Below are positions 1 through 64,000 of a DNA stretch of 64,000 nucleotides, piece by piece. How positions within the stretch are numbered: position 1 is the stretch's first letter; each line of letters starts with the position of its first letter. The notes beneath the pieces are model-generated. The model was not told the DNA's origin. It did not search any database and saw nothing but the letters and a program-made list of their open reading frames with translations. The position numbers and the translations under genes are program-made. Origin of the DNA: Spartobacteria bacterium (GTDB taxonomy: Bacteria > Verrucomicrobiota > Verrucomicrobiia > Chthoniobacterales > UBA10450); assembly GCA_003134785.1 (NCBI GenBank), contig PLCN01000003.1, positions 1-64,000 of the forward strand. The letters run 5' to 3'.

Positions 1-34
1 CCGACTTATCACACGCCCTCTCGAGTGGTTAGGC
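1..34 (-). other. attC recombination site, partial (cut by window edge)
   Basis: Read on the - strand, the sequence starts with the R'' box GCCTAAC (28-34), followed by a spacer and an L''-like AGAGGGCG. The rest of the site lies beyond base 1. It directly follows the cassette gene at 29-508, whose TAA stop sits inside the R'' box, as it does in the cassette ending at 3437. Confidence 0.6.
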
Positions 35-508
35 GTGTGGGTATTGCGACGCTTGCCATACATTCATATCGGGGGGCACAAAACCGAGTGGCGAAACGAT
101 GGCACACTCCATGATGCGGCTCTCAGTGAAACCAGCAAGATAATCGTGGAAATGATGGAGGTGAAGTGAAAGTGTGCGGACAAGTGTGGAAAAGGGTATC
201 GCCCAAGTCCGAATATCCGGACTGCTCCAGCGAGAGTGCAAACGATGATCGTCGATCCAAGCACCACCCCAGATGATATACGGAATCTCAGGAAAAAAGT
301 CCTCGAAAGGCTTCCCATACTTGTCACGGTCCATCGAGATCTCGATACTGCGAACGATAGTCCCCTCCTGTGTGATGCGTCGGTTCGGGTAGCGTCCTCG
401 GCGAGCCACGGTGTAGCCGTTGGCCTCAGCAAAAGCGCTCAATGGAGCATCAATCTCCGTAAGGTGCGCACCAAGGCGCTCGTAATCTTCTGGAGTGTCA
501 AGAGGCAT
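29..508 (-). CDS. Integron cassette gene, hypothetical protein (159 aa)
   Basis: No family is recognised. The protein looks soluble and globular: no signal peptide, no membrane segment, a conserved-looking stretch FFPEIPYIIWGGAWIDDH and a His-rich LHLHHFHDY near residue 125. The start MPLDTPEDYERLG at 508 is preferred over a longer start at 589, because 508 is 24 bases from the attC boundary (532-538) and the extra N-terminus would translate the attC site. The stop lies in the R'' box of the next attC (28-34). Gene plus attC therefore has the compact layout of a cassette, transcribed away from intI like the others. Confidence 0.65.
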   Translation of the reverse strand: MPLDTPEDYERLGAHLTEIDAPLSAFAEANGYTVARRGRYPNRRITQEGTIVRSIEISMDRDKYGKPFEDFFPEIPYIIWGGAWIDDHRLHSRWSSPDIRTWAIPFSTLVRTLSLHLHHFHDYLAGFTESRIMECAIVSPLGFVPPDMNVWQASQYPHA

Positions 509-531
509 CGTTCGCGTGCAGAAACAGAAGC

Positions 532-635
532 GCCTAACGAGAATAAGATGAGCGACGGCGGACGAGGACGGGCGTCGCTTTAGTTTCATCCTTCATCCTT
601 GATCCAAGGCGGTCCGCCGTTCGCTCCATCGGCAA
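532..635 (-). other. attC site lacking its R'' box (disrupted)
   Basis: The R' box GTTAGGC (532-538 on the - strand, written GCCTAAC on +) is intact. The left arm near 547-562 (GATGAGCGACGGCGGAC) pairs with the right arm at about 612-630 (GTCCGCCGTTCGCTCCATC). In the other attC sites a 5-base spacer follows the CTCCAT box and then comes GTTRRRY; here the R'' position (636-642) reads TAAATGA instead. The site is thus broken precisely at its outer box, next to the IS1595 transposase gene. Confidence 0.6.
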
Positions 636-678
636 TAAATGACTTGACGCACAAGCACGAATGAAGCATCATTGAAGG

Positions 679-1659
679 GTGAAAACGGAATTAGAGTTCC
701 CGGAAACCCTTCAAGAAGCAATCAAATACTTCGCTGATGAGCAGCGGTCATTTGAATACATGAAGCTCATTCGCTGGCCGGATGGAATTGTCCGTTGTCC
801 TAGGTGCGAGAGCGACAAAGTAAGTTTTATTTCGACGCGTAAACTCTGGACGTGCAAAACCTGCAAGACCAAGAAGCAATTCACTCTCCGCGTGGGGACA
901 ATTTTTGAAGATTCCCCCATCAAGTATGACAAGTGGATATGCGCGATCTGGCTGATCGCCAACGCGAAGAACGGTATTAGCTCTTACGAGATTGGCCGCG
1001 CCCTTGGCGTTTGCCAAAAGACTGGTTGGTTCATGCTACAACGCATCCGCCTCGCCATGCAGCAAGGTTCGGTTAAGAAGATGCGTGGCATCTGTGAAGC
1101 GGACGAAACCTACATCGGCGCTAAGGCCCGCTACATGCACAAAGACCGTCGAACTGGTGTCGGCGACGCTGGAATCAGGAAAACGCCCGTCCAAGGCATT
1201 CTGGAGCGGGGGACAAAGAAGAAGCACTCTCGCGTTGTTTTGAAGGTCGTCCCTAACACGCGCAGGCCCGAATTGTGCGGCAACGTCCGCGAATACGTCT
1301 TGAAAGGCTCGACGGTTTGCACTGACTCGCTCATGTCATACGACGATCTAGAATCCGATTTCGACCGACAAATGGTCAACCATGCCGTGACGTATGCGCG
1401 CGGCCATGTCCACACGAACGGCCTAGAGAACTTCTGGAGCCTGCTAAAACGCTGCTTGAAAGGAACGTATGTCAACGTCGAGCCGTTCCATCTGTTTCGT
1501 TATCTGGACGAGCAAGCGTTTCGCTTCAACAACCGCAAGGATGAAAATGGCGACCAAGGCCGATTTGAAAAAGCGATTGCCGGAATTGTTGGCAAGCGCG
1601 TGACATGGAAATCTCTGACTGGGAAAGATGATCCGCAGTTGGAGCTACTTCCGGCTTAG
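679..1659 (+). CDS. IS1595-family (ISXO2-like DDE) transposase
   Basis: This is a 326-residue protein with an N-terminal zinc-ribbon (CPRC near residue 40, CKTCK near 59) and an ISXO2-like catalytic domain. The catalytic signatures are CEADETYIG (first Asp near 143), TVCTDSLMSY (second Asp near 214), and HVHTNGLENFWSLLKR (the His/Asn/Glu third motif near 246-252). Its length is normal for the family. The start is GTG, reading MKTELEFPETLQEAIKYF. It lies inside the integron array in the opposite orientation to the cassettes. The frame is intact, so the transposase could be active. Confidence 0.92.
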   Translation: MKTELEFPETLQEAIKYFADEQRSFEYMKLIRWPDGIVRCPRCESDKVSFISTRKLWTCKTCKTKKQFTLRVGTIFEDSPIKYDKWICAIWLIANAKNGISSYEIGRALGVCQKTGWFMLQRIRLAMQQGSVKKMRGICEADETYIGAKARYMHKDRRTGVGDAGIRKTPVQGILERGTKKKHSRVVLKVVPNTRRPELCGNVREYVLKGSTVCTDSLMSYDDLESDFDRQMVNHAVTYARGHVHTNGLENFWSLLKRCLKGTYVNVEPFHLFRYLDEQAFRFNNRKDENGDQGRFEKAIAGIVGKRVTWKSLTGKDDPQLELLPA

Positions 1660-1746
1660 TCGGCAAGGTTTTAAAAAACGGCAAGGGCGAGGCAAAAGAA
1701 AAAGATAGTGCGTGCGTGCGCCGACGTGTTATGTTTCGCGCCGCAA

Positions 1747-1902
1747 ATGGGAGCAGCGCAGCCATCACAGAAGCCGTCAGAGTCTACCCCATTTCAGAAG
1801 TTTGACGCGCTCGCTCGCCGCATCATTCAGGTTCCAAAGAAGGTCGTAGATCGACGCGCGAAACAAGCTAAGACTCGACGCCAGAAAGAGAGGGAAGGAT
1901 GA
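1747..1902 (+). CDS. Small basic protein downstream of the transposase (51 aa)
   Basis: This is a short Lys/Arg-rich protein whose core TPFQKFDALARRIIQVPKK resembles small conserved ORFs often found beside IS1595-type transposases; that link is from memory and unverified. ATG at 1747 is chosen over the GTG upstream because the residues before it look non-coding. Its TGA overlaps an ATG at 1899 (ATGA). That ATG opens a reading frame beginning MNLFSRIYMWLLFRLRGTRL, which later clashes with the antisense gene at 1984-2196. Confidence 0.45.
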   Translation: MGAAQPSQKPSESTPFQKFDALARRIIQVPKKVVDRRAKQAKTRRQKEREG

Positions 1903-1983
1903 ACTTATTTTCTCGAATCTATATGTGGCTGCTATTCAGACTAAGAGGCACTCGCTTGCCTGACGGCAGCCGGTTTGTTTGCG

Positions 1984-2196
1984 TTAATCTGAATCCTGTA
2001 TCCGAATTACTTTTCCATCGCTGGTCAGCCTTAGTTCGATCTGCGGCGGGACGTAAGCAGGCAAAAAACGCCCATCGGTCTCAAACCAATGCGCCATTTT
2101 CTCATTTGCCTCCCGCTGTGTAGTCGGCGCGTCGCAGTTCAGGTAATATTTGATACCTGGATGCCTGTTGTTGGTGAAAATATATCTGTCGGGCAC
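1984..2196 (-). CDS. Small hypothetical protein (70 aa)
   Basis: The protein begins MPDRYIFTNNRHPGIKYYL and continues with a normal-looking composition (NCDAPTTQREANEKMAHWFE). It appears soluble and is not recognised. It is transcribed in the cassette direction, but no attC site is seen near it. It overlaps a competing + strand frame starting at 1899. The - strand version is preferred because its residue composition is more protein-like throughout. Confidence 0.5.
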   Translation of the reverse strand: MPDRYIFTNNRHPGIKYYLNCDAPTTQREANEKMAHWFETDGRFLPAYVPPQIELRLTSDGKVIRIQDSD

Positions 2197-2210
2197 GTAG
2201 AATAATTAAG

Positions 2211-2245
2211 CAGCAACCACGCCACATATGGCGTGCCGATTGCTG
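2211..2245. other. Hairpin between divergent genes
   Basis: The arms CAGCAA/TTGCTG and ACGCCA/TGGCGT surround a CATA loop. The hairpin lies between the - strand gene starting at 2196 and the + strand gene starting at 2259. It could be an operator or a decayed attC stem; neither can be shown. Confidence 0.35.
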
Positions 2246-2258
2246 AATATCGAGCGAC

Positions 2259-2855
2259 GTGGAACTTATTCCCGAAGAACAGCAATTCCTGGAAGAGATC
2301 CAATCCTGGGTAACAAATAATCTCGGGACGGGAATAAGCGACAAATTCTCTGATACCGATTGGACCTTGATCGTGAAGTTGCACGCGATGGTCGAAACAG
2401 CTCTAAATACCGCCATCGCCGCTCATTTTAAGGAACCAGCGTTGGAAAGAATTATTGCCAAACTGGATACCAGCAACATGGCCACTGGCAAAGTTGCTTT
2501 CGCTAAAGCACTGGACGCTATCTCCAAGCCGTCCGCGACATTCATACAAAAATTATCGGAGCTTAGAAATCATTGCGTCCATGACATCCGCAACTTTGGC
2601 TTTACTCTCGATGCCTACGAAAGCGGATTGGAAAAAGATAAGCGCAAGGAACTTTTCAAGGCGATCGAAGGGGCCATGGAGCCTCAATCGCCAGCCGTCA
2701 CGTTAAAAGACAAGCTATTCGTGGCAACAATTACTGTGATTGCTTCGTTGCGCGTTCATCAAATGAAGTGCCACATTCGGGATATGGAGATTGAGCTGAT
2801 TCAGTCGAAGGCGAAACGACTTGACGCACAGAGTCAATCCACTCCCACGGGATAA
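2259..2855 (+). CDS. Hypothetical protein with HEPN-like RNxxxH motif (198 aa)
   Basis: This is an all-helical protein with no signal peptide. Near residue 107 it carries KLSELRNHCVHDIRNF, which fits the R-x4-H signature of HEPN domains (Arg, Asn, then His four residues later). HEPN proteins include toxin and anti-phage RNases, but many RxxxxH helices are unrelated, so the assignment is tentative. The gene runs opposite to the cassettes and its 3' end overlaps the end of the - strand frame at 2731-2964. No MNT-type antitoxin partner is recognisable next to it. Confidence 0.6.
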   Translation: MELIPEEQQFLEEIQSWVTNNLGTGISDKFSDTDWTLIVKLHAMVETALNTAIAAHFKEPALERIIAKLDTSNMATGKVAFAKALDAISKPSATFIQKLSELRNHCVHDIRNFGFTLDAYESGLEKDKRKELFKAIEGAMEPQSPAVTLKDKLFVATITVIASLRVHQMKCHIRDMEIELIQSKAKRLDAQSQSTPTG

Positions 2856-2964
2856 CGGAATACCCGTCGAGTTCCAGTCCCTCTTTGACGGCAACAACTT
2901 CCATCTCACTACCGAAGTGTCCATCTAAAATGGACACGACTAAACTAAGACGCGGCCCTGTCAC
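2731..2964 (-). CDS. Probable cassette gene, hypothetical, 3' end uncertain
   Basis: The first part (VTGPRLSLVVSILDGHFGSE, then VAVKEGLELDGYSVIPWEWI) looks like a real soluble domain. The last ~30 residues overlap the C-terminus of the convergent gene at 2259-2855 and look random, so the cassette may have been truncated. A GTG at 2964, ten bases from the attC boundary at 2974, is the chosen start, in keeping with the tight spacing of the other cassettes. No attC follows its stop, which also suggests loss of the 3' end. Confidence 0.4.
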   Translation of the reverse strand: MTGPRLSLVVSILDGHFGSEMEVVAVKEGLELDGYSVIPWEWIDSVRQVVSPSTESAQSPYPECGTSFDERATKQSQ

Positions 2965-2973
2965 GGCGGTAAT

Positions 2974-3034
2974 ATTTAACACTTGAACTCATGTGAGTCA
3001 TGTCATTTAATGCCGCTCCATCGCATGGTTAGAT
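2974..3034 (-). other. attC site, short (61 bp)
   Basis: On the - strand the R'' box ATCTAAC (3034-3028) and the R' box GTTAAAT (2980-2974) bracket a 61-base site with an L''-like GATGGAGC. The arms pair less well than in the two neighbouring sites. The length is near the known minimum for attC. The position, 13 bases beyond the stop of the gene at 3047-3304, supports it. Confidence 0.55.
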
Positions 3035-3046
3035 GCATTTGGTATC

Positions 3047-3304
3047 TCACAAGTCTCTCACCCAGCCCTCCGCGACTTGGTGATAGCGAACTACATCCGT
3101 CTTCTGTGGTCCACCATCTTCTGTGTAGCTCACTCGAAACTGCGCTCTCATCTGCCAAGGCACGCCGGTGGTGCTGCTCGTAACTCCGACGACTCTGCGG
3201 TCACGATGCTCTGATGCGTATCGTCGAGATATTTGCTGCTCGGTCGGAAGACCAGCGCAGCCGACGAGACAGAGAAGAACTGCGCAGGCGAAAATTCGTC
3301 GCAT
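3047..3304 (-). CDS. Integron cassette gene, small lipoprotein (85 aa)
   Basis: MRRIFACAVLLCLVGCAG is a lipoprotein signal peptide with lipobox LVGC, so the product should be membrane-anchored after cleavage at Cys16. The remainder (ISRRYASEHRDRRVVGVTSS and so on) is not recognised. ATG at 3304 is chosen over 3322 because it gives a clean signal peptide and lies just outside attC (3321). It is the third cassette from attI, in the usual cassette orientation. Confidence 0.7.
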   Translation of the reverse strand: MRRIFACAVLLCLVGCAGLPTEQQISRRYASEHRDRRVVGVTSSTTGVPWQMRAQFRVSYTEDGGPQKTDVVRYHQVAEGWVRDL

Positions 3305-3320
3305 GATCGAAAGGCGATGC

Positions 3321-3442
3321 ATCTAACGAGACTCAAGATCAGCGACCGCTGGCGAGGGCGCGCGCCGCTGCAGATTGAATGTGGAAGTCATCGAAAGCTA
3401 GAACGCGAGCGGCCAGCGGTTCACTGCATCGCCTGGTTAGGT
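3321..3442 (-). other. attC site (122 bp)
   Basis: R'' ACCTAAC (3442-3436) and R' GTTAGAT (3327-3321) enclose imperfectly complementary arms. GACCGCTGGC near 3342-3352 pairs with GCCAGCGGTT near 3412-3421. The stop of the cassette gene ending at 3437 lies inside R''. Confidence 0.8.
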
Positions 3443-3802
3443 CTTTTCTTCTTTCGAATCAATGAGGAATACTCTTTCCGCCTTCTTCAGTAACTCAGGA
3501 ATTTCGTCAGCGCGAGGACTCTCAACCTCGACTCGCTTGAGGCGCTCTTCTTTCTGGTCGAGCCACTGAACGACGATTTTGCGCTGACCGGCATCTCGCC
3601 GAATGTAGGCGACTAAGACTGCTCCTACGATTGCGATACTGGCCGGAGTAGCGGCAACCGAAAGAAACTCGACGATTCCAGCACCAACGGCGTTGAGGGC
3701 GAGTCCCCTGCGCTCCGAATCGATTCCGCGTGCTTCCAAAAGGTCGGCCATCTCAATGAGGGCTTCGTCCGAACCTTGAATGTCGATGGCGTCCGGGAGC
3801 AT
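3437..3802 (-). CDS. Integron cassette gene, single-pass membrane protein (121 aa)
   Basis: An acidic N-terminal half (MLPDAIDIQGSDEALIEMAD) is followed by a hydrophobic segment near residues 45-75 (PASIAIVGAVLVAYIRR) and a charged C-terminal half (QWLDQKEERLKRVEVESPR). The layout loosely recalls the small membrane components that accompany bacterial effector modules (EACC1-like), but no motif proves it. ATG at 3802 is four bases from the attC boundary; the longer frame to 3916 would translate attC. This is the second cassette from attI. Confidence 0.65.
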   Translation of the reverse strand: MLPDAIDIQGSDEALIEMADLLEARGIDSERRGLALNAVGAGIVEFLSVAATPASIAIVGAVLVAYIRRDAGQRKIVVQWLDQKEERLKRVEVESPRADEIPELLKKAERVFLIDSKEEKT

Positions 3803-3805
3803 GAG

Positions 3806-3929
3806 ACCTAACGAGACAGAAGTGAGCTGCCGCCACCGGCGGCGAGCGGTGCTGGCAGTGAAGATGTTTTGGTCATGTGAAAATGTAGATACACGGCGGG
3901 TGGCGGTTAGCTCCACTGACGGGTTAGAT
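3806..3929 (-). other. attC site (124 bp), best conserved
   Basis: R'' is ATCTAAC (3929-3923) and R' is GTTAGGT (3812-3806). The arms are clearly complementary: AAGTGAGCTGCCGCCACC at 3819-3837 pairs, with a few bulges, with GGTGGCGGTTAGCTCCACT at 3899-3917. This is the extended imperfect palindrome typical of attC. R' is preceded by TC, giving TCGTTAGGT. Confidence 0.88.
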
Positions 3930-3947
3930 CGTTTGTCGCAGGTCGCG

Positions 3948-4397
3948 TTACCGTTTCTTCTGATGACAGACTGCCGGAACTATGTCGACCTTCAGCGCTC
4001 GCTTAGAGCGCGAGCGAATGATCTGTGCATCGCCGAACTCCGAATAGTGGATAAAGCCTTTCAGTGACTCACCGGGCTTGATGCGGGTCTCGCAGCCAAA
4101 ACAATCCGCCTCGATTGTGGGATCGTGTGGAAAGAGTGTCTCGCGCTCGGTGACGATGGAGTACACATATTTGCCAGTCTGAGTCTTGCCCTGGGCATCC
4201 GGCCACGCGCTCGGGTCAATGCAAATGTCGCGTTTATCCAGCGAAACGAGCAGCAGGGCGAAGCGCAGCTTGTCTGGCTCATCAGTAATCTCGAGCTTGT
4301 AGTGCGCGACCGAAGAGTCCGCCGACTGCTTTGGTTGGCCCGCGGCTATCACCGCGGCGGCAAGTGGGAAGATAGCGACGCAGAGTAGGGGTTTCAC
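3948..4397 (-). CDS. First integron cassette gene, secreted hypothetical (149 aa)
   Basis: The N-terminus MKPLLCVAIFPLAAAVIAAG is a signal peptide. The mature part has three Cys (DICIDP, EADCFGCETR) plus one near the C-terminus, and reads like a beta-rich periplasmic protein; no family is recognised. GTG at 4397 begins two bases from the attI/cassette junction at 4399-4405. Being first in the array it would be the best expressed cassette if the integron has a functional Pc promoter. Confidence 0.7.
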   Translation of the reverse strand: MKPLLCVAIFPLAAAVIAAGQPKQSADSSVAHYKLEITDEPDKLRFALLLVSLDKRDICIDPSAWPDAQGKTQTGKYVYSIVTERETLFPHDPTIEADCFGCETRIKPGESLKGFIHYSEFGDAQIIRSRSKRALKVDIVPAVCHQKKR

Positions 4398-4398
4398 G

Positions 4399-4470
4399 AT
4401 CTAACGAGATGTAGACGTCCGATAGGCGTCTTTAAAGGCGCCCTTTGGGCGTCTAATCTGGTTGCAATAA
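4399..4470. other. attI: attI recombination site of the integron
   Basis: The junction box ATCTAAC (4399-4405) lies between the first cassette and intI. It is followed by GC-rich short inverted repeats (GACGTCC, GGCGTCT, GGCGCCC, GGGCGTC) up to a second TCTAATC at about 4452. This is where attI is expected, just upstream of intI with cassettes diverging. The exact attI limits cannot be set by eye. Confidence 0.65.
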
Positions 4471-4488
4471 TTAGGGGAAATATGCAGG

Positions 4489-5496
4489 ATGGGGAACATG
4501 CCCCCGACGTTACCCCGACCCCTTTCCCCGGACAAGCCGAAACTTCTTGAACAGGTTCGAAACGCCATCCGGCGTAAACACTTCAGCCCCCGCACCGAGG
4601 AAGCCTACACAGGCTGGATTCGGCGTTTTATCCTGTTTCACCACAAGCGTCATCCACTGGAGATGGCCGAGACGGAACTGACCGAATTTCTGACCCACCT
4701 GGCGCGGGTCGAAAACGTCGCCGCGTCCACCCAAAACCAAGCCCTGAGCGCACTCCTTTTCCTTTACAAAGAAGTGCTGAAGCGAGAAATCGGGTGACTG
4801 GAAGGAGTAGAGCGCCCCAAGAAACCGGCCCGGCTCCCTGTGGTCCTAACGCGCGATGAGGTGCACAAAGTCTTTTCTCACCTCCATGGCACGGCGAGGC
4901 TTATGGCGGGGTTGTTGTATGGGAGCGGTCTCCGCCTGATGGAGTGCGTCCGGTTGCGGGTGAAAGACGTTGATCTGGCGTCTTTGAGAATCACGGTGCG
5001 CGACGGCAAGGGCGGCAACGATCGGATCACGATGTTGCCGGTGAGCGTGGCGGAAACGCTGCGGCGGCACCTGGCCAAAGTTCGGGCGCAGTACGAACAG
5101 GACTTGGCGGAGGGATTGGGCACCGTGCATCTACCGACGGCACTCGAGCGGAAATACCCTAACGCCAATCGACAATGGTCCTGGCAATATGTGTTCCCAT
5201 CATCACGCGTGGCCGTGGATCCACGGAGCGGGAAGAGACAACGACACCACATTGCCGAAAGCGTGCCGCAGCGTGCGCTCAAAGAAGCGGTCGCTACTTC
5301 TGGGATAAGCAAACTGGCGACCTGCCACAGTCTTCGACATTCCTTTGCCACTCATTTGTTGGAAAACAGCCACGACATCCGAACCGTCCAGGAACTTTTA
5401 GGGCACAGCGACGTGAGCACGACCATGATTTACACGCATGTTCTTAGTAAGCCTGGTCTCGGCGTGAAGAGTCCGTTGGACCAAGAACGAGTGTAA
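4489..5496 (+). pseudogene. intI: Integron integrase IntI, interrupted by in-frame TGA
   Basis: This is a tyrosine recombinase of the IntI class. Reading through a single TGA at 4795-4797 gives 335 codons, a normal IntI length, in one uninterrupted frame. The N-terminal SAM-like domain has FSPRTEEAYTGWIRRF. The catalytic residues are Arg149 ([12 protein letters not shown]), HSLRH with His280 and Arg283, His306 (LLGHSD) and Tyr315 (MIYTHV). The IntI-specific insert is present ([20 protein letters not shown]). At the stop the reading is EIG[18 protein letters not shown]; TGA is one base from TGG (Trp). Unless the stop is suppressed or is a sequencing error, integration activity is lost while the array remains. 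Confidence 0.93.
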
Positions 5497-5512
5497 TACC
5501 GCGCGACAACGC

Positions 5513-5660
5513 GGAACGGAAGGACTCGGACCTCCCTATCTGGCAGAGATAGATTTGAATCTCAAGGCATAGTGCGTTGAAAGATGGCGGATCATTCCGA
5601 ACGCGACAATACGAAGCGGAGAAGGACTTGAGCCTCCACCTGTCGCGGTCGGTTTGGCTG
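5513..5660 (-). other. Two tRNA T-arm-like remnants downstream of intI
   Basis: On the - strand, 5535-5519 and 5637-5621 both read GGAGG-(7-base loop)-CCTTC with loops TCCGAGT and CTCAAGT, close to the TTCRANT T-loop of tRNAs. The two copies are about 100 bases apart and share flanking sequence. A D-arm-like CCTC/GAGG stem around GTTGGTTAG lies near 5765-5795. No complete cloverleaf can be drawn. The rest of 5497-6178 shows no gene. Confidence 0.25.
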
Positions 5661-6178
5661 GTTAAGGCACCGTCCCGGACGCCGGAGGATCGCTCGGGGC
5701 GCTTTCGCCGCCTTTGGAGTTGCGCGAGGTGACGGTGACGGGAGCCTGGAAATTTAATCAACCTCCCTACACTAACCAACTGCGAGGTCTCTCCGCCGAA
5801 GTTGAAAAAAATCTTTGTTCAGGCAGCGGGAGAACGTGACCGGTTATTTTTTCGATGAGCCCAAACCGCCTGCGGTCCGCCTGCTTCTTCGTGCGCGATG
5901 AACGGCTGGCGGTGGAATGAAGCTCCGTGAGCGGGCCAGTCCGTTAAGATCGCCCAGGAGGACGTTCCCAACTATGAGAGTCGAAAAGCCGCGACATTCA
6001 AAAGCGACTTATGGGACGCGCCTCGGATTACCAGAGACACAAGGCGGGGAACAATCAGTCAAACGCATACACTTCCTTTTTTTGGGACATCCGCGAAGAT
6101 CACGGCGAGTCAACGATTGGCGAGGGAGTTGCGAAATTCGGTTTTCGGAATCCGGGTTTGGAAGTAGTTTGTGCGGCA

Positions 6179-7450
6179 ATGCCACAGTTTTCTTATCGCG
6201 CGCGGAATGCGCAGGGCGGTTTGGTCGAGGGCGTCCTTGATTGCCCGGATCGTGCGGTGGCCATCCGGCAGATCGAGCAGTTGCACTACATTCCGGTGCG
6301 GATCGACGCGGTTGGAAGCGAGCCGCAGGTCGCGAAGAGCGGGAAGAACGGCGCGGCCGCGGTGGCAGCGCCGGCGGCGCTCCCGGCGGCAACGCAAAAG
6401 TTAAAGATTCCGCACGGGCAGTTGCTCATTTTTACGGAGCAGCTCGGCCATTTGCTCCGGGCCGGGATGACCCTCGACGAAGGTCTCTCGGTCCTCGAGA
6501 AGCGGCTGAAACAACCGCGCATGCAACAGATGACGCACGCGCTTCATCAGGCTCTGGTGGATGGCCGCAGCTTCTCGCAAGCGCTCCGGGATTTTCCGCG
6601 CATCTTCCCCGCGATTTATGTGAACCTTGTCGCCGCCGGCGAGGCGAGCGGCGCGCTGCCCGATATTTTGACACGCCTGGTCCAGCACTTGATGCAGGCG
6701 AAGAATCTTCGCGACCGCGTGCAGCAAGCGCTGATTTATCCGGCGTTCCTCGCCATTGCGGGCGCGGCATTGATCACGATTTTCATCACGTTCATGGTGC
6801 CGCAGCTCACTGGGTTCATGCAGCAAAATGGCGGCGTGCTCCCATTGCCCACACGGATTCTGGTCATGGCCCACCACGTTATCACCGGCTATTGGTGGGT
6901 CGCCGGTCTGCTGGTGATCGGCGGGTTGGTCGGCTTTCGCGCTTTCGTCCGAACGGACGAAGGACGAACCGCCTGGGACCGGTTTCGGCTCATGATTCCC
7001 GGATACGGGCGGATCATTCGCCACCGTTACTACGCGCAATTTTCCCGCACGCTCGGCACGCTGATGGAGAATGGCATTCCGCTCCTGCGAGCGATCGATC
7101 TCGTGACGGAAATCGCGGGCAACAAATTCCTCGAAGCGAAGCTGGGCGAAGTCCGGCGCGCGGTCATCGACGGCGCGACCTTATCCACGGCGCTCGCCTC
7201 GCAAAATCTCTTTCCCGATTTGTTCACCGATATGATGGCGGTGGGCGAGCAGACCGGCCATTTCGCGCAAACGATGCAAACCATCGCCGACGTTTACGAG
7301 CGCGAGCTGGATCGAACGGTGCAAATTGTGTCGGCGCTGATTCCGCCCGTGATCATCATCCTGATCGCCATTCTGGTGGGCTTCGTCGTTTACAGCATTC
7401 TCTCGGCGGTTTTTGAAATGACGCATAGTTTGCAGTTGCGACCGCAGTGA
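6179..7450 (+). CDS. gspF: Type II secretion / pilus inner-membrane platform protein GspF
   Basis: The 423-residue product has two repeated T2SSF domains (roughly residues 75-195 and 275-395) separated by membrane segments (ALITIFITFMVPQLTGF, WWVAGLLVIGGLVGF) with a C-terminal one (VIIILIAILVGFVVYSIL). It forms the inner-membrane platform that couples the assembly ATPase to pseudopilin polymerisation. Signatures include FTEQLGHLLRAGMTLDEGL and FPDLFTDMMAVGEQTGH. The start MPQFSYRARNAQG at 6179 matches the family N-terminus; the frame is open further upstream to 6011 but that part looks non-coding. An Ala/Pro-rich linker follows residue 50. It leads the + strand half of the secretion locus. 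Confidence 0.93.
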   Translation: MPQFSYRARNAQGGLVEGVLDCPDRAVAIRQIEQLHYIPVRIDAVGSEPQVAKSGKNGAAAVAAPAALPAATQKLKIPHGQLLIFTEQLGHLLRAGMTLDEGLSVLEKRLKQPRMQQMTHALHQALVDGRSFSQALRDFPRIFPAIYVNLVAAGEASGALPDILTRLVQHLMQAKNLRDRVQQALIYPAFLAIAGAALITIFITFMVPQLTGFMQQNGGVLPLPTRILVMAHHVITGYWWVAGLLVIGGLVGFRAFVRTDEGRTAWDRFRLMIPGYGRIIRHRYYAQFSRTLGTLMENGIPLLRAIDLVTEIAGNKFLEAKLGEVRRAVIDGATLSTALASQNLFPDLFTDMMAVGEQTGHFAQTMQTIADVYERELDRTVQIVSALIPPVIIILIAILVGFVVYSILSAVFEMTHSLQLRPQ

Positions 7451-7468
7451 GCTAATCTCGCGGCGCAC

Positions 7469-8533
7469 ATGTTACATCGCGCGCTCGCGGCCATCCTCTC
7501 CCTGCTCGCGGTGTCGGCACTTCACGCGCAAGATGTCGTCGTCGACACTCTGCCGCCCACGCCCGCTGTTGGAACCGGCGGGAATATCGAAAGCGCCTGG
7601 CTTGATCTGCGGCAAATCTCCGGGGCGAACTCGAAACCGCAGGCTGTTCCGGACTGGGTGGAGTCGGTCACGATCGTGCCGCCGGCCGCGAAGGCAGACA
7701 CGGCGCCGAAAACCGTTTTTCGGATCCGCCTCGTACGGCCGAAGCCGGAGTTCCAGGTTTTGTATTTTCGTTTGTTCTTCGACGATAACCCTGAGCAGAA
7801 ACCGCAACTCACAGCGTGGGATGAATCGGGCTCGCAGGTTTTACAATCAGGCCCGCTCGGTTTGGGCGTTAGCCTGCCGACTTCGGAAACCGTGATGGTG
7901 CCGATGGTGGCAGTGTCCACGATCGACGTGGAAGTTCCCGGCGATGGGAAGACGATTCGCGGCGCGTATCTGGATTGGATGACCAGCGCGGAAGTGCTCC
8001 ATCCGATCAGCGCCCCGCACCGGGACCTGATTCCAGAGCCGTTCGCGGCCGTGTCGCCGCTGCATGCTCCGGCGCAGGACACGGAAATGTTTGGCACCGT
8101 GACCGCGACCCTGGCGGACGAAACGATTCGAATCGGAGCCAGCGCGGAACAAGGCGCGGCGTTTCAATTTGGCGTCGAAGCGCAACCGCTCATGGCCCTG
8201 CTCACTTTCGAGGTGGCGAGCCCGAACATCGACGCGCCGCCGGAGGTTTTTCTGAATGGCGAAAGCCTGGGCGCGGTTTCAATCACCTTGCCCGATCTGG
8301 CCGATCCAGCTTATCGCGGCGGCAGTGCCGCACTCGTTAGGCAGATGCGGTTTCAGTACACCGGCTGGCTCCGCGCGCAAAAACTCGTGCCGGCCAGCAG
8401 CCTCATAGCCGGCACCAACGATCTCATTGTCGTGGCCGGTCCCGGGACGACGGCCTCGGCCATTCGCGCGACGCAGATTCAACTAAAATATCTTTGGGAC
8501 AAATCGGATTACCAACTTCAAACCGATCGGTAG
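7469..8533 (+). CDS. Secreted hypothetical protein in the secretion locus (354 aa)
   Basis: A signal peptide (MLHRALAAILSLLAVSALHAQ) precedes a probably beta-rich extracytoplasmic protein without Cys or a known motif. It sits 18 bases after gspF and 6 bases before gspG, so it is very likely co-translated with them. That placement suggests a periplasmic or outer-membrane accessory of the secretion machine, or a dedicated substrate. Residues around AALVRQMRF include the 9-mer word at 8334-8342. No family is recognised. Confidence 0.75.
   Translation: MLHRALAAILSLLAVSALHAQDVVVDTLPPTPAVGTGGNIESAWLDLRQISGANSKPQAVPDWVESVTIVPPAAKADTAPKTVFRIRLVRPKPEFQVLYFRLFFDDNPEQKPQLTAWDESGSQVLQSGPLGLGVSLPTSETVMVPMVAVSTIDVEVPGDGKTIRGAYLDWMTSAEVLHPISAPHRDLIPEPFAAVSPLHAPAQDTEMFGTVTATLADETIRIGASAEQGAAFQFGVEAQPLMALLTFEVASPNIDAPPEVFLNGESLGAVSITLPDLADPAYRGGSAALVRQMRFQYTGWLRAQKLVPASSLIAGTNDLIVVAGPGTTASAIRATQIQLKYLWDKSDYQLQTDR
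8334..8342 (+). repeat. TCGTTAGGC word
   Basis: In frame in the secreted unknown: CTC-GTT-AGG-C (LVR). Confidence 0.9.
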
Positions 8534-8539
8534 AAAAGT

Positions 8540-8953
8540 ATGAAAAATAAACGAAGCGCATTCACCCTGCTGGAAATCATGCTGGTCGTCGCGATCATCG
8601 GCGTGCTTCTTAGCGTAGCGATTTACAAAATGGCCCCCGCTCTCGATGTGGCCAAGGGAACCAAGACCAGGGCCGACATCCAGATGATCCGGACCATGCT
8701 CCTGTCTTATAATGGGTCGAACGGTTTTTATCCGTCCACCGAGCAGGGATTGAAAGCGCTGGTTAACAGGCCGGGCAGCGAGCCGGTGCCGGCGTCGTGG
8801 AGGCGTTTGATGGAGGACACGCCAAAAGATGCCTGGGGAATGGAATACATTTACCGGAATCCGGGCCGAAAGAATCCAAGCGGTTACGATGTCTTTTCCG
8901 CCGGCCCCGACCGAATTCCCGATACTGCTGACGACGAATACGGTCAGTACTGA
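8540..8953 (+). CDS. gspG: Major pseudopilin GspG
   Basis: The prepilin leader is KNKRSAFTLLEIMLVVAIIG, with cleavage before Phe8 and Glu at +5. The C-terminal domain has the GspG signatures PSTEQGLKALV and DAWGMEYIYRNPG, and an Asp-rich calcium-site-like tail (FSAGPDRIPDTADDEYGQY). At 137 residues it has the usual length. GspG is the main subunit of the pseudopilus. It is the third gene of the + strand group; the - strand pseudopilins lie at 12508-13976. Confidence 0.96.
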   Translation: MKNKRSAFTLLEIMLVVAIIGVLLSVAIYKMAPALDVAKGTKTRADIQMIRTMLLSYNGSNGFYPSTEQGLKALVNRPGSEPVPASWRRLMEDTPKDAWGMEYIYRNPGRKNPSGYDVFSAGPDRIPDTADDEYGQY

Positions 8954-9006
8954 TTTAGCGAGCGGAGCTCGAATAGAGGAATGTCGATCTGATCGCAGGG
9001 ACGCCG

Positions 9007-9654
9007 CTACAACTCCGGCGTCGGCGTCGTGTTCGCGTTTTGCGTCGCGGGAATATTCGGGTTGCGCGGGATCACACCACGCACTCGCGGTGGCGGAGTC
9101 GGTAACGATGGCACCGGCATCGGCTTGGGAAAATTCGCCTGCGGCACCGCCGGATTCGTCATCGGCATCGCATTGGGCACTACACTGGTCGGCTGCACGA
9201 CCGGCTGGAGTTGCTGGGGTTGCTGCGGCACAGGATTCTGACCGGGCGCCGCCTGGCTCAGGAGCGCCTGATTGAACGTGATGGTCGCGAACTGTCCGTC
9301 CTTCGCGATTGTGACCTTGGTCGCGCCGACTTTATCCGACCACTCGATGTTGGAAATGCTGAATCCATCCATCGGCGCATTGGTCGTTAGGTATTTCTTG
9401 AAGTTCTTATCCGCACTGGAAGCGATGGTGACCATATCCCCATCCTTCGACCGCGCCGCATTCGCGACATAAAGATCTTTCGCGAAATTCGGCGTGGCCG
9501 CCGGCGCAGCGACCGCGGTGGCAACGGCAAACGGCGAGCGATCCATCATCGCCTGGTAACGCTCGAAATTATACGGCTTCGGGAGTTCGTCGGCGGCAAA
9601 CATCCGGAGCGGAAGACCGAGCACCAACAAGAACGGGATAGGCTTCAAGTTCAT
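9007..9654 (-). CDS. Proline-rich exported protein at the end of the gsp operon
   Basis: The signal peptide (MNLKPIPFLLVLGLPLRMFA) is followed by YQAMMDRSPFAVA, which recalls the RNPF-type segment after the anchor in GspC/PilP proteins. A small domain near residues 85-130 (GFSISNIEWSDKVGATKVTI) could match a GspC-type homology region. The last ~80 residues are a Gln/Pro-rich low-complexity tail. It lies 52 bases downstream of the gspM-like gene. A GspC-like role is an inference from position and layout, not from clear similarity. Confidence 0.65.
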   Translation of the reverse strand: MNLKPIPFLLVLGLPLRMFAADELPKPYNFERYQAMMDRSPFAVATAVAAPAATPNFAKDLYVANAARSKDGDMVTIASSADKNFKKYLTTNAPMDGFSISNIEWSDKVGATKVTIAKDGQFATITFNQALLSQAAPGQNPVPQQPQQLQPVVQPTSVVPNAMPMTNPAVPQANFPKPMPVPSLPTPPPRVRGVIPRNPNIPATQNANTTPTPEL

Positions 9655-9706
9655 CGATGTCCTAAACGTTATCCAAATCCGCCACCATTCAAATCACGCG
9701 CCTCTT

Positions 9707-10246
9707 TCATTTCGGCGCGAACCAGCGCGCGATCTTGAATTTTCCCTTCATCATCGTCGGGTCGCTCGAATCGATCTGGAGCTGCACGCTTTCGAAGACC
9801 ACGAACGCCTCCGGCTGCTGCACGTCGAAAAGGAAATGGACCAGCGGCGGCCACGGGCTCTTGGTTTCGAACGAAGCAAAAACCGATTGGTGATCCGCCG
9901 TCGAATCGCCTGCGCCGATCGCCGGATTTTCGATCAGGACATTGTGCTTGCCCGCGACTTGTTTCACCTGGTCGAGCAGGGTAGAAGCTTCGACGGCGCT
10001 CTTGAGCGTCGGCTGGTGCTGCTTCAGCCATTGGTCGCGGTGAGTCCAGAGATCGCGGTCTTTGATGTAGAGCGCTTGTTCGTTCCGGATGGATTGGCGG
10101 AGCTTCAGGTCCGCGCTGGCGCGATGGAGAGCGCTGAACAGTCTGCTCCAGACGAGAAGATTGATGAGCAGAAAAATCGCGCCGGCCACGATCCACGCGA
10201 GGCGGCGTTCCCGCTGGGTCATGCGCAAGTACCAGGCTGGCGTCAT
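9707..10246 (-). CDS. GspM/PilO-like secretion protein
   Basis: This is a 179-residue bitopic membrane protein with a short cytoplasmic N-terminus (MTPAWYLRMTQRERRLAW), one membrane span (IVAGAIFLLINLLVWSRLF), a periplasmic coiled coil, and a ferredoxin-like domain (VHFLFDVQQPEAFVVFESVQ). This is the GspM/PilO layout, proteins that pair with GspL. ATG at 10246 overlaps the end of the gspL-like gene by four bases (ATGA). The longer frame to 10528 is an overlap shadow of that gene. Confidence 0.78.
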   Translation of the reverse strand: MTPAWYLRMTQRERRLAWIVAGAIFLLINLLVWSRLFSALHRASADLKLRQSIRNEQALYIKDRDLWTHRDQWLKQHQPTLKSAVEASTLLDQVKQVAGKHNVLIENPAIGAGDSTADHQSVFASFETKSPWPPLVHFLFDVQQPEAFVVFESVQLQIDSSDPTMMKGKFKIARWFAPK

Positions 10247-11553
10247 CGCGGTTTTCCCTCCAGGCGAAACTGGGCGTGATCGTTCGGCAGGATGCGGGGC
10301 GCCGACATATCGAACTGAAATGTTTGCAGCTCCGGATTCTTTTTCACTTTGTCGGCAAACTGATACGCGAGAGCGGCCGAGTTCGCCTCGCCTTCGATCG
10401 AGACTTGCCGCGCGGATTGAGTGAAGTTGGTGATGCGCACGTCCGCGGAAGGCAAGCTGTCGAAAATATGCACCAGCACTTCGATGGGGTAGTAATGCGG
10501 ATCGATCGCCGGAGCGAGGGCCCGCCATCTCGTATCCGTCGCCTTGACGAATTCAGTCCGCGGGGCGTCGCGTGCGATGCGGCGATCGAGCCGCCCGATC
10601 CGGAACTTCAAGATGAGCATGTAAGCGATGAACAGAACCAGGATCGCGGCGTAGGCTCCGCCCGCCAAAAGAAGACGCTTCCGCCATTCTCCCTGCCGGG
10701 CGATTTGAGCGCGGCGTTGCCGCCACGCTTGCGGCAGGAGATTCAATCCGCTCTCGGCCGGCGGCACTTCCACCGCGACGAAATCGGGAGTGTTGGCGAA
10801 TAGCCCCTCCACCGTGTCGCGCAAAGCGAACAAACTCTCGTCGAGCAGGATTTTCGGGAAGGCCGTGTTGATTCCCTGCAATTCCGCACTTAAGGCCAGC
10901 TGAGGCAAATCGCGCTGAAGCTGAAGCGGGTCCGCGCCATCCAGCGTGCGCGTGAAACTGAGTTTCCCTTCCTCGGAGATTGCGCAGACAATCGCTTCGC
11001 TCTCCGGGTAGATAAGAAGGGCAGTGCCGAGGGGCGCATGAGTGGCGGCGCGTTGCGCGGCGTAAACGGTCACCTGCCTTGGGATCAGGTCCCGGGAGAT
11101 AAGCGGCGCGGCCAGCTCGGAAAGTTTTTCGTTGTGAACGGCGACCGCGGAAATCACGCTCCCCTCCTCCGTCTGCGAGATGATCTCGGAATCGGTCGTC
11201 ATTTCCTCGGTCGAGTACGGCATCGCCTTCTCGATCTGAATGCGCACCATGTCGGCGAATTCGTCGCGATCGATCGTGGGCAGCCGCAGGCGTTGCGCGA
11301 GCACGACCGCCACCGGCAGGCCGAGAATGAAATCGTCCCCCGGCTTCAGCAATTCTCCCGCCTCTTCCAGTGTCGTTAGGCCGCGCACTTCCCAGGCGCC
11401 GCTGTGCTGGGCGAAACGGACCAGGTTCCAGCCGCTGCCGGCGGGGATTAAATAAATTGGTTGCGATGCCGGCTCGATACTAAAGCTCCTTCCAAGTCCC
11501 GGGAACCAGTTGAATAGAATTTGTCCCCGCTTTGCGGATGAGCATTCGAACAA
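10243..11553 (-). CDS. GspL / PilM-PilN-like secretion protein
   Basis: The cytoplasmic part (to about residue 285) has an actin-like PilM/GspL fold (PTIDRDEFADMVRIQIEKAM, then TEEGSVISAVAVH). A membrane segment (LLLAGGAYAAILVLFIAYML) and a PilN-like periplasmic domain (PIEVLVHIFDSLPSADVRIT) follow. GspL bridges the assembly ATPase to GspM. The start is unclear: the frame opens at ATG 11553 inside gspK, but homology would favour a start near FSIEPASQPIYLIPAG just after the gspK stop, where a GGAG-type ribosome site exists but no ATG, GTG or TTG is in frame. Confidence 0.82.
   Translation of the reverse strand: MFECSSAKRGQILFNWFPGLGRSFSIEPASQPIYLIPAGSGWNLVRFAQHSGAWEVRGLTTLEEAGELLKPGDDFILGLPVAVVLAQRLRLPTIDRDEFADMVRIQIEKAMPYSTEEMTTDSEIISQTEEGSVISAVAVHNEKLSELAAPLISRDLIPRQVTVYAAQRAATHAPLGTALLIYPESEAIVCAISEEGKLSFTRTLDGADPLQLQRDLPQLALSAELQGINTAFPKILLDESLFALRDTVEGLFANTPDFVAVEVPPAESGLNLLPQAWRQRRAQIARQGEWRKRLLLAGGAYAAILVLFIAYMLILKFRIGRLDRRIARDAPRTEFVKATDTRWRALAPAIDPHYYPIEVLVHIFDSLPSADVRITNFTQSARQVSIEGEANSAALAYQFADKVKKNPELQTFQFDMSAPRILPNDHAQFRLEGKPR
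11373..11381 (+). repeat. TCGTTAGGC word
   Basis: In the gspL-like gene, read there as GGC-CTA-ACG-A (GLT). Confidence 0.9.
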
Positions 11554-12508
11554 TGCGCGTGACGTCTCCGGATTTCCCCTCGCTGATCACACGCATCGTC
11601 GGATCCTCATTGAAACCTATCAAACCGGCAACTTGGTTTTGGACCGGCTGGGGATAGCCGAGCGCAGTCAGGACCTCAGTGAGCGAATGGAAAACCGCGT
11701 CGTCTTCCGTCCCTTCGATTCCATCCGGGCCGCGACGCAGGGTGAGGAATTGATCGACCAACGGCTCCGTCATTCCGGGCAGCGACAGGAGAACATCGCG
11801 CGAAGCCCAAGTCGGATCGATTTTATTCAGCGACTGCTGCGTGTTAATCGTGAAGTCAGCGTCCCAATCCTCCTTTGAAGTAAATTCCTCCCAGCCCTTG
11901 ATTCTCTTGACCTCCTCGATCCGCTGAAGCAAGCGGTTCGGTGGTTTGTAGCCGGGACCCTCTTCCGCGCCGTTGAGCCGTTCCACATTATCGGCATCGA
12001 CCCAATCGAGCAGGCAATCGATCATCCGGTCGCGCTCGTCCAATTCGACGCCTTTCAGCTCCAGATATTTTTTCAGCACTTCGAGCCGCTGCTGATCTCC
12101 CTGTATCAAGGCCGTTGCGAAGCCGTTCAAATTAAATCGGCCCGCCTCACCTGTGATGCGTGTGCGGAATGTTTTGCCCGGCCCGAAGCTTCCGTGAAGC
12201 AGCACTGAACCCGCCTTGACCGCGGGATGCAGCGCGATCTCGGCGCCCGAACAGGCCAGCGCTTCCGCCTCGAGGCTCCGCGTGGCGTGGCCGGAAAGGG
12301 TTAGACGCGTATCGATATCCAGCGCCCAGGAAATCACCATCGCGCTGAGCAAAAACAGCGCCCAGAGCGAAAGCATGAGGGCCGCGCCGCGCGTGCTTCT
12401 TCTTTTCCTGTAGCGGCGGTCTATGACCGCCGACGAGCTGAGGACCGATTCGTTTCGGCGGTCATAGACCGCCGCTACAGAAGATTTCAATTTTCGCAGC
12501 GCACCCAT
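11480..12508 (-). CDS. gspK: Minor pseudopilin GspK
   Basis: The 342-residue protein has the GspK hydrophobic N-terminus RGAALMLSLWALFLLSAMVI and the long GspK insert domain with helix-hairpin-helix-like repeats (SLNKIDPTWASRDVLLSLPG). GspK caps the pseudopilus tip with GspI and GspJ. ATG at 12508 overlaps the gspJ stop (TAATG). Residues 10-34 (SSVAAVYDRRNESV, then AVIDRRYRKRR) are the translation of a palindromic repeat at 12409-12480, so the leader before the prepilin helix is abnormally long and of repeat origin. Confidence 0.9.
   Translation of the reverse strand: MGALRKLKSSVAAVYDRRNESVLSSSAVIDRRYRKRRSTRGAALMLSLWALFLLSAMVISWALDIDTRLTLSGHATRSLEAEALACSGAEIALHPAVKAGSVLLHGSFGPGKTFRTRITGEAGRFNLNGFATALIQGDQQRLEVLKKYLELKGVELDERDRMIDCLLDWVDADNVERLNGAEEGPGYKPPNRLLQRIEEVKRIKGWEEFTSKEDWDADFTINTQQSLNKIDPTWASRDVLLSLPGMTEPLVDQFLTLRRGPDGIEGTEDDAVFHSLTEVLTALGYPQPVQNQVAGLIGFNEDPTMRVISEGKSGDVTRIVRMLIRKAGTNSIQLVPGTWKEL
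12409..12480. repeat. Palindromic repeat, family A, inside gspK 5' coding region
   Basis: The arms CTGTAGCGGCGGTCTATGAC and GTCATAGACCGCCGCTACAG are perfect complements and continue with CGCC/GGCG. The ~22-base centre is unpaired. A second copy lies at 14070-14142. Confidence 0.9.
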
Positions 12509-13134
12509 TAGAGCGGAGTGCGTCCAAGCGCAACTATGGCTTCCCACGGCACCGGACGATCAGGCCGTCCGATCACCACCCGGATCAGTTTTGGCATCGA
12601 CGAGGTATCGGTCCATCTCTCGACCCAGGCATTGAGGCGCGAATCGAAATAACGAATTTGCAGGCTGCGAACGTCATCGAGCAACGGGACCCAGGTATCG
12701 CCTTCGGAGTCGCCCTCGGCCGTGTCGCGCGGCTTGCGCATAAATCCAATTTGCATCCGGTCGCTGCTGTCGCTCATCGGCCGGAGCCGCATGCTGACGA
12801 TGAATTCACCCGCCGCATAACGCGTCAACAGCCCCGGACCGGAGCTGCAAATCCACGTGATCTCATCCCGCGGCAGATCGTTGAACTTGAATGGCTCTCC
12901 CGTGAGAGAGTTCGTGCTCGGCAGGCTTTGCCATTGCGTCGTGAGGAGACTGAGCAGGCCGGAATAACGCGCCTCCGCCAGGTTTTCTTCGGAGGAAGCG
13001 CGCAGGACGGTAATATTCATCGCGACGAAGCGATAAATCGCGAGCGCCATCATGGCGAGAATCGCGGTCGCGAGCAGGATCTCGAGCAGGGTGAATCCCC
13101 GTCGCCGCGCGCGCTTAACCATTTCGATAGACAT
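12508..13134 (-). CDS. gspJ: Minor pseudopilin GspJ
   Basis: The prepilin signature RRRGFTLLEILLATAILAMM (cleavage before Phe14, Glu at +5) is followed by a GspJ-type C-terminal domain (DDVRSLQIRYFDSRLNAWVE). Length is 208 residues, as in the family. GspJ joins the GspI-GspJ-GspK tip complex. It overlaps gspI by 20 bases upstream and gspK by one base downstream, showing tight translational coupling. Confidence 0.9.
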   Translation of the reverse strand: MSIEMVKRARRRGFTLLEILLATAILAMMALAIYRFVAMNITVLRASSEENLAEARYSGLLSLLTTQWQSLPSTNSLTGEPFKFNDLPRDEITWICSSGPGLLTRYAAGEFIVSMRLRPMSDSSDRMQIGFMRKPRDTAEGDSEGDTWVPLLDDVRSLQIRYFDSRLNAWVERWTDTSSMPKLIRVVIGRPDRPVPWEAIVALGRTPL

Positions 13135-13516
13135 AAAATTCGATCTTCCTGGATTGGGCGATGCCGCCGCGGGTCCATTCCGCGCTCAAGGTCACGCGAC
13201 TGATGCCATCCACCTCAAGGTCCTTTTCGTCTTTCAACGCCGCCGGCGCGACGCGCTGAACCAGGTTCACTTGCCCGTAGCCAGTATCGATTTTCGTTTC
13301 CTTTTTCGTGTCGGGAAATCCGGGAGTCGCTTGTATTTCCGCCATCCGGTTCGCCAGAATCAAACGCACCCGATCGTCCTCGGCGGCGAGCATGCTGGCG
13401 TTCAGACAATTCTGAACCGACTTGCCCAGCACGAGCACTCCGATGATGAAAATCGCCAGGCCGAGCAGCACTTCGTAGAGCGCGAAGGCGCGGACGGTGC
13501 GGTTATTTCGACGCAT
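13115..13516 (-). CDS. gspI: Minor pseudopilin GspI
   Basis: This is a 133-residue prepilin-like protein. Its N-terminus RRNNRTVRAFALYEVLLGLA has Ala/Phe-Ala-Leu where FTLLE is usual, but keeps the Glu at +5 and the hydrophobic helix (IFIIGVLVLGKSV). The GspI family feature ANRMAEIQATPG is present. It sits between gspH and gspJ with overlaps on both sides, as in canonical gsp operons. The relaxed cleavage motif is worth noting. Confidence 0.85.
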   Translation of the reverse strand: MRRNNRTVRAFALYEVLLGLAIFIIGVLVLGKSVQNCLNASMLAAEDDRVRLILANRMAEIQATPGFPDTKKETKIDTGYGQVNLVQRVAPAALKDEKDLEVDGISRVTLSAEWTRGGIAQSRKIEFYVYRNG

Positions 13517-13976
13517 AATTTATCAGTTCCGCCCGGGCCGTGAGCGCGGAATACTTTGCCGTCCATCCGCCGTCCGGTCCCTGATATTTCACCACGGCGG
13601 GCTCGCAATTGCCCGAGGACCAGAAGACCCAGGCTGCGGGCGGTTCGTCTTCGAGCGCCGCCGGGAAAGTGAGCCGGAAGGATTCGTTTTTCTGCCACCT
13701 CAACGTGGCGATTGGTTTCGGGTCCTCATCTTTCTGCACCACCTCGGCGCGGAGCCCGACTTGGTGGTCGCCCCAAACGATAAGATAGGAGCGGCGCTCG
13801 GTGGTGCTTCGTTCCTGGGCTTGGCGAACGAGGCTGCTGAATTCGTCGAGCGAGCGACGCAGCCGCCGATCGGCCAGGACGCCACTCACACTCGGCACGG
13901 CCACCGCGAGGATCAGGAGCATCATCGCCACGGCGATGATGATCTCGATCAAAGTGAAACCTTTTTCGCGCCTCAT
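13503..13976 (-). CDS. gspH: Minor pseudopilin GspH
   Basis: The N-terminus MRREKGFTLIEIIIAVAMML is a classic prepilin leader cleaved at Gly6/Phe7. The C-terminal GspH/FimT domain follows (LDEFSSLVRQAQERSTTERR, then YLIVWG). It is the first gene of the - strand pseudopilin operon gspH-I-J-K-L-M. The ~280 bases upstream hold a palindromic repeat and no other gene; a promoter should lie there but none is obvious. Confidence 0.9.
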   Translation of the reverse strand: MRREKGFTLIEIIIAVAMMLLILAVAVPSVSGVLADRRLRRSLDEFSSLVRQAQERSTTERRSYLIVWGDHQVGLRAEVVQKDEDPKPIATLRWQKNESFRLTFPAALEDEPPAAWVFWSSGNCEPAVVKYQGPDGGWTAKYSALTARAELINYASK

Positions 13977-14069
13977 CGGAAAAATTTACGCGGTCGGCGA
14001 TAAATCACAACAAGGGCAGTAAAAAGGAAACAAGGACCGGCGATTTACAAACCACTGGTTTCTCTTTTT

Positions 14070-14142
14070 GTAGTGGCGGTCCATGACCGTCGGACGCGGA
14101 CAATGCAACCAACCTTTCGGCGGTCATAGACCGCCGCTACAG
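14070..14142. repeat. Palindromic repeat, family A
   Basis: The left arm TGTAGTGGCGGTCCATGACC and right arm GGCGGTCATAGACCGCCGCT pair with two mismatches around a ~28-base centre. It lies in the gap between gspH and the imelysin gene. Confidence 0.88.
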
Positions 14143-14256
14143 GAAAATTGGCGATTCTGGAACGGGTACCTCCTTGAATCTCATACGCAAGGCTCCGCTA
14201 AAAAAACGCAAGCGAACGTCAGCAAGGCCCCCTGCCCTATGGTAACTTTACTCCAG

Positions 14257-15321
14257 ATGAAACGGATTCTCGCCGGGTCGATCGCAGCTCTCGTTGCCCT
14301 GTCTTTTTTAGCGGATCGCGGCGCCGCTGACACTGCCGCTGCGGTGCCGGGATCTAATGACGTGAAGGGCTACCTGCGCGGCACACTTACAAAAATGGTG
14401 CAGGCGTCGAACGAATTCGTCGCCAATGCCGCTGAGTATCAGAAATTGGTGGATGCGAACGGCGGCGATCCCGCGAAGGCTTTCGCGCAATCACCGGACG
14501 AAGTGACGAAACTGGTTGCGGTTCTGCGCGAGAATTACAAAGCGATGGATAGCTTCGGTTATGAAACCATCGAAGGCATCGTCGCCGGTGTGCCGAAGCT
14601 GTCGGACTTCGATGTTTATCTCGACGCCGGTGTGCCGCAAGATCAGGCGGGCAGCGGGACACCGGTCGCGCCGGTCATTCTCACCCTGCCTGACGGATCT
14701 AAAATCGATCGCGAAGGTTGCCTCTTCACTTATCTGATCGAGCCGATGCTCTGGGGCTCGAACAAGAAACTGGTCGTGCCGGTCGATCTCGATCATGACG
14801 GAAAAATCGGACCGCGCGAATCGCTCCCGCGCGCGGACATTCTGAGCGCCGTCGCCAAGGATGTGTGCGCCAAAATTCACGAGCTGAATGAAACGGCGAT
14901 CGCGTGGCAGCCATCCACCTCCGATTATTTTTCCGCCATCATCACCATGACGCCGACACTATCGGGCTATTTCGATGATTGGAAGGAATCGCGCTACGCA
15001 CCGGAAACTTCCGGAAAGTTCACTGCGATCAGCCGCGTCTCGGACATGCGCGGAATCATGTTCAGCGTGGCGGTCCTCTATGGCGCGGTTCACCCTCAGG
15101 TCGCGGCGAAAGATCTGGCGCTGGCGAATTCGATCCAGCGTGGTTTCGACGGCATTCTGGCGTTCATCGACCGCGTGGATCAGCGGGAGAAAAAAGCCGG
15201 CGCGGCCATGACGCCTCCGGAAGTGGATGAGCTTGGCGAACAAGCCAAGCAAAAGGCCGACAAGCTCGCGCCCCAGGTGGAGCAAGCCGCGGCCCTGCTC
15301 GATCTGACTTCCGGCGCATGA
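14257..15321 (+). CDS. Imelysin-family (M75) iron-uptake protein
   Basis: The product is 354 residues with a signal peptide (MKRILAGSIAALVALSFLAD) and an imelysin-like helical domain. Imelysins (EfeO/IrpA type) are periplasmic or surface proteins of iron uptake and do not act as peptidases in characterised cases. GPRESLPRADI and the repeated helical hairpins fit the family. Its stop overlaps the start of the FTR1 permease (ATGA at 15318), so the pair works together. ATG 14257 is preferred; ATG 14239 is possible and the frame back to 14083 would translate a repeat. Confidence 0.8.
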   Translation: MKRILAGSIAALVALSFLADRGAADTAAAVPGSNDVKGYLRGTLTKMVQASNEFVANAAEYQKLVDANGGDPAKAFAQSPDEVTKLVAVLRENYKAMDSFGYETIEGIVAGVPKLSDFDVYLDAGVPQDQAGSGTPVAPVILTLPDGSKIDREGCLFTYLIEPMLWGSNKKLVVPVDLDHDGKIGPRESLPRADILSAVAKDVCAKIHELNETAIAWQPSTSDYFSAIITMTPTLSGYFDDWKESRYAPETSGKFTAISRVSDMRGIMFSVAVLYGAVHPQVAAKDLALANSIQRGFDGILAFIDRVDQREKKAGAAMTPPEVDELGEQAKQKADKLAPQVEQAAALLDLTSGA

Positions 15322-17693
15322 AGTCACGCAGCGGTTGTATTCTGGCGGCGCTCGCCGCCACCTTTTTCTGCGCGCTAACAAAACCGGCCTGCGCCGATGT
15401 CGCGAGCACGTTCGACGCGACGCAAGCGCGAATCGAAGAGCTGTTGTTGGACTCGTTAGGCAACCGACTCGATGCGGAGGACTGGGCTGCGCTCGAACAA
15501 ACGGAAGCGAGCTTCGCCACGGCCTTGCAATCACCGGCCGCGAAAGCGTTGTGGACGAGCACGGTCGACTCGACGCGAGACGCGAAGACACGCGGCGCGA
15601 CCGGGCTGGCGGAAATCTGCGGAAAGTTCGCGGCGGTCATGCAACACGTCGCGGCTCTCGAGATGCTCGATCGCCAGCGCCACGGCGACATCGCGGGCGC
15701 GCAAGCCTGGCGCGCTATCATTGCCTTGCCGAAACACGGGAACGCAGTCGAAGGCGCGCTCGCGCTGCAACGGCTGGGAAGCAACAAACTGCATCAGGAC
15801 GCGGTGAGCGCTCTGCTCGCACGCGAATATGTTTCCTGGCAGGCGACGCGCGTGCGCGAAAGGCTCGATGGTCTCAAGCGCGCGGCGAGCGCCGGCCGGG
15901 CCAATGAAGAATTGGTCATCGCGCGCATCGCCGAAATTTCGACGCTGGCAAATTTTCCCGGCGACATCTGTGCCCTCGCGCAAGTGCCGGCGACCACGGC
16001 CCAAGGTCTGCCCGACTCGCAGCAACTGGTGACGCTCGCGACAAAATCGGATTGGCCGGCTTTCCTGCAAAAGTTCAGCGAGTGGCAGACGCGTTTGGAA
16101 TCCGAGCTGCCGAATCTTCTCACTGCCCAGGAGATCGAACGTCACGGCCGCCTCCTGGTGAAACTTGTGCGGCTGGTGCCGAAGGAATATCACAACGGCG
16201 TCCGGGATGGGCAGGTCGTGGTCCCGCTCGAATACCGCGAAGCGAAAGATTTCATCGTGCAGGCGCAGCAGCTGGTGAGCGAATTAAGCGGCGCGTGGCG
16301 GCAAACCAAAGCAGACGCCTTCGAGAAATATTCCGCGCCGCTGATCGCGAAGATGGAAGCGACCGAACGGCTCATCCTCGCCAAAGCGGAGCCGTCCGAG
16401 GTCGAGCATGCCGCGAAAGAAATCGAGGATATTCTCGTGAGCCGTTTCGGACTGAGCGTCCAGCGCGCGGGCTCCGGCAAAGGCGTGGTCGAAGAAGTTG
16501 CGCTCGAAGTCCGGACGGGATTGAAAAACTCGCTGGCCGCCGCGCAGGCCGGCCGATGGGACGAGGCGGAATCGCTGCGGGTCGATGCTTACACGACATT
16601 CGATACCGAGCTGGAAAAACGAGTGCTGCCGCGCGATCCGGAATTGGGTTTGCGCGCGGAACGAAGCTTTCTCGACGGCCAGGACGACCAGCCCGGGATC
16701 AAGGCCTTGTTCGATCAACGCAGGAAAGGGCCGGAACTCGAAGCTGCCTTTGCCCGGACGCTGACCGCCGTAGATCAATGCACCGCGCTGCTAAAAGTAA
16801 ATCTCTCGCCCGCGACGGTGATTTACACGGTGCTTTCCATTTCCGCGCGGGAAGGATTGGAAGCGGTGGTGGTTCTGGCCGCGCTGCTGGCTGGAATGCG
16901 CGGGATCGAACATCGCACGACGCGGCGCCGCATCGTCACGGGCGCATGGCTCGCGCTTGCCGCCACCGCGGTCACCTTTTGGATTTCGCGCACCGTGATT
17001 CAATCGCTCAGCCGTTACGGCGAGAAACTCGAGTCGGTGATTTCGGTGCTCGCGGTTCTCGTTCTGCTCATGGTGACCAACTGGGTCTTCCACAAAGTTT
17101 ATTGGGTCGGGTGGAATGCGAAGTTGCGGAAGCTGACCAAATCCGGCGAGGCCGGCGGCGAGTCTCGCCTGGAATGGTTTTCACTGGTCATGGTTGGGTT
17201 CCTCACGATTTACCGCGAAGGTTTTGAGACGACGCTCTTTCTGCAATCGCTTATTCTGGAGAGCGGAATGAAATGGGTGCTGATCGGCATCGGTTGTGGC
17301 GCGGTCATGGTCGCGGCGACCGGCTTTCTCATTTTCGTGATCGGCGCGCGGCTGCCGTATCGTAAGCTGCTGGTCTTTACCGGCATTCTTGTCGTCACCA
17401 TCCTGGTCACATTCCTCGGATCGACCGTCCGGCTTTTCCAAACGGTCGGCTGGCTTCCAATTCATCCGATACCCGGATTGCATCTGCCAACCTGGGCCGG
17501 CTTCTGGCTCGGAATCTACCCATCGGTGGAAGGCGTCGTCATTCCATTGCTGGGTTTCGCCTATGTGATCGGCGCGTGGCTTCTTGTGAAAGTGCAGGCG
17601 GCCCGCCGCGGAGCGCGCGCGATGGCGGCAGCGCGCCAGGCCGAATCGTTCCACGCGCATCCGGCGCTGGCGAAACGGCCGCCCACCATTTGA
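15318..17693 (+). CDS. FTR1-family iron permease with long periplasmic N-terminus
   Basis: The first ~490 residues are an exported helical region (signal peptide MKSRSGCILAALAATFFCAL) with several coiled stretches. The C-terminal ~280 residues are the FTR1 permease, with seven membrane segments and both REGLE-type motifs: SAREGLEAVVVLAALLAGMR near 510 and TIYREGFETTLFLQSLIL near 634. These Glu residues carry Fe3+ in Ftr1p/EfeU. The fused N-terminal domain plus the upstream imelysin suggest an EfeUO-like iron importer without the peroxidase EfeB. The 9-mer word lies at 15453-15461 (DSLGN). Confidence 0.92.
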   Translation: MKSRSGCILAALAATFFCALTKPACADVASTFDATQARIEELLLDSLGNRLDAEDWAALEQTEASFATALQSPAAKALWTSTVDSTRDAKTRGATGLAEICGKFAAVMQHVAALEMLDRQRHGDIAGAQAWRAIIALPKHGNAVEGALALQRLGSNKLHQDAVSALLAREYVSWQATRVRERLDGLKRAASAGRANEELVIARIAEISTLANFPGDICALAQVPATTAQGLPDSQQLVTLATKSDWPAFLQKFSEWQTRLESELPNLLTAQEIERHGRLLVKLVRLVPKEYHNGVRDGQVVVPLEYREAKDFIVQAQQLVSELSGAWRQTKADAFEKYSAPLIAKMEATERLILAKAEPSEVEHAAKEIEDILVSRFGLSVQRAGSGKGVVEEVALEVRTGLKNSLAAAQAGRWDEAESLRVDAYTTFDTELEKRVLPRDPELGLRAERSFLDGQDDQPGIKALFDQRRKGPELEAAFARTLTAVDQCTALLKVNLSPATVIYTVLSISAREGLEAVVVLAALLAGMRGIEHRTTRRRIVTGAWLALAATAVTFWISRTVIQSLSRYGEKLESVISVLAVLVLLMVTNWVFHKVYWVGWNAKLRKLTKSGEAGGESRLEWFSLVMVGFLTIYREGFETTLFLQSLILESGMKWVLIGIGCGAVMVAATGFLIFVIGARLPYRKLLVFTGILVVTILVTFLGSTVRLFQTVGWLPIHPIPGLHLPTWAGFWLGIYPSVEGVVIPLLGFAYVIGAWLLVKVQAARRGARAMAAARQAESFHAHPALAKRPPTI
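15453..15461 (+). repeat. TCGTTAGGC word
   Basis: In FTR1 as TCG-TTA-GGC (SLG). Confidence 0.9.
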
Positions 17694-17810
17694 TCCAGAA
17701 AGAATCTGAAACACGGCGGCGGTAACGAACGGGGGGCGCGTGTGCCGATTCAGCTAGCGAAGCCTTGTTTCCACATCGGGCATGATCCTAGCTCTCTTTC
17801 CCGCACGCCC

Positions 17811-19028
17811 ATGGATCGCGCCACCGTAGATGCACTTCTCACGGGAATGCTTCAAAGTAACGAAGGCGTTTCCGATCTTCTCTTTCTTGCAGGCAAACCA
17901 CCGCTGGTCGAGATTCACGGCCGGCTCCGCGATTTCCAAAACAACTCGCCCGGATCGGTCCTCACGCCGCTACAGATCGAAGAGCTGGCTGCGCATATCA
18001 TGAACGGAAGCGAGCGGCTCAAGATGGAATTTGCCGCCACCGGCTCCTGCGATTGCAGTTACGCGATTGAAAATCTCGCCCGTTTTCGCGTCAACATTTT
18101 CAAACAGAATGGCCGGCATGCGGTGGTCATGCGCAAACTGCAATCGGAGATCCCGACTCTCAAGAAACTCGGCCTGCCTCCGATCTTTCGCGAAATCGTC
18201 AAAGAAAAGAATGGAATCATTCTCGTCACCGGCGGCACCTGCACCGGCAAGACCACCACGTTGTCGGCGATGCTTTGCGAATTGAGTCACAGCCAGGAGA
18301 TCCACATCGTTACCCTGGAAGATCCGATCGAATTTTTCCATCCGCACGCGAAAGCCGCGATCAGCCAGCGCGAGCTGGGCAAGGATTTTCCGAACTTCGC
18401 GGATGGATTGCGCGCGGCTTTGCGCCAGGCGCCGAAAGCGATCCTGGTCGGTGAAATTCGCGACCGCGAGACGCTCGAGATCGCGATGACCGCCTCGGAG
18501 ACAGGCCACATTGTTTTCAGCACTCTGCACACGATCAACGCCGGCCAGACCATCAACCGGATCCTCGGCATGTTCGCGCGCGAGGAGGAACATCAACTTC
18601 GCCAGCGGCTTTCCGAAACGCTGCGCTATGTCATTAGCCAGCGGCTCGTAAACAAAATCGACGGCGGCCGGCTGCTCGTGACCGAAATCATGGGGAGCAG
18701 CCTGCGCACGCGCGAAACGATTGTTTACGGCGAATCAGAGAACAAATCGTTCCACGAAATCATCGAGGCAGGGTCGACTCTCGGCTGGCATAGCTTCGAT
18801 CAGTCGCTGGTCGAAGTATACAAGGCCGGAGTCGTGAGTGAAGAAACCGCGATGCTTTCCTGCACGAATAAAGGCAAGATGCGGCGAGACCTGGACTTGA
18901 TTCTACGGGGTCGCGGTGTAGCGAGTGCTCAGGCTGCTCCGTCCGGATTGAAATTAAATATCCCGGAACCGATTCGCATTATCGAAGTGGACGAGGCCGG
19001 CGTCCCTATTGCGATGTCGAAGCGCTAA
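17811..19028 (+). CDS. PilT/PilU-type twitching motility ATPase
   Basis: The 405-residue AAA+ secretion ATPase has Walker A GGTCTGKTTT (usually GPTGSGKSTT), the Asp box VTLEDPIEFF, Walker B ILVGEIRDRETLEIAM and the His box HIVFSTLHT. It would power retraction of a type IV pilus. ATG at 17811 (MDRATVDALLTGML) is preferred over GTG 17742, whose extra residues look unstructured. No other pilus gene is adjacent. The length and C-terminal extension (residues 360-405) fit PilT or PilU equally. Confidence 0.92.
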   Translation: MDRATVDALLTGMLQSNEGVSDLLFLAGKPPLVEIHGRLRDFQNNSPGSVLTPLQIEELAAHIMNGSERLKMEFAATGSCDCSYAIENLARFRVNIFKQNGRHAVVMRKLQSEIPTLKKLGLPPIFREIVKEKNGIILVTGGTCTGKTTTLSAMLCELSHSQEIHIVTLEDPIEFFHPHAKAAISQRELGKDFPNFADGLRAALRQAPKAILVGEIRDRETLEIAMTASETGHIVFSTLHTINAGQTINRILGMFAREEEHQLRQRLSETLRYVISQRLVNKIDGGRLLVTEIMGSSLRTRETIVYGESENKSFHEIIEAGSTLGWHSFDQSLVEVYKAGVVSEETAMLSCTNKGKMRRDLDLILRGRGVASAQAAPSGLKLNIPEPIRIIEVDEAGVPIAMSKR

Positions 19029-19097
19029 GAGAGCCCGCTCCAATAGCGCGCCAACATTCTGGTTGAACGACGCGCATTCTCTCCGACATCTTGGAAG

Positions 19098-22000
19098 ATG
19101 TCGCTCCGATCTCTTTTCATCCGCCTCGCATTCTTCCTCTTCCTCTGCCTCTTCCTTCCATCCGCAGCCCGCGCAGCCGATCCTACGCCGGCGCCCCCCG
19201 GCACTATCGACGAGAAACTTTTCCGTGGGATGCAATGGCGCCAGGTCGGTCCATTCCGCGGCGGCCGGGCCCTGGCGATCGAAGGCGTTCCAGGAGAACC
19301 GGGCACATACTATTTTGGCGCGGTCGCCGGCGGCGTTTGGAAAACGCTGGACGGCGGCGCGAATTGGGCGCCGCTTTTCGACAAGGAAACGATCTCCTCC
19401 ATCGGGGCGATCGCGGTGGCGCCATCGGATCACAATGTCGTATATGTCGGAACCGGCGAAGCTGCCGTTCGCGGCAATGTTTCCTACGGCACCGGTGTCT
19501 ATAAATCAGTCGACGCCGGAAAGACCTGGAAAAATATCGGGCTGAAAGACACGCGCTACATCGGCGCGCTCATCGTCGATCCGAAGAATGCCGACATCGT
19601 TATCGTCGCCGCGCTCGGACATATTTTCGGCCCCAACCAGGAGCGCGGAATTTTTCGCACCACGGACGGCGGCAAAACCTGGGCGAAAGTCTTGAGCAAA
19701 GATCAGGAGACCGGCGGGATCGACGTGGTCTTCGATCCGAACAATTCCAACATCGTCTTCGCGGCGCTGTGGCAGGCGCGACGGCAGCCGTGGTTTTTCT
19801 CCAGCGGTGGACCGGGCAGTGGTTTGTATCGATCGGAAGATGGCGGCGCGACCTGGAAACGGCTGGAGGGCCATGGGCTGCCGGAAGGAATTCTCGGGCG
19901 AATCGGCGTGTCGGTTTCCGGCGCGGACTCGAATCGAATCTACGCAATGATCGAAGCGAAGGAGGGCGGTCTCTATCGCTCGGAAGATGGCGGCATGAAG
20001 TGGGCGCGCGTGAATGAAGACGGCCGCTTTCGCCAGCGCGCCTGGTATTTCAGCAAGGTTTACGCGGACCCGAAAGCTCCGGATACGGTTTACGTTTTGA
20101 ACACCGGCTTGTTTCGTTCGGTGGATGGCGGGAAATCATTCACGCTTCTTCCCGCGCGCCACGGCGATCATCACGGGCTTTGGATCGACCCGCAAAATCC
20201 GCAGCGCATCGCGAACACGAATGACGGCGGCGCCTCCATTTCGAGCGACGGCGGAAAGACGTGGACGACGCAGAACAACCAGCCGACCGCGCAGTTCTAT
20301 CACGTCGCGGTTGATAACGCGTTTCCGTATCACATCTACGGTGCGCAACAGGACAGCTCGAATGTCGGGATCGCGAGCCGGACGGATTCCGGCGTGATCG
20401 GGCCGCAGGATTGGTTCCAGGCCGGTGGCGGCGAATGCGGTTTTGTCATTCCCGACCCGCGCGACTGGCACATCATTTATTCCAACAACGAAGGATATCT
20501 GACTCGCTACGATAGGAACAAAGAGCAGGCGAATGATGCGAGCGTCTGGCCGCTCGACAACTCCGGACATGGCGCGGCGGATCTGGTGCACCGATTCCAA
20601 TGGGTCTCGCCGCTGCTGCTTTCACCGCATAACCCGGACACGATCTACACGGCGGGCGAATGCGTTTTCAAATCGACCGATCAAGGAAACAGTTGGACGC
20701 AGATCAGCGGCGATCTGACTCGCAACGACAAGAGCAAGCAACAGCCGAGCGGCGGCCCGCTCACCAACGACATTACGTCGGTCGAATATTACGACGTGAT
20801 TTTTGCACTCGCGGAATCGCCCAAGCAAAAAGGAATGTTGTGGGCCGGGACCGATGACGGCCTGGTCCATGTGAGCACGGATGAAGGCCAGCATTGGACG
20901 AACGTTTCGCCGAAGATGCCGGAATGGAGCACGGTCGATCTGATCGAGCCATCACCGCATGATGCGAACACCGCGTATGTCGCGGTCGATCGGCACAAGC
21001 TCGATGATCTAAAGCCATACATTTTCAAGACCGCGGACGCGGGGAAAACTTGGAGCGCGATCACCACCGGCATTCCTGAAGGCGCGAACGTGCATGCCGT
21101 GCGCGAGGATCCGAAGCGGCGCGGATTGCTCTACGCCGGCACGGAGCTGGGCATGTTCGTTTCGTTCGACGACGGCGCGCATTGGCAACCGCTCCAGTTG
21201 AATCTGCCAATTTCGCCGATTCACGACCTGCTCGTGAAGGACGACGATCTTGTCGTCGCCACGCACGGGCGTTCGTTCTGGATTCTGGACGACATCACGC
21301 CGCTGCGTCAGGTCAACGCGCAATCGGCGCAGATGGACGCGATCCTTTATCAGCCGCAGACCGGGTTGCGTTTGCATTATCCGACCGAGTTCGACAAGCG
21401 GCAGCCAGTCGGAGAAAACCCGCCCGCCGGCGCGATCATCAATTATTTCCTGAAGACCGCGGCGAAAGATGAAGTGACTCTCGATATTCTCGACGCGCAG
21501 GGGAAACTCGTTCGCCATCTCTCGAGCAAGGAAAAGAAAGAGAACGATCAGCCGCCGGAATGGCCCGACCAGGTCGAAACGCCGCGGACGATTCCCGCGG
21601 CGGAAGGAATGAATCGCTTCGCGTGGGACCTGCATTACGACGATCCGATCCAGACGCCGGGCGCATTTTATTACGGTGAAGGTCCGCGTGGCCCGCTCGC
21701 GTTGCCCGGCGATTATCAAGTCAAGCTGACGGTGGCGGGCAAGAGCCAGACGGCGCCGTTGCATCTCGCGATCGATCCGCGAATCAAAGACGCCGAGGCG
21801 GCGCTGCCGAAGCAATTCGAACTAGCGTCGAAGATCTCGAACCGGATCGGCGAATTGCATCAGGCGGTCAATGAAATCCGCGACGTAAAAACGCAGATTC
21901 AGTCGCTCCATAAACAGTTCGGGACCGAGGACCGACTGAAGCCGGCTCTCACCGCGGCGGACGAGCTGGCCAAGAAAATGTCGGCGGTGGAAGAGCAATT

Positions 22001-22277
22001 GATTCAGGTGAACATGAAAGGTTCCGAGGGCAATCTCGCGTTTCCGAACATGCTCAACGAAGCGATCTACTCGCTTAGCCTAACGATCCAGGCGGCTGAC
22101 TACGGACCCACGCTGCCGCAATACGAAGTGTTTAAAATGTTGAGCGGACGGTTGGACGAACAGCTCAAGAAATGGGCGCAGCTCAAGACCGACGAAGTGC
22201 CGAAAATCGCGGCGCTGATCAAGCAGATGGACTTGCCCGCGATTTCCGTCGGCGGAAAACCTGGCCCGGGAAGATAA
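19098..22277 (+). CDS. Secreted sortilin/BNR-type beta-propeller protein
   Basis: The 1059-residue exported protein (signal peptide to about residue 27, AARAAD) has many BNR/Asp-box repeats of the form SxDGGxTW: KTLDGGANW, KSVDAGKTW, RTTDGGKTW, RSEDGGATW, KTADAGKTW and others. They span residues 40-720 as sortilin/Vps10-like propellers. A C-terminal beta-sandwich plus helical region follows (residues 760-1059). Such proteins are often called glycosyl hydrolases but the activity is unproven. The 9-mer word is at 22078-22086 (SLSLTI). Confidence 0.85.
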   Translation: MSLRSLFIRLAFFLFLCLFLPSAARAADPTPAPPGTIDEKLFRGMQWRQVGPFRGGRALAIEGVPGEPGTYYFGAVAGGVWKTLDGGANWAPLFDKETISSIGAIAVAPSDHNVVYVGTGEAAVRGNVSYGTGVYKSVDAGKTWKNIGLKDTRYIGALIVDPKNADIVIVAALGHIFGPNQERGIFRTTDGGKTWAKVLSKDQETGGIDVVFDPNNSNIVFAALWQARRQPWFFSSGGPGSGLYRSEDGGATWKRLEGHGLPEGILGRIGVSVSGADSNRIYAMIEAKEGGLYRSEDGGMKWARVNEDGRFRQRAWYFSKVYADPKAPDTVYVLNTGLFRSVDGGKSFTLLPARHGDHHGLWIDPQNPQRIANTNDGGASISSDGGKTWTTQNNQPTAQFYHVAVDNAFPYHIYGAQQDSSNVGIASRTDSGVIGPQDWFQAGGGECGFVIPDPRDWHIIYSNNEGYLTRYDRNKEQANDASVWPLDNSGHGAADLVHRFQWVSPLLLSPHNPDTIYTAGECVFKSTDQGNSWTQISGDLTRNDKSKQQPSGGPLTNDITSVEYYDVIFALAESPKQKGMLWAGTDDGLVHVSTDEGQHWTNVSPKMPEWSTVDLIEPSPHDANTAYVAVDRHKLDDLKPYIFKTADAGKTWSAITTGIPEGANVHAVREDPKRRGLLYAGTELGMFVSFDDGAHWQPLQLNLPISPIHDLLVKDDDLVVATHGRSFWILDDITPLRQVNAQSAQMDAILYQPQTGLRLHYPTEFDKRQPVGENPPAGAIINYFLKTAAKDEVTLDILDAQGKLVRHLSSKEKKENDQPPEWPDQVETPRTIPAAEGMNRFAWDLHYDDPIQTPGAFYYGEGPRGPLALPGDYQVKLTVAGKSQTAPLHLAIDPRIKDAEAALPKQFELASKISNRIGELHQAVNEIRDVKTQIQSLHKQFGTEDRLKPALTAADELAKKMSAVEEQLIQVNMKGSEGNLAFPNMLNEAIYSLSLTIQAADYGPTLPQYEVFKMLSGRLDEQLKKWAQLKTDEVPKIAALIKQMDLPAISVGGKPGPGR
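22078..22086 (-). repeat. TCGTTAGGC word
   Basis: In the propeller gene as AGC-CTA-ACG-A (SLT). Confidence 0.9.
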
Positions 22278-22292
22278 GAGGGCGATCGCGAA

Positions 22293-22694
22293 CTACGTCT
22301 TATCGACGCTGTACTTGCCCGGTCCGACGAAGAGAAGTCCGGCCAGGACAAAGCACATTTCGATTGAAGGCAGCACGACACGAAAGCCGGTTCCCTTGTA
22401 GACCGAGATCGCGTGACACACAGCGAGGATCAGGACGAGCAGAATGCCGATCCGAAAGAGCAGCCCGAAGATTATCAGCACTCCCCCGACGCAGCCGAGC
22501 AGCGAGCCGATGAATCCCAAAATTTGAGCGTGGGAATGCAAACCGAAATGTCCCGCGCCGGCGCCGAAATGCGCCCACGCCTTGGGACCGCCGATCAATA
22601 TCGGCGCGGTGTAAAGAATGAAGAGCAGCCCGATGCTGACTCGAATGAGAAGTAACCCAGCTTCACGATATTTCGCCAGGAAGGCCAAACGCAT
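22293..22694 (-). CDS. DoxX family membrane protein
   Basis: The 133-residue protein has four membrane helices (GLLLIRVSIGLLFILYTAPI; ILGFIGSLLGCVGGVLIIFG; ILLVLILAVCHAIS; MCFVLAGLLFVGPG) in the DoxX arrangement. Family members are quinone-linked or stress-associated membrane proteins of mostly unknown activity. It converges on the end of the propeller gene with only 15 bases between. The start at 22694 is supported by the charged N-terminus MRLAFLAKYREAG. Confidence 0.85.
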   Translation of the reverse strand: MRLAFLAKYREAGLLLIRVSIGLLFILYTAPILIGGPKAWAHFGAGAGHFGLHSHAQILGFIGSLLGCVGGVLIIFGLLFRIGILLVLILAVCHAISVYKGTGFRVVLPSIEMCFVLAGLLFVGPGKYSVDKT

Positions 22695-22812
22695 GGCGCG
22701 ACAATGAATCGATCGATCTCACAACGCAAACAAACTCCCAAGGAGCGGCGCTCTCCCGCGCCTAAGAGTTTCCGTTTCCATTGCGTGCGCAGCCGTCGCA
22801 TAGTTTTCCGCA

Positions 22813-23733
22813 ATGGAACCGCCGGGAACTGACGCAGCCGACGAACTTCTCCGCACTTACACGGAGAGCGGCGGAATAAATTACCTCGATGCCGCGGCGA
22901 TGTTGCCGTCGCGGCCCGCGATCGAATCGGCGTGCGTGGATTTGATGAGCCTGATGTTTCCTGGTTTTCACGGAGAAGCGCTGTTCGATTCCAGCGATCT
23001 GCCCGACGTGACCAGAAGCCGGATCAAGAGCTTGCATACGCGGATGAAGCCGGAAATCGCCAAGAGCTTCGCTTCACTCCCACGCGACGAGGCCGATCAG
23101 AAGGCGGAAGAAATCCTGACCTGGTTCATGGCGCAACTGGGACCGCTGCGGAAAGTTCTTTGGACAGACGTCGACGCGGCTTACGAAGGCGACCCGGCCG
23201 CGGCGAGTTACGAAGAGGTCATTGTGTCGTATCCCGGAGTGGAAGCGATCGCGATCCAGCGCATGGCCCATCTTCTTTATGAAAAGGAGGTGCCGTTGAT
23301 CCCGCGCCTCATGACGGAATGGGCCCATACGAGCACCGGCATCGACATTCATCCCGGCGCCAGGATCGGCTCACATTTTTTTATCGATCACGGCACCGGC
23401 GTGGTGATTGGGGAGACGTGCGAGATCGGCTCGCACGTGAAGTTGTATCACGGGGTCACGCTCGGGGCACGCAGCTTTCAGCGAGACGAGCAGGGACACA
23501 TTCGCAAAGGTGGCAAGCGGCATCCGAACGTGGAAGATTATGTGACAATTTATCCAAACTCGACCGTGCTCGGCGGCTCAACTGTAGTCGGCGCGCGGAG
23601 CACCATCGGCGGAAATGTTTTTCTAACCCAGAGCGTGCCGCCCGATTCGCTGGTTTATTATGAAGCGGAGCACATGAGGGTCGTCCCGAAACATTCCCAC
23701 GCCCAGGCGGCCCGCGATTTTCTTTCGGAATGA
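22813..23733 (+). CDS. cysE: Serine O-acetyltransferase (EpsC type)
   Basis: The 306-residue enzyme converts serine and acetyl-CoA to O-acetylserine for cysteine synthesis. The left-handed beta-helix hexapeptides run from IDIHPGARIGSHFFIDHGTG through VIGETCEIGSHVKLYHGVTL to VVGARSTIGGNVF. His residues of the DHGTG and YHGVT motifs line the active site. The long N-terminal domain is of the EpsC/plant-like type. Its TGA overlaps the ATG of the cysteine desulfurase at 23730, which links sulfur assimilation to sulfur mobilisation. Confidence 0.95.
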   Translation: MEPPGTDAADELLRTYTESGGINYLDAAAMLPSRPAIESACVDLMSLMFPGFHGEALFDSSDLPDVTRSRIKSLHTRMKPEIAKSFASLPRDEADQKAEEILTWFMAQLGPLRKVLWTDVDAAYEGDPAAASYEEVIVSYPGVEAIAIQRMAHLLYEKEVPLIPRLMTEWAHTSTGIDIHPGARIGSHFFIDHGTGVVIGETCEIGSHVKLYHGVTLGARSFQRDEQGHIRKGGKRHPNVEDYVTIYPNSTVLGGSTVVGARSTIGGNVFLTQSVPPDSLVYYEAEHMRVVPKHSHAQAARDFLSE

Positions 23734-24905
23734 TCTACCTCGATTACAACGCGACGACACCGCTCTGCGCGCCAGCGCTGGAAGCGATGGCACCGTTCCT
23801 ACGCGAACATTACGGCAATCCCTCCAGCGTTCACGCCGCCGGACGTGAAGCGCGCGCCGGCGTGGATGACGCACGAGATCGGCTGGCGGAATTGCTCGGC
23901 GCGAAACCGCATGAACTCATCTTCACCAGCAGCGGGACGGAATCGAATAATCTGGCGGTGCTCGGTCTCGCGCGCGCGCATGCGCATCGCGGCCGTCATT
24001 TGATTTGCGCCAGCACAGAGCACCACGCGGTCTTGCACGCCTTCGAGCATCTGGAAAAACGCGAAGGATTTGACGTGACATTCCTTCCCGTGGATGAACG
24101 CGGACGAATCGATCCGGGCGAACTCGAGCGCGCCATTCGCAATGACACAACGCTGGTTTCCATCATGACCGCGAACAACGAAACCGGCGTGCTCCAGCCG
24201 ATGGAGGAACTGGTCAATCTTTGCAGCGAGCGCGGCGTTCTATTGCACAGCGATATGGTCCAGTCGTTCGGGAAAGTGGAGACGCGTCTGGGCAAGAGCG
24301 GATTGGCGGCGGCCAGTTTTGCCGCGCACAAATTTCACGGACCAAAAGGCGCCGGGCTGCTGTATTTGCGAGCCGGTCTGCCGGTTGAAGCGATCCAATT
24401 TGGCGGAGCGCATGAGAATCAGCGTCGTCCGGGAACCGAAAATGTGCCGGCGATCGTGGGAATGGCGGCGGCGGCGGAATGGGCCTTGCGCGATCGCCCG
24501 GGGGAACAGAAGCGCCAAAGTGGATTACGCGATCGTTTGTGGGACCGGATCGAAGAATCATTCCCTGCAGTCACCCAGAATGGCGACACAACTAATCGGC
24601 TCGCCAATACGCTCAACGTCAGCTTCGCGGGCTTGAGTTCGGAGACCATCTTGATGGCGCTCGATCTCGAAGGCGTCTGCGCCTCCAGCGGGTCGGCTTG
24701 CATGGTGGGCTCGGTCGTCGCCTCCCATGTCTTGCTCGCGATGGGCCTGCCGGCTCCGCTCGCCAGCTCCGCCGTTCGCTTCTCGTTAGGCCAGGAGACG
24801 ACCGCGGAAGAAATAGGACGCGCCGGAGACATCGTGGCGCGAATTATGGATCGCGTAAGTTCCGCGGAAACCAACGCGAGCAAGGCGGCGTATGCAGTTA
24901 TTTAA
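23730..24905 (+). CDS. Cysteine desulfurase (NifS/IscS family)
   Basis: This is a PLP enzyme that takes sulfur from cysteine for Fe-S clusters or thiolation. The product (391 residues) has the N-terminal MIYLDYNATTP, the cofactor Lys in SFAAHKFHGPKGAG near residue 199, the TANNETG loop and the sulfur-accepting Cys in CASSGSACMVGS near 320. It is coupled to cysE upstream (ATGA) and overlaps the SprT-like gene by 14 bases downstream. The 9-mer word at 24783-24791 encodes FSLGQ. Confidence 0.95.
   Translation: MIYLDYNATTPLCAPALEAMAPFLREHYGNPSSVHAAGREARAGVDDARDRLAELLGAKPHELIFTSSGTESNNLAVLGLARAHAHRGRHLICASTEHHAVLHAFEHLEKREGFDVTFLPVDERGRIDPGELERAIRNDTTLVSIMTANNETGVLQPMEELVNLCSERGVLLHSDMVQSFGKVETRLGKSGLAAASFAAHKFHGPKGAGLLYLRAGLPVEAIQFGGAHENQRRPGTENVPAIVGMAAAAEWALRDRPGEQKRQSGLRDRLWDRIEESFPAVTQNGDTTNRLANTLNVSFAGLSSETILMALDLEGVCASSGSACMVGSVVASHVLLAMGLPAPLASSAVRFSLGQETTAEEIGRAGDIVARIMDRVSSAETNASKAAYAVI
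24783..24791 (+). repeat. TCGTTAGGC word
   Basis: In the cysteine desulfurase as TCG-TTA-GGC (SLG). Confidence 0.9.
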
Positions 24906-25464
24906 GCAACTCGATCTCACTTTTCCGGCTGGCCCGATGCTGGTCGTGCTCGGCCGCGATTTCGCGCTTGAGGCAAAAGCGCGGGAGTTGTTGCGCGAGC
25001 TGAAGGCAGACGAGCTGGCGGCCTCGCTCCACGTGGAATGGAACGCACGTCTTTTCAGCGCGGCCGGGCGCGCGGATTTTCGGAGGAAGCTCGTCTCGTT
25101 GAATCCGCGTTTACGCGAACACGACGCGGCCGAAATCGATCGCACGCTTCTGCACGAAGTGGCGCATTTGCTGGCGCAATCCCGTGCTGGCCGCCGGCGG
25201 GTCGCACCGCACGGAACCGAATGGCGCAAAGCGTGTCGCGATCTGGGAATCGGCGACGAGTCGCGCACGCACGCGCTGCCGTTCCCGATTCAACGGCGCA
25301 CCCGGCGCTATCTTTATCGATGCCCGCGCTGCAAAAGAGATTTCCCGCGAGTCCGCCGGATCAAACGCGCCGTCGCCTGTCTGGATTGCTGCCGCAAATT
25401 CAATCGCGGGAAATTCGATCGCACTGCACAGCTTCGACTTGCGGAGAACGTCAAGCCCGCCTAG
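24892..25464 (+). CDS. SprT-like zinc metalloprotease
   Basis: The 190-residue protein has an HExxH zinc site in RTLLHEVAHLLAQ near residue 86 and a C-terminal zinc ribbon (CPRC near 146, CLDC near 166), as in the SprT/Spartan-like family. Bacterial SprT members are poorly characterised; the eukaryotic relatives cut DNA-protein crosslinks. It overlaps the desulfurase gene, so it is the third gene of the cysE operon, a link whose meaning is unclear. Confidence 0.85.
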   Translation: MQLFKQLDLTFPAGPMLVVLGRDFALEAKARELLRELKADELAASLHVEWNARLFSAAGRADFRRKLVSLNPRLREHDAAEIDRTLLHEVAHLLAQSRAGRRRVAPHGTEWRKACRDLGIGDESRTHALPFPIQRRTRRYLYRCPRCKRDFPRVRRIKRAVACLDCCRKFNRGKFDRTAQLRLAENVKPA

Positions 25465-25494
25465 CTTTCACGTCTCTTACGTAGAAGAATCCTG

Positions 25495-26943
25495 GTGAAA
25501 AAGAAAATCCTCCTCGGGCTGGTCGCCCTCACTCCGCTGCTCATTCGCGTCAGTTTTGGCTACACCCTGGAGCAAAGCGCGTGGACTAAAAATCGCACGG
25601 TGCTGATGCATCTTTCACTCCCGGTTAGCGGCGGTCCATTCCAGGATGGGTTTGGATCGCTCAGTGAATCAGCGGAAGATGCGCTGAACATCTGGAATCA
25701 ATATCTGGTCCACATGAAGTTCGCGGTGGATCGAAATTCCGTTCTGGCCCCTTCCAATAGCGACGACAATATGTCGGTCCAGCTAGCCAGCACGGTTTTC
25801 GGCGATACCTTTGGGAATCGAGTGCTGGCTGTTACTTTGATCAACTCTCGCGGAACGATCACGGAACAAACCGACGTCGTCTTCAATAGCGCGATTAATT
25901 TCGATTCCTATCGCGGCCCGCTGCAGCAGCAAGCTCTGGATTTCCACCGGATCGCCCTGCATGAATTCGGCCACGTGGTCGGGCTCGATCATCCGGATGA
26001 GGCGACTCCGAAACAGAACGTGGCGGCCATCATGAATTCCATCGTCAGTAATATCGATTCGCTGCAGGCGGACGACATTGCCGGCGCGCAAAGCATTTAT
26101 TCGAGCGGCCCTGACTTTCAGAATTCCAATCCCGCGCCGAACCTGGTCAATATCTCGACCCGTGCTTTCGTTGGGCTCGGCGACAGCGGGCTTATCGGCG
26201 GGTTCATCATCCAGGGTTCGCAGCCGGCCACCGTGATCTTGCGCGCGATCGGCAATTCACTGCAGGCAGCCGGCATTTCCAACACCCTCAACGATCCCGT
26301 GCTCGAGTTGCGCAATGCGAGTGGCGGCCTCATCGCCTCGAGTGATGATTGGATCGACGGCGCCAACGGCTTCGATGGATCCGCGATCGCAAGTTATCAT
26401 CTCGATCCGAGCAACAGCCGGGAATCAGCGCTCATGGCGACGTTGAATCCGGGAAATTACACCGCGGTCGTCCATTCCTACGACAATGGCGACGGAGACC
26501 TGACAGGCACGGCGCTGGTGGAACTTTACGATCTGCACACCAATGGTGGGCGCGCGGCGAATATTTCCACGCGGGGGCAAGTCCAGACCGGCAACAATGT
26601 CATGATCGGAGGCTTTATTGTTGGCGGGAACCAACCGAAGCAGGTCATCGCTCGCGCGCTCGGTCCGTCTCTCGCTGCGGCGGGGGTGGCGAATTCTCTC
26701 AGCGACCCTTCCCTCGAACTTCGCGATGCCAGCGGAAACGTCGTGTCATCCAATGACAATTGGGGCGACGGTCCGGATGCGGCCGCGATTCAGGCCAAGG
26801 GTTTCGCGCCGAGTCGAAATCTTGAATCGGCTTTGCAGGTGACGCTGAATCCCGGCAACTACACGGCGATTGTGCGCGGAGTAAATAGCGGCACCGGCGT
26901 GGCCCTAGTCGAAATATACGATCTGAGTCCGCCGCCAAATTAA
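25495..26943 (+). CDS. Secreted matrixin-type metalloprotease with duplicated beta domain
   Basis: A signal peptide (GTG start, MKKKILLGLVALTPLLIRVS) leads to a metzincin domain with the zinc motif HEFGHVVGLDHPDE near residue 158 and the Met-turn AAIMNS near 178. Two copies of a ~125-residue beta-sandwich follow (ISTRAFVGLGDSGLIGGFII near 215, ISTRGQVQTGNNVMIGGFIV near 357), each ending LVE(L/I)YDL. The duplicated domain may bind carbohydrate or the cell surface. The protein is 482 residues. Confidence 0.85.
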   Translation: MKKKILLGLVALTPLLIRVSFGYTLEQSAWTKNRTVLMHLSLPVSGGPFQDGFGSLSESAEDALNIWNQYLVHMKFAVDRNSVLAPSNSDDNMSVQLASTVFGDTFGNRVLAVTLINSRGTITEQTDVVFNSAINFDSYRGPLQQQALDFHRIALHEFGHVVGLDHPDEATPKQNVAAIMNSIVSNIDSLQADDIAGAQSIYSSGPDFQNSNPAPNLVNISTRAFVGLGDSGLIGGFIIQGSQPATVILRAIGNSLQAAGISNTLNDPVLELRNASGGLIASSDDWIDGANGFDGSAIASYHLDPSNSRESALMATLNPGNYTAVVHSYDNGDGDLTGTALVELYDLHTNGGRAANISTRGQVQTGNNVMIGGFIVGGNQPKQVIARALGPSLAAAGVANSLSDPSLELRDASGNVVSSNDNWGDGPDAAAIQAKGFAPSRNLESALQVTLNPGNYTAIVRGVNSGTGVALVEIYDLSPPPN

Positions 26944-26972
26944 TTGGAGCGTCAGTGCAAGGTAGGAGCTGC

Positions 26973-27141
26973 TGTCATCCTGAGCCGCGCAGACGGCGAA
27001 GGACCTCCCAACAGGTCAAAGGTTACCCAAACCACTTGCCGCAACATTCAACGCCATCAACTCGTGGCTCGCGAAACCCCAACCCGGTGGCACTTGCTGC
27101 GACTGCGAGGTCCCTCGCCGTTTCCGCGGCTCGGGATGACA
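26973..27141. repeat. Long inverted repeat, family H
   Basis: Arms of about 34 bases at 26973-27006 (starting TGTCATCCTGAGCCGCG) and 27108-27141 (ending CGCGGCTCGGGATGACA) are complementary with a few mismatches. They enclose a ~100-base centre. It lies between the matrixin gene and prfB; no gene is seen here. Confidence 0.88.
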
Positions 27142-27149
27142 CGCATCAT

Positions 27150-27158
27150 TCGTTAGGC
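27150..27158 (+). repeat. TCGTTAGGC word
   Basis: Intergenic, between a long inverted repeat and the prfB stop. Confidence 0.9.
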
Positions 27159-27162
27159 CAAA

Positions 27163-28306
27163 TTAGATCTCTCGCTCGTTCCCCTCGCCCTTCTTCGCTT
27201 TTTGTCCTCGCAGCTTCGCCTGGATAAAAAGATCGATCCCGCCGTCCATCACTGCCTGCACGTCACTTGTTTCTGCGCCGGTCCGGTGATCCTTCACCAT
27301 CTGATACGGCTGGAAAACGTAGGAACGAATTTGGCTACCCCAGGCGACGTCGCCCTTCTCCCCATATTGCCGATCGATCTCCGCCCGCTTCTTGTCCTGC
27401 TCGATCTCGTAGAGTTTTGCTTTTAACATTTTGATCGCCAGCTCACGGTTGCGGCCCTGGCTCCGCTCGGCCTGGCAGGCAACCACGATGCCGGTCGGTT
27501 TGTGCACGATCCGCACCGCGGTTTCGACTTTGTTCACATTCTGGCCGCCCTTGCCGCCGGCGCGAAAGGTGTCTACTTCGATATCGGCGGGATTGATATC
27601 GATCGGCGCGGAGTCCGCTATTTCGGGAACGACATCCACGCTGGCGAATGAGGTGTGTCGTCGCTTGTTCGCATCGAAAGGTGAAATTCGGACGAGCCGG
27701 TGCACGCCGCGCTCCGGGTTGAGATGGCCGTAGGCGTATTCGCCTTGCACCAATAGCGTGGTGGATTTGATGCCGACTTCTTCGCCCACCTGCACATCGA
27801 TAGTCTGCGAAGTGAATCCGCTCCGCTCGATCCAGCGTTGATACATGCGCAAGAGCATGTCCGCCCAATCGCAGGATTCCGTGCCGCCAGCGCCAGAGTG
27901 GATGGTGAGAAATGCATTCGCCCGATCGTTTTCACCGGAAAGAAATTGACGGAGCTCAAACTCTTCCAGCTGGTGAAGCAGACGCGCATATTCTGTCGTG
28001 ACTTCCTTTTCCGCCTGGGCGCGTTGCGCTGGGTTCTCTTCCTCCGCGGCGAGTTGCCGCAGCGCTTCGAAATCTTCCACCGCGCGCTCGAGCTCGCGCA
28101 GCGGATTGAGCAACGAACGCACGCGCGAAACTTCCTCGACCTCACCTTGAGCGCGCTCCCGGTTCGACCAAAAATCCGCGGCGCTCATCCGCTCTTCAAG
28201 CGCGCTGAGCTGGCTTTCTAACTTCGGAACGTCAAAGAAACCTCCGCAACTCGCGCACGCGCGATTGGAGAGCTTCTGCATCGATCACCGGAACTTCCGT
28301 AGCCAT
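27163..28306 (-). CDS. prfB: Peptide chain release factor 2, with programmed +1 frameshift
   Basis: RF2 recognises UGA and UAA stops. The main frame covers domains 2-4, with GGQ in [18 protein letters not shown] and the SPF stop-recognition tripeptide in [13 protein letters not shown]. The initiator ATG is at 28306 in a different frame: [20 protein letters not shown], then RRFL and a UGA. At CTT-TGA-C (28237-28231) the ribosome must slip +1 to read DVPKLESQL onward, giving about 380 residues. The slip sequence AGGTTTCTTTGAC matches the classic RF2 autoregulatory site. An annotation starting at 28281 would give a wrong N-terminus. Confidence 0.95.
28232..28237 (-). promoter_or_regulatory. RF2 autoregulatory frameshift site CUU UGA
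   Basis: On the - strand CTTTGA is preceded by a Shine-Dalgarno-like GGAGG four bases upstream (GCGGAGGTTTCTTTGAC). This is the arrangement that stimulates +1 slippage in characterised prfB genes. Low RF2 slows termination at UGA and raises frameshifting. Confidence 0.93.
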
Positions 28307-28349
28307 GCGCGAATCTACCGTCGTTTCTCATCCACGCGCAAATGTCGCG

Positions 28350-28377
28350 AATGTAGAGGTGCTTGTGCCTCTACATT
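28350..28377. repeat. REP-like hairpin, family B, next to RAYT
   Basis: AATGTAGAGG and CCTCTACATT are perfect 10-base arms around TGCTTGTG. It is directly upstream of the RAYT remnant and shares its sequence with the long palindrome at 38168-38234. Confidence 0.9.
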
Positions 28378-28382
28378 CTGGC

Positions 28383-28942
28383 GTGCCGGAGACGCCCCCG
28401 AGACTCGATCGCATCTTTGATTGCTACGATCCGCCGTTGTACTTCGTCACCTTCAATACACATCAACATGGCAATTATTGGCAAATGACGCAATCCACCA
28501 ACGCTTCATCATGTTCGCGGAAGTCGGGGAGTCTCGCGGCATCGGCGTCGGGCGCTATGTTCTAATGCCGGATCACGTGCATCCGTTTGTCCGAGGCAGT
28601 CTCGATTTCGTCCTCACGCAATGGGTCCGCCTCTTGAAGCGCGACTTGTCGAGTGTGATTCCAATCGAACGTCCGCATTGGCACAAAGGATTTTTCGACC
28701 ACCTCATTCGCAACAGCGAAAGTTACGCGCAAAAATGGGATTACGTCCGCGAGAATCCGGTTCGTGCTGGACTCGTTACGAGTGTTGACGCGTGGCCATA
28801 CCGGGGCGAACTCGTTAGGCTGGAATTAATTCCGCTTTGGCCCCGGCGGCTGCTCGAGGCGAAAAATTGTTTCGCCTTCCTTCATCAGATCGAGCCGGTC
28901 GCGCGCCATCGTTTCCAAGTAGCTCGGATCCGTTTTGAGTAG
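28383..28942 (+). pseudogene. REP-associated tyrosine transposase (RAYT), frameshifted
   Basis: This is an IS200/IS605-like Y1 transposase of the RAYT group. The N-terminus is in one frame (DPPLYFVTFNTHQH, from a GTG at 28383). The rest is in another (LLANDAIHQRFIMFAEVGES, the HUH-like YVLMPDHVHPF, and SYAQKWDYVRENPVRAGLV with the likely catalytic Tyr). The switch falls near 28460-28475, so a one-base indel separates the halves. The normal end would be near WPYRGEL; the frame then runs over the end of ftsB to 28942. It is probably inactive unless the indel is a sequencing error. Confidence 0.85.
28812..28820 (+). repeat. TCGTTAGGC word
   Basis: In the RAYT remnant as CTC-GTT-AGG-C (LVR). Confidence 0.9.
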
Positions 28943-29172
28943 ATTCACTTCCCGCGTTTGCCGCGCGAGCAGGATCTTTTGCTCGTTCACCTGCGTCTGC
29001 AAATTTTCGATCTCCGTGCGGCTTTGCGATAACCTTTTCGCCTGCGGCAGGAAAAGACTGACGATCACCAGCACGATGGCAAGCACGAGCAGAACGCGCA
29101 GAATGCTGTTCAGACGCTGCCAGACGGTGGCTTCACGTCGCGCGCGGAAATCGCCGTAGCCAGGATGATCCA

Positions 29173-29173
<1 letters not shown>
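28826..29173 (-). CDS. FtsB/DivIC-like septum formation initiator
   Basis: This is a 115-residue bitopic protein with a cytoplasmic N-terminus, one membrane span (ILRVLLVLAIVLVIVSLFLP), and a coiled coil (LSQSRTEIENLQTQVNEQK) that ends in the family motif YLETMARDRLDLMKEGE. It belongs to the FtsB-FtsL-FtsQ divisome subcomplex. GTG at 29173 overlaps the eno stop (TAGTG), and eno-ftsB is a known pairing. Its 3' end is overlapped by the RAYT remnant. Confidence 0.9.
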
Positions 29174-30468
<1,295 letters not shown>

Positions 30469-30558
30469 TTACATCAACTTCCGCCCCGCACGCAATCCTG
30501 TTTTGCGCGTGCCCACATTCCCATTGGCAATCTCGGCGGGCGGGGATAATCTGGCTCC

Positions 30559-31371
30559 ATGATTTTCCGGGTGCGATGCATCACGCTCGCTTTGCTCGCG
30601 GGCACAGCGGTCGCCTTGGGGGCGGAAACTGTTTCGCTGCCACCAGAACAATTGGCGAAAGCGATCAAGACCGACGCGATGACGATTCCAACTCCGGGCG
30701 AACTTTTTGCCGCGCTGGAGAAACCGGGGAAACCCGATTGGGCCGGACAGTATCGCACGCCGATTCCGATGACTTATCGGAACCGAGCGCAGATCGCGCT
30801 CAATCTCGGCGGGTTGATCGCGGATGGTTTCATCGCGGTCGAGGCGCAGGATAGCCAGCAAGTTAAGAACATCGGCACCGACATCATCAAGCTGGCGAAG
30901 GCTCTCGGGGTAAGCGAGAACGTGCTCAGCCGCGGCAACAGCATCAACGAATTCGCCGAGAACAGCGAATGGGACACGCTCCAGGAAGAACTCGAGGCGA
31001 CGCAAAACGAAGTGAAGGCTTCCATGCAATCGCACAGCGATCAGGATCTGGTCATCCTGGTCAGCCTCGGCGGCTGGATTCGCGGAACGCAAGTCGTGAG
31101 CGCATCGGTGATTAAGAATTACGACGAACAAAGCGCGAAGGTGCTGCGGCAGCCGGCCGTGGTGAACTTCATCCATTCGAAGCTCAATGGTCTCGCGGAA
31201 GAATTGCGCAACGAACCGTTGGTCAAAAGTGTGAACGAGCAGCTGGGCGAGATTGAGAAGCTCGTGGCCTTTCAGCCGGGCAAAGCGCCCAGCCTCGATG
31301 AAATCAAGAAACTCAACGCTGCCGTGACCAAACTGATGGAAGAAATCAAGACCAAGGGGGACGCGAAATGA
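30559..31371 (+). CDS. Secreted hypothetical protein (270 aa)
   Basis: A signal peptide (RVRCITLALLAGTAVALGAE) precedes a helical protein without Cys or known motif. The hydrophobic helix IALNLGGLIADGFIAVEAQD near residue 85 is the most distinctive part. Its TGA overlaps the ATG of the next gene (ATGA at 31368), which overlaps the next in turn, forming a three-gene cell-envelope operon of unknown role. It is divergent from eno. Confidence 0.75.
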   Translation: MIFRVRCITLALLAGTAVALGAETVSLPPEQLAKAIKTDAMTIPTPGELFAALEKPGKPDWAGQYRTPIPMTYRNRAQIALNLGGLIADGFIAVEAQDSQQVKNIGTDIIKLAKALGVSENVLSRGNSINEFAENSEWDTLQEELEATQNEVKASMQSHSDQDLVILVSLGGWIRGTQVVSASVIKNYDEQSAKVLRQPAVVNFIHSKLNGLAEELRNEPLVKSVNEQLGEIEKLVAFQPGKAPSLDEIKKLNAAVTKLMEEIKTKGDAK

Positions 31372-31802
31372 AATGGCGAGTCGCGATTGTCCTGGGTTTG
31401 ATCATCTTCGCCGCGGGCGTTTCACTTCGGGCCGAGACGGACGAAGAAGTGGAAGCGCATCGGTCGGTCCTCGATCTCAGTGGCGCCTTTTCGAACGAAG
31501 GTTTCAAGCTGCGCGATGGCCATTGGGTCGGCACGGTGAAGCCGAAGGAACGGACGCTCATCGCCGTGAATTTGTACGCGGGAAATCAATACTGGTTTGC
31601 CGCCGCTGCGAACGAGAAGGCCAAAAAAATCTCGGTAGACCTTTTCGATGAAACTGGAAAGCAGCTCGTGACCGAGACCTACAACTCGGGTGAAAAAGCG
31701 GCCGCAGGTTTCTCTCCGCAGAGCAGCGGCCAGTACTTTGTCTCGCTCGGATTGATCGAGGGCGACGCGACCACGTTCTGCCTGGTCTATTCCTACAAGT
31801 GA
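31368..31802 (+). CDS. Secreted hypothetical protein, PPC-like beta fold (144 aa)
   Basis: A signal peptide (VAIVLGLIIFAAGVSLRA) precedes a small beta-sandwich. The strands VNLYAGNQYWFAAAAN, ISVDLFDETGKQLVTE and SGQYFVSLGLIEGDATTF follow the rhythm of bacterial pre-peptidase C-terminal domains, though the match is only structural in feel. It is the middle gene of the operon with 30559-31371. Confidence 0.7.
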   Translation: MKWRVAIVLGLIIFAAGVSLRAETDEEVEAHRSVLDLSGAFSNEGFKLRDGHWVGTVKPKERTLIAVNLYAGNQYWFAAAANEKAKKISVDLFDETGKQLVTETYNSGEKAAAGFSPQSSGQYFVSLGLIEGDATTFCLVYSYK

Positions 31803-31831
31803 AATGGCGCGAAGCGTGCTTAATAGCGGGC

Positions 31832-32287
31832 ATGCCGTACTATCGACAGGCTGCCGTAGCATTGGCCTTTCTCGCGGCTTTGTTCACTGGCTGCAAAAGC
31901 GCCGATAAACCAGCGCAGAGCACTACCAAAGCCACTCGGCTTTTCGCGGTCTCGGTTGATTCCGCGGCTTTTTTTAAGCGCGGCCCGCAACAGGGCCGCG
32001 AACCTGATTTGAAGTTGCCGAAGGACACGGTCGTCCGGCTCATCCGGCCATCGTTTGGCTACAGCAAGGTCCAGGTCGTCTCCTCAGGGCTCCAGGGTTA
32101 CGTCGCCAGTGAAGAAATCAGCCCGGCATCCTCGACGCTGCTCGCCGCCGCCACGACTCCAGCGGCCGCGCAGAATAGTGGTCCTGCCGGCGAGCAATTC
32201 AATCTCAACTCAAACGATCCGCGCCTGGTCCCGCCGCCGGAAGAGTTGCCCGATCCCGATCTTCCGGCTCCCGCGCCAGAACCGTAA
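31832..32287 (+). CDS. Lipoprotein with SH3-like domain
   Basis: ATG at 31832 gives a lipoprotein signal peptide (AVALAFLAALFTGCKSADK, lipobox FTGC). Residues 30-95 resemble a bacterial SH3 domain (LKLPKDTVVRLIRPSFGYSK, then SSGLQGYVASEEI). The last ~50 residues are a Pro/Ala-rich tail. It is probably anchored in the envelope. The frame opens earlier (31799) but the extra residues precede a clean signal. Confidence 0.72.
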   Translation: MPYYRQAAVALAFLAALFTGCKSADKPAQSTTKATRLFAVSVDSAAFFKRGPQQGREPDLKLPKDTVVRLIRPSFGYSKVQVVSSGLQGYVASEEISPASSTLLAAATTPAAAQNSGPAGEQFNLNSNDPRLVPPPEELPDPDLPAPAPEP

Positions 32288-32342
32288 CAATAAAGCGGAG
32301 AACGGTTGCCCCCGGCGAAATGCCGGATCAATCTTCGGGAGC

Positions 32343-32621
32343 GTGATCGCCTCGATTCAGGTTTTCTACGAAGGAAATGTTCAGGGCGTCGGCTTCCGCT
32401 ATTCCGTCAGGCAAATAGCAAAGGGCTTCGATATCACCGGCGCCGTGCGCAACCTGCGCGATGGCCGGGTCGAGCTTTTGGCCACCGGCGAAGAAGACGA
32501 AGTGCGCGCCTTCCTCGACGCCATCGGACAAAGCGAATTGCGCGCTCATATTAAGAAGCATTCCGAAGCGCCGCTGCCAAACCCGCCTGCGTTTCGCGGT
32601 TTCGAGATCCGGCATGACTGA
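32343..32621 (+). CDS. Acylphosphatase
   Basis: The 92-residue enzyme hydrolyses acyl phosphates. Signatures: YEGNVQGVGFRYSVRQIAKG with the phosphate-binding Arg, and GAVRNLRDGRVELLATGE with the catalytic Asn. The GTG at 32343 follows a GGGA ribosome site; the frame upstream overlaps the previous gene. The ABC ATPase start overlaps its stop by eight bases. Confidence 0.93.
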   Translation: MIASIQVFYEGNVQGVGFRYSVRQIAKGFDITGAVRNLRDGRVELLATGEEDEVRAFLDAIGQSELRAHIKKHSEAPLPNPPAFRGFEIRHD

Positions 32622-33480
32622 ACCCGCTGTCGCTGTCATCGGCGTCACCAAACTTTTCCCGATTCCGTTTCAATGGCGATCGATCGTGGCCGTGCGCGAC
32701 CTGAACCTGCAAGTTTCCGCCGGCCAAATCTACGGACTGCTCGGGCCGAACGGGTCGGGCAAGAGCACGACGCTTAAGATTATTCTGGGCCTCGTCTCGC
32801 CCACGCAGGGCCGAAGCGAGATTTTCGGACGAGACAGCAGCCTGGTCGCCAGCCGCGAAGCTGTCGGATTCCTGCCGGAGAGTCCCTACTTTTACAAATA
32901 TCTCACCGGCGCCGAGACGCTGCGATTCTATGGGAAACTTTGCGGATTGCGCGGCGCGAAGTTGCGGAGTCGAATAGATGAACTGCTCGAGCTGGTTGGC
33001 CTAACGAGTGCGCGCAATCGCCGGCTCGGCGGTTACTCCAAGGGAATGCTGCAACGCATCGGGCTCGCGCAAGCGCTCATACAGGAACCGAAGCTGGTCG
33101 TGCTCGACGAACCGACCGCCGGAGTCGATCCGGCCGGCGCGCGGGAAATCCGCGATCTCATTCTCGATCTTAAGCGGCGCGGCATCACCGTCCTGCTTTC
33201 GTCGCACCTCCTCGGGCAAGTGCAGGAGATTTGCGATCGCGTGGGCATCCTCGCGGACGGAGCCCTCGTGCGCGAAGGCGCGCTGGACGATCTGCTCGCG
33301 ATTGAAAACCAAACGGACCTCGTGCTCGAAGACGCTTCGCCCGAATTGGTCGGCGAAATCGAGACGCTGGCCGCAAAGTCAGGCGCGCGGGTGATCGAGC
33401 GCGGTCGCTCCCGGACTTCGCTCGAGCGCATCTTTCTCGAAGCAACCGAGAAGCCGAAGAAGGAAATTGCCGATGAATAG
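32614..33480 (+). CDS. ABC transporter ATP-binding protein
   Basis: The 288-residue ATPase of the ABC-2 (drug/Na+/polysaccharide) type has Walker A GLLGPNGSGKSTT, a Q-loop region (GFLPESPYFYKYL), signature GGYSKGMLQRIGLAQALI, Walker B LVVLDEPTAGVDPAG and switch His in LLSSHLLGQV. ATG 32614 is inside the acylphosphatase stop region. It pairs with the permease at 33473. The 9-mer word at 32999-33007 encodes VGLTS. Confidence 0.95.
   Translation: MTEPAVAVIGVTKLFPIPFQWRSIVAVRDLNLQVSAGQIYGLLGPNGSGKSTTLKIILGLVSPTQGRSEIFGRDSSLVASREAVGFLPESPYFYKYLTGAETLRFYGKLCGLRGAKLRSRIDELLELVGLTSARNRRLGGYSKGMLQRIGLAQALIQEPKLVVLDEPTAGVDPAGAREIRDLILDLKRRGITVLLSSHLLGQVQEICDRVGILADGALVREGALDDLLAIENQTDLVLEDASPELVGEIETLAAKSGARVIERGRSRTSLERIFLEATEKPKKEIADE
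32999..33007 (-). repeat. TCGTTAGGC word
   Basis: In the ABC ATPase as GGC-CTA-ACG-A (GLT). Confidence 0.9.
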
Positions 33481-34360
33481 TTCCAGCCATCGCGCCTTCT
33501 CCCTCGGGCGAATCGCGGCAATCACCGTAAATACGTTGACCGAGCTCACGCGGCTTAAGATTTTCTACGTGCTGCTTTTTTTCGCGCTGTTCCTGATCGG
33601 CAGCTCGATCTTCATGGCGCGACTGACCTTTCAGCAGGAATTTCAGGTCCTCAAAGATATCGCGCTCGGCTCGATGAATATTTTCACCTCGGTGCTCGCG
33701 GTCGTGGCGACCGCCCGCTTGATTCCACAGGATCTCGAAGATCGCACGATCTACACGATCCTGGCCAAGCCGGTCCCGCGATCGGAATATCTTTTCGGCA
33801 AACTTGCCGGTGTGCTCCTGCTGCTCGCGCTTAGCGTGATCATCATGAGCGCGCTTTTTTTTGTCGTGCTTAACATCCGCGAGCAAACGGTTCTGAGCGA
33901 CACCGCACGCCAGATGGGCGCCGCGCCGGCTGAGCAAGTGGCCGAGGCATTGGATGCTGTTCGCGCGTCGGCCTTCAACGTAAATCTGCTGTCCGGGATC
34001 GCGATCATCTTCATCAAAGCTTGCCTGCTCGCCTCGCTCACCCTTTTCGTTTCGACTTTCGCCACAACCTCCATCTTCACCACCATCGTGATGGTGTTCG
34101 TCTATTTCATTGGCCACCTGGAAGGGATCGCGCGCGAGTATTGGCTCCAAGCCAACAGCGCCGGCTGGATGACGAAAGCCTTTCTCGGCCTGGTCGCGCT
34201 CCTATTTCCCGACCTGCAACTCTTTAATTTGTCGGACGACATCGTCGTCGGCACAGCCATCCCGCTGGCGCTGTTTGTCAAAACGATTGCGCTCGGTTCC
34301 TTCTACATCGTCTTTTATCTGCTGCTGGCCTGGGCTGTCTTTTATCGCAAAGAATTATGA
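33473..34360 (+). CDS. ABC-2 type transporter permease
   Basis: The 295-residue membrane protein has six predicted segments (KIFYVLLFFALFLIGSSIFM; FTSVLAVVATARLI; LLLLALSVIIMSALFFVVLN; IAIIFIKACLLASLTLFVST; TIVMVFVYFIGHLEG; IVFYLLLAWAVFY). The ATG lies inside the stop region of the ATPase gene (ATGAATAG). The substrate cannot be read from the sequence. Its own stop overlaps the next gene (ATGA-type). Confidence 0.88.
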   Translation: MNSSSHRAFSLGRIAAITVNTLTELTRLKIFYVLLFFALFLIGSSIFMARLTFQQEFQVLKDIALGSMNIFTSVLAVVATARLIPQDLEDRTIYTILAKPVPRSEYLFGKLAGVLLLLALSVIIMSALFFVVLNIREQTVLSDTARQMGAAPAEQVAEALDAVRASAFNVNLLSGIAIIFIKACLLASLTLFVSTFATTSIFTTIVMVFVYFIGHLEGIAREYWLQANSAGWMTKAFLGLVALLFPDLQLFNLSDDIVVGTAIPLALFVKTIALGSFYIVFYLLLAWAVFYRKEL

Positions 34361-35115
34361 TCCGGTCTCTCGCCGTTTTTCTGAGCCTGGCGCTTTTTGG
34401 CGCGGCGAAATTACCGGCCGAGCACGCGCTGGCCGCAACGCACCGAGATCTGCATTTGCGCGCAGTGGATTTCGGTTTGGATCTTCGCGAACAAATCGGC
34501 CAGCTCGGATTCATCGCGGCGTTGAGCGGATTTCGTTCGCTCGTGGACGATGCGCTTTTTATTCAGGCGCATGTCGCCTGGGAGCGCACGGAATGGGGAC
34601 GCGTTCTGCTTTTGTTCCAGCAGGTCACCACACTGCAACCACGCGCGGTTTTATTTTGGGACATGGCGGCCTGGCACATGGCTTGGAACGCGAGTGCCGC
34701 GGCATTGAGCGATCGGGCTCAGCCGCGCCTTGCTCTCCGCGTAAAGGCGCAGCGCGAATACTTCGCGCTCGGCAAAGATTTCCTCGAGCGCGGAATCAAA
34801 AATAATCCGGATCGCCCGCAACTCTACGAAGCCCTGGGCCGTCTCTATCGCGACAAATACCTCGATCACGAACACGCCGCGGAGTTTTTCGCCAAGGCCG
34901 CGCAATTGCCTGGCGCTCCGAGCTACGACAAGCGCTTCGCGGCCTACGAGCTTTCCCATTGCGAGGGCCGCGAAAAGGAGGCATACGAGCACTTGCGCCA
35001 ACTCTACGATCTCGGTGAACGCGAACGACTTCCCACTTTGCTGCGGTGCTTGAAGGAAATGGAAATCAAATTGGACATTCCGCTCGCCCAGCGCATTCCC
35101 GATCAGTTACCCTGA
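34357..35115 (+). CDS. Exported TPR-like protein linked to the ABC transporter
   Basis: The signal peptide (MIRSLAVFLSLALFGAAKLP) is followed by helical repeats of TPR type (ALFIQAHVAWERTEWGRVLL; RPQLYEALGRLYRDKYLDHE; EHAAEFFAKAAQLPGAPSYD). It may serve as a periplasmic adaptor of the ABC-2 exporter with which it overlaps. The 252-residue length and the motif content give no firmer assignment. Confidence 0.72.
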   Translation: MIRSLAVFLSLALFGAAKLPAEHALAATHRDLHLRAVDFGLDLREQIGQLGFIAALSGFRSLVDDALFIQAHVAWERTEWGRVLLLFQQVTTLQPRAVLFWDMAAWHMAWNASAAALSDRAQPRLALRVKAQREYFALGKDFLERGIKNNPDRPQLYEALGRLYRDKYLDHEHAAEFFAKAAQLPGAPSYDKRFAAYELSHCEGREKEAYEHLRQLYDLGERERLPTLLRCLKEMEIKLDIPLAQRIPDQLP

Positions 35116-35133
35116 GCACCTCCTCCCTTTCCC

Positions 35134-35856
35134 ATGCGTTTCGCGATTCTAAGTGATCTCCACGCCAATCTCGAAGCGACGAATGCCGTCCTCGCTGACG
35201 CGCACGAGAGCGAATGCACCCACTTCGTTTGCCTGGGCGACGTCGTCGGTTATAACGCGAACCCGCATGAGTGCGTTGAGATCGTGCAGAAAATGGATTG
35301 TGCCGTCGTGAAGGGGAATCATGACGAACAAGCCGCGCTCGATGAATCCTCACGCGGTTTCAATGCCCTGGCCGAAAGCGCGATCAACTGGACGCGCGCG
35401 CACCTGACAAACGAAGACAAGGAATGGCTGCGGGACCTGCCCATGTCCCGCCAGGTGCGCGATTTCACGATCGTGCACGCGACCCTCGATACGCCCGAGC
35501 AATGGGGCTACGTCTTCAATAATCTCGATGCCGCCGCCAGTTTTACTTACCAGCACACCACGGTTTGCTTCTTCGGCCATACACACGTGCCCGGCGCCTT
35601 CGTGCGCGATGACGGCGTGAAACGCCTGAAGGTCGATCAACTCACGATCGAGGAGGCGAAGAAATATTTCATCAACGTCGGCAGCGTCGGGCAACCGCGC
35701 GACGGTGATTGGCGCGCCGCGTATTGCATCTATCACATCGAAAAAAACGTGGTCGAACAGCGGCGGGTGAAATACGACCTCGCCACCGCGCAGAAGAAAA
35801 TTATTCAGGGCGGTTTGCCCCGCCTGCTCGCCGATCGCCTCGCGTTGGGACGATAG
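35134..35856 (+). CDS. YfcE-like metallophosphoesterase
   Basis: The 240-residue calcineurin-like phosphoesterase has all metal motifs: ILSDLHANLEA, CLGDVVGYNANP, VKGNHDEQA, IVHATLD and FFGHTHVPG. The INVGSVGQPRDGDWRAAYC end is typical of the MJ0936/YfcE group. It lies 18 bases after the TPR gene and may be read through from the ABC operon. Confidence 0.93.
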   Translation: MRFAILSDLHANLEATNAVLADAHESECTHFVCLGDVVGYNANPHECVEIVQKMDCAVVKGNHDEQAALDESSRGFNALAESAINWTRAHLTNEDKEWLRDLPMSRQVRDFTIVHATLDTPEQWGYVFNNLDAAASFTYQHTTVCFFGHTHVPGAFVRDDGVKRLKVDQLTIEEAKKYFINVGSVGQPRDGDWRAAYCIYHIEKNVVEQRRVKYDLATAQKKIIQGGLPRLLADRLALGR

Positions 35857-35860
35857 ATTT

Positions 35861-35928
35861 AACCGCGGAGAACGCAGAGACGAATCAAAATATCTTCAAT
35901 CTCTGCGCGCTCTGCGTTCTCCGCGGTA
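35861..35928. repeat. Palindromic repeat, family E
   Basis: ACCGCGGAGAACGCAGAG (35862-35879) and its exact complement (35910-35927) surround a 30-base centre. It ends two bases before the ATG of the next gene, so the hairpin could bury that start. Confidence 0.9.
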
Positions 35929-35929
35929 A

Positions 35930-36937
35930 ATGAAATCTGAAATCAAATCGATCCTGATCATCAAACCGAGTTCGCTCGGTGACGTGGTGCACACACTGGC
36001 GGCCGTCGCCGCGATCCGTGAGGCCAACCCGAAAGCAGAGATCACCTGGGTGATCAATCTGGAATGGACGACGCTGCTGCGCGGAAATCCGGACGTCGAT
36101 CACGTTCACATTTTTCCGCGCGGCGAGTTCCGCGGCTTGAGCGCGCCCCGCAGTTTGTTGCCGTGGTTAAAGAAGACGAAAACGCTGCGGCCCGATGTTG
36201 CTTTTGATTTCCAAGGCTTGCTCCGGAGCGCGTTGATCGGTCGCGTCAGCAAACCGAAAGAGTTTTGGGGAATGAGCGATGGCCGAGAAGGCTCGCGCCT
36301 TTTCTATCATCTGGTGGCGAAGGTCGATCGCCGCGCCCATGCCGTGGATCGATACTTGAAGTTGGCCGAAGCTTTCGGAGCGCCGATCCCTGAGCAGCTG
36401 CGTTTCCCGTTGCCGACCGGCGACCCCTTGCCGCGGTTCGACCCCTATCCGCCCTTCGTTCTCCTGCATCCGTTCGCGCGCGGACCGCGGAAGTCATTGA
36501 GCAATTCCGTGATCGAAGAATTTTGCCACGCCTTCGACCCGATTCGCGTGGTCATTGTCGGCAAAACCTCTCGAAAACTCTCCGTGCCGGACAATTGCGT
36601 AAACCTAACGAATCAAACCAGTCTTCTTCAACTCATCTGGCTCATCCGCACGGCGCGTTTCACCATCAGCGTGGATAGTGGACCGATGCACATCGCCGCC
36701 GCTGTGACGACGCAATTGCTTTCCATTCACACCTGGTCCGACCCACGACGGGTCGGTCCTTACAATGCCGGGGCGTGGATTTGGAAAAATGGCCGCCTGC
36801 TCCGCGTAGAAGATCTCCCAGAAGCGGGCCGGTTGAAGAAAGGCCGCGCGTTCGCCGTAGGCGATGTCGCGCCGGTGGTTGACCTCGTTCGTAGTTTCTG
36901 GGAGCACCCGGCAATTACGGAGAAGGTCGCCGGCTGA
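35930..36937 (+). CDS. Glycosyltransferase family 9 (heptosyltransferase-like)
   Basis: The 335-residue GT-B enzyme of LPS core assembly type has IKPSSLGDVVHTLAAVAAIR (nucleotide-sugar domain start), DFQGLLRSALIG, and the C-terminal donor site SVDSGPMHIAAA. The usual WaaC/WaaF motif is clear, but the sugar is unknown. The 3' end overlaps ispD (convergent) by about 23 bases. The ATG lies at the edge of a long palindrome. A TCGTTAGGT-type word is at 36603-36611 (NLTN). Confidence 0.92.
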   Translation: MKSEIKSILIIKPSSLGDVVHTLAAVAAIREANPKAEITWVINLEWTTLLRGNPDVDHVHIFPRGEFRGLSAPRSLLPWLKKTKTLRPDVAFDFQGLLRSALIGRVSKPKEFWGMSDGREGSRLFYHLVAKVDRRAHAVDRYLKLAEAFGAPIPEQLRFPLPTGDPLPRFDPYPPFVLLHPFARGPRKSLSNSVIEEFCHAFDPIRVVIVGKTSRKLSVPDNCVNLTNQTSLLQLIWLIRTARFTISVDSGPMHIAAAVTTQLLSIHTWSDPRRVGPYNAGAWIWKNGRLLRVEDLPEAGRLKKGRAFAVGDVAPVVDLVRSFWEHPAITEKVAG

Positions 36938-37598
36938 GGAAAGATTGAGCGAGCAATAGATCGCGCGGGTACGTGATCTTGAGATTGAACTCGTCGTTAG
37001 GCACGAGCAACACTTTCGCGCCTAATTGCTCGACCGCCGAAACCTCATCCGTGATCGAAAGTTTTTTTGCCGCCACGGCATCGTACGCTTCGACCAGGAG
37101 ATCGCGCGAGAAGATTTGCGGCGTTTGCATGGCATAAAGCCCTGCCCGATCCACACCGCCGCAAACAAAACGGTTTTCGTCTCCACGCTTGAGCGTGTCG
37201 GTGATCGGCTCCGCCAGGGCAGCGGCGCCGTGCGCTCTGGCCTCTTCAAATACACGCCCAATCTGCTCGGCGGTGACAAGCGGACGCGCCGCATCATGCA
37301 CCGCCACGTAGCGCGCATCGGGAGCAAGCAAGTTCAGTCCAGCCCGGACGGAATCCTGTCGATGAACGCCACCGGAAACGACGTGACCAATCTTTTTCAG
37401 ACTGGCCCGCCTAACGAGTTCTTGCAGCTCAGCCAGGCGATCCTCGCGACCAACGAGAATAATTTCATCGACGCACTCCGTCCGCTCAAAAGCATCGAGC
37501 GTATGAGCAACCACCGGTTTGTCCCCTAGCAGCGCGAACAGCTTGTCAAAGCCCATGCGCTGGCTGCTGCCCGCCGCAACGATGATCGCGCTCAGCAT
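36915..37598 (-). CDS. ispD: 2-C-methyl-D-erythritol 4-phosphate cytidylyltransferase
   Basis: IspD makes CDP-methylerythritol in the MEP isoprenoid pathway. Signatures: IIVAAGSSQRMGFDKLFALL (CTP site), SGGVHRQDSVRAGL and VAVHDAARPLV. ATG 37598 (MLSAIIVAAG) is preferred over 37613. It carries two copies of the 9-mer word, at 36994-37002 (VPNDE) and 37409-37417 (ELVRR). ispF is not adjacent. Confidence 0.95.
   Translation of the reverse strand: MLSAIIVAAGSSQRMGFDKLFALLGDKPVVAHTLDAFERTECVDEIILVGREDRLAELQELVRRASLKKIGHVVSGGVHRQDSVRAGLNLLAPDARYVAVHDAARPLVTAEQIGRVFEEARAHGAAALAEPITDTLKRGDENRFVCGGVDRAGLYAMQTPQIFSRDLLVEAYDAVAAKKLSITDEVSAVEQLGAKVLLVPNDEFNLKITYPRDLLLAQSFLSRRPSP
36994..37002 (+). repeat. 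TCGTTAGGC word
   Basis: In ispD, read there as G-CCT-AAC-GA (PN). Confidence 0.9.
37409..37417 (-). repeat. TCGTTAGGC word
   Basis: Second copy in ispD, as CTC-GTT-AGG-C (LVR). Confidence 0.9.
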
Positions 37599-37636
37599 CG
37601 AACCGCTCTCCAACGCTCAACATAGAGACTCAGAAG

Positions 37637-37671
37637 TTGGACGTTGGATGTTGGACGTTGAACGTTGGACG
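37637..37671. repeat. Tandem heptamer repeat (5 x TTGGACG)
   Basis: Five consecutive 7-base units TTGGACG/TTGGATG/TTGGACG/TTGAACG/TTGGACG lie in the gap between yqeY and ispD, just upstream of the ispD start on the - strand. Confidence 0.92.
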
Positions 37672-37677
37672 TTTGCC

Positions 37678-38130
37678 TCATCCCAATTGCCGCTGCACTT
37701 CCTGACTCAGCGCCTTCCCATCCGCCCGGCCGGCCACTTTCCCCTGCAGTGCTTTCATGACCGCGCCCATCTGCGCCTTCGAGGTCGCGCCAACCTCGGC
37801 GATCGTTTCCCGGACGATCTTCGATAGCTCATCGGCACCCAAGCCCTGCGGCAAATAGGCAGTCAAAATGGCCAGCTCATCTTTCTCCTTCGCGGCCAGT
37901 TCGGGGCGGCCGCCTTTTTCGAATTGCTCGATCGAATCCTGCCGCTGCTTCACTTGCTTGCGGATCACCTGGGCGGCTTCGGCGTCATCGAGCTGCGATT
38001 CGGCGCCGCCCTTTTCGATCGCGGAATATTTGAGCGCGGATTTTAGCATGCGCAGCACGCCAAGCTTGGCGGCGTCCTTGGCGCGCATGGCATCTTTCAA
38101 ATCGGAATCGATGCGCTCTGGCAAGTTCAT
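37678..38130 (-). CDS. GatB/YqeY-domain protein
   Basis: The 150-residue protein matches YqeY: MRAKDAAKLGVLRMLKSALK, EFEKGGRPELAAKEKDELA-type helix and YLPQGLGADELSKIVRETI. The family shares the tail domain of GatB and may aid tRNA-dependent amidation. It lies near fabD on the same strand, separated by a long palindrome. Confidence 0.93.
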   Translation of the reverse strand: MNLPERIDSDLKDAMRAKDAAKLGVLRMLKSALKYSAIEKGGAESQLDDAEAAQVIRKQVKQRQDSIEQFEKGGRPELAAKEKDELAILTAYLPQGLGADELSKIVRETIAEVGATSKAQMGAVMKALQGKVAGRADGKALSQEVQRQLG

Positions 38131-38167
38131 GCGCTGAAGCTAAAGCGCCGTGCAGACACGGCAAGCG

Positions 38168-38234
38168 AATGTAGAGGCGCTTGTGCCAAGCGCCTAACCA
38201 ACGAACAGGCGCTTGGCACAAGCGCCTCTACATT
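38168..38234. repeat. REP-like palindrome, family B (28-bp perfect arms)
   Basis: Two 28-base arms, starting AATGTAGAGGCGCTTGTGCC and ending GGCACAAGCGCCTCTACATT, are exact complements around an 11-base loop. The fabD stop codon (38228-38230) is inside the right arm. Confidence 0.95.
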
Positions 38235-39163
38235 TCGCGGAGTTTTTCCGCGCACGCGTGCACTGATGCGGGATCGCTCACGCTGATCACGTCCACGTCT
38301 TTGCGCGTCCTGCGCAGCAAACCGGCCAGGATTCCGCCGGGGCCAAGTTCAATGAACAAATCGCAACCGCGACCGAGCAGATTCTCCATGCAATCGGCCC
38401 AGCGCACCGTGCTGGTGACCTGTTCTCGCAACGCACTCCGGATTTCGGGCAGGGTCCCCGCCGGCTCGCCCGTCACGTTGCTCAAGACAGCGAAACGCGG
38501 GAGTTGCAAATTCGCTTCGAGCAACGGCTCGTCGAGCTGCTCATACGCGCTGTTCATCAGGCGGGAATGATAGGCGCCGGCCACGTTGAGCAGCGTCGCG
38601 CGTCGAATGCCGCGTTCCTTCGCCAGACTCACGGCCAGCTCAACCTTTGCCGTCTCGCCCGAGATCACGATTTGGCCGGGGGCGTTGATATTCGCAATAT
38701 CCACATCGGTGTCGGCCGCGAGTGCGCGCACCACCGTTTCATCGGCGCCAATCATCGCCGCCATCGCACCCGCCGTCGCCGCGCAAGCGGCATCCATCAA
38801 GCGGCCGCGGGTCTCAACCAGTTTCAATCCGGTAGCGAAATCAAAAGTGCCGCCAGCCGCGTGCGCAGTCCATTCGCCTAACGACAGTCCCGCCGCCGCT
38901 TCGATCGGAAGCTCGCCCGCCACGCCTCGCAACGCAGCGAGACAAGCGAGTCCGTGCACGTAAAGCGCGGGCTGACAGTTCGACGTCTTGGTCAATTCCT
39001 CGAGCGGCCCGTTCCATGCGATCCCACTCAGGGAGCGTCCAAGGATTTCGTCGGCCTGGAGAAATAAATCTCCCGCGGCCGGATGATGCGCGGCGAGGTC
39101 ACACCCCATCCCGACGCTCTGCGCCCCTTGGCCCGCAAATAGTAACGCAATTTGTTTTGGCAT
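38228..39163 (-). CDS. fabD: Malonyl-CoA:ACP transacylase
   Basis: FabD loads malonate onto ACP for fatty acid synthesis. The N-terminus IALLFAGQGAQSVGMG, nucleophile motif AAGLSLGEWTAH (Ser near 93; GHSLGE in most, GLSLGE here), QIVISGE and the catalytic His in VAGAYHSRLM are all present. The nucleophile codons TCG-TTA-GGC are themselves the 9-mer word (38876-38884). The C-terminus LREM ends in a palindromic repeat, which probably replaced the original end. Confidence 0.95.
   Translation of the reverse strand: MPKQIALLFAGQGAQSVGMGCDLAAHHPAAGDLFLQADEILGRSLSGIAWNGPLEELTKTSNCQPALYVHGLACLAALRGVAGELPIEAAAGLSLGEWTAHAAGGTFDFATGLKLVETRGRLMDAACAATAGAMAAMIGADETVVRALAADTDVDIANINAPGQIVISGETAKVELAVSLAKERGIRRATLLNVAGAYHSRLMNSAYEQLDEPLLEANLQLPRFAVLSNVTGEPAGTLPEIRSALREQVTSTVRWADCMENLLGRGCDLFIELGPGGILAGLLRRTRKDVDVISVSDPASVHACAEKLREM
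38876..38884 (-). repeat. TCGTTAGGC word
   Basis: In fabD as TCG-TTA-GGC (SLG), the codons of the nucleophile motif GLSLGE. Confidence 0.9.
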
Positions 39164-39257
39164 CGGGATTTAAGTAACTCCATCGCGCTCAAGACGCGAG
39201 CCGGAACGCGCGCGGAATAAGCTTGCGTTTTGCCGGGGAGACCGGAATAATTTGCTT

Positions 39258-39653
39258 ATGCATACAAAGATCCGTTCCGCTATCTGCGGAACTGTAGTTG
39301 CACTGTTAGTTGCGTCGCCGTTTTCGACGGCGAGTGCGAAGTGGTTGGCGAAGGACAACCCGCGGTTACCAGTCGGTGTCTATTTTCAAGGCCTGCAGGG
39401 CTCGGTAGTCCTGTCCTTGACTCTAGATAAGAGTGGCCGGGTTACTGACACTCGAGTGCTCAGAAGCAGCGGACATCCCGCTCTGGATGAGTTGGCTCGC
39501 GATGCGGCGGCTAATTGGCGCCTCAGCCCGGACTCAGTGTTGTCCTCCGATCTCAGTCAAGGGCGAGTGGAGTTGGTGACGTTTCGGAATCAAAACCCTC
39601 CGAAGGCCATCCTCCCGGACGCCAAGCCATACTGGGCCATGCTCAGAGGCTAA
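39258..39653 (+). CDS. Exported TonB C-terminal-domain protein
   Basis: The 131-residue protein has a signal peptide (IRSAICGTVVALLVASPFST) followed directly by a TonB-like domain: GLQGSVVLSLTLDKSGRVTD, TRVLRSSGHPALDELARDAA, NWRLSP. It lacks the long Pro-rich linker of a true TonB, so it is more likely a small periplasmic relative. A hairpin terminator follows at 39682. Confidence 0.82.
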   Translation: MHTKIRSAICGTVVALLVASPFSTASAKWLAKDNPRLPVGVYFQGLQGSVVLSLTLDKSGRVTDTRVLRSSGHPALDELARDAAANWRLSPDSVLSSDLSQGRVELVTFRNQNPPKAILPDAKPYWAMLRG

Positions 39654-39681
39654 GTTAGCAGGTTAAGACAGGTTCGCCCCC

Positions 39682-39722
39682 CCGGCGGAACCGAAGTTCC
39701 GCCGGTCAGGTTAGCATTTTTT
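39682..39722 (+). terminator. Probable rho-independent terminator
   Basis: Arms CCGGCGGAAC and GTTCCGCCGG form a perfect 10-bp stem with loop CGAA. A T-run (ATTTTTTC) follows 10 bases later. It would end the TonB-like gene transcript before nuoD. The spacing to the T-run is larger than ideal. Confidence 0.6.
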
Positions 39723-39852
39723 CGCGTCGCCCGAAGAGCAGTTGACGCACTGCTCCGCTCCTTCATTCCGTCGAAGGTCGTTTCGCGATGTGAATGCGAG
39801 TTTGCACTTGCGCCGCGCGCGCCTCTTGCCAGCATAGTTGCGAGGTTGCCGA

Positions 39853-41109
39853 ATGGCTTTCACCACGCGCGAAATCGAATCTCCTGATCCCGTCACGCGT
39901 GTCGTGGCCGCGGATGCACGCGCGCGCGAAAATCTGGGGGATATCGGCGAAAAAATGGTCCTCAATATGGGGCCATCGCATCCGGCGACTCACGGGGTCT
40001 TGCGCCTTGTCCTAGAGTTGGATGGCGAAACCATTACCAAGGCGACCCCGGATGTCGGTTACCTGCATCGCGGCGATGAAAAGATCGCCGAGAACATGCA
40101 ATACAATCAGTTCGTCCCTTACACCGACCGCCTCGATTATCTCGCGCCGCTGGCTAACAACGTAGCTTACGCGCTTGCGGTCGAAAAATTAATGGGATGG
40201 GAATTGCCCCCCCGCGGGAAAGCCATTCGCGTCATCTGCTGCGAGACCGCGCGCCTCTCGGCTCATCTGCTTGGGCTCGGCGCGATGGCGCTCGATCTGG
40301 GCGCGATGACGGTGTTTCTCTACACCTTCACCGAACGCGAAAAACTTTATGATCTTTTCGAGCTGCTGACGGGGGCGCGGTTCACCACGTCTTACACGCG
40401 TGTCGGCGGCCAGATCCGCGATTTGCCGGCTACCTTCATTCCCCAGCTGGAAAAATTTCTCGATGGTTTCATTCCGCAGCTGGATGAAGTCGATAATCTT
40501 CTCACACGGAATCGCATCTTCGTGGACCGCACCCGTGATATCGGCGTGATCCCGCGCGAGCGCGCAATCGCTTACGCGCTTTCCGGGCCGAACCTGCGCG
40601 CGAGTGGCGTCGAGCACGATCTCCGCCGTAAACATCCTTACCTCGACTACGAGAAATACGACTTCGAGGTGGTCGTCGGCGCGGCCGGCGATTGTTATGA
40701 TCGCTATCTCGTCCGCATCGAAGAAATGCGGCAAAGCGTGCGGATTCTGCGGCAGGTGATCGCCAAACTTCCGAGCGGTCCCATCAACGTGGTCGACTGG
40801 AAAAATATGCCGCCGCCGAAATCGCATGTCATGACGAAGATGGAAGAGTTGATCCACCATTTCATCGTGGTGACGGAAGGTCTCGATGCGCCCCCTGGAG
40901 AAATCTATTTCGCAGCCGAAAACCCAAAAGGAGAGTTGGGATTCTACATCAACAGCAAGGGCGGCGGCGTGCCGCACCGGCTGAAAATTCGCGCGCCGTC
41001 GTTTGTGAACCTGAGCATTTTGCCCGAACTTTTGCCCGGCTGTTCGCTCAGTGATGTGGTCGCCGTGCTCGGCAGTCTGGACTTCGTTATGGGCGAATGC
41101 GACAGATGA
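39853..41109 (+). CDS. nuoD: NADH dehydrogenase I subunit D
   Basis: The 418-residue 49-kDa subunit of the peripheral arm helps form the quinone site. Signatures: NMGPSHPATHGVLRLVLELD, DVGYLHRGDEKIAENM, RVICCETARLSAHLL. ATG 39853 (MAFTTREIESPDP) is used; an upstream TTG frame is unlikely. It is the first complex I gene here: nuoA, nuoB and nuoC are not upstream, where fabD and the TonB-like gene lie instead. The stop overlaps the next gene. Confidence 0.96.
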   Translation: MAFTTREIESPDPVTRVVAADARARENLGDIGEKMVLNMGPSHPATHGVLRLVLELDGETITKATPDVGYLHRGDEKIAENMQYNQFVPYTDRLDYLAPLANNVAYALAVEKLMGWELPPRGKAIRVICCETARLSAHLLGLGAMALDLGAMTVFLYTFTEREKLYDLFELLTGARFTTSYTRVGGQIRDLPATFIPQLEKFLDGFIPQLDEVDNLLTRNRIFVDRTRDIGVIPRERAIAYALSGPNLRASGVEHDLRRKHPYLDYEKYDFEVVVGAAGDCYDRYLVRIEEMRQSVRILRQVIAKLPSGPINVVDWKNMPPPKSHVMTKMEELIHHFIVVTEGLDAPPGEIYFAAENPKGELGFYINSKGGGVPHRLKIRAPSFVNLSILPELLPGCSLSDVVAVLGSLDFVMGECDR

Positions 41110-41423
41110 GAACCATGAGACAAATCACTTCGCGATCGGCTGCAATCCTTTCTCTCCTGCTCCTCCTCGCGCTTGGCGGTTGCAATCGAAGCGCGCTCTC
41201 CGGTTCGCTCCTCACCTCGGCAAACTACGATCAAATCACCGTCGACATGAGCAAAGCGCAGGTGGAAAAAATTCTCGGACCACCGACAACGGTAGAATCG
41301 AAGGACATGATCATTTTCAAAAAGACGACGTACCGCTACGAGGACGGGAAGAAGTTCGCCCTGATCACTTTCAAGAATGATCAGGTTCAAGAAAAAACTA
41401 CCAACCTCGACCGGGAACCCTAG
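41097..41423 (+). CDS. BamE/SmpA-like lipoprotein, copy 1
   Basis: The signal is a lipoprotein one (AILSLLLLLALGGCNRSALS, lipobox LGGC). The ~60-residue domain that follows, YDQITVDMSKAQVEKILGPP then a TYRYEDGKKFALITFKNDQV hairpin, is of BamE/SmpA-OmlA type. It overlaps the nuoD stop, so it is translated with complex I. The first ATG is at 41097; internal ATGs at 41106 or 41115 are equally possible. A paralogue follows 9 bases downstream. Confidence 0.8.
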   Translation: MRQMRTMRQITSRSAAILSLLLLLALGGCNRSALSGSLLTSANYDQITVDMSKAQVEKILGPPTTVESKDMIIFKKTTYRYEDGKKFALITFKNDQVQEKTTNLDREP

Positions 41424-41431
41424 CCTAACGA
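41423..41431 (-). repeat. TCGTTAGGC word
   Basis: Fills the nine-base gap between the two BamE-like lipoprotein genes, starting at the last base of the first stop codon. Confidence 0.9.
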
Positions 41432-41737
41432 ATGATCCAGCCGCTGAAGAATGCCCGCCGATTTTTGCCTGTCATCGCGATCGCGACGGTGCTCGTATTC
41501 GCCGTGACGGCCTGCCATTCCAGCAAACGACTCTCAAAAGCGAACGTCGAGGAAGTCACGGACGGAATGGCGAAGAAGCAGGTGGAATCGATTCTCGGGC
41601 CGCCGACCACGGTCGACACGAAGGATTTCGTGCTCCTGAAAAAGACGGTTTACGTCTACGCGCAGGGCAAGGAATCGGTCACGATCACTTTTAAAGACGA
41701 CAAGGTGCAGTCGAAAGTCAGCACGTTGTCCGATTAG
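41432..41737 (+). CDS. BamE/SmpA-like lipoprotein, copy 2
   Basis: This is a tandem paralogue of 41097-41423 with the same order: lipobox-type FAVTACHSSK, EVTDGMAKKQVESILGPP, then VYAQGKESVTITFKDDKVQS. The shared core is (M)xKxQVExILGPPTTV. The two products are 101 and 108 residues. Their place between nuoD and nuoEF suggests a role in envelope assembly, or simply riding on the operon; the sequence does not decide. Confidence 0.8.
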   Translation: MIQPLKNARRFLPVIAIATVLVFAVTACHSSKRLSKANVEEVTDGMAKKQVESILGPPTTVDTKDFVLLKKTVYVYAQGKESVTITFKDDKVQSKVSTLSD

Positions 41738-41749
41738 CGCGTCGTCTTT

Positions 41750-43780
41750 GTGGACCCGACGAACACGCCCATCTCCGCCGAGCTGGAACGGAAAATGGAC
41801 GAAGCGATCCGGCGCTATCCGGCCGATCGCAAACGCAGCGCGTCCATGCCGCTGCTGCATTTGTGGCAGGAAGAATTCGGATTCATCAGCGATGAAGGAG
41901 TAAACTGGATCGCGGCGAAGCTCGAGCTGCAACCGATCAACATTCTCGAGCTCGTCACTTTCTATCCGATGTTCCGCCAGGAGCCGGCGGGCCGGAAACA
42001 TATTCGCGTTTGCCGCACCTTGAGCTGCGCGATGGCTGGCAGTTATCAGGTGATGGAAAAAGCCTGCGCCGCCACAGGGATCGTCCGCCATCGCGACGAG
42101 AACGGAATGCACAATCCCATCTCCGTGAGCGAGGATGGAAAATACAGCATCGAGTTTGTCGAATGCCTCGCCAGCTGCGGTACCGCGCCGGTTTGCATGG
42201 TCGAGGATGAATTGATCGAGAACGTCCGACCCGATTCCGCCGCGAATCTTCTGACCAAGGAGGGGCGCTTTCCAAACCGCCCACCAACGAAAACAGACGG
42301 CGGTTTGGAAACCGCCGCTCCTTGGAAGACCGCTCCGCATCCCCTCGAACACCGCCTTATTTTCAAAAATATCGGGCGCGAAGATTGGACGCCCGACATC
42401 GACTGCTATCTCCGCGCCGGCGGTTATGAGCAATTGAGAGCCACGATCAAAATGTCGCGCGCTGAGATCGTGAACGAGGTAAAAACTTCCGGCCTGCGCG
42501 GTCGCGGCGGCGCGGGTTTCCCTTGCGGCGTGAAGTGGAGCTTCATCAAGCCCGACGAAAAGAAGCCCGTCTATCTCATCTGCAACGCCGATGAATCCGA
42601 GCCGGGCACATTCAAGGATCGCTACATCATTCACGAAGATCCGCATCAACTGCTCGAAGGGATTCTCATTTCCTGTTTCGCGTTGAACGTGAAGACCGCC
42701 TACATCTATATCCGCGGCGAGTTCCCCGAAGGCGCGCAGATCCTTGAGCGCGCGATCGAAGAAGCGAGAGAGAAGAATTTCCTCGGGCAAAACATGCTCG
42801 GCACCGGTTTCGACGTCGAGATCTACCTCCATCGCGGCGCGGGCGCTTACATCTGCGGCGAAGAAACGGGGCTGATCGAATCGCTCGAAGGGAAGCGCGC
42901 TTATCCCCGGATCAAGCCGCCGTATTTCCCGGCAGTTCTCGGCCTGTACATGTGTCCGACGATCGTGAACAACGTCGAAACGCTTTGCCACGTGAAGCAC
43001 ATCATCGAGATGGGCGGCGCCAATTACGCCCGGCTCGGCCGGCCTAACAACACCGGCACCCGCATCGTTTGCGTCAGCGGTGACGTGCAGCGTCCCGGAT
43101 ATTTCGAAATCGAAGTCGGCGCGGTAACGATGGGCCAACTCATCTACGACATGGCCGGCGGCCCGCGCCACGGCCGCAACGTGAAGGCAGTCATCCCCGG
43201 CGGCAGCTCCGCGAAAGTCTTGCGCGCCGACGAGAAATTTAAGTTAAGACTCAAACAATCCGACGGCTCGATGGCCGAACAGGAGGTATCGCTCTTCGAA
43301 ATTCCAATGGATTTCGATTCGCTCGCCGCCGCCGGATCGATGGCCGGCTCCGGGGGCGTCATCGTTCTGGACGATTCGCGCGACATGGTCTGGACCCTCA
43401 ACAACATCAACGAATTTTACGCGCACGAGAGTTGCGGCCAATGCACGCCCTGCCGCGAAGGTTCGCTCTGGATGAAGAAAATCACCGACCGCATGCTGCT
43501 GGGCGGAGGCGTGGTACAGGACCCCGACACCTTGCAGACCCTGGCCGACAATATCGCCGGCCGCACCATCTGCGCCTTCGGTGAAGCCTGCGCCTGGCCG
43601 ACCCAAAGCTTCGTGGAAAAATTTAGGGACGAATTCAACCAGCGCAGCCAAAAGCCGGTCCCGCCCCCGATGCCACCGGAGTACACCCCCGGTGAGTTGA
43701 TCGATCACAAGAAAATCGCAACGACTCCCCTGCCGCGTAATCCTGGTTGGGAAGAAACCGCTACTGCGGGCACGATCTGA
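41750..43780 (+). CDS. nuoEF: NADH dehydrogenase I fused subunits E and F
   Basis: Residues 1-165 are NuoE (thioredoxin-like 2Fe-2[11 protein letters not shown] near 88 and CLASCGTAP near 142 give four Cys). Residues ~200-676 are NuoF: FMN/NADH site [48 protein letters not shown], and 4Fe-4S ligands [13 protein letters not shown] near 565 with a later Cys in [10 protein letters not shown]. The ~25-residue linker ([20 protein letters not shown]) is encoded by a palindromic repeat, so the fusion appears to have arisen through the repeat. The start may be GTG 41750. Confidence 0.95.
42259..42323. repeat. Palindromic repeat inside nuoEF, family G
   Basis: GGCGCTTTCCAAACCGCC (about 42264-42281) and GGCGGTTTGGAAACCGCCGC (42299-42318) are near-perfect complements around CACCAACGAAAACAGAC. 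It lies exactly between the NuoE and NuoF domains. Confidence 0.92.
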
Positions 43781-43803
43781 ATGAAACTTCTTCTTCATCC
43801 AAC

Positions 43804-43847
43804 TCGTGCTCGTGCTCGGTGCTTGTTGAGCACGAGCAGGAGCACGA
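43804..43847. repeat. GAGCACGAGC palindromic repeat, family C
   Basis: TCGTGCTCGTGCTC (43804-43817) pairs with the complement in GAGCACGAGCAGGAGCACGA (43828-43847). It fills the nuoEF-nuoG gap. Confidence 0.85.
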
Positions 43848-43860
43848 TTACGAAACTCTA

Positions 43861-45543
43861 ATGGCGGACCCAGCTACATCAGCACAATTGGTCAACGTCC
43901 AGATCAATGGCGTCTGGCATCAATTTCCCAAGGGAACGCGACTGATCGAGGCGTGCGAACAGGCCGGCAGTTACATTCCGCGCTATTGCTATCACAAGAA
44001 ACTCACTTCGCCAGGAAACTGCCGCATGTGTCTGATCGAAATGGGTCTGCCGAAAATGGGGCCCGACCGCAAACCGGAACTCGGCGAGGACGGAAAGCCG
44101 GTGATCAATTGGATGCCGCGTCCGCAAATTTCCTGCGCACAAGATGTGAGCGAAGGCCTGGGCGTTCGCACCGACTCGCCGCTGGCACAGGAATGCCGCA
44201 AGGGCGTCATGGAATTTCTGCTGATCAATCATCCGCTCGATTGCCCGATTTGTGATCAAGCGGGCGAATGCCGGCTGCAGGAATTCAGCGTCGAGTATGG
44301 CAACGCCGAATCGCGTTTCCTCGAAAACAAGGTCAAGAAACCGAAGAACATCGAACTGGGTCCGCGTGTCACTCTCGACGACGAGCGTTGCATTCTTTGT
44401 TCCCGCTGCATCCGGTTTTGCCAGGAGATCGCGCACGACGACGTCCTGGGTTTTATCGATCGCGGCAGCCACAGCGTGCTGACCGCTCATCCCGGAAAGC
44501 GGCTGGAGAACAATTATTCACTCAACACGGTCGACATCTGTCCGGTCGGCGCATTGACCTCGTCAGATTTTCGTTTCCAGATGCGCGTTTGGTTTTTGAA
44601 AGAAACGAAAAGCTTCTGCACGAGCTGCGCGACCGGCTGCAATACGATTATCGGCACGCGACAGGACGCGATTTACCGACAGACGCCGCGCGAAAACAAC
44701 GCCGTCAATTCGAGCTGGATGTGCGATTACGGACGCCTGAATTTCGGATACCTGCAATCGGACAAACGCCTTCTCCAGCCGGAGATCCTCTCGGGGGACA
44801 AACTCATCGCGGCGGAATGGAATGTCGCCATCACTCATGCGGCGGTTCAGTTAAAACATTTTTCCGGCTGGGAAATCGCGATTCTCGCTTCCGGCCGAAT
44901 GACGAACGAAGAACTCTGGCTTACGTCGCGACTCGCGAAAATTCTGGGCGTCGAGTTGATCGATATCGTTCCGCGTCAAGGCCCCGGCGACGACATCCTC
45001 TTGAGCACCGACCGCAATCCAAACATGAATGGTGCGCAAATCCTGGGCGTAACGAGGTGGCCCGGAGCGAGATTGCGCGACATTACCGACGGCATCATCT
45101 CCGGTCGCGTCAAGGCGCTGGTCGCTCTCGGTGAAAACCCAATCGAAATCGGACTCACCTTCGCGCAACTCCAGGCGTTGCCGGCGTTCGTCGTTATGAA
45201 TCTGTTGGAGGACGAGTCAATTTCAGCCGCGACCGCCGTCCTGCCATCCTTCGGTTTTGCCGAGAAGCGTGGATCGATGATCAACGGCAAAGGACGACTC
45301 CAACGGCTCAACCGCTCGGTGCGGGGACCGGGAGAAGCGCGGGACGATTGGGAAATTCTGCGTGATTTGATCCAGGCTTACTCAGGCCAGAACTCTGAAA
45401 CGGATTCGCGACCAGGCGGCATCCATTCGATCGAAGATGTTTTCCGCCAGATGAGCGAATCGTTCCCGCAGTTCGCCGGATTGAGCTTGAGCAAAATCGG
45501 CGATCTCGGCGTGCAAATCTTTGGAACGGAAGCCACACGTTAG
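43861..45543 (+). CDS. nuoG: NADH dehydrogenase I subunit G
   Basis: The 560-residue Fe-S subunit has a plant-ferredoxin-type 2Fe-2S (CYHKKLTSPGNCRMCLIEMG), the His-coordinated 4Fe-4S (HPLDCPICDQAGECRLQE) and a 4Fe-4S pair (DDERCILCSRCIRFCQEI, TVDICPVGALT), then CTSCATGCN. It has a short molybdopterin-like C-terminal domain (short form, not the ~900-residue E. coli version). ATG 43861 is chosen; the upstream frame reads through a repeat. Confidence 0.95.
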   Translation: MADPATSAQLVNVQINGVWHQFPKGTRLIEACEQAGSYIPRYCYHKKLTSPGNCRMCLIEMGLPKMGPDRKPELGEDGKPVINWMPRPQISCAQDVSEGLGVRTDSPLAQECRKGVMEFLLINHPLDCPICDQAGECRLQEFSVEYGNAESRFLENKVKKPKNIELGPRVTLDDERCILCSRCIRFCQEIAHDDVLGFIDRGSHSVLTAHPGKRLENNYSLNTVDICPVGALTSSDFRFQMRVWFLKETKSFCTSCATGCNTIIGTRQDAIYRQTPRENNAVNSSWMCDYGRLNFGYLQSDKRLLQPEILSGDKLIAAEWNVAITHAAVQLKHFSGWEIAILASGRMTNEELWLTSRLAKILGVELIDIVPRQGPGDDILLSTDRNPNMNGAQILGVTRWPGARLRDITDGIISGRVKALVALGENPIEIGLTFAQLQALPAFVVMNLLEDESISAATAVLPSFGFAEKRGSMINGKGRLQRLNRSVRGPGEARDDWEILRDLIQAYSGQNSETDSRPGGIHSIEDVFRQMSESFPQFAGLSLSKIGDLGVQIFGTEATR

Positions 45544-45545
45544 CG

Positions 45546-46607
45546 ATGGATTATTTTTTCCTAACGATATCTCTGGTAAAGATCGTGGCGCTGCTCGCCG
45601 TCGTGCTCGGCATGATGAATTACACCGTGTATGCCGAACGCCGGATCAGCGCGTTGATCCAGGACCGGCTCGGGCCAAATCGCGTCGGTCCCGCCGGCTT
45701 GTTTCAACCGATCGCCGACGCCGCGAAATTCCTTTTGAAGGAGGATTTCACGCCGGGGCATGTAAACAAATTCTACTACTGGCTCGCGCCCTGCCTCGCA
45801 ATGATTCCGGCGATCACCACGCTGGCGGTCGTCCCGTTCGGCAGCACTCTTTTCGGCGTGCCGATGGTCATCGCCGATATCAACGTCGGCGTCCTGTTCG
45901 TCTTCGCCATCGCCTCGTTAGGCGTTTACGGAATCGTCATCGCCGGCTGGTCGTCGAACTCCAAGTACCCTTTCCTCGGCGGCGTTCGGTCCACGTCGCA
46001 GATGATCTCTTATGAACTCTCGCTCGGTCTCGCGGTCATTCCGGTTTTCCTTCTGATCGGCCAGCTCAGGTTGTCCGAGGTTGTTCGCTATCAAATCGAG
46101 CACGGCTGGATGATCGCGCCCTTCGTCGGCGATTGGGCGAATCCGCACAAATGGCTGCTCGCAATCCCGATGATGATTTCGTTCGTCGTCTTCACCATCG
46201 CGATCTTTGCCGAAACGAATCGGCTGCCGTTCGATCTGCCCGAGGCGGAAACCGAACTGGTCGGCGGTTATCATACCGAGTATGGCTCGATGAAATTCGG
46301 TCTCTTTTTTTTGGGCGAATACGTCGCGATGATCACCGGCTCCGCCATCATCGTGACGCTTTTTCTGGGCGGCTGGCATTTTCCCAGCATCCCGGATGGC
46401 TCGCACGGATGGGGCTGGGGGCTGGTAAACATCTTCATCTTTTTCTCGAAGGTCGCCGTGCTTCTGTTTGTTTTTATCTGGGTGCGCTGGACCTTGCCAC
46501 GCTTTCGCTACGATCAACTCATGCGCCTCGGCTGGGTCTTCTTTTTCGAGATCGCGCTCGCAAACATTTTCCTCGCCGCCATCATTCTCGCTTATTTCCC
46601 GCAATGA
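45546..46607 (+). CDS. nuoH: NADH dehydrogenase I subunit H
   Basis: The 353-residue membrane subunit carries the quinone-chamber motifs AERRISALIQDRLGPNRVGP and AETNRLPFDLPEAETELVGG, with eight or more membrane helices. It starts three bases after nuoG. It carries the 9-mer word at 45915-45923 (ASLGV) and a TCGTTAGGA variant at 45559-45567 (FLTI). Confidence 0.97.
   Translation: MDYFFLTISLVKIVALLAVVLGMMNYTVYAERRISALIQDRLGPNRVGPAGLFQPIADAAKFLLKEDFTPGHVNKFYYWLAPCLAMIPAITTLAVVPFGSTLFGVPMVIADINVGVLFVFAIASLGVYGIVIAGWSSNSKYPFLGGVRSTSQMISYELSLGLAVIPVFLLIGQLRLSEVVRYQIEHGWMIAPFVGDWANPHKWLLAIPMMISFVVFTIAIFAETNRLPFDLPEAETELVGGYHTEYGSMKFGLFFLGEYVAMITGSAIIVTLFLGGWHFPSIPDGSHGWGWGLVNIFIFFSKVAVLLFVFIWVRWTLPRFRYDQLMRLGWVFFFEIALANIFLAAIILAYFPQ
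45915..45923 (+). repeat. TCGTTAGGC word
   Basis: In nuoH as TCG-TTA-GGC (SLG). Confidence 0.9.
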
Positions 46608-46626
46608 TTTCTCCCTCCCTTCGTAA

Positions 46627-46694
46627 TCGTGCTCGTGTTCATGCTCGTGATCGGAAACGGTCGAGCAGGAGCACGAGCACGAGCAGGAGCACGA
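46627..46694. repeat. GAGCACGAGC palindromic repeat, family C
   Basis: TCGTGCTCGTGTTCATGCTC on the left is answered by GAGCAGGAGCACGAGCACGA and GCAGGAGCACGA on the right. It fills the nuoH-nuoI gap and matches the element at 43804-43847. Confidence 0.88.
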
Positions 46695-46700
46695 ACTGAA

Positions 46701-47231
46701 ATGGCGATCACCGTTTCACGTCCCAAACTGAATTGGTCGGAACGGCTTTACCTGCCGGCGATCGCGGCCGGAATGGCGATCACGATAAAGCACTTCAAGA
46801 ACATGCTCTTCGGCCGCACCAAAGTGACGATGCAGTATCCCGAAGAAAAGTGGGACAGCCATATGCCGGAGCATTACCGCGGCGCGCCCGCTTTGGTTCG
46901 CGATGACACCGGCCGGGTCCGTTGCGTGGCCTGCCAGCTTTGCGAATTCATCTGCCCTCCGCGCGCGATCAAAATCATCCCCGGCGAAATTCCAGCCGGC
47001 GATCGCTTTGCCAAGGTCGAAAAATTTCCGCACGAATTCGATATCGACATGATCCGCTGCATCTACTGCGGCCTCTGCGAGGAAGTTTGCCCCGAGCAGG
47101 CGATTTATCTGCGAAAAGATTACGCCATCACCGGCTTCACCCGTGCCGACATGGTGCACAACAAAGAGAAACTCCTGGAGATCGGCGGTGTCATGCACGG
47201 CGTGGTTTTGAAATGGAACGAAAAGAAGTAA
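46701..47231 (+). CDS. nuoI: NADH dehydrogenase I subunit I
   Basis: The 176-residue ferredoxin-like subunit has two 4Fe-4S motifs, CVACQLCEFICPPRAI and CIYCGLCEEVCPEQAI, that bridge NuoG clusters to N2. ATG 46701 follows the family C repeat; the frame upstream is repeat sequence. Confidence 0.97.
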   Translation: MAITVSRPKLNWSERLYLPAIAAGMAITIKHFKNMLFGRTKVTMQYPEEKWDSHMPEHYRGAPALVRDDTGRVRCVACQLCEFICPPRAIKIIPGEIPAGDRFAKVEKFPHEFDIDMIRCIYCGLCEEVCPEQAIYLRKDYAITGFTRADMVHNKEKLLEIGGVMHGVVLKWNEKK

Positions 47232-47233
47232 TC

Positions 47234-47307
47234 GCCACAGATTGGCACGGATGAACACGGATTTTTCAGATTTTCTGTCCGTGTTTCATCCGTGTTTATC
47301 CGTGGCC
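47234..47307. repeat. CACGGATGAACACGG palindromic repeat, family D
   Basis: GCCACAGATTGGCACGGATG on the left and CATCCGTGTTTATCCGTGGC on the right, with AACACGGA/TCCGTGTT inside, form a long imperfect stem. It fills the nuoI-nuoJ gap. Confidence 0.88.
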
Positions 47308-47314
47308 AAGTAAA

Positions 47315-47818
47315 ATGTCTGCATTGTTATTTTGGATCTTCGCGCTGATCATGCTCGGCTTCGGCGCCGCGGTTGTGATCAACCGCAACCCGATCGCCAG
47401 CGCGCTTAGCCTGGTCATGTGCTTTATGGGCCTGTCGTCGCTGTTCATGTCGCTCGACGCGTTCTTCATCGGCATCATTCAGGTGCTCGTTTACGCCGGC
47501 GCGGTCATGGTCCTATTTCTGTTCATCATTATGTTGCTCGATCTCCGCGTCGAAACGCGGCGAAAGACGAACGTAGTCGCGGTCGGCGGCGGCGCGGTCG
47601 TGGCGCTGGCTTTTTTCATCCAGATTTTTTTTGTCATCGGGCAATTGAGCGCCGCGAAACAACCCTTCCCGCCTCTCAGCTCTCCGAAGGTGGATGATGT
47701 CCACAGCGTCGGCCTGCTTCTCTTTTCGAATTACAATCTGCCGTTTCAGATTATCGGCGTGCTGGTCCTGGTGGCGACGATTGGCGTGATCGTCCTCAGC
47801 AAACGCGAGCTTCGTTGA
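47315..47818 (+). CDS. nuoJ: NADH dehydrogenase I subunit J
   Basis: The 167-residue subunit has five membrane helices. [20 protein letters not shown] carries the Glu-free quinone-side helix with the conserved Tyr-Ala-Gly-Ala-Val, and [18 protein letters not shown] ends the protein. It overlaps the nuoK region by a TGA-AGC-ATG spacing. Confidence 0.95.
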
Positions 47819-47820
47819 GC

Positions 47821-48141
47821 ATGGTAACGCTGGGCCATTATCTCATCGTCAGCGGCTTGCTTTTCACGATCGGTTTCGCCGGCGTGCTTCTGCGCCGCAA
47901 CATCATCATCATCTTCATGTCGCTCGAGCTGATGCTGAACGCAGCTAATCTTTCGCTCGTCGCTTTCTCGCGCTTCCGGCTCAGCGCAGCCGGAATGCCG
48001 AACTACAACGCGCAAGTCTTCGTCTTCTTCATCATCACCGTGGCGGCGGCGGAAGTCGCCGTCGGCCTCGCCATAATCGTCGCGCTTTATCGCGCGCGGC
48101 AAACGACGCATGTCGAAGACGTCAGCAGCTTGAAGTTCTGA
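47821..48141 (+). CDS. nuoK: NADH dehydrogenase I subunit K
   Basis: The 106-residue, three-helix subunit has the two conserved membrane Glu residues in [20 protein letters not shown] and [20 protein letters not shown] 47821 is preferred over the TTG frame at 47815. Confidence 0.96.
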
Positions 48142-48149
48142 CGAACCCT

Positions 48150-49943
48150 ATGAGCGCACTACCCTGGTATATTCTGCTCCTGCCTTTTTTCGCGGCGGTG
48201 ACGATCGTGCTGCTCACGAAAACCTACCGCGGCCTCAGCAGTTTCATCTCGGTCACCGCGGTGCTCGGAAGTTTCGCGTGCAGTTGCGTCGTCTTCGTTG
48301 CGCCACACTTTGAGGCACTCGAGCTCACGTGGATCGATCTCCGCCCCGTTCTATACGTCCCTCTCGGAATGGTCCTCGACGAACTCAGCAGGACCATGCT
48401 CGTGCTCGTGACCGGCATCGGCGCACTCATTCACATCTACTCGCTCGGCTACATGAAAGACGACGCGGGCAAATCCCGCTACTTCGCTTCGCTCTCGTTC
48501 TTCATGTTCTCGATGCTCGGAATCGTCCTTTCGAACAATTTCGTGATGATGTTCATCTTTTGGGAACTGGTGGGCGTCAGTTCCTATTTGTTGATCGGCC
48601 ATTGGTTTGAGCGCGATGCCGCAGCCGAGGCGGCGAAGAAAGCTTTCCTCACGAATCGCATCGGCGACTTCGGCTTCATGCTCGGAATCCTGATGGCTTG
48701 GACTGCGACTGGAACCGTTGTCTTTCACGACATGGCGCTGCAACTGGGCCGCATCACGAGTTATCCCGGATATCTCACGGTCGCGGCGCTGCTTATCTTT
48801 TGCGGCGCCGTCGGAAAGTCGGCGCAGTTCCCCCTGCACGTTTGGTTGCCGGACGCGATGGAAGGTCCGACGCCAATCTCGGCGCTGATCCATGCCGCGA
48901 CCATGGTAGCCGCGGGCGTTTACATGCTGGTGCGCGCGGGTTTTCTCATTCAAGCCGCACCGGAGGCACTCACGGTCATAGCTTGGATAGGGACGATCAC
49001 CGCGGTCTTGGCTGCGCTAACCGCTACGCAGCAAAACGACATCAAACGGATCCTCGCCTACTCGACCTTGTCGCAGCTCGGTTACATGGTCATGGCCGTC
49101 GGTCTCGCGTCGGGCGAGGCAGCGATGTTTCATCTGTTCACCCACGCGTTCTTCAAAGCGCTGCTCTTCCTCGGGGCAGGCTCGATCATCGTGATGCTCC
49201 GTCACGAGCAGAACATCTGGAAGATGGGCGGACTCGCCGGCCGATTGGGAATCACCTTCCTCACTTTCATGATCGGCACGCTCGCGCTGATCGGCTTTCC
49301 GCCTTTCAGCGGATTCTTCAGCAAGGACGCAATCCTCGCGCTCGCTTACGAAAAAAATCAGAAGATCTTTTGGCTGGCGCTTTTCACGGCCTTCCTGACC
49401 GCGTTCTATATGCTGCGATTGATTGTGGTCGTCTTTTTCGGCAAGCCGCGCAGCGACCAGGCGCGCGCGGGACGAGAAGCGCCATGGGTCATGATCACGC
49501 CGTTGATTCTGTTGGCGATTCCGGCGTTCGCCTCCGGCTTCGGTTTCGTCGCGAAATTTTTTCTTCACGTGCCTGCTCAAGAAGAAAGCGGCTGGCTGGT
49601 GCCTGGATTGGCGCTCGCGGCGACACTGGCTGGAATAACGCTGGCCATCTTGCTTTATCGGCGCCGCGAGAGCGAGCCGATCGATTTCGCCTTGTTCCGA
49701 AAAGGTTTTTACTTCGATGAAATTTACGGCTTCATCATTCGAGCGACACAGGGAGTTCTCGCGAGTCTATCCGCGTTCATAGATCGCTGGATTCTCGATG
49801 TCGGCTTCGTCCGCGGCGCCAGCGGCGCGACCTGGGGCTTCGGCTCGCTCCTGAGGCTGCTCCAAGTCGGAAACCTCCAAGCCTATTCATTTCTTTTCGG
49901 TTTAGGAATCGTGGGCCTCATCTACTTCACACTTTTCCGGTGA
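48150..49943 (+). CDS. nuoL: NADH dehydrogenase I subunit L
   Basis: The 597-residue antiporter-like proton-pumping subunit has FIFWELVGVSSYLLIGHWFE, PLHVWLPDAMEGPTPISALI, HAATMVAAGVYMLVRAGF, NDIKRILAYSTLSQLGYMVM, and a C-terminal lateral-helix region with FDEIYGFIIRATQG. The stop overlaps nuoM (GTGA). Confidence 0.97.
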   Translation: MSALPWYILLLPFFAAVTIVLLTKTYRGLSSFISVTAVLGSFACSCVVFVAPHFEALELTWIDLRPVLYVPLGMVLDELSRTMLVLVTGIGALIHIYSLGYMKDDAGKSRYFASLSFFMFSMLGIVLSNNFVMMFIFWELVGVSSYLLIGHWFERDAAAEAAKKAFLTNRIGDFGFMLGILMAWTATGTVVFHDMALQLGRITSYPGYLTVAALLIFCGAVGKSAQFPLHVWLPDAMEGPTPISALIHAATMVAAGVYMLVRAGFLIQAAPEALTVIAWIGTITAVLAALTATQQNDIKRILAYSTLSQLGYMVMAVGLASGEAAMFHLFTHAFFKALLFLGAGSIIVMLRHEQNIWKMGGLAGRLGITFLTFMIGTLALIGFPPFSGFFSKDAILALAYEKNQKIFWLALFTAFLTAFYMLRLIVVVFFGKPRSDQARAGREAPWVMITPLILLAIPAFASGFGFVAKFFLHVPAQEESGWLVPGLALAATLAGITLAILLYRRRESEPIDFALFRKGFYFDEIYGFIIRATQGVLASLSAFIDRWILDVGFVRGASGATWGFGSLLRLLQVGNLQAYSFLFGLGIVGLIYFTLFR

Positions 49944-51412
49944 TCTTACTCTTCATTGTCTTCTGCCCAATCGTGGCGGCGCTTGCGATTTTGATCGGCG
50001 CGCCCGCTCGGCTTACCGCGCTCTGGGCCGCCGGCATTACTCTCGCTGCGACAGCACTCGCCTATCTCGGGTTCGAAGCAGGCCAGCGCGGTTTTCAATT
50101 CGTCACTTCTTTCCCGATCAGCGGCGAGTGGCGGATCAACTTCACTCTCGGCGTCGATGGCCTGAGCCTGATGATGCTGGTCCTCACCGCGGTCGTGACG
50201 TTCGCAGCCATCTGGTTCACCGGTGAAATCGCGCGGAACGAACACGCCTTCTACGCCTGCCTGCTCTTCATTGCCGCCGGGGCAATCGGAGCATTCGCAT
50301 CCCTCGATCTCTTTTTCTTCTACGCCTTTCACGAGCTGGCTTTGATTCCGACTTTTCTGCTCATCGGAATCTGGGGCAGCGGCAACCGGCAGGCCGCCGC
50401 GTGGAAGATCACGATCTACCTGGCGACGGGAAGCTTCGTTCTCCTGCTCGGCTTGATCATGCTTTATCGCAGCGTGCCGGAGGCCGCGCGCAGCTTTGAT
50501 TTCCGAGCCCTGCAAAAAGCCGCTTCGCTGATTCCTGCTGACGCGCAGAATAACATTTTCCTCGTGCTGCTGATCGGTTTCGGCATTCTCGTCTCGCTCG
50601 TCCCGTTTCACACCTGGGCTCCGGAAGCGTATGCCTCCGCCCCCGCGCCCGCCGCGATGCTGCACGCCGGCGTGCTCAAGAAATTTGGACTCTACGGTCT
50701 CCTCCGTCTCGCGCTGCCGTTGTTGCCCGAAGGCGCGCAACATTGGAGCACGCTTCTGATTGTGCTCCTGCTCGGCAACATCATCTATGTCGGACTGGTG
50801 ACGATCGCGCAGAAGCGGCTCGATTGGATGCTCGGCTATTCGAGCGTGATGCACATGGGCTACATTTTTCTGGGCATCGCCAGCGGCACTTTGGTCGGCA
50901 CGAACGGCGCGGCTGTTCTGATTTTCGCGCATGGAATTTCCATCGCGCTGCTCTTCGGACTCGCCGGCGAAATTCGGCAGCGCACCGGCACGTTGCTGCT
51001 CACGGATCTAGGCGGACTTGGAAAAGTGATGCCGCGCGCCGCGCTCGCGTTTGGCTTGGCCGCGTTCGCCTCCATCGGCTTGCCGGGCTTCGCCAACTTC
51101 ACCGGCGAAGTGATGGTTCTCTTCGGGACGTTCCGCAATGGCGCGAACCCCGAGCACTTTACCATTTATCAAACCGCCACGGTGCTCGCGCTCTGGGGCG
51201 TCGTGATCTCAGCGGTCTATATGCTCCGCGCGTATCGGCGCGTTTTCATGGGGGCTGTCCGTGAATCCTGGAGCGGCGTGACCGATCTTCGCCGCAGTTT
51301 GCAGGTGCCGATCGGAATTCTGGTCGCGATCTCGCTCTGGTTCGGCTTCTTTCCGCAATCTTTTGTCCGGATCGTTTCGCCCACCTTCAAAAGTTATTTC
51401 ACCCCGAAGTGA
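49940..51412 (+). CDS. nuoM: NADH dehydrogenase I subunit M
   Basis: The 490-residue antiporter-like subunit has YAFHELALIPTFLLIGIWGS (conserved Glu), VPFHTWAPEAYASAPAPAAM, and KRLDWMLGYSSVMHMGYIFL. The GTG start overlaps the nuoL stop; its own stop overlaps the nuoN start. Confidence 0.97.
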   Translation: MILLFIVFCPIVAALAILIGAPARLTALWAAGITLAATALAYLGFEAGQRGFQFVTSFPISGEWRINFTLGVDGLSLMMLVLTAVVTFAAIWFTGEIARNEHAFYACLLFIAAGAIGAFASLDLFFFYAFHELALIPTFLLIGIWGSGNRQAAAWKITIYLATGSFVLLLGLIMLYRSVPEAARSFDFRALQKAASLIPADAQNNIFLVLLIGFGILVSLVPFHTWAPEAYASAPAPAAMLHAGVLKKFGLYGLLRLALPLLPEGAQHWSTLLIVLLLGNIIYVGLVTIAQKRLDWMLGYSSVMHMGYIFLGIASGTLVGTNGAAVLIFAHGISIALLFGLAGEIRQRTGTLLLTDLGGLGKVMPRAALAFGLAAFASIGLPGFANFTGEVMVLFGTFRNGANPEHFTIYQTATVLALWGVVISAVYMLRAYRRVFMGAVRESWSGVTDLRRSLQVPIGILVAISLWFGFFPQSFVRIVSPTFKSYFTPK

Positions 51413-52893
51413 TGACGATCGGCGCCCCTACCCTCGAAGTTGAAGTGCTTGTCATCGGCCTGTTCGTGCTGATGATCGAAGCGTTCTTCGAGCGGATCGA
51501 CAAACGCACTCTGGCTTTCACGGCCATCATCGGCCTCGGGGCCGTCCTCGCCGCCAGTTTCTTTCTTGCGCCTGCGCCCACGGAGGTGGCGAGCACTGGC
51601 TTCTGGAGTTTCTACACCGCCGATCCGCTCGCGATTTTCTTCAAACGCTTCGCGCTCGTCACGACGATTCTCGTCCTCGTCATGATGATCGACTACGCGC
51701 CAATCGTGCGCGAATCGATCCACGGCACTACACACCAATCCGGCCTTGGCGAATTTTTCGCATTGCCGATTTTCACCTGCGTCGGGCTAATGTGGATGGC
51801 CTCCGCAATCGACTTCGTCATGATCTTCGTCTCGCTCGAGTTGGTGACGATGTCCTTTTACGTGCTCGTCAGCTTCACGCGCCGAAATCCCGCCACGCTG
51901 GAAGCGGGCGTGAAATACTTAATCCTGAGCGCGCTTTCGACCGGCTTCCTCGTCTACGGCATCACCTGGATTTTTGGCGTGACCGGAGAAACGAATCTCG
52001 CGCGTGTCGCGGCAGCGCTCGCGAATCCCGCGATCGAAGCCGGGCCCGCGCTCTTCGGCATGGTCCTGGTGCTGGTCGCGCTCGGATTCAAAATCGCGGC
52101 CGTGCCGTTCCAAATGTGGGTGCCGGATGTTTACCAAGGCGCTCCAACGCCAGTGACCGCGTTTCTCTCCGTCGGCTCGAAGGCAGCCGGATTCGTCGTC
52201 CTTCTCCGCGTGCTCCAACCGTTCTTCATGTTGCCGCAGATGGAACGTTTGTTGACGATGATCGCGCTGCTCACCCTGATCTACGGAAACCTCGCGGCGC
52301 TTCCACAAAGCAATTTGAAGCGACTGCTCGCCTACTCGAGCATCGCTCACGCGGGTTATTTGCTCATCGGCGTCGTCTCGCTCTCGGGAGAAGCCGTCTC
52401 TTTTTATCTCGTCGCCTACCTGCTCATGACGCTGCTGAGTTTCGCCGTCCTCATTGTTGTGGCGAAACAGACCGGGGAAAACATTGAAGACTTCAACGGA
52501 CTGGCCAAACGTTCTCCCTTCCTCGCCTTAGCCATGCTGATCGCTATGGCATCGCTCGCCGGCGTGCCGTTCACCGCCGGATTCCTCGGAAAGTTTTTTA
52601 TCTTTGACGCCGCGATCCGACATCATCAGAGCGCACTGGTGGTCGTGGGTGTGATCACGGTTGCATGCGGATTCTACTACTACCTGAAAGTCGTGCGCGC
52701 GATGTACTGGGAAGATGCCGCGAGCAATAGCACGGTTCCCTTGAGTGGATTGTCGCGGATGACAATGGCCGCGATGATCGCCGGAATTATTTTCCTCGGC
52801 GTTTATCCACAGCCGGTTTTGAATGCGTTGAAAGCCGTCACGCGAAAACCTTCCGGCGACCGCATCGCTGAGCCATTAATCAACAGAGATTGA
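51409..52893 (+). CDS. nuoN: NADH dehydrogenase I subunit N
   Basis: The 494-residue antiporter-like subunit has IFVSLELVTMSFYVLVSFTR, VPFQMWVPDVYQGAPTPVTA, NLKRLLAYSSIAHAGYLLIG and AGVPFTAGFLGKFFIFDAAI. GTG 51409 or ATG 51412 starts it. It is the last gene of the operon and is followed by a long palindrome. Confidence 0.96.
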   Translation: MMTIGAPTLEVEVLVIGLFVLMIEAFFERIDKRTLAFTAIIGLGAVLAASFFLAPAPTEVASTGFWSFYTADPLAIFFKRFALVTTILVLVMMIDYAPIVRESIHGTTHQSGLGEFFALPIFTCVGLMWMASAIDFVMIFVSLELVTMSFYVLVSFTRRNPATLEAGVKYLILSALSTGFLVYGITWIFGVTGETNLARVAAALANPAIEAGPALFGMVLVLVALGFKIAAVPFQMWVPDVYQGAPTPVTAFLSVGSKAAGFVVLLRVLQPFFMLPQMERLLTMIALLTLIYGNLAALPQSNLKRLLAYSSIAHAGYLLIGVVSLSGEAVSFYLVAYLLMTLLSFAVLIVVAKQTGENIEDFNGLAKRSPFLALAMLIAMASLAGVPFTAGFLGKFFIFDAAIRHHQSALVVVGVITVACGFYYYLKVVRAMYWEDAASNSTVPLSGLSRMTMAAMIAGIIFLGVYPQPVLNALKAVTRKPSGDRIAEPLINRD

Positions 52894-52983
52894 ACCGCGG
52901 ATGACGCGGATTTCACGGATTAGAGGCAATGCATGAGATTCAGTGCGGCGTTGCCTGCCACAACATCCGTGTTATCCGCGGTT
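52893..52983. repeat. AACCGCGGATGACGCGGAT inverted repeat at nuo operon end
   Basis: AACCGCGGATGACGCGGAT (52893-52911) and ATCCGTGTTATCCGCGGTT (52965-52983) pair with few mismatches around a 53-base centre. It is related in sequence to families D and E, and could act as the operon-end hairpin between convergent nuoN and the HNH gene. Confidence 0.88.
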
Positions 52984-52990
52984 GAATATC

Positions 52991-53602
52991 TCAGTCGCTT
53001 AGCTCGACGTTCCAATACGCCAGATCGACGAAGTGCCGCCAGCTTTCGTGATGTTGCGACGTGAAAGTCACGTGAACAAACGGCCGCCACTTCGGACGCT
53101 TCGGTTTGCGAATCAGCGTCATGTGCGCTTCGTGCGGCAGACGATTTCCCTTCCGCGTGTTGCACGGGATGCACGAACACACAACGTTTTCCCAAGTGGT
53201 CAGTCCGCCCTTATCGCGCGGCAAAACGTGATCGAGATTCAACTCAGTCCGGTCGAAAACGTCGCCGCAATACTGGCAGGTGTTCTTGTCCCGCTCGAAA
53301 ACATTGTGCCGGGTGAACTTCACTTCCTTCTTCGGCAACCGATCGAAGAGCAACAGCACGATCACTCGCGGCACTCGGATCTTCCACGAAATCGTCGTGA
53401 CGACTTCATGGTCCGGCGCGGTCGCGGAAAAATCGCGCCAGCTGGTGAAATCGTGAGTCAGGAAATTATTAGCGGCATCGGACGACACCACCTGCGCGTG
53501 ACCCTGGTAAAGCAGAGTAAAAGCGCGACGGGCCGAACAGATATTGACCGCCTGCCACAGGCGGTTCAACACCAGCACCTGACTGTTTAGTAACGCATGC
53601 AT
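52991..53602 (-). CDS. HNH endonuclease family protein
   Basis: The 203-residue protein has a treble-clef HNH domain: CQYCGDVFDRTELNLDHVLP, KGGLTTWENVVCSCIPCNTR (DH, N and two CxxC pairs near residues 108-150). This stand-alone HNH type is widespread and mostly uncharacterised. ATG 53602 (MHALLNSQVLVLNRLWQAVN) is preferred; the frame back to 53686 adds a Cys-rich stretch of doubtful coding. Confidence 0.85.
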   Translation of the reverse strand: MHALLNSQVLVLNRLWQAVNICSARRAFTLLYQGHAQVVSSDAANNFLTHDFTSWRDFSATAPDHEVVTTISWKIRVPRVIVLLLFDRLPKKEVKFTRHNVFERDKNTCQYCGDVFDRTELNLDHVLPRDKGGLTTWENVVCSCIPCNTRKGNRLPHEAHMTLIRKPKRPKWRPFVHVTFTSQHHESWRHFVDLAYWNVELSD

Positions 53603-53663
53603 TTCTCGTTGCCGCTTCGCCATACAGGCCAAGCAGCATTCCGTCCAAAGTCGCGCGACGTTA

Positions 53664-54119
53664 TCACCCGCGTTTTTCTCTGTCAACGAATGCGCGTTTG
53701 GCGGCGCCGCTCAAAAGTCGTTCGCGCAAAATGATTGCGCGCTTATGCGTGCCGCGGCCGATGTCGCCGCCGGGATCGTGCGCGACCACATCGAAGACGA
53801 ATAATTTCCCATCGCGCCCGCGATAGTTCGCGACTGCTGAGACCTTTGCACCGATGGGTGTGGACGCGGTATGACTGACATCGACGTGAGCGCCGACCGA
53901 CATCTCGCCGGGCTGGAGCAGGGGATGCATGAGTCGCGCGCTCGCCAACTCCATCAGTGCGATCATGCGGGTGGTGGCAAAAACCGCGGGAAATTGATCC
54001 CGTGGATCGTCACTCAGGCTCAACACATTGGCGCAGTCAGACTCGCGAACTTCGAGATCGACCGTTGCACTGGCGCCGAGCTCCGGCGCCCGGTCATCCT
54101 TGTTTCCAGCCGTTGCCAT
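53664..54119 (-). CDS. Hotdog-fold thioesterase (FlK-like)
   Basis: The 151-residue protein resembles the fluoroacetyl-CoA thioesterase-like group: FPAVFATTRMIALMELASAR, EMSVGAHVDVSHTASTPIG, and KLFVFDVVAHDPGGDIGRGT. The substrate is unknown. It overlaps the 3' end of the RND pump gene by 26 bases and is probably in its transcript. Confidence 0.82.
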   Translation of the reverse strand: MATAGNKDDRAPELGASATVDLEVRESDCANVLSLSDDPRDQFPAVFATTRMIALMELASARLMHPLLQPGEMSVGAHVDVSHTASTPIGAKVSAVANYRGRDGKLFVFDVVAHDPGGDIGRGTHKRAIILRERLLSGAAKRAFVDREKRG

Positions 54120-57100
54120 GCCCAGCCCTCACCATCGCAAATTCCGGTGCAAGATCGACATCTTCTGTTGGCGCCTGGTCTTCCGACTCCGCTAAAGATT
54201 TTTCGTGATGTTCTTTCGCGATGAGCATGTAGAGCGACGGCACGATGAACAAAGTGAAAATCGTTCCGATGGTCATCCCCCCGACGAGCACGAGACCGAT
54301 GGAATTTCTCGCGGCTGCGCCGGCGCCCGTGACGAGTGTCAACGGAAAATGGCCGGCGACCGTCGCAACGCTCGTCATCATGATGGGCCGTAAGCGAATG
54401 CGCGCAGCCTGAGCGACGGCGTCAAGTTTGCTCGATCCCTGGCGCTGCATCTCGTTCGCGAACTGCACGATCAGAATTCCATTCTTGGAAACGAGGCCAA
54501 CCAGCGTGACCAGGCCGACTTTAGAATAAATATTGAGCGTGGTCGTAAAATGGTCGGTGAAGAAGGTGCCAAACGGCATCTTCAGGAAAGTGAAGAGAAG
54601 CGCGCCAAAAATGGCGAGCGGCACGGAACCGAGCAGAATGATAAAGGGGTCGCGGAAGCTGTTGAATTGCGCGGCCAGGACCAGAAAAATGAGCAGAATG
54701 GCGAGGAGGAAAACTGAGCCGAACTTGCTGCCTTCCGCGTGCAACTGGCGAGATTCACCCGTGTAATCAAGAACGTAACCTTTCGGCAAAATGTTGTGGG
54801 CCTCGTCCTCGAGGAATTTTAAAGAAGCCTCGAGCGACCGCGTGGGCACGCCGCTGATGGTGACGGCATTGAGCTGCTGCATGCGGTTGAGCGAGCGGGC
54901 GACCGTTTTGTGCCGGATGGAGGCCACCGTGTTCAAGGGCAGAAGCTGATTGTTTGGACCAGTCACGTAGATATTTTCGAGCTGTTCCGGGTTCAAGCGA
55001 TCGATCCGTTTGATTTGCGGAATCACCTTGTAGCTGCGGCCGGCAATGTTGAAGCGATTGACAAAGTTGCCGCCAATCGCGGTGGAGATATCGGCGCCCA
55101 CCTGTTGCATGTTGAGGCCAATCGAGGCGACTTTGTCATGATTGAAGACGATCTCGGATTGAGGTTGATCGATCTTCGTGTCGATGTCGGAGAAACGAAA
55201 GATGCCAGCGGCAGTCGCCTTTTTCTGAATCTCTTGCGCAAACTCGAGGATGCGCTCCGGATCGGCCGTGGAAGTGAGAACGAAAGTGACCGGAAAGTTA
55301 TCGGCGCCGGGAAGCGCCGCCGGCATCACGGGAAACATTCGAATTCCCGGAATGGCCCCGAGCTTCTGCTGCACGACGGGCAGATAGGCGGCGGTTGGCG
55401 TTTTGCGAACGCCCCACGGCTTTAAGACCATACCGCCAAAGCCGTTGTCCGGGAAGGTCAGTTGGAACGTGAAACGAGTATCCGGAATGTCCTTGAAGAT
55501 CTTTCCAGCGGCGTCGGCATAACGAATGGTGTCGTCAATCGTTGCATTCGCCGGCGCCGTCATGATGCCAAAAATCACGCCCTGATCCTCGATCGGCGCG
55601 AGTTCGGCCGGAGACATGTACCAGAAAATCGCTCCCAGGACCATAAAGCCGATCCAGACGGTGTAGACCGCCGGGCGCGCTGCCAGGGTGCGATCAAGAT
55701 GAGCGCCGTACCAATCGCGAAAGCGATCGAAGGTGCGATTAACAAAGCCGCTGAATCCGCGGTCGACGTGGTCGGCCCGAAGCAGGTGCGCCGACATCAC
55801 TGGTGAAAGCACGAGGGCGACCACACCGGAAATGAAAACGGCGCCAGCCAGAGTGAGAGCGAACTCGCGGAAGAGCGCGCCGGTCAGACCACCTTGCAGG
55901 GCGATGGGCGTGTAAACCGCGGCCAGCGTGATGGTCATGGCAATGATGGGACCAACCAGTTCTCGCGCGCCAACCAGCGCGGCGTTGATACCCGTCATCC
56001 CTTCCCGCAAATGGCGTTCGACGTTCTCCACCATCACGATGGCGTCATCCACGACCAACCCGACGGAAAGCACGATGGCAAGAAGCGTGAGCAGGTTGAG
56101 CGTGAAGCCGAAGAGTTGCATGAGAAACAGGGCGCCGATGAGCGAGATCGGAATGGCCACGACCGGGACGATGACGGAGCGGATGGAGCCGAGGAACAAG
56201 AAGATGACGACCATGACGATGAGCAAGGTGTCGATCAAAGTTTTCACGACCTCGTGGATGGCGTCATTGATGTAAGCCGTGGCGTCGTAGGCGATTTCCG
56301 CCTTCATGCCGGTCGGCAATTCCTTTTGGATCTGCTCCATCTCCGTCCTGACGCGCTTGATCACGTCGATCGAATTCGCATTCGGGAGCACCCAAATGCC
56401 CATGAACACCGCCTGCTGCCCGGAAAAGCGCACCTCCGTGTTATAATCTTCCGCTCCGAGCTCGACGTCCGCGATGTCGCTGAGCCTGATCAGATTTCCC
56501 TTGTCCTGTCGAATGACCAGCTTCTTGAAGTCGTCCGCTGTGTGCAAATCGGTGTTGGCTGTCAGGTTCACCTGCAGCAGCGATCCTTTGGTATTTCCGA
56601 CGGCCGACAAAAAGTTGTTGTTGGCCAGCGCATCGCGCACCTGCGTCGGGCTGATGTTGAGCGCGGCCATTCGCTCTGGCCGCATCCAGACGCGCATGGC
56701 AAAGGTGCGCCCGCCGAGGATGTCGGCTCGCTGCACCCCTCCGACTGCGGTCAACCGCGGCTGAACGAGTCGGACCAGATAATCGGTCACTTCGTTAGGC
56801 TTGAGAAGGTCGGAAGTGAAACTCAAGTAAGCTGAGGCAAACTGCGAATCGGCCGCCACGATGGCAATGACCGGAATTTCCGATTCCGGGGGCAAGTCGC
56901 GCCGGACCGCATCCACTTTGGAACTGATGTCGGAAAGGGCTTTGTTGGCATCGTAGTTCAGCTTCAGGCGCGCCGTGATGGTCGAAACCCCCTGTTGACT
57001 CTGGGACTGGATGTAATCGATCCCATCGGCCGCGGCTATGGCCCGTTCGAGCGGGGTGGTGATAAAACCACGCACCAGCTCGGCGTCCGCTCCAACATAA

Positions 57101-57252
57101 ACCGTTGTCACCGTGATCGCCGCGATATCGCTGCGCGGATATTGCCGCACATTGATCGTCTTCATCGCCTGCAACCCGGCGATGAGAATGACGAAGCTGA
57201 CCACCATGGCCAGCACCGGGCGGCGAATGAAAATATCGGTAAAAGATTTCAT
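54094..57252 (-). CDS. RND efflux pump, inner-membrane transporter (HAE1 type)
   Basis: The 1052-residue AcrB/MdtB-like pump begins SFTDIFIRRPVLAMVVSFVI. It has the two large periplasmic loops and 12 membrane helices, with VGLVVDDAIVMVENVERHL carrying the proton-relay Asp pair, and the second half LVGLVSKNGILIVQFANEM. ATG 57252 is used, not GTG 57294. It is preceded by its adaptor (57350-58522) and the TetR regulator. The 9-mer word at 56792-56800 encodes KPNEV. Confidence 0.96.
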   Translation of the reverse strand: MKSFTDIFIRRPVLAMVVSFVILIAGLQAMKTINVRQYPRSDIAAITVTTVYVGADAELVRGFITTPLERAIAAADGIDYIQSQSQQGVSTITARLKLNYDANKALSDISSKVDAVRRDLPPESEIPVIAIVAADSQFASAYLSFTSDLLKPNEVTDYLVRLVQPRLTAVGGVQRADILGGRTFAMRVWMRPERMAALNISPTQVRDALANNNFLSAVGNTKGSLLQVNLTANTDLHTADDFKKLVIRQDKGNLIRLSDIADVELGAEDYNTEVRFSGQQAVFMGIWVLPNANSIDVIKRVRTEMEQIQKELPTGMKAEIAYDATAYINDAIHEVVKTLIDTLLIVMVVIFLFLGSIRSVIVPVVAIPISLIGALFLMQLFGFTLNLLTLLAIVLSVGLVVDDAIVMVENVERHLREGMTGINAALVGARELVGPIIAMTITLAAVYTPIALQGGLTGALFREFALTLAGAVFISGVVALVLSPVMSAHLLRADHVDRGFSGFVNRTFDRFRDWYGAHLDRTLAARPAVYTVWIGFMVLGAIFWYMSPAELAPIEDQGVIFGIMTAPANATIDDTIRYADAAGKIFKDIPDTRFTFQLTFPDNGFGGMVLKPWGVRKTPTAAYLPVVQQKLGAIPGIRMFPVMPAALPGADNFPVTFVLTSTADPERILEFAQEIQKKATAAGIFRFSDIDTKIDQPQSEIVFNHDKVASIGLNMQQVGADISTAIGGNFVNRFNIAGRSYKVIPQIKRIDRLNPEQLENIYVTGPNNQLLPLNTVASIRHKTVARSLNRMQQLNAVTISGVPTRSLEASLKFLEDEAHNILPKGYVLDYTGESRQLHAEGSKFGSVFLLAILLIFLVLAAQFNSFRDPFIILLGSVPLAIFGALLFTFLKMPFGTFFTDHFTTTLNIYSKVGLVTLVGLVSKNGILIVQFANEMQRQGSSKLDAVAQAARIRLRPIMMTSVATVAGHFPLTLVTGAGAAARNSIGLVLVGGMTIGTIFTLFIVPSLYMLIAKEHHEKSLAESEDQAPTEDVDLAPEFAMVRAGHGNGWKQG
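56792..56800 (+). repeat. TCGTTAGGC word
   Basis: In the RND pump, read there as G-CCT-AAC-GA (PN). Confidence 0.9.
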
Positions 57253-57349
57253 GCCTTTAGCCGCCCCGCTCTGTCGGGTCGTTCCCAAATGCAACAGGGC
57301 GACGGAGCGCCGTGGCTACTGCCTTGCTCAGTATTTGATGCAGTAGTCA

Positions 57350-58522
57350 TTACGAATCGGCCGGCGTCGGGTTTTCCTGAGGTTTCGGCGCAAGATCGTT
57401 GCTGATCGTCACCGCCATGCCATTGCGAAGTTTGAACACGCCCGCCCCGACGATGGTCTCGCCGGATTTTAATCCGGTAGTAATCGATACAAAATCACCG
57501 CGCGCTTCGCCGACGCGGACAAATTGTTGACGCAGCGCCTGCGATTCCTTTCCCGTCTTCGGATCCTTCTGCTTCTCGATCACAAAAACGGAATCGCCGT
57601 AGGGGGCATAGGAAACCGCTGTTCCCGGAATAATAAGCGCCTTGTGCTTCTCCGGCAGAATGATATCGACCGTCACAAACATTCCGGGCCTCAGACTGTG
57701 GTCAGGATTCTTTAGGGTCGCCTGTAACTGAACATTTCGCGTGGCGGTATCGACGGACGAATTAATCGCCGTGAGCTGTCCGACGAATTCATGTCCCGGC
57801 ACTGCGTCGGTATGGACGCGGGCTTCGAGACCGGGGGTGAGCCTGGCCAGCTGCTGCTGGGGCAGCGCAAAATCGACAAAGACCGGATCAAGCACCTGCA
57901 AGGAAACCACCTGCTGGCCGGAATTAATCATTTGCCCGACGTTGACCTGCCGAATACCGAGCTGGCCATCGAATGGTGCGCGCACCTCTTTTTTCCCCAT
58001 CATCGAGCGCATGTTGTCGACGGTGCCCTGCTTTTGCCCGAAGGCTGATTCGGCGGCGTCGAGCTCCGATTTTGATACCACCTTGCGGGCCGCCAAATCG
58101 CGCGTCCGCTGCAAATTGGCCCGGGCCAATTCCAAATCCGCCTCGGCCGTGCGCAACTGGGCTGTTTCCGAGGAGGTGTCGAGCTTCAGCAGAACGTCGC
58201 CTTTTTTGGCCAAGGCTCCGCTCTCAAATCCCACCTCAGCCACGACGCCGCCAAGTTCCGTAGAGACGACCGCGCCTTGCACGGCCGAGATCGATCCGAC
58301 GGAAGACAGCGTCGGCGCCCAATCTTCTTCCTTCACCTGCGCGCTCGAGACCGTTTCCACAGGCATCGGGGGTTTCATCGACATCATCTTGCCGATCTGC
58401 ATGAACTTGAGGCCGCCCAGAAGGATAATCAGCGCGACGAGGAGGCCGATGGCCACACCCATGCCGCTGCGGGTGCGCCTTACTTGTGGCTCGGTTGAAG
58501 TCGGTTGGGCCACGTCATGCAT
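57350..58522 (-). CDS. RND efflux periplasmic adaptor (MFP)
   Basis: The 390-residue membrane-fusion protein has an N-terminal anchor (GVAIGLLVALIILLGGLKFM), a lipoyl domain (AVVSTELGGVVAEVGFESGA), a coiled hairpin (QLRTAEADLELARANLQRTR) and beta-barrel region (SLRPGMFVTVDIILPEK). It links the RND pump to an outer-membrane channel, which is not encoded here. Its start overlaps the TetR stop by 8 bases. Confidence 0.95.
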   Translation of the reverse strand: MHDVAQPTSTEPQVRRTRSGMGVAIGLLVALIILLGGLKFMQIGKMMSMKPPMPVETVSSAQVKEEDWAPTLSSVGSISAVQGAVVSTELGGVVAEVGFESGALAKKGDVLLKLDTSSETAQLRTAEADLELARANLQRTRDLAARKVVSKSELDAAESAFGQKQGTVDNMRSMMGKKEVRAPFDGQLGIRQVNVGQMINSGQQVVSLQVLDPVFVDFALPQQQLARLTPGLEARVHTDAVPGHEFVGQLTAINSSVDTATRNVQLQATLKNPDHSLRPGMFVTVDIILPEKHKALIIPGTAVSYAPYGDSVFVIEKQKDPKTGKESQALRQQFVRVGEARGDFVSITTGLKSGETIVGAGVFKLRNGMAVTISNDLAPKPQENPTPADS

Positions 58523-59144
58523 AAACTGATTCGATTTCCATTTGAAACAACAGCCGCCACAGTCTTCGTGCTACTTCCAGTTGTCGTGCGCGCCTTTCCG
58601 CCGCTGTCATCTCCTGCGGCTGCAAGACGTCTCGCATCAACATCCCTCGGGCGACGGCAAAAATTAATTCGGACAATTCATGTGGCTTAAGATCGTGCGC
58701 GGCCGTCGTGCCTTCCTCTGATCGCGAGATCAAATCGGTCACGCCATCCATCGCCGTCTGCAAAACATCGCGCACCAAGTCAGCAATTTGTGGATTCCGA
58801 GACGCTTCAGCATAAAGATCGACAACGAACGCCGATTGCACCTTCGGCGAATTTTCGCAGCAATGGGCCGTGAACAAAATCTCGAGTGACTCCAGCAGCG
58901 TCGGCGCCCGGCGGGCCCGCTCCAGCACGGCTTGAATTTCCTTTTTGTGCCGGTCGGCCATCGCCGCGATCACCGCCTCCTTGTTTTCGAAATAGCGATA
59001 GATTAACCCAACACTGATCCCGGCTTCGGCGCTAATATCGTGCATGCTGGTCTGATGAAAACCGCGCTTGGCGAAACAAACCATCGCGGCGCCAAGGATT
59101 TGCTCGCGGCGATCGAGGGCGGGCTCTAAGGAACTGGAAGACAT
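58515..59144 (-). CDS. TetR-family regulator of the efflux operon
   Basis: The 209-residue protein has a TetR DNA-binding domain (RREQILGAAMVCFAKRGFHQ, then TSMHDISAEAGISVGLIYRY) and a helical ligand domain. It is first in the - strand operon tetR-MFP-RND-thioesterase. A perfect 22-bp palindrome 12 bases upstream of its ATG is the likely operator, so it probably represses its own operon. Confidence 0.95.
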   Translation of the reverse strand: MSSSSLEPALDRREQILGAAMVCFAKRGFHQTSMHDISAEAGISVGLIYRYFENKEAVIAAMADRHKKEIQAVLERARRAPTLLESLEILFTAHCCENSPKVQSAFVVDLYAEASRNPQIADLVRDVLQTAMDGVTDLISRSEEGTTAAHDLKPHELSELIFAVARGMLMRDVLQPQEMTAAERRARQLEVARRLWRLLFQMEIESVYA

Positions 59145-59155
59145 GGGAGTGCACT

Positions 59156-59177
59156 AATGAATGAACGTTCATTCATT
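59156..59177. promoter_or_regulatory. TetR operator palindrome
   Basis: AATGAATGAA-CG-TTCATTCATT is a perfect 22-base palindrome. On the - strand it lies between TTGACA (59182-59177) and CATTAG (59159-59154), which are 17 bases apart and could be the tetR promoter. A bound TetR dimer would cover it. Confidence 0.88.
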
Positions 59178-59231
59178 GTCAAATCAGGACATGAGTTTTT
59201 TTGGGTGAACTGCAACCTCCCGTCGCGAGGG

Positions 59232-60278
59232 ATGGAAATACGCGCCACTCGCCCGAAGGTCGCGAGCCCTCTTGACGCCGTTGCGCGGCAGTGGCCTGCT
59301 CAAGCGGTGGGCGATCAAGTAAAGCAAAAGAGCGATTGGAATCTGAAGTCCCTGCGGAATTTTTCCCCGCGCTCCCACTATCTCGTGGGCGTGTCCGGCG
59401 GCCGTGATTCGGTCGCGCTCTTGCATCGGCTCATCGATCTTGGTTATCGGCGGCTTGTTGTTTGCCATCTCGATCATCAATTGCGGGGACGCGCGAGCAA
59501 AGCCGACGCGAAATTCGTCGAACGTCTGGCCGCAAAGCTCAAGTGTGAATTCGAGATCGAGGGAACAGATGTGGCCGAGCTTGCCCGCAAGGCGAAGCAA
59601 TCAATCGAAACGGTGGGGCGAACGGCGCGCTATGAATTTTTTGCCCGAGTCGCGCGTCGCCGCCGCTGCCGCACAATCTTCCTCGGACATCACGCGGATG
59701 ACCTCGTGGAAACTTTTCTGATGAACTTGTTTCGTGGCGCCGGGCCGGCAGGCTTCGCCGGAATACGCGAAATTAGTTCCCGATCGGTCTCGGGGACCGA
59801 ACTTCAAATCGTTAGGCCGTTTCTTAGCATCCGGCGCGAAGAAATTGATCGGTATGTCAAGACGCGCCGGCTCAAGTTTCGAGACGACGCCAGCAACGAA
59901 AGCACGGGGCCCGTGCGAAATCGCGTCCGACGGAGTGTCATTCCATACATTGAAAAACAATTGGGGCGGAATGTTCGCTCGACGGTGTGGCGCGCCGCGA
60001 TGATCTCCGCCGACGAAGCGGATTGGCTGGAAGGCTTGGTCGATAAGAAGCAAGTCGGGGCGGCGCAATTGGACTCTCAGCAGCTCCGCTCTCAACCGAG
60101 GGCCCTGCAACGCCGCGTCATCCACAAATGGCTTCAGACACATGGCGTTGGCGATCTCGATTTCGAATTGATTGAGCGCGTTCGAGCGCTGCTCGATCCT
60201 GAAGTGACCACCGCGAAAACGAACCTGCCGCGGGGCCGGCATGTGCGCCGGCGCGCGAGGAGAATTTTTATCGAATGA
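59232..60278 (+). CDS. tilS: tRNA(Ile)-lysidine synthetase
   Basis: TilS converts the wobble C of the CAU tRNA(Ile) to lysidine. The PP-loop YLVGVSGGRDSVALLHRLID near residue 55, the motif HLDHQLRGRASKADAKFVE and HHADDLVETFLMNLFRGAGP are present. The product is about 348 residues from ATG 59232. The frame opens at 59157 inside the operator, so the later start is preferred. The 9-mer word at 59809-59817 encodes IVRP. Confidence 0.92.
   Translation: MEIRATRPKVASPLDAVARQWPAQAVGDQVKQKSDWNLKSLRNFSPRSHYLVGVSGGRDSVALLHRLIDLGYRRLVVCHLDHQLRGRASKADAKFVERLAAKLKCEFEIEGTDVAELARKAKQSIETVGRTARYEFFARVARRRRCRTIFLGHHADDLVETFLMNLFRGAGPAGFAGIREISSRSVSGTELQIVRPFLSIRREEIDRYVKTRRLKFRDDASNESTGPVRNRVRRSVIPYIEKQLGRNVRSTVWRAAMISADEADWLEGLVDKKQVGAAQLDSQQLRSQPRALQRRVIHKWLQTHGVGDLDFELIERVRALLDPEVTTAKTNLPRGRHVRRRARRIFIE
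59809..59817 (+). repeat. TCGTTAGGC word
   Basis: In tilS as ATC-GTT-AGG-C (IVR). Confidence 0.9.
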
Positions 60279-60421
60279 ATGCCGCCTGAGCGTCACGCAA
60301 AAACGTAGTCTTTGCGTGAATACGACTCCTTACTGGCTCGACACGGCAAAGATCAAAACATTCCCACCTCTCTCCGAGGACATCACTGTCGACGTGCTTG
60401 TGGTCGGCGGCGGCATCACCG

Positions 60422-60430
60422 GCCTAACGA
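60422..60430 (-). repeat. TCGTTAGGC word
   Basis: In the truncated oxidoreductase as GGC-CTA-ACG-A (GLT). Confidence 0.9.
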
Positions 60431-61002
60431 CTGCTTATTTGCTAAAAGAAGCCGGAATGACGGTCGCGGTCGCCGAGCGGAAGCAGCTCGCGACGATCGA
60501 TACCGGTCACACGACTGCGCATCTGACGCATGTCACCGATCTGCGCTTGCGCGAGATGGTGAAAAACTTCGGCAAGGATCACGCGCAAGCGGCCTGGGAT
60601 GCAGGCGCGGCGGCGATCGATCAAATCGAAGAGCTGGTGCGGAAGGAAAAGATCGAGTGCGAATTCACCCGCGTTCCCGGATATCTGCACGCGCCCGTCA
60701 ACGGTGGAACGAAGGATGAGCGCGAAAGCTTCCGGGAAGACGCAGCCCTGGCGAACGAACTTGGCTTTGACGCCACCTATCTCGGCATCGTTCCGAAGAT
60801 GCAAACGCCCGGAGTGCGTTTCGCGAACCAGGCAAAGTTCCATCCGCGGAAATATCTCGCGGCGCTCGCGGCCGCGATTCCCGGGAAAGGGAGTCATGTT
60901 TTCGAGGAAACCGCCATTTCAAAATTGGACGACGAAAAGCACCGGGCGAAAGCGAACGCACAATTCCCCCCGCGCTTCGCACAGCGAAGCGGCTACAGCA
61001 TC

Positions 61003-61032
61003 CGTGTTTCATCCGTGTCCATCTGTGGCTAA
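61003..61032. repeat. Half of a family D palindrome
   Basis: ATCCGTGTTTCATCCGTGTC and CATCTGTGGCT match the right arm of the element at 47234-47307. No left arm is present; a small GCGCTTCG/CGAAGCG hairpin precedes it at about 60972-60990. Confidence 0.75.
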
Positions 61033-61043
61033 GATAGAAACCA

Positions 61044-62375
61044 ATGAGCTCAGATGTGCGCGTTCGTTTTGCCCCCTCGCCTACCGGTTTTCTCCATATC
61101 GGCGGCGCGCGCACGGTGTTATTCAACTGGCTCTACGCCAAACACACCGGCGGCACGCTGGTTCTGCGCATCGAAGATACGGATCGCGCGCGTAACACTC
61201 AGGAGGCCGCGCAGGCCATCTACGACGGGTTGCGTTGGCTCGGACTCAATTGGGACGAAGGCCCGGAAGCCAGTGGAGATCACGGCCCGTACTTTCAAAG
61301 CGAACGCGAAGCGATCTATCAAAGTTATCTCGACAAACTCCGTGCCGCTAACCGCGTCTATGACGACGCCGGTTCCATCCGTTTCCGCTTCGCGCGCGAA
61401 AAAGTGGTCGTCGATGACGTCATCTGCGGCCACATCGAATTCGACATGGCGAGTTCCGAGACGAATCCGGACATGACAATTCGCCGTGCAGACGGCTCGT
61501 GGATCTTCCACTTCGTCAACGTCGTCGACGACATCGAGATGAAGATTTCGCACGTCATTCGCGGTGAAGATCACCTTTCGAATACACCCAAGCACATACA
61601 GCTGTACCGCGCGTTCGGCGCAACGCCGCCACGCTTTGCGCACATCCCGCTCATTCTAAATAAAGATGGTTCCAAGATGAGCAAACGTGATCAGGGCGCG
61701 AGCCTCAACACCTACATCGACGGCGGCTATCTTCCCGAAGCCGTGCGCAATTATCTTTGCTTGCTCGGCTGGTCGCCGAAAGACAACCGCGAAAAGATCG
61801 ATCTCAAAGAAGTCGTGCGCCTGTTCGAGCTCGAAAAGGTCCACCGCAAGAACGCGGCCTTCGACCTCGAAAAATGCACCTGGCTCAACGGCGAATACGT
61901 CCGCGAGCTAAGTGACGAGCGCTTCCACAGTCTTGCGCGACAGGCTCTGGAAAAAGCCGGCTTCGATCTTTCTACTTTCCCACCCGATTACGTCCGTGCC
62001 GCGCTCGACACTTGCAACGGCAAGTTCAAGATCTTCAGCGAGCTGCCCGGTTATTGCGGTTTCTATTTCAAAGACGATTTCGAACTTAATCCTGACGGCG
62101 TCGCGAAACATTTCGTCGCGGAGAACAAACCGCGCCTCCTCGCCGTTCGCGAAGCCTTCGCCGGGTTGGATAATTTTGACGCCGCAAAACTCGAGACCGG
62201 CTTGAAGGCCACGGCCGCGCAGCTCAATGTCAAAGTCGGCGCCTTAGTCCATCCCACCCGTCTCGCCGTCACCGGCACTAACGCCGGACCGAGCCTGTAT
62301 CATCTGCTTGAAATTCTTGGCAAAGATAGGGTGCTCGCGCGCATTGATCGCGCTCTGAATCTGCTGCCTGGGTAG
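61044..62375 (+). CDS. gltX: Glutamyl-tRNA synthetase
   Basis: The 443-residue class I synthetase has RFAPSPTGFLHIGGARTVLF (HIGH region), LRIEDTDRARN, and KDGSKMSKRDQGAS (KMSKS). The C-terminal anticodon domain is complete. The TAG stop at 62373-62375 is inside a long palindromic repeat. glnS follows convergently. Confidence 0.97.
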   Translation: MSSDVRVRFAPSPTGFLHIGGARTVLFNWLYAKHTGGTLVLRIEDTDRARNTQEAAQAIYDGLRWLGLNWDEGPEASGDHGPYFQSEREAIYQSYLDKLRAANRVYDDAGSIRFRFAREKVVVDDVICGHIEFDMASSETNPDMTIRRADGSWIFHFVNVVDDIEMKISHVIRGEDHLSNTPKHIQLYRAFGATPPRFAHIPLILNKDGSKMSKRDQGASLNTYIDGGYLPEAVRNYLCLLGWSPKDNREKIDLKEVVRLFELEKVHRKNAAFDLEKCTWLNGEYVRELSDERFHSLARQALEKAGFDLSTFPPDYVRAALDTCNGKFKIFSELPGYCGFYFKDDFELNPDGVAKHFVAENKPRLLAVREAFAGLDNFDAAKLETGLKATAAQLNVKVGALVHPTRLAVTGTNAGPSLYHLLEILGKDRVLARIDRALNLLPG

Positions 62376-62505
62376 CGCACGCGTCTCGCGTGTCTGGCGA
62401 TGGCGTCTCGCCATTGCGAACTTCATCGGCGCGCCGGCAAACCCTGGAAGAAAAGTTCGTTTCGGCGAGACGCCGAAACCAGCACGCGAGACGCGTGCGC
62501 TACCC
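62370..62505. repeat. Long palindromic repeat, family F
   Basis: Outer arms GGGTAGCGCACGCGTCTCGC at 62370 and its complement ending 62505 are exact for 23 bases. Inner arms (GGCGTCTCGCC and GGCGAGACGCC, each with flanking pairing) sit inside a ~33-base centre. It lies between convergent gltX and glnS and could end both transcripts. Confidence 0.92.
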
Positions 62506-62517
62506 AGAAGCTCGTTT

Positions 62518-64000
62518 CTACCGCTTCTTAACTTCCTTTGCCCACGTGTCCTTCAACGTGATCGTGCGATTCAAGACCAGCACACCAGGCTGCGAATCGG
62601 GATCGAGCGCGAAGTAGCCGAGACGCTCGAACTGATAGCGGAGGGCGGGATCGGCGTCTTTCAGCGATGGTTCGCATTTGGCGGTCACAACTTCGAGCGA
62701 GTTCGGATTCACGAAGGACTTGAAGTCACCATCAGCATCGGGCTCCGGAACTGTGAAAAGCCGATCGTAAAGCCGCACTTCGGCCTCGATCGCATGCGCC
62801 GCGCTCACCCAATGAATCGTGCCCTTGATTTTGCGACGCGAGGTTGCGCCACCCGTCTTGCTCTCGAGATCGGCCGAGCAACGTAATTCGATCACATTAC
62901 CCGCGTCATCTTTCACGACCTCGTCGCACTTAATAATGTAGGCGTACTTAAGCCGCACTTCGCCGCCTGGCTTCAAACGAAAATATTTTGGCGGCGGAGT
63001 TTCCGCGAAATCCGCGCTCTCTATGAATAACTCGCGGCTGAACGGAATTTTGCGCGAGCCGGCCCCGGGATCTTCCGGATTATTCACCGCTTCGAGTTCC
63101 TCGATCTGACCTCCGGGATAATTCGTGATCACGATTTTGATCGGTCGAAGCACGGCAAGGCGACGGGGCGAGGTCCGATTGAATTCCTCGCGCACAGTGT
63201 GCTCGAGCACCGCGACGTCCGTCATGCTCGGATATTTCGTGATGCCGATGTTGTAGGCGAAAGAGCGCAACCCGCTGGCGGTCATGCCGCGGCGCCGGAG
63301 ACCGGAAATGGTCGGCATGCGCGGATCGTCCCAGCCGTTGACGAGCCCATCGCTCACGAGCTCCATGAGCTTGCGCTTGCTCATGACCGTGTAGGTAAGG
63401 TTCAGTCGCGCGAATTCGTATTGATGTGGCAGGGGGCGCGGCAGATCGAGCGACGCAAGCAGCCAATCATAAAGCGGCCGATGCACCTCGAACTCAAGGG
63501 TACAGATCGAATGGGTAATGCCTTCGATGTAATCGCTCAGCGTATGCGCAAAATCGTACATCGGATAAATGCGCCATGCATTGCCGGTTTGATGATGCTC
63601 CGCGTGACGGATGCGATAGAGCACCGGATCGCGCAGCCACATATTCGGCGCGCTCATGTCGATCTTTGCGCGAAGCGTGCGCGCGCCATCCGGAAATTCG
63701 CCCGCTTTCATTCGCGCGAGCAGATCGAGATTTTCCTCGGATGGGCGATTTCGAAACGGGCCCTCTTTTCCGAGCCGGCGATACTCGTCCGTTTCCTCGG
63801 GCGTCATGTCGCAAACGTAGGCGTTGCCCTTCCGCACGAGTTCGACCGCGTAATCGTAAAGCTGGCCGAAATAATCGGACGCGTAACCCGGAGCGCGACC
63901 CAGGTGCTCATTCGCCCATTCATCAATGAGCCATTTCACATCGAACATGATGGAATCGATGTATTCGGTCTCTTCCTTGGCGGGATTTGTGTCGTCCATG
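62518..64000 (-). CDS. glnS: Glutaminyl-tRNA synthetase, 5' end beyond window
   Basis: The visible 493 residues begin inside the conserved (R)MDDTNPAKEETEYIDSI, so the HIGH motif and roughly 65-75 residues are missing past base 64000. The KMSKS equivalent is LTYTVMSKRKLMELV. The DDTNP, NMWLRDPVLYRI and anticodon-binding beta-barrel regions are all present. With gltX it supports direct charging of tRNA(Gln). Confidence 0.95.
   Translation of the reverse strand, partial: MDDTNPAKEETEYIDSIMFDVKWLIDEWANEHLGRAPGYASDYFGQLYDYAVELVRKGNAYVCDMTPEETDEYRRLGKEGPFRNRPSEENLDLLARMKAGEFPDGARTLRAKIDMSAPNMWLRDPVLYRIRHAEHHQTGNAWRIYPMYDFAHTLSDYIEGITHSICTLEFEVHRPLYDWLLASLDLPRPLPHQYEFARLNLTYTVMSKRKLMELVSDGLVNGWDDPRMPTISGLRRRGMTASGLRSFAYNIGITKYPSMTDVAVLEHTVREEFNRTSPRRLAVLRPIKIVITNYPGGQIEELEAVNNPEDPGAGSRKIPFSRELFIESADFAETPPPKYFRLKPGGEVRLKYAYIIKCDEVVKDDAGNVIELRCSADLESKTGGATSRRKIKGTIHWVSAAHAIEAEVRLYDRLFTVPEPDADGDFKSFVNPNSLEVVTAKCEPSLKDADPALRYQFERLGYFALDPDSQPGVLVLNRTITLKDTWAKEVKKR

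Follow-up and report, generated by a model that had tools for sequence, protein, structure and literature searches.

A REPIN read in frame in the leader of a gspK-like pseudopilin gene of a Spartobacteria genome

In the contig stretch of 64,000 nucleotides analysed here (the window; its genome is called G000, and G007 denotes a congener), a palindromic hairpin lies between the start codon of a gspK-like gene and the prepilin motif of its product. The locus raises the question of whether the repeat is read as protein and, if so, where it came from and why the gene tolerates it. The features of the locus are the following.

11480..12508, minus strand: gspK-like minor pseudopilin ORF, 342 aa, ATG at 12508, TAATG overlap with the gspJ stop
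12386..12508, minus strand: encoded 41-residue leader, MGALRKLKSS-REPIN-RKRRSTRG, ending at the predicted -1 Gly
12408..12480, no strand assigned: REPIN (two inverted REPs) with perfect 26-bp arms at 12408-12433 and 12455-12480 and a 21-nt gap
12456..12478, minus strand: REP unit GTAGCGGCGGTCTATGACCGCCG, first arm on the gspK strand, encoding VAAVYDR
12410..12432, plus strand: REP unit GTAGCGGCGGTCTATGACCGCCG, second arm on the gspK strand, encoding AVIDRRY
12508..13134, minus strand: gspJ-like pseudopilin, its stop overlapping the gspK start, Pfam N_methyl and T2SSJ over cut-off
13115..13516, minus strand: ORF in gspI position (named by position only), kept in the 10 relatives compared
13503..13976, minus strand: prepilin in gspH position (named by position only), Pfam N_methyl over cut-off

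The ORF is called gspK-like because it sits beside the gspJ-like gene in a pseudopilin cluster, and its product has a Gly-ended leader followed by a hydrophobic helix. Profile searches gave a match to Pfam T2SSK_1st (44.1 bits, above the cut-off of 26.2) and an NCBIfam T2SS_GspK score below its cut-off (42.7 bits vs 130), the latter counting against the explanation preferred below; the ORF in gspI position had no Pfam match. The cleavage site was placed by the prepilin motif, and the predicted prepilin-type junction lies past the repeat, at STRG/AALMLSLW (RKRRSTRG/AALMLSLWALFLLSAM). Prepilin leaders are described as hydrophilic, cytoplasmic and variable in length; their last residue is Gly or Ala, and prepilin peptidase cuts them off (PMC10191384).

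The arms of the hairpin are complementary at 26 of 26 nt (100%). The initial annotation had placed the element correctly except for the start of the first arm, which is 12408 and not 12409. The unit GTAGCGGCGGTCTATGACCGCCG occurs twice in gspK and twice at 14070-14140 of the window (once there with 3 mismatches), and had no match in 100 dinucleotide shuffles of the window. The 192 nt of RNA round the gspK start have a fold energy of -98.7 kcal/mol; 200 shuffles averaged -68.4, and none of them folded as low. A chance hairpin is thus ruled out by the perfect arms, the repeat copies, the shuffle controls and the RNA fold. Of the suggestion that a strong hairpin stands at the start of the mRNA, the strength is borne out (z = -6.7) and the position is not, for the overlap with gspJ puts gspK in the middle of an operon, an objection that holds if the two genes are transcribed together. 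The hairpin begins at nucleotide 29 of gspK, and a stem with this predicted fold might possibly affect translation of the gene.

The repeat belongs to a dispersed family. A genome search for the 23-nt REP, GTAGCGGCGGTC-NN-TGACCGCCG, found 138 exact copies in G000, while the reversed pattern, used as a control, had 0 copies in all 8 genomes of the genus. Thirty-five strict inverted doublets (REPINs) occur in G000, the gspK copy being one of them; G007 has 63 REPs and 17 doublets, and the six other congeners have 1-16 REPs each. The unit reads GTAG-CGGCGGTC-TAT-GACCGCCG, with GTAG at the foot of a short palindrome. GTAG at the palindrome foot, doublets and high copy number are the published marks of REPs and REPINs (PMC3733652, PMC3116915). 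G000 shows a high dispersed copy number, hairpin-forming inverted doublets and a REP-associated tyrosine transposase (RAYT) with flanking REPs, and the family resembles known GTAG REPs and REPINs in its GTAG end, short palindromic stem, unit of about 20-40 nt, inverted doublets with a variable spacer, more than 100 copies and REP-flanked RAYT (PMC3733652, PMC3116915). The assignment of CGGCGGTC-TAT-GACCGCCG to the GTAG class is by these features rather than by consensus comparison with the 24 GTAG families of PMC3733652. Unlike GTAG REPs and REPINs as known, at least two G000 REPINs appear to be read as protein.

The RAYT of G000 (C3:211405-211884, 160 residues) scored 97.2 bits against NCBIfam REP_Tyr_transpos (cut-off 80). 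Its start codon lies within a REP that has one mismatch, a REP pair follows close behind its 3' end, and it probably mobilises the REPIN family in trans. The best match to it in G007 is only 42% identical, which counts against this part of the explanation, and no REP was found in the 3.4 kb fetched round that match. A RAYT relative in the congener G004 has the same neighbour genes and flanking REPs; it matches in two overlapping frames and looks frameshifted. As a separate observation, the upstream REP of the G000 RAYT, CTATGACC, holds the ATG start of the gene; the TCT variant that prevails in G007 would lack this ATG. The window also carries a RAYT paralogue (28472-28825, plus strand) that shares 51% identity with residues 37-157 of the REP-flanked RAYT; its fetched locus holds no REP of the gspK-hairpin family.

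Within gspK the repeat lies in frame between ATG 12508 and the cleavage motif, inside the first 34 codons; it reads SSVAAVYDRRNESVLSSSAVIDRRYRKRR, translated as VAAVYDRR ... SAVIDRRY. G007 has a REPIN at the same place in gspK, also in frame (MNALEKSPVAAVSDRRKSAHSGFGSAVRDRRYRRESG/AALM) and with no later start. The initial annotation had taken the hairpin as coding, subject to the gene not starting past it, and both points stood up to the sequence comparison: neither G000 nor G007 has an ATG, GTG or TTG between the repeat and the cleavage motif. The repeat must therefore be translated unless gspK uses a non-standard start. In the repeat-free relatives compared, as the annotation had proposed doing, most gspK starts fall at or just after the gspJ stop and the leaders are shorter. 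The first arm is free of stops in the GTA frame only, and it is in this frame that the repeat is read in the gspK genes of G000 and G007, in a GspG-like prepilin of G000 and in three mid-gene cases in G007.

It is quite unlikely that the repeat is extragenic in practice, with gspK starting at an internal or non-standard codon past it and the hairpin acting only as RNA, outside either protein, at the junction of gspJ and gspK. REPs close to the 5' end of an annotated ORF are for the most part suspected mis-annotations (PMC3733652), and the second arm of the G000 copy has an ATA codon from which a leader of 13 residues, an ordinary length, might in principle be started. However, this codon is AGA in G007, standard start codons are absent between repeat and motif in G000, in G007 and in G074 (a genome of another family of the same order), and in G000, G007 and the majority of the repeat-free relatives gspK begins either in overlap with the gspJ stop or a short way past it. 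A downstream start was accordingly rejected for lack of ATG, GTG or TTG after the repeat, with ATA in G000 the one codon that the sequence by itself would still allow. The gspK start is constrained by comparison as well as by the missing downstream starts, unlike most N-terminal REPs of PMC3733652, which are suspected there to reflect wrongly annotated starts. The gene is otherwise intact and, with an in-frame repeat and no standard start past it, encodes a candidate REP-decorated protein.

That the insert damages a gene no longer needed is very improbable. Nothing suggesting decay was found beyond the insertion itself, and against it the 342-aa frame is intact and aligned to relatives over its length, the neighbouring frames are open and conserved, and the same arrangement recurs in G007.

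The gspK region was compared over 70 places, taken from 69 of the 88 genomes that had a match; one place was dropped because the motif was not recognised, leaving 69. Counted from the gspJ stop, the -1 residue lies at a median of 34 nt over these places and at no more than 56 nt in 56 of them; the distance is 119 nt in G000, the longest among the same-family places examined, and 104 nt in G007. Perfect inverted arms of at least 25 nt were found in three places (G000, G007 and G074), the other 66 having at most 8 nt. The view that the repeat lengthens the leader was upheld, since the G000 leader has 41 residues and most repeat-free relatives have fewer than 20, some reaching about 37. In nine of the 69 places the -1 residue is 57-110 nt past the gspJ stop with no long perfect inverted repeat present, so a long leader needs no REPIN, which counts against the preferred explanation. 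Within the genus, the repeat is absent from gspK in 6 of 8 genomes, where leader length ranges from about 11 to 35 residues (G002 has MEALRKTKRRG and G003 MKALRQHRRRG, for instance).

We consider it likely that a RAYT-mobilised REPIN entered the gspK leader, is read in frame and is tolerated since the leader is cut off. In this sequence of events, a REPIN of the GTAG-type family, mobilised in trans by the RAYT, would have entered the leader in the sole frame with a stop-free first arm and would be translated as about 24-30 extra hydrophilic, arginine-rich residues. The leader would stay cytoplasmic, where it may vary in length, and prepilin peptidase would cut it after the conserved Gly, so that mature GspK would be unchanged by the insert. 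The insert would be tolerated because the leader is cytoplasmic, variable in length and cut off. The net charge of the leader is +9 in G000, +5 in G007 and +4 to +5 in three repeat-free congeners. Tolerance without function is the simplest reading, because leaders vary and are removed and the insert keeps the leader basic. The sequences show that the repeat belongs to a family, is in frame, has no standard start after it, recurs in a second species and is missing from other relatives; mobility, translation, cleavage and neutrality are inferred.

The history of the insert bears on the alternative that it was adopted, the longer leader or the hairpin tuning GspK synthesis or processing and being kept by selection, which we regard as unlikely. 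In favour of adoption, the repeat occurs with perfect arms in both G000 and G007, their gspK proteins sharing 63-64% identity, and the RNA hairpin is very stable. The six genomes of the genus without the repeat argue against it, and two of them, G002 and G003, are nearer G000 than G007 is. A tree of 10 concatenated reading frames gave (G007,(G000,(G002,G003))), the fork tying G007 to the other three having support of 88/90 and the inner forks 100/100. A clade of G000 and G007 was rejected (p-AU 0.0001), which excludes single inheritance in sister species; the gspK insert is thus the outcome of two events, either a gain and a loss or two gains.

The arms and spacers also speak against adoption. 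The G000 doublets have TAT in both arms in 31 of 35 cases, while in G007 TCT stands in both arms of 14 of 17, two doublets being mixed and one having TAT in both. Five of the first 15 G007 doublets compared, gspK included, are syntenic on both sides with G000 doublets, and a sixth, one of two compared later, can be aligned on one side only, to 11 nt from the repeat. The sites besides gspK are as follows.

Further syntenic REPIN sites in the two species: L092/L089, L037/L088, L041/L084 and L101/L077; one-sided, L096/L239

Of the five two-sided sites, four have in each arm the base typical of the genome concerned, and the spacers at the five sites are no more alike than unrelated pairs, except at one site in opposite orientation. 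For gspK itself, the spacers of the two copies are no more alike than unrelated ones and the arms follow the genome-wide REP variant instead of a gspK-specific sequence, which fits REP population dynamics. The leader residues Tyr/Ile in G000 and Ser/Arg in G007 follow the genome-wide repeat, because the arms carry the variant of their own genome. Arms that match their genome and spacers that differ would be expected from concerted evolution or repeated insertion, and it seems that REPIN sites are shared while the element in them is replaced, by conversion or new insertion. Two sites were inspected in congeners. At the first, the copy in G002 is decayed and that in G005 almost intact, while a different palindrome stands there in G001; at the second, G004 has different palindromes, and G001 and G002 have no REPIN. 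Because a decayed REPIN is kept in G002 at one site, old sites with later loss in that genome are favoured.

A rough estimate of how often several hits would fall in one leader by chance was set aside, since the pattern had been noticed first and REPINs favour non-coding DNA. In G000 no start-to-stop frame crosses 19 of the 35 doublets, the other 16 being crossed mostly by short frames (strict doublets only, frames called without a gene caller). A doublet length divisible by three was discarded as a sign of selection by itself, as 15 of the 35 have it by manual count. Crossing frames were scanned against Pfam at six of the 16 doublets, those at the other ten having 34-101 aa. Among the six, gspK and one other prepilin encode a recognised domain that is separated from the repeat by no start codon; in the GlgC-like and radical-SAM frames, starts occur 7-8 codons beyond the repeat, and the remaining two had no Pfam match. 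The second prepilin is GspG-like; its leader contains a REPIN, after which no start codon precedes FTLIELLVV. When 98 genomes were searched for this REP at 3-33 nt before an FTLIE-type motif, the place in G000 was the only one found, so the prepilin-leader pattern is not widespread for this REP family.

G074 has a 26-bp REPIN of an unrelated family (GGAGCGGCGACATTCCTGTCGCCG) in its gspK leader with no start past it; the core of this type has 3 exact copies in G074 and 22 in its congener G065, whose own gspK leader is short, and was absent from the five others of the seven genomes searched. The gspK leader of G069 has 67 residues and several palindromes. Further inserts may be represented by the leader repeats of three loci, L010, L140 and L148 (GCCTTCGC-type), and of G069 (GGTCAGG-type); among 259 fetched loci, the former type was found only in L010 (again as L118) and L140, and the latter only in the G069 contig. 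One may tentatively suppose, with more doubt than confidence, that prepilin leaders in this order are safe harbours for RAYT-mobilised palindromes, which unrelated families would enter repeatedly as the leader is discarded, REP turnover rewriting leader residues without selection on the protein.

Restriction to prepilin leaders is ruled out by G007, where all 17 doublets were surveyed. Apart from the gspK copy, three are read in frame within proteins that have recognised domains, namely an Obg-like GTPase, an alpha-amylase-like protein and a helicase, so that tolerance is wider than the leader alone, and this too counts against the preferred explanation. Others are crossed by frames with no Pfam match or with a start past the repeat. 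In the Obg-like GTPase (L080, 758-1957, minus strand), the Pfam GTP1_OBG match falls in two stretches.

In-frame REPs are already known in several species, the GTAG cases being most numerous in the verrucomicrobium Opitutus terrae (PMC3733652). As there and elsewhere, the gspK doublet is a REP dimer in frame within an intact gene, such dimers coding about 20-30 residues, and recB, in which two Xanthomonas species have REPs at roughly one site, is a precedent for one gene hit in two species (PMC3733652). Many genes with in-frame REPs in PMC3733652 serve DNA synthesis and repair, unlike gspK, and the gspK insert differs from the in-frame REPs covered there in lying in a leader expected to be removed. 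The case also resembles the Rickettsia palindromic elements (RPE), palindromic mobile-like elements translated inside proteins, for which proteins with RPE-1 at the N-terminus were reported to be expressed in vivo (PMC3733652); RPE are of another sequence class and host, and the account of them in that paper, as far as drawn on here, does not place them in prepilin leaders. Literature searches for REP with pseudopilin and for REP or RAYT with Verrucomicrobia returned no report of a gspK-leader case among the papers covered; the supplementary gene list of PMC3733652, which lay outside these searches, might name secretion genes. What is of interest is therefore not in-frame REPs as such, which are known, but the location in a leader, its recurrence and the arms matching the REP variant of each genome. 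The locus appears to be a clean example of a REP pair read as protein at an N-terminus, one not easily put down to a misplaced start codon, in a position that the main survey treated as mostly mis-annotation (PMC3733652). It suggests a simple survival rule for such inserts, namely that they persist in removed or flexible parts of proteins, and G000 and G007 are paired species for following REP turnover at shared sites.

The window holds a second REPIN, at 14070-14140, which is partly decayed (3 mismatches in its first arm) and overlaps the longest-start form of an ORF at 14083-15321 on the plus strand (GGHRPPLQ). A start of this ORF at about 14257 (MKRILAGSIAALVALSF), signal-peptide-like by eye, lies past the repeat, so this REPIN is probably extragenic, the ordinary case.
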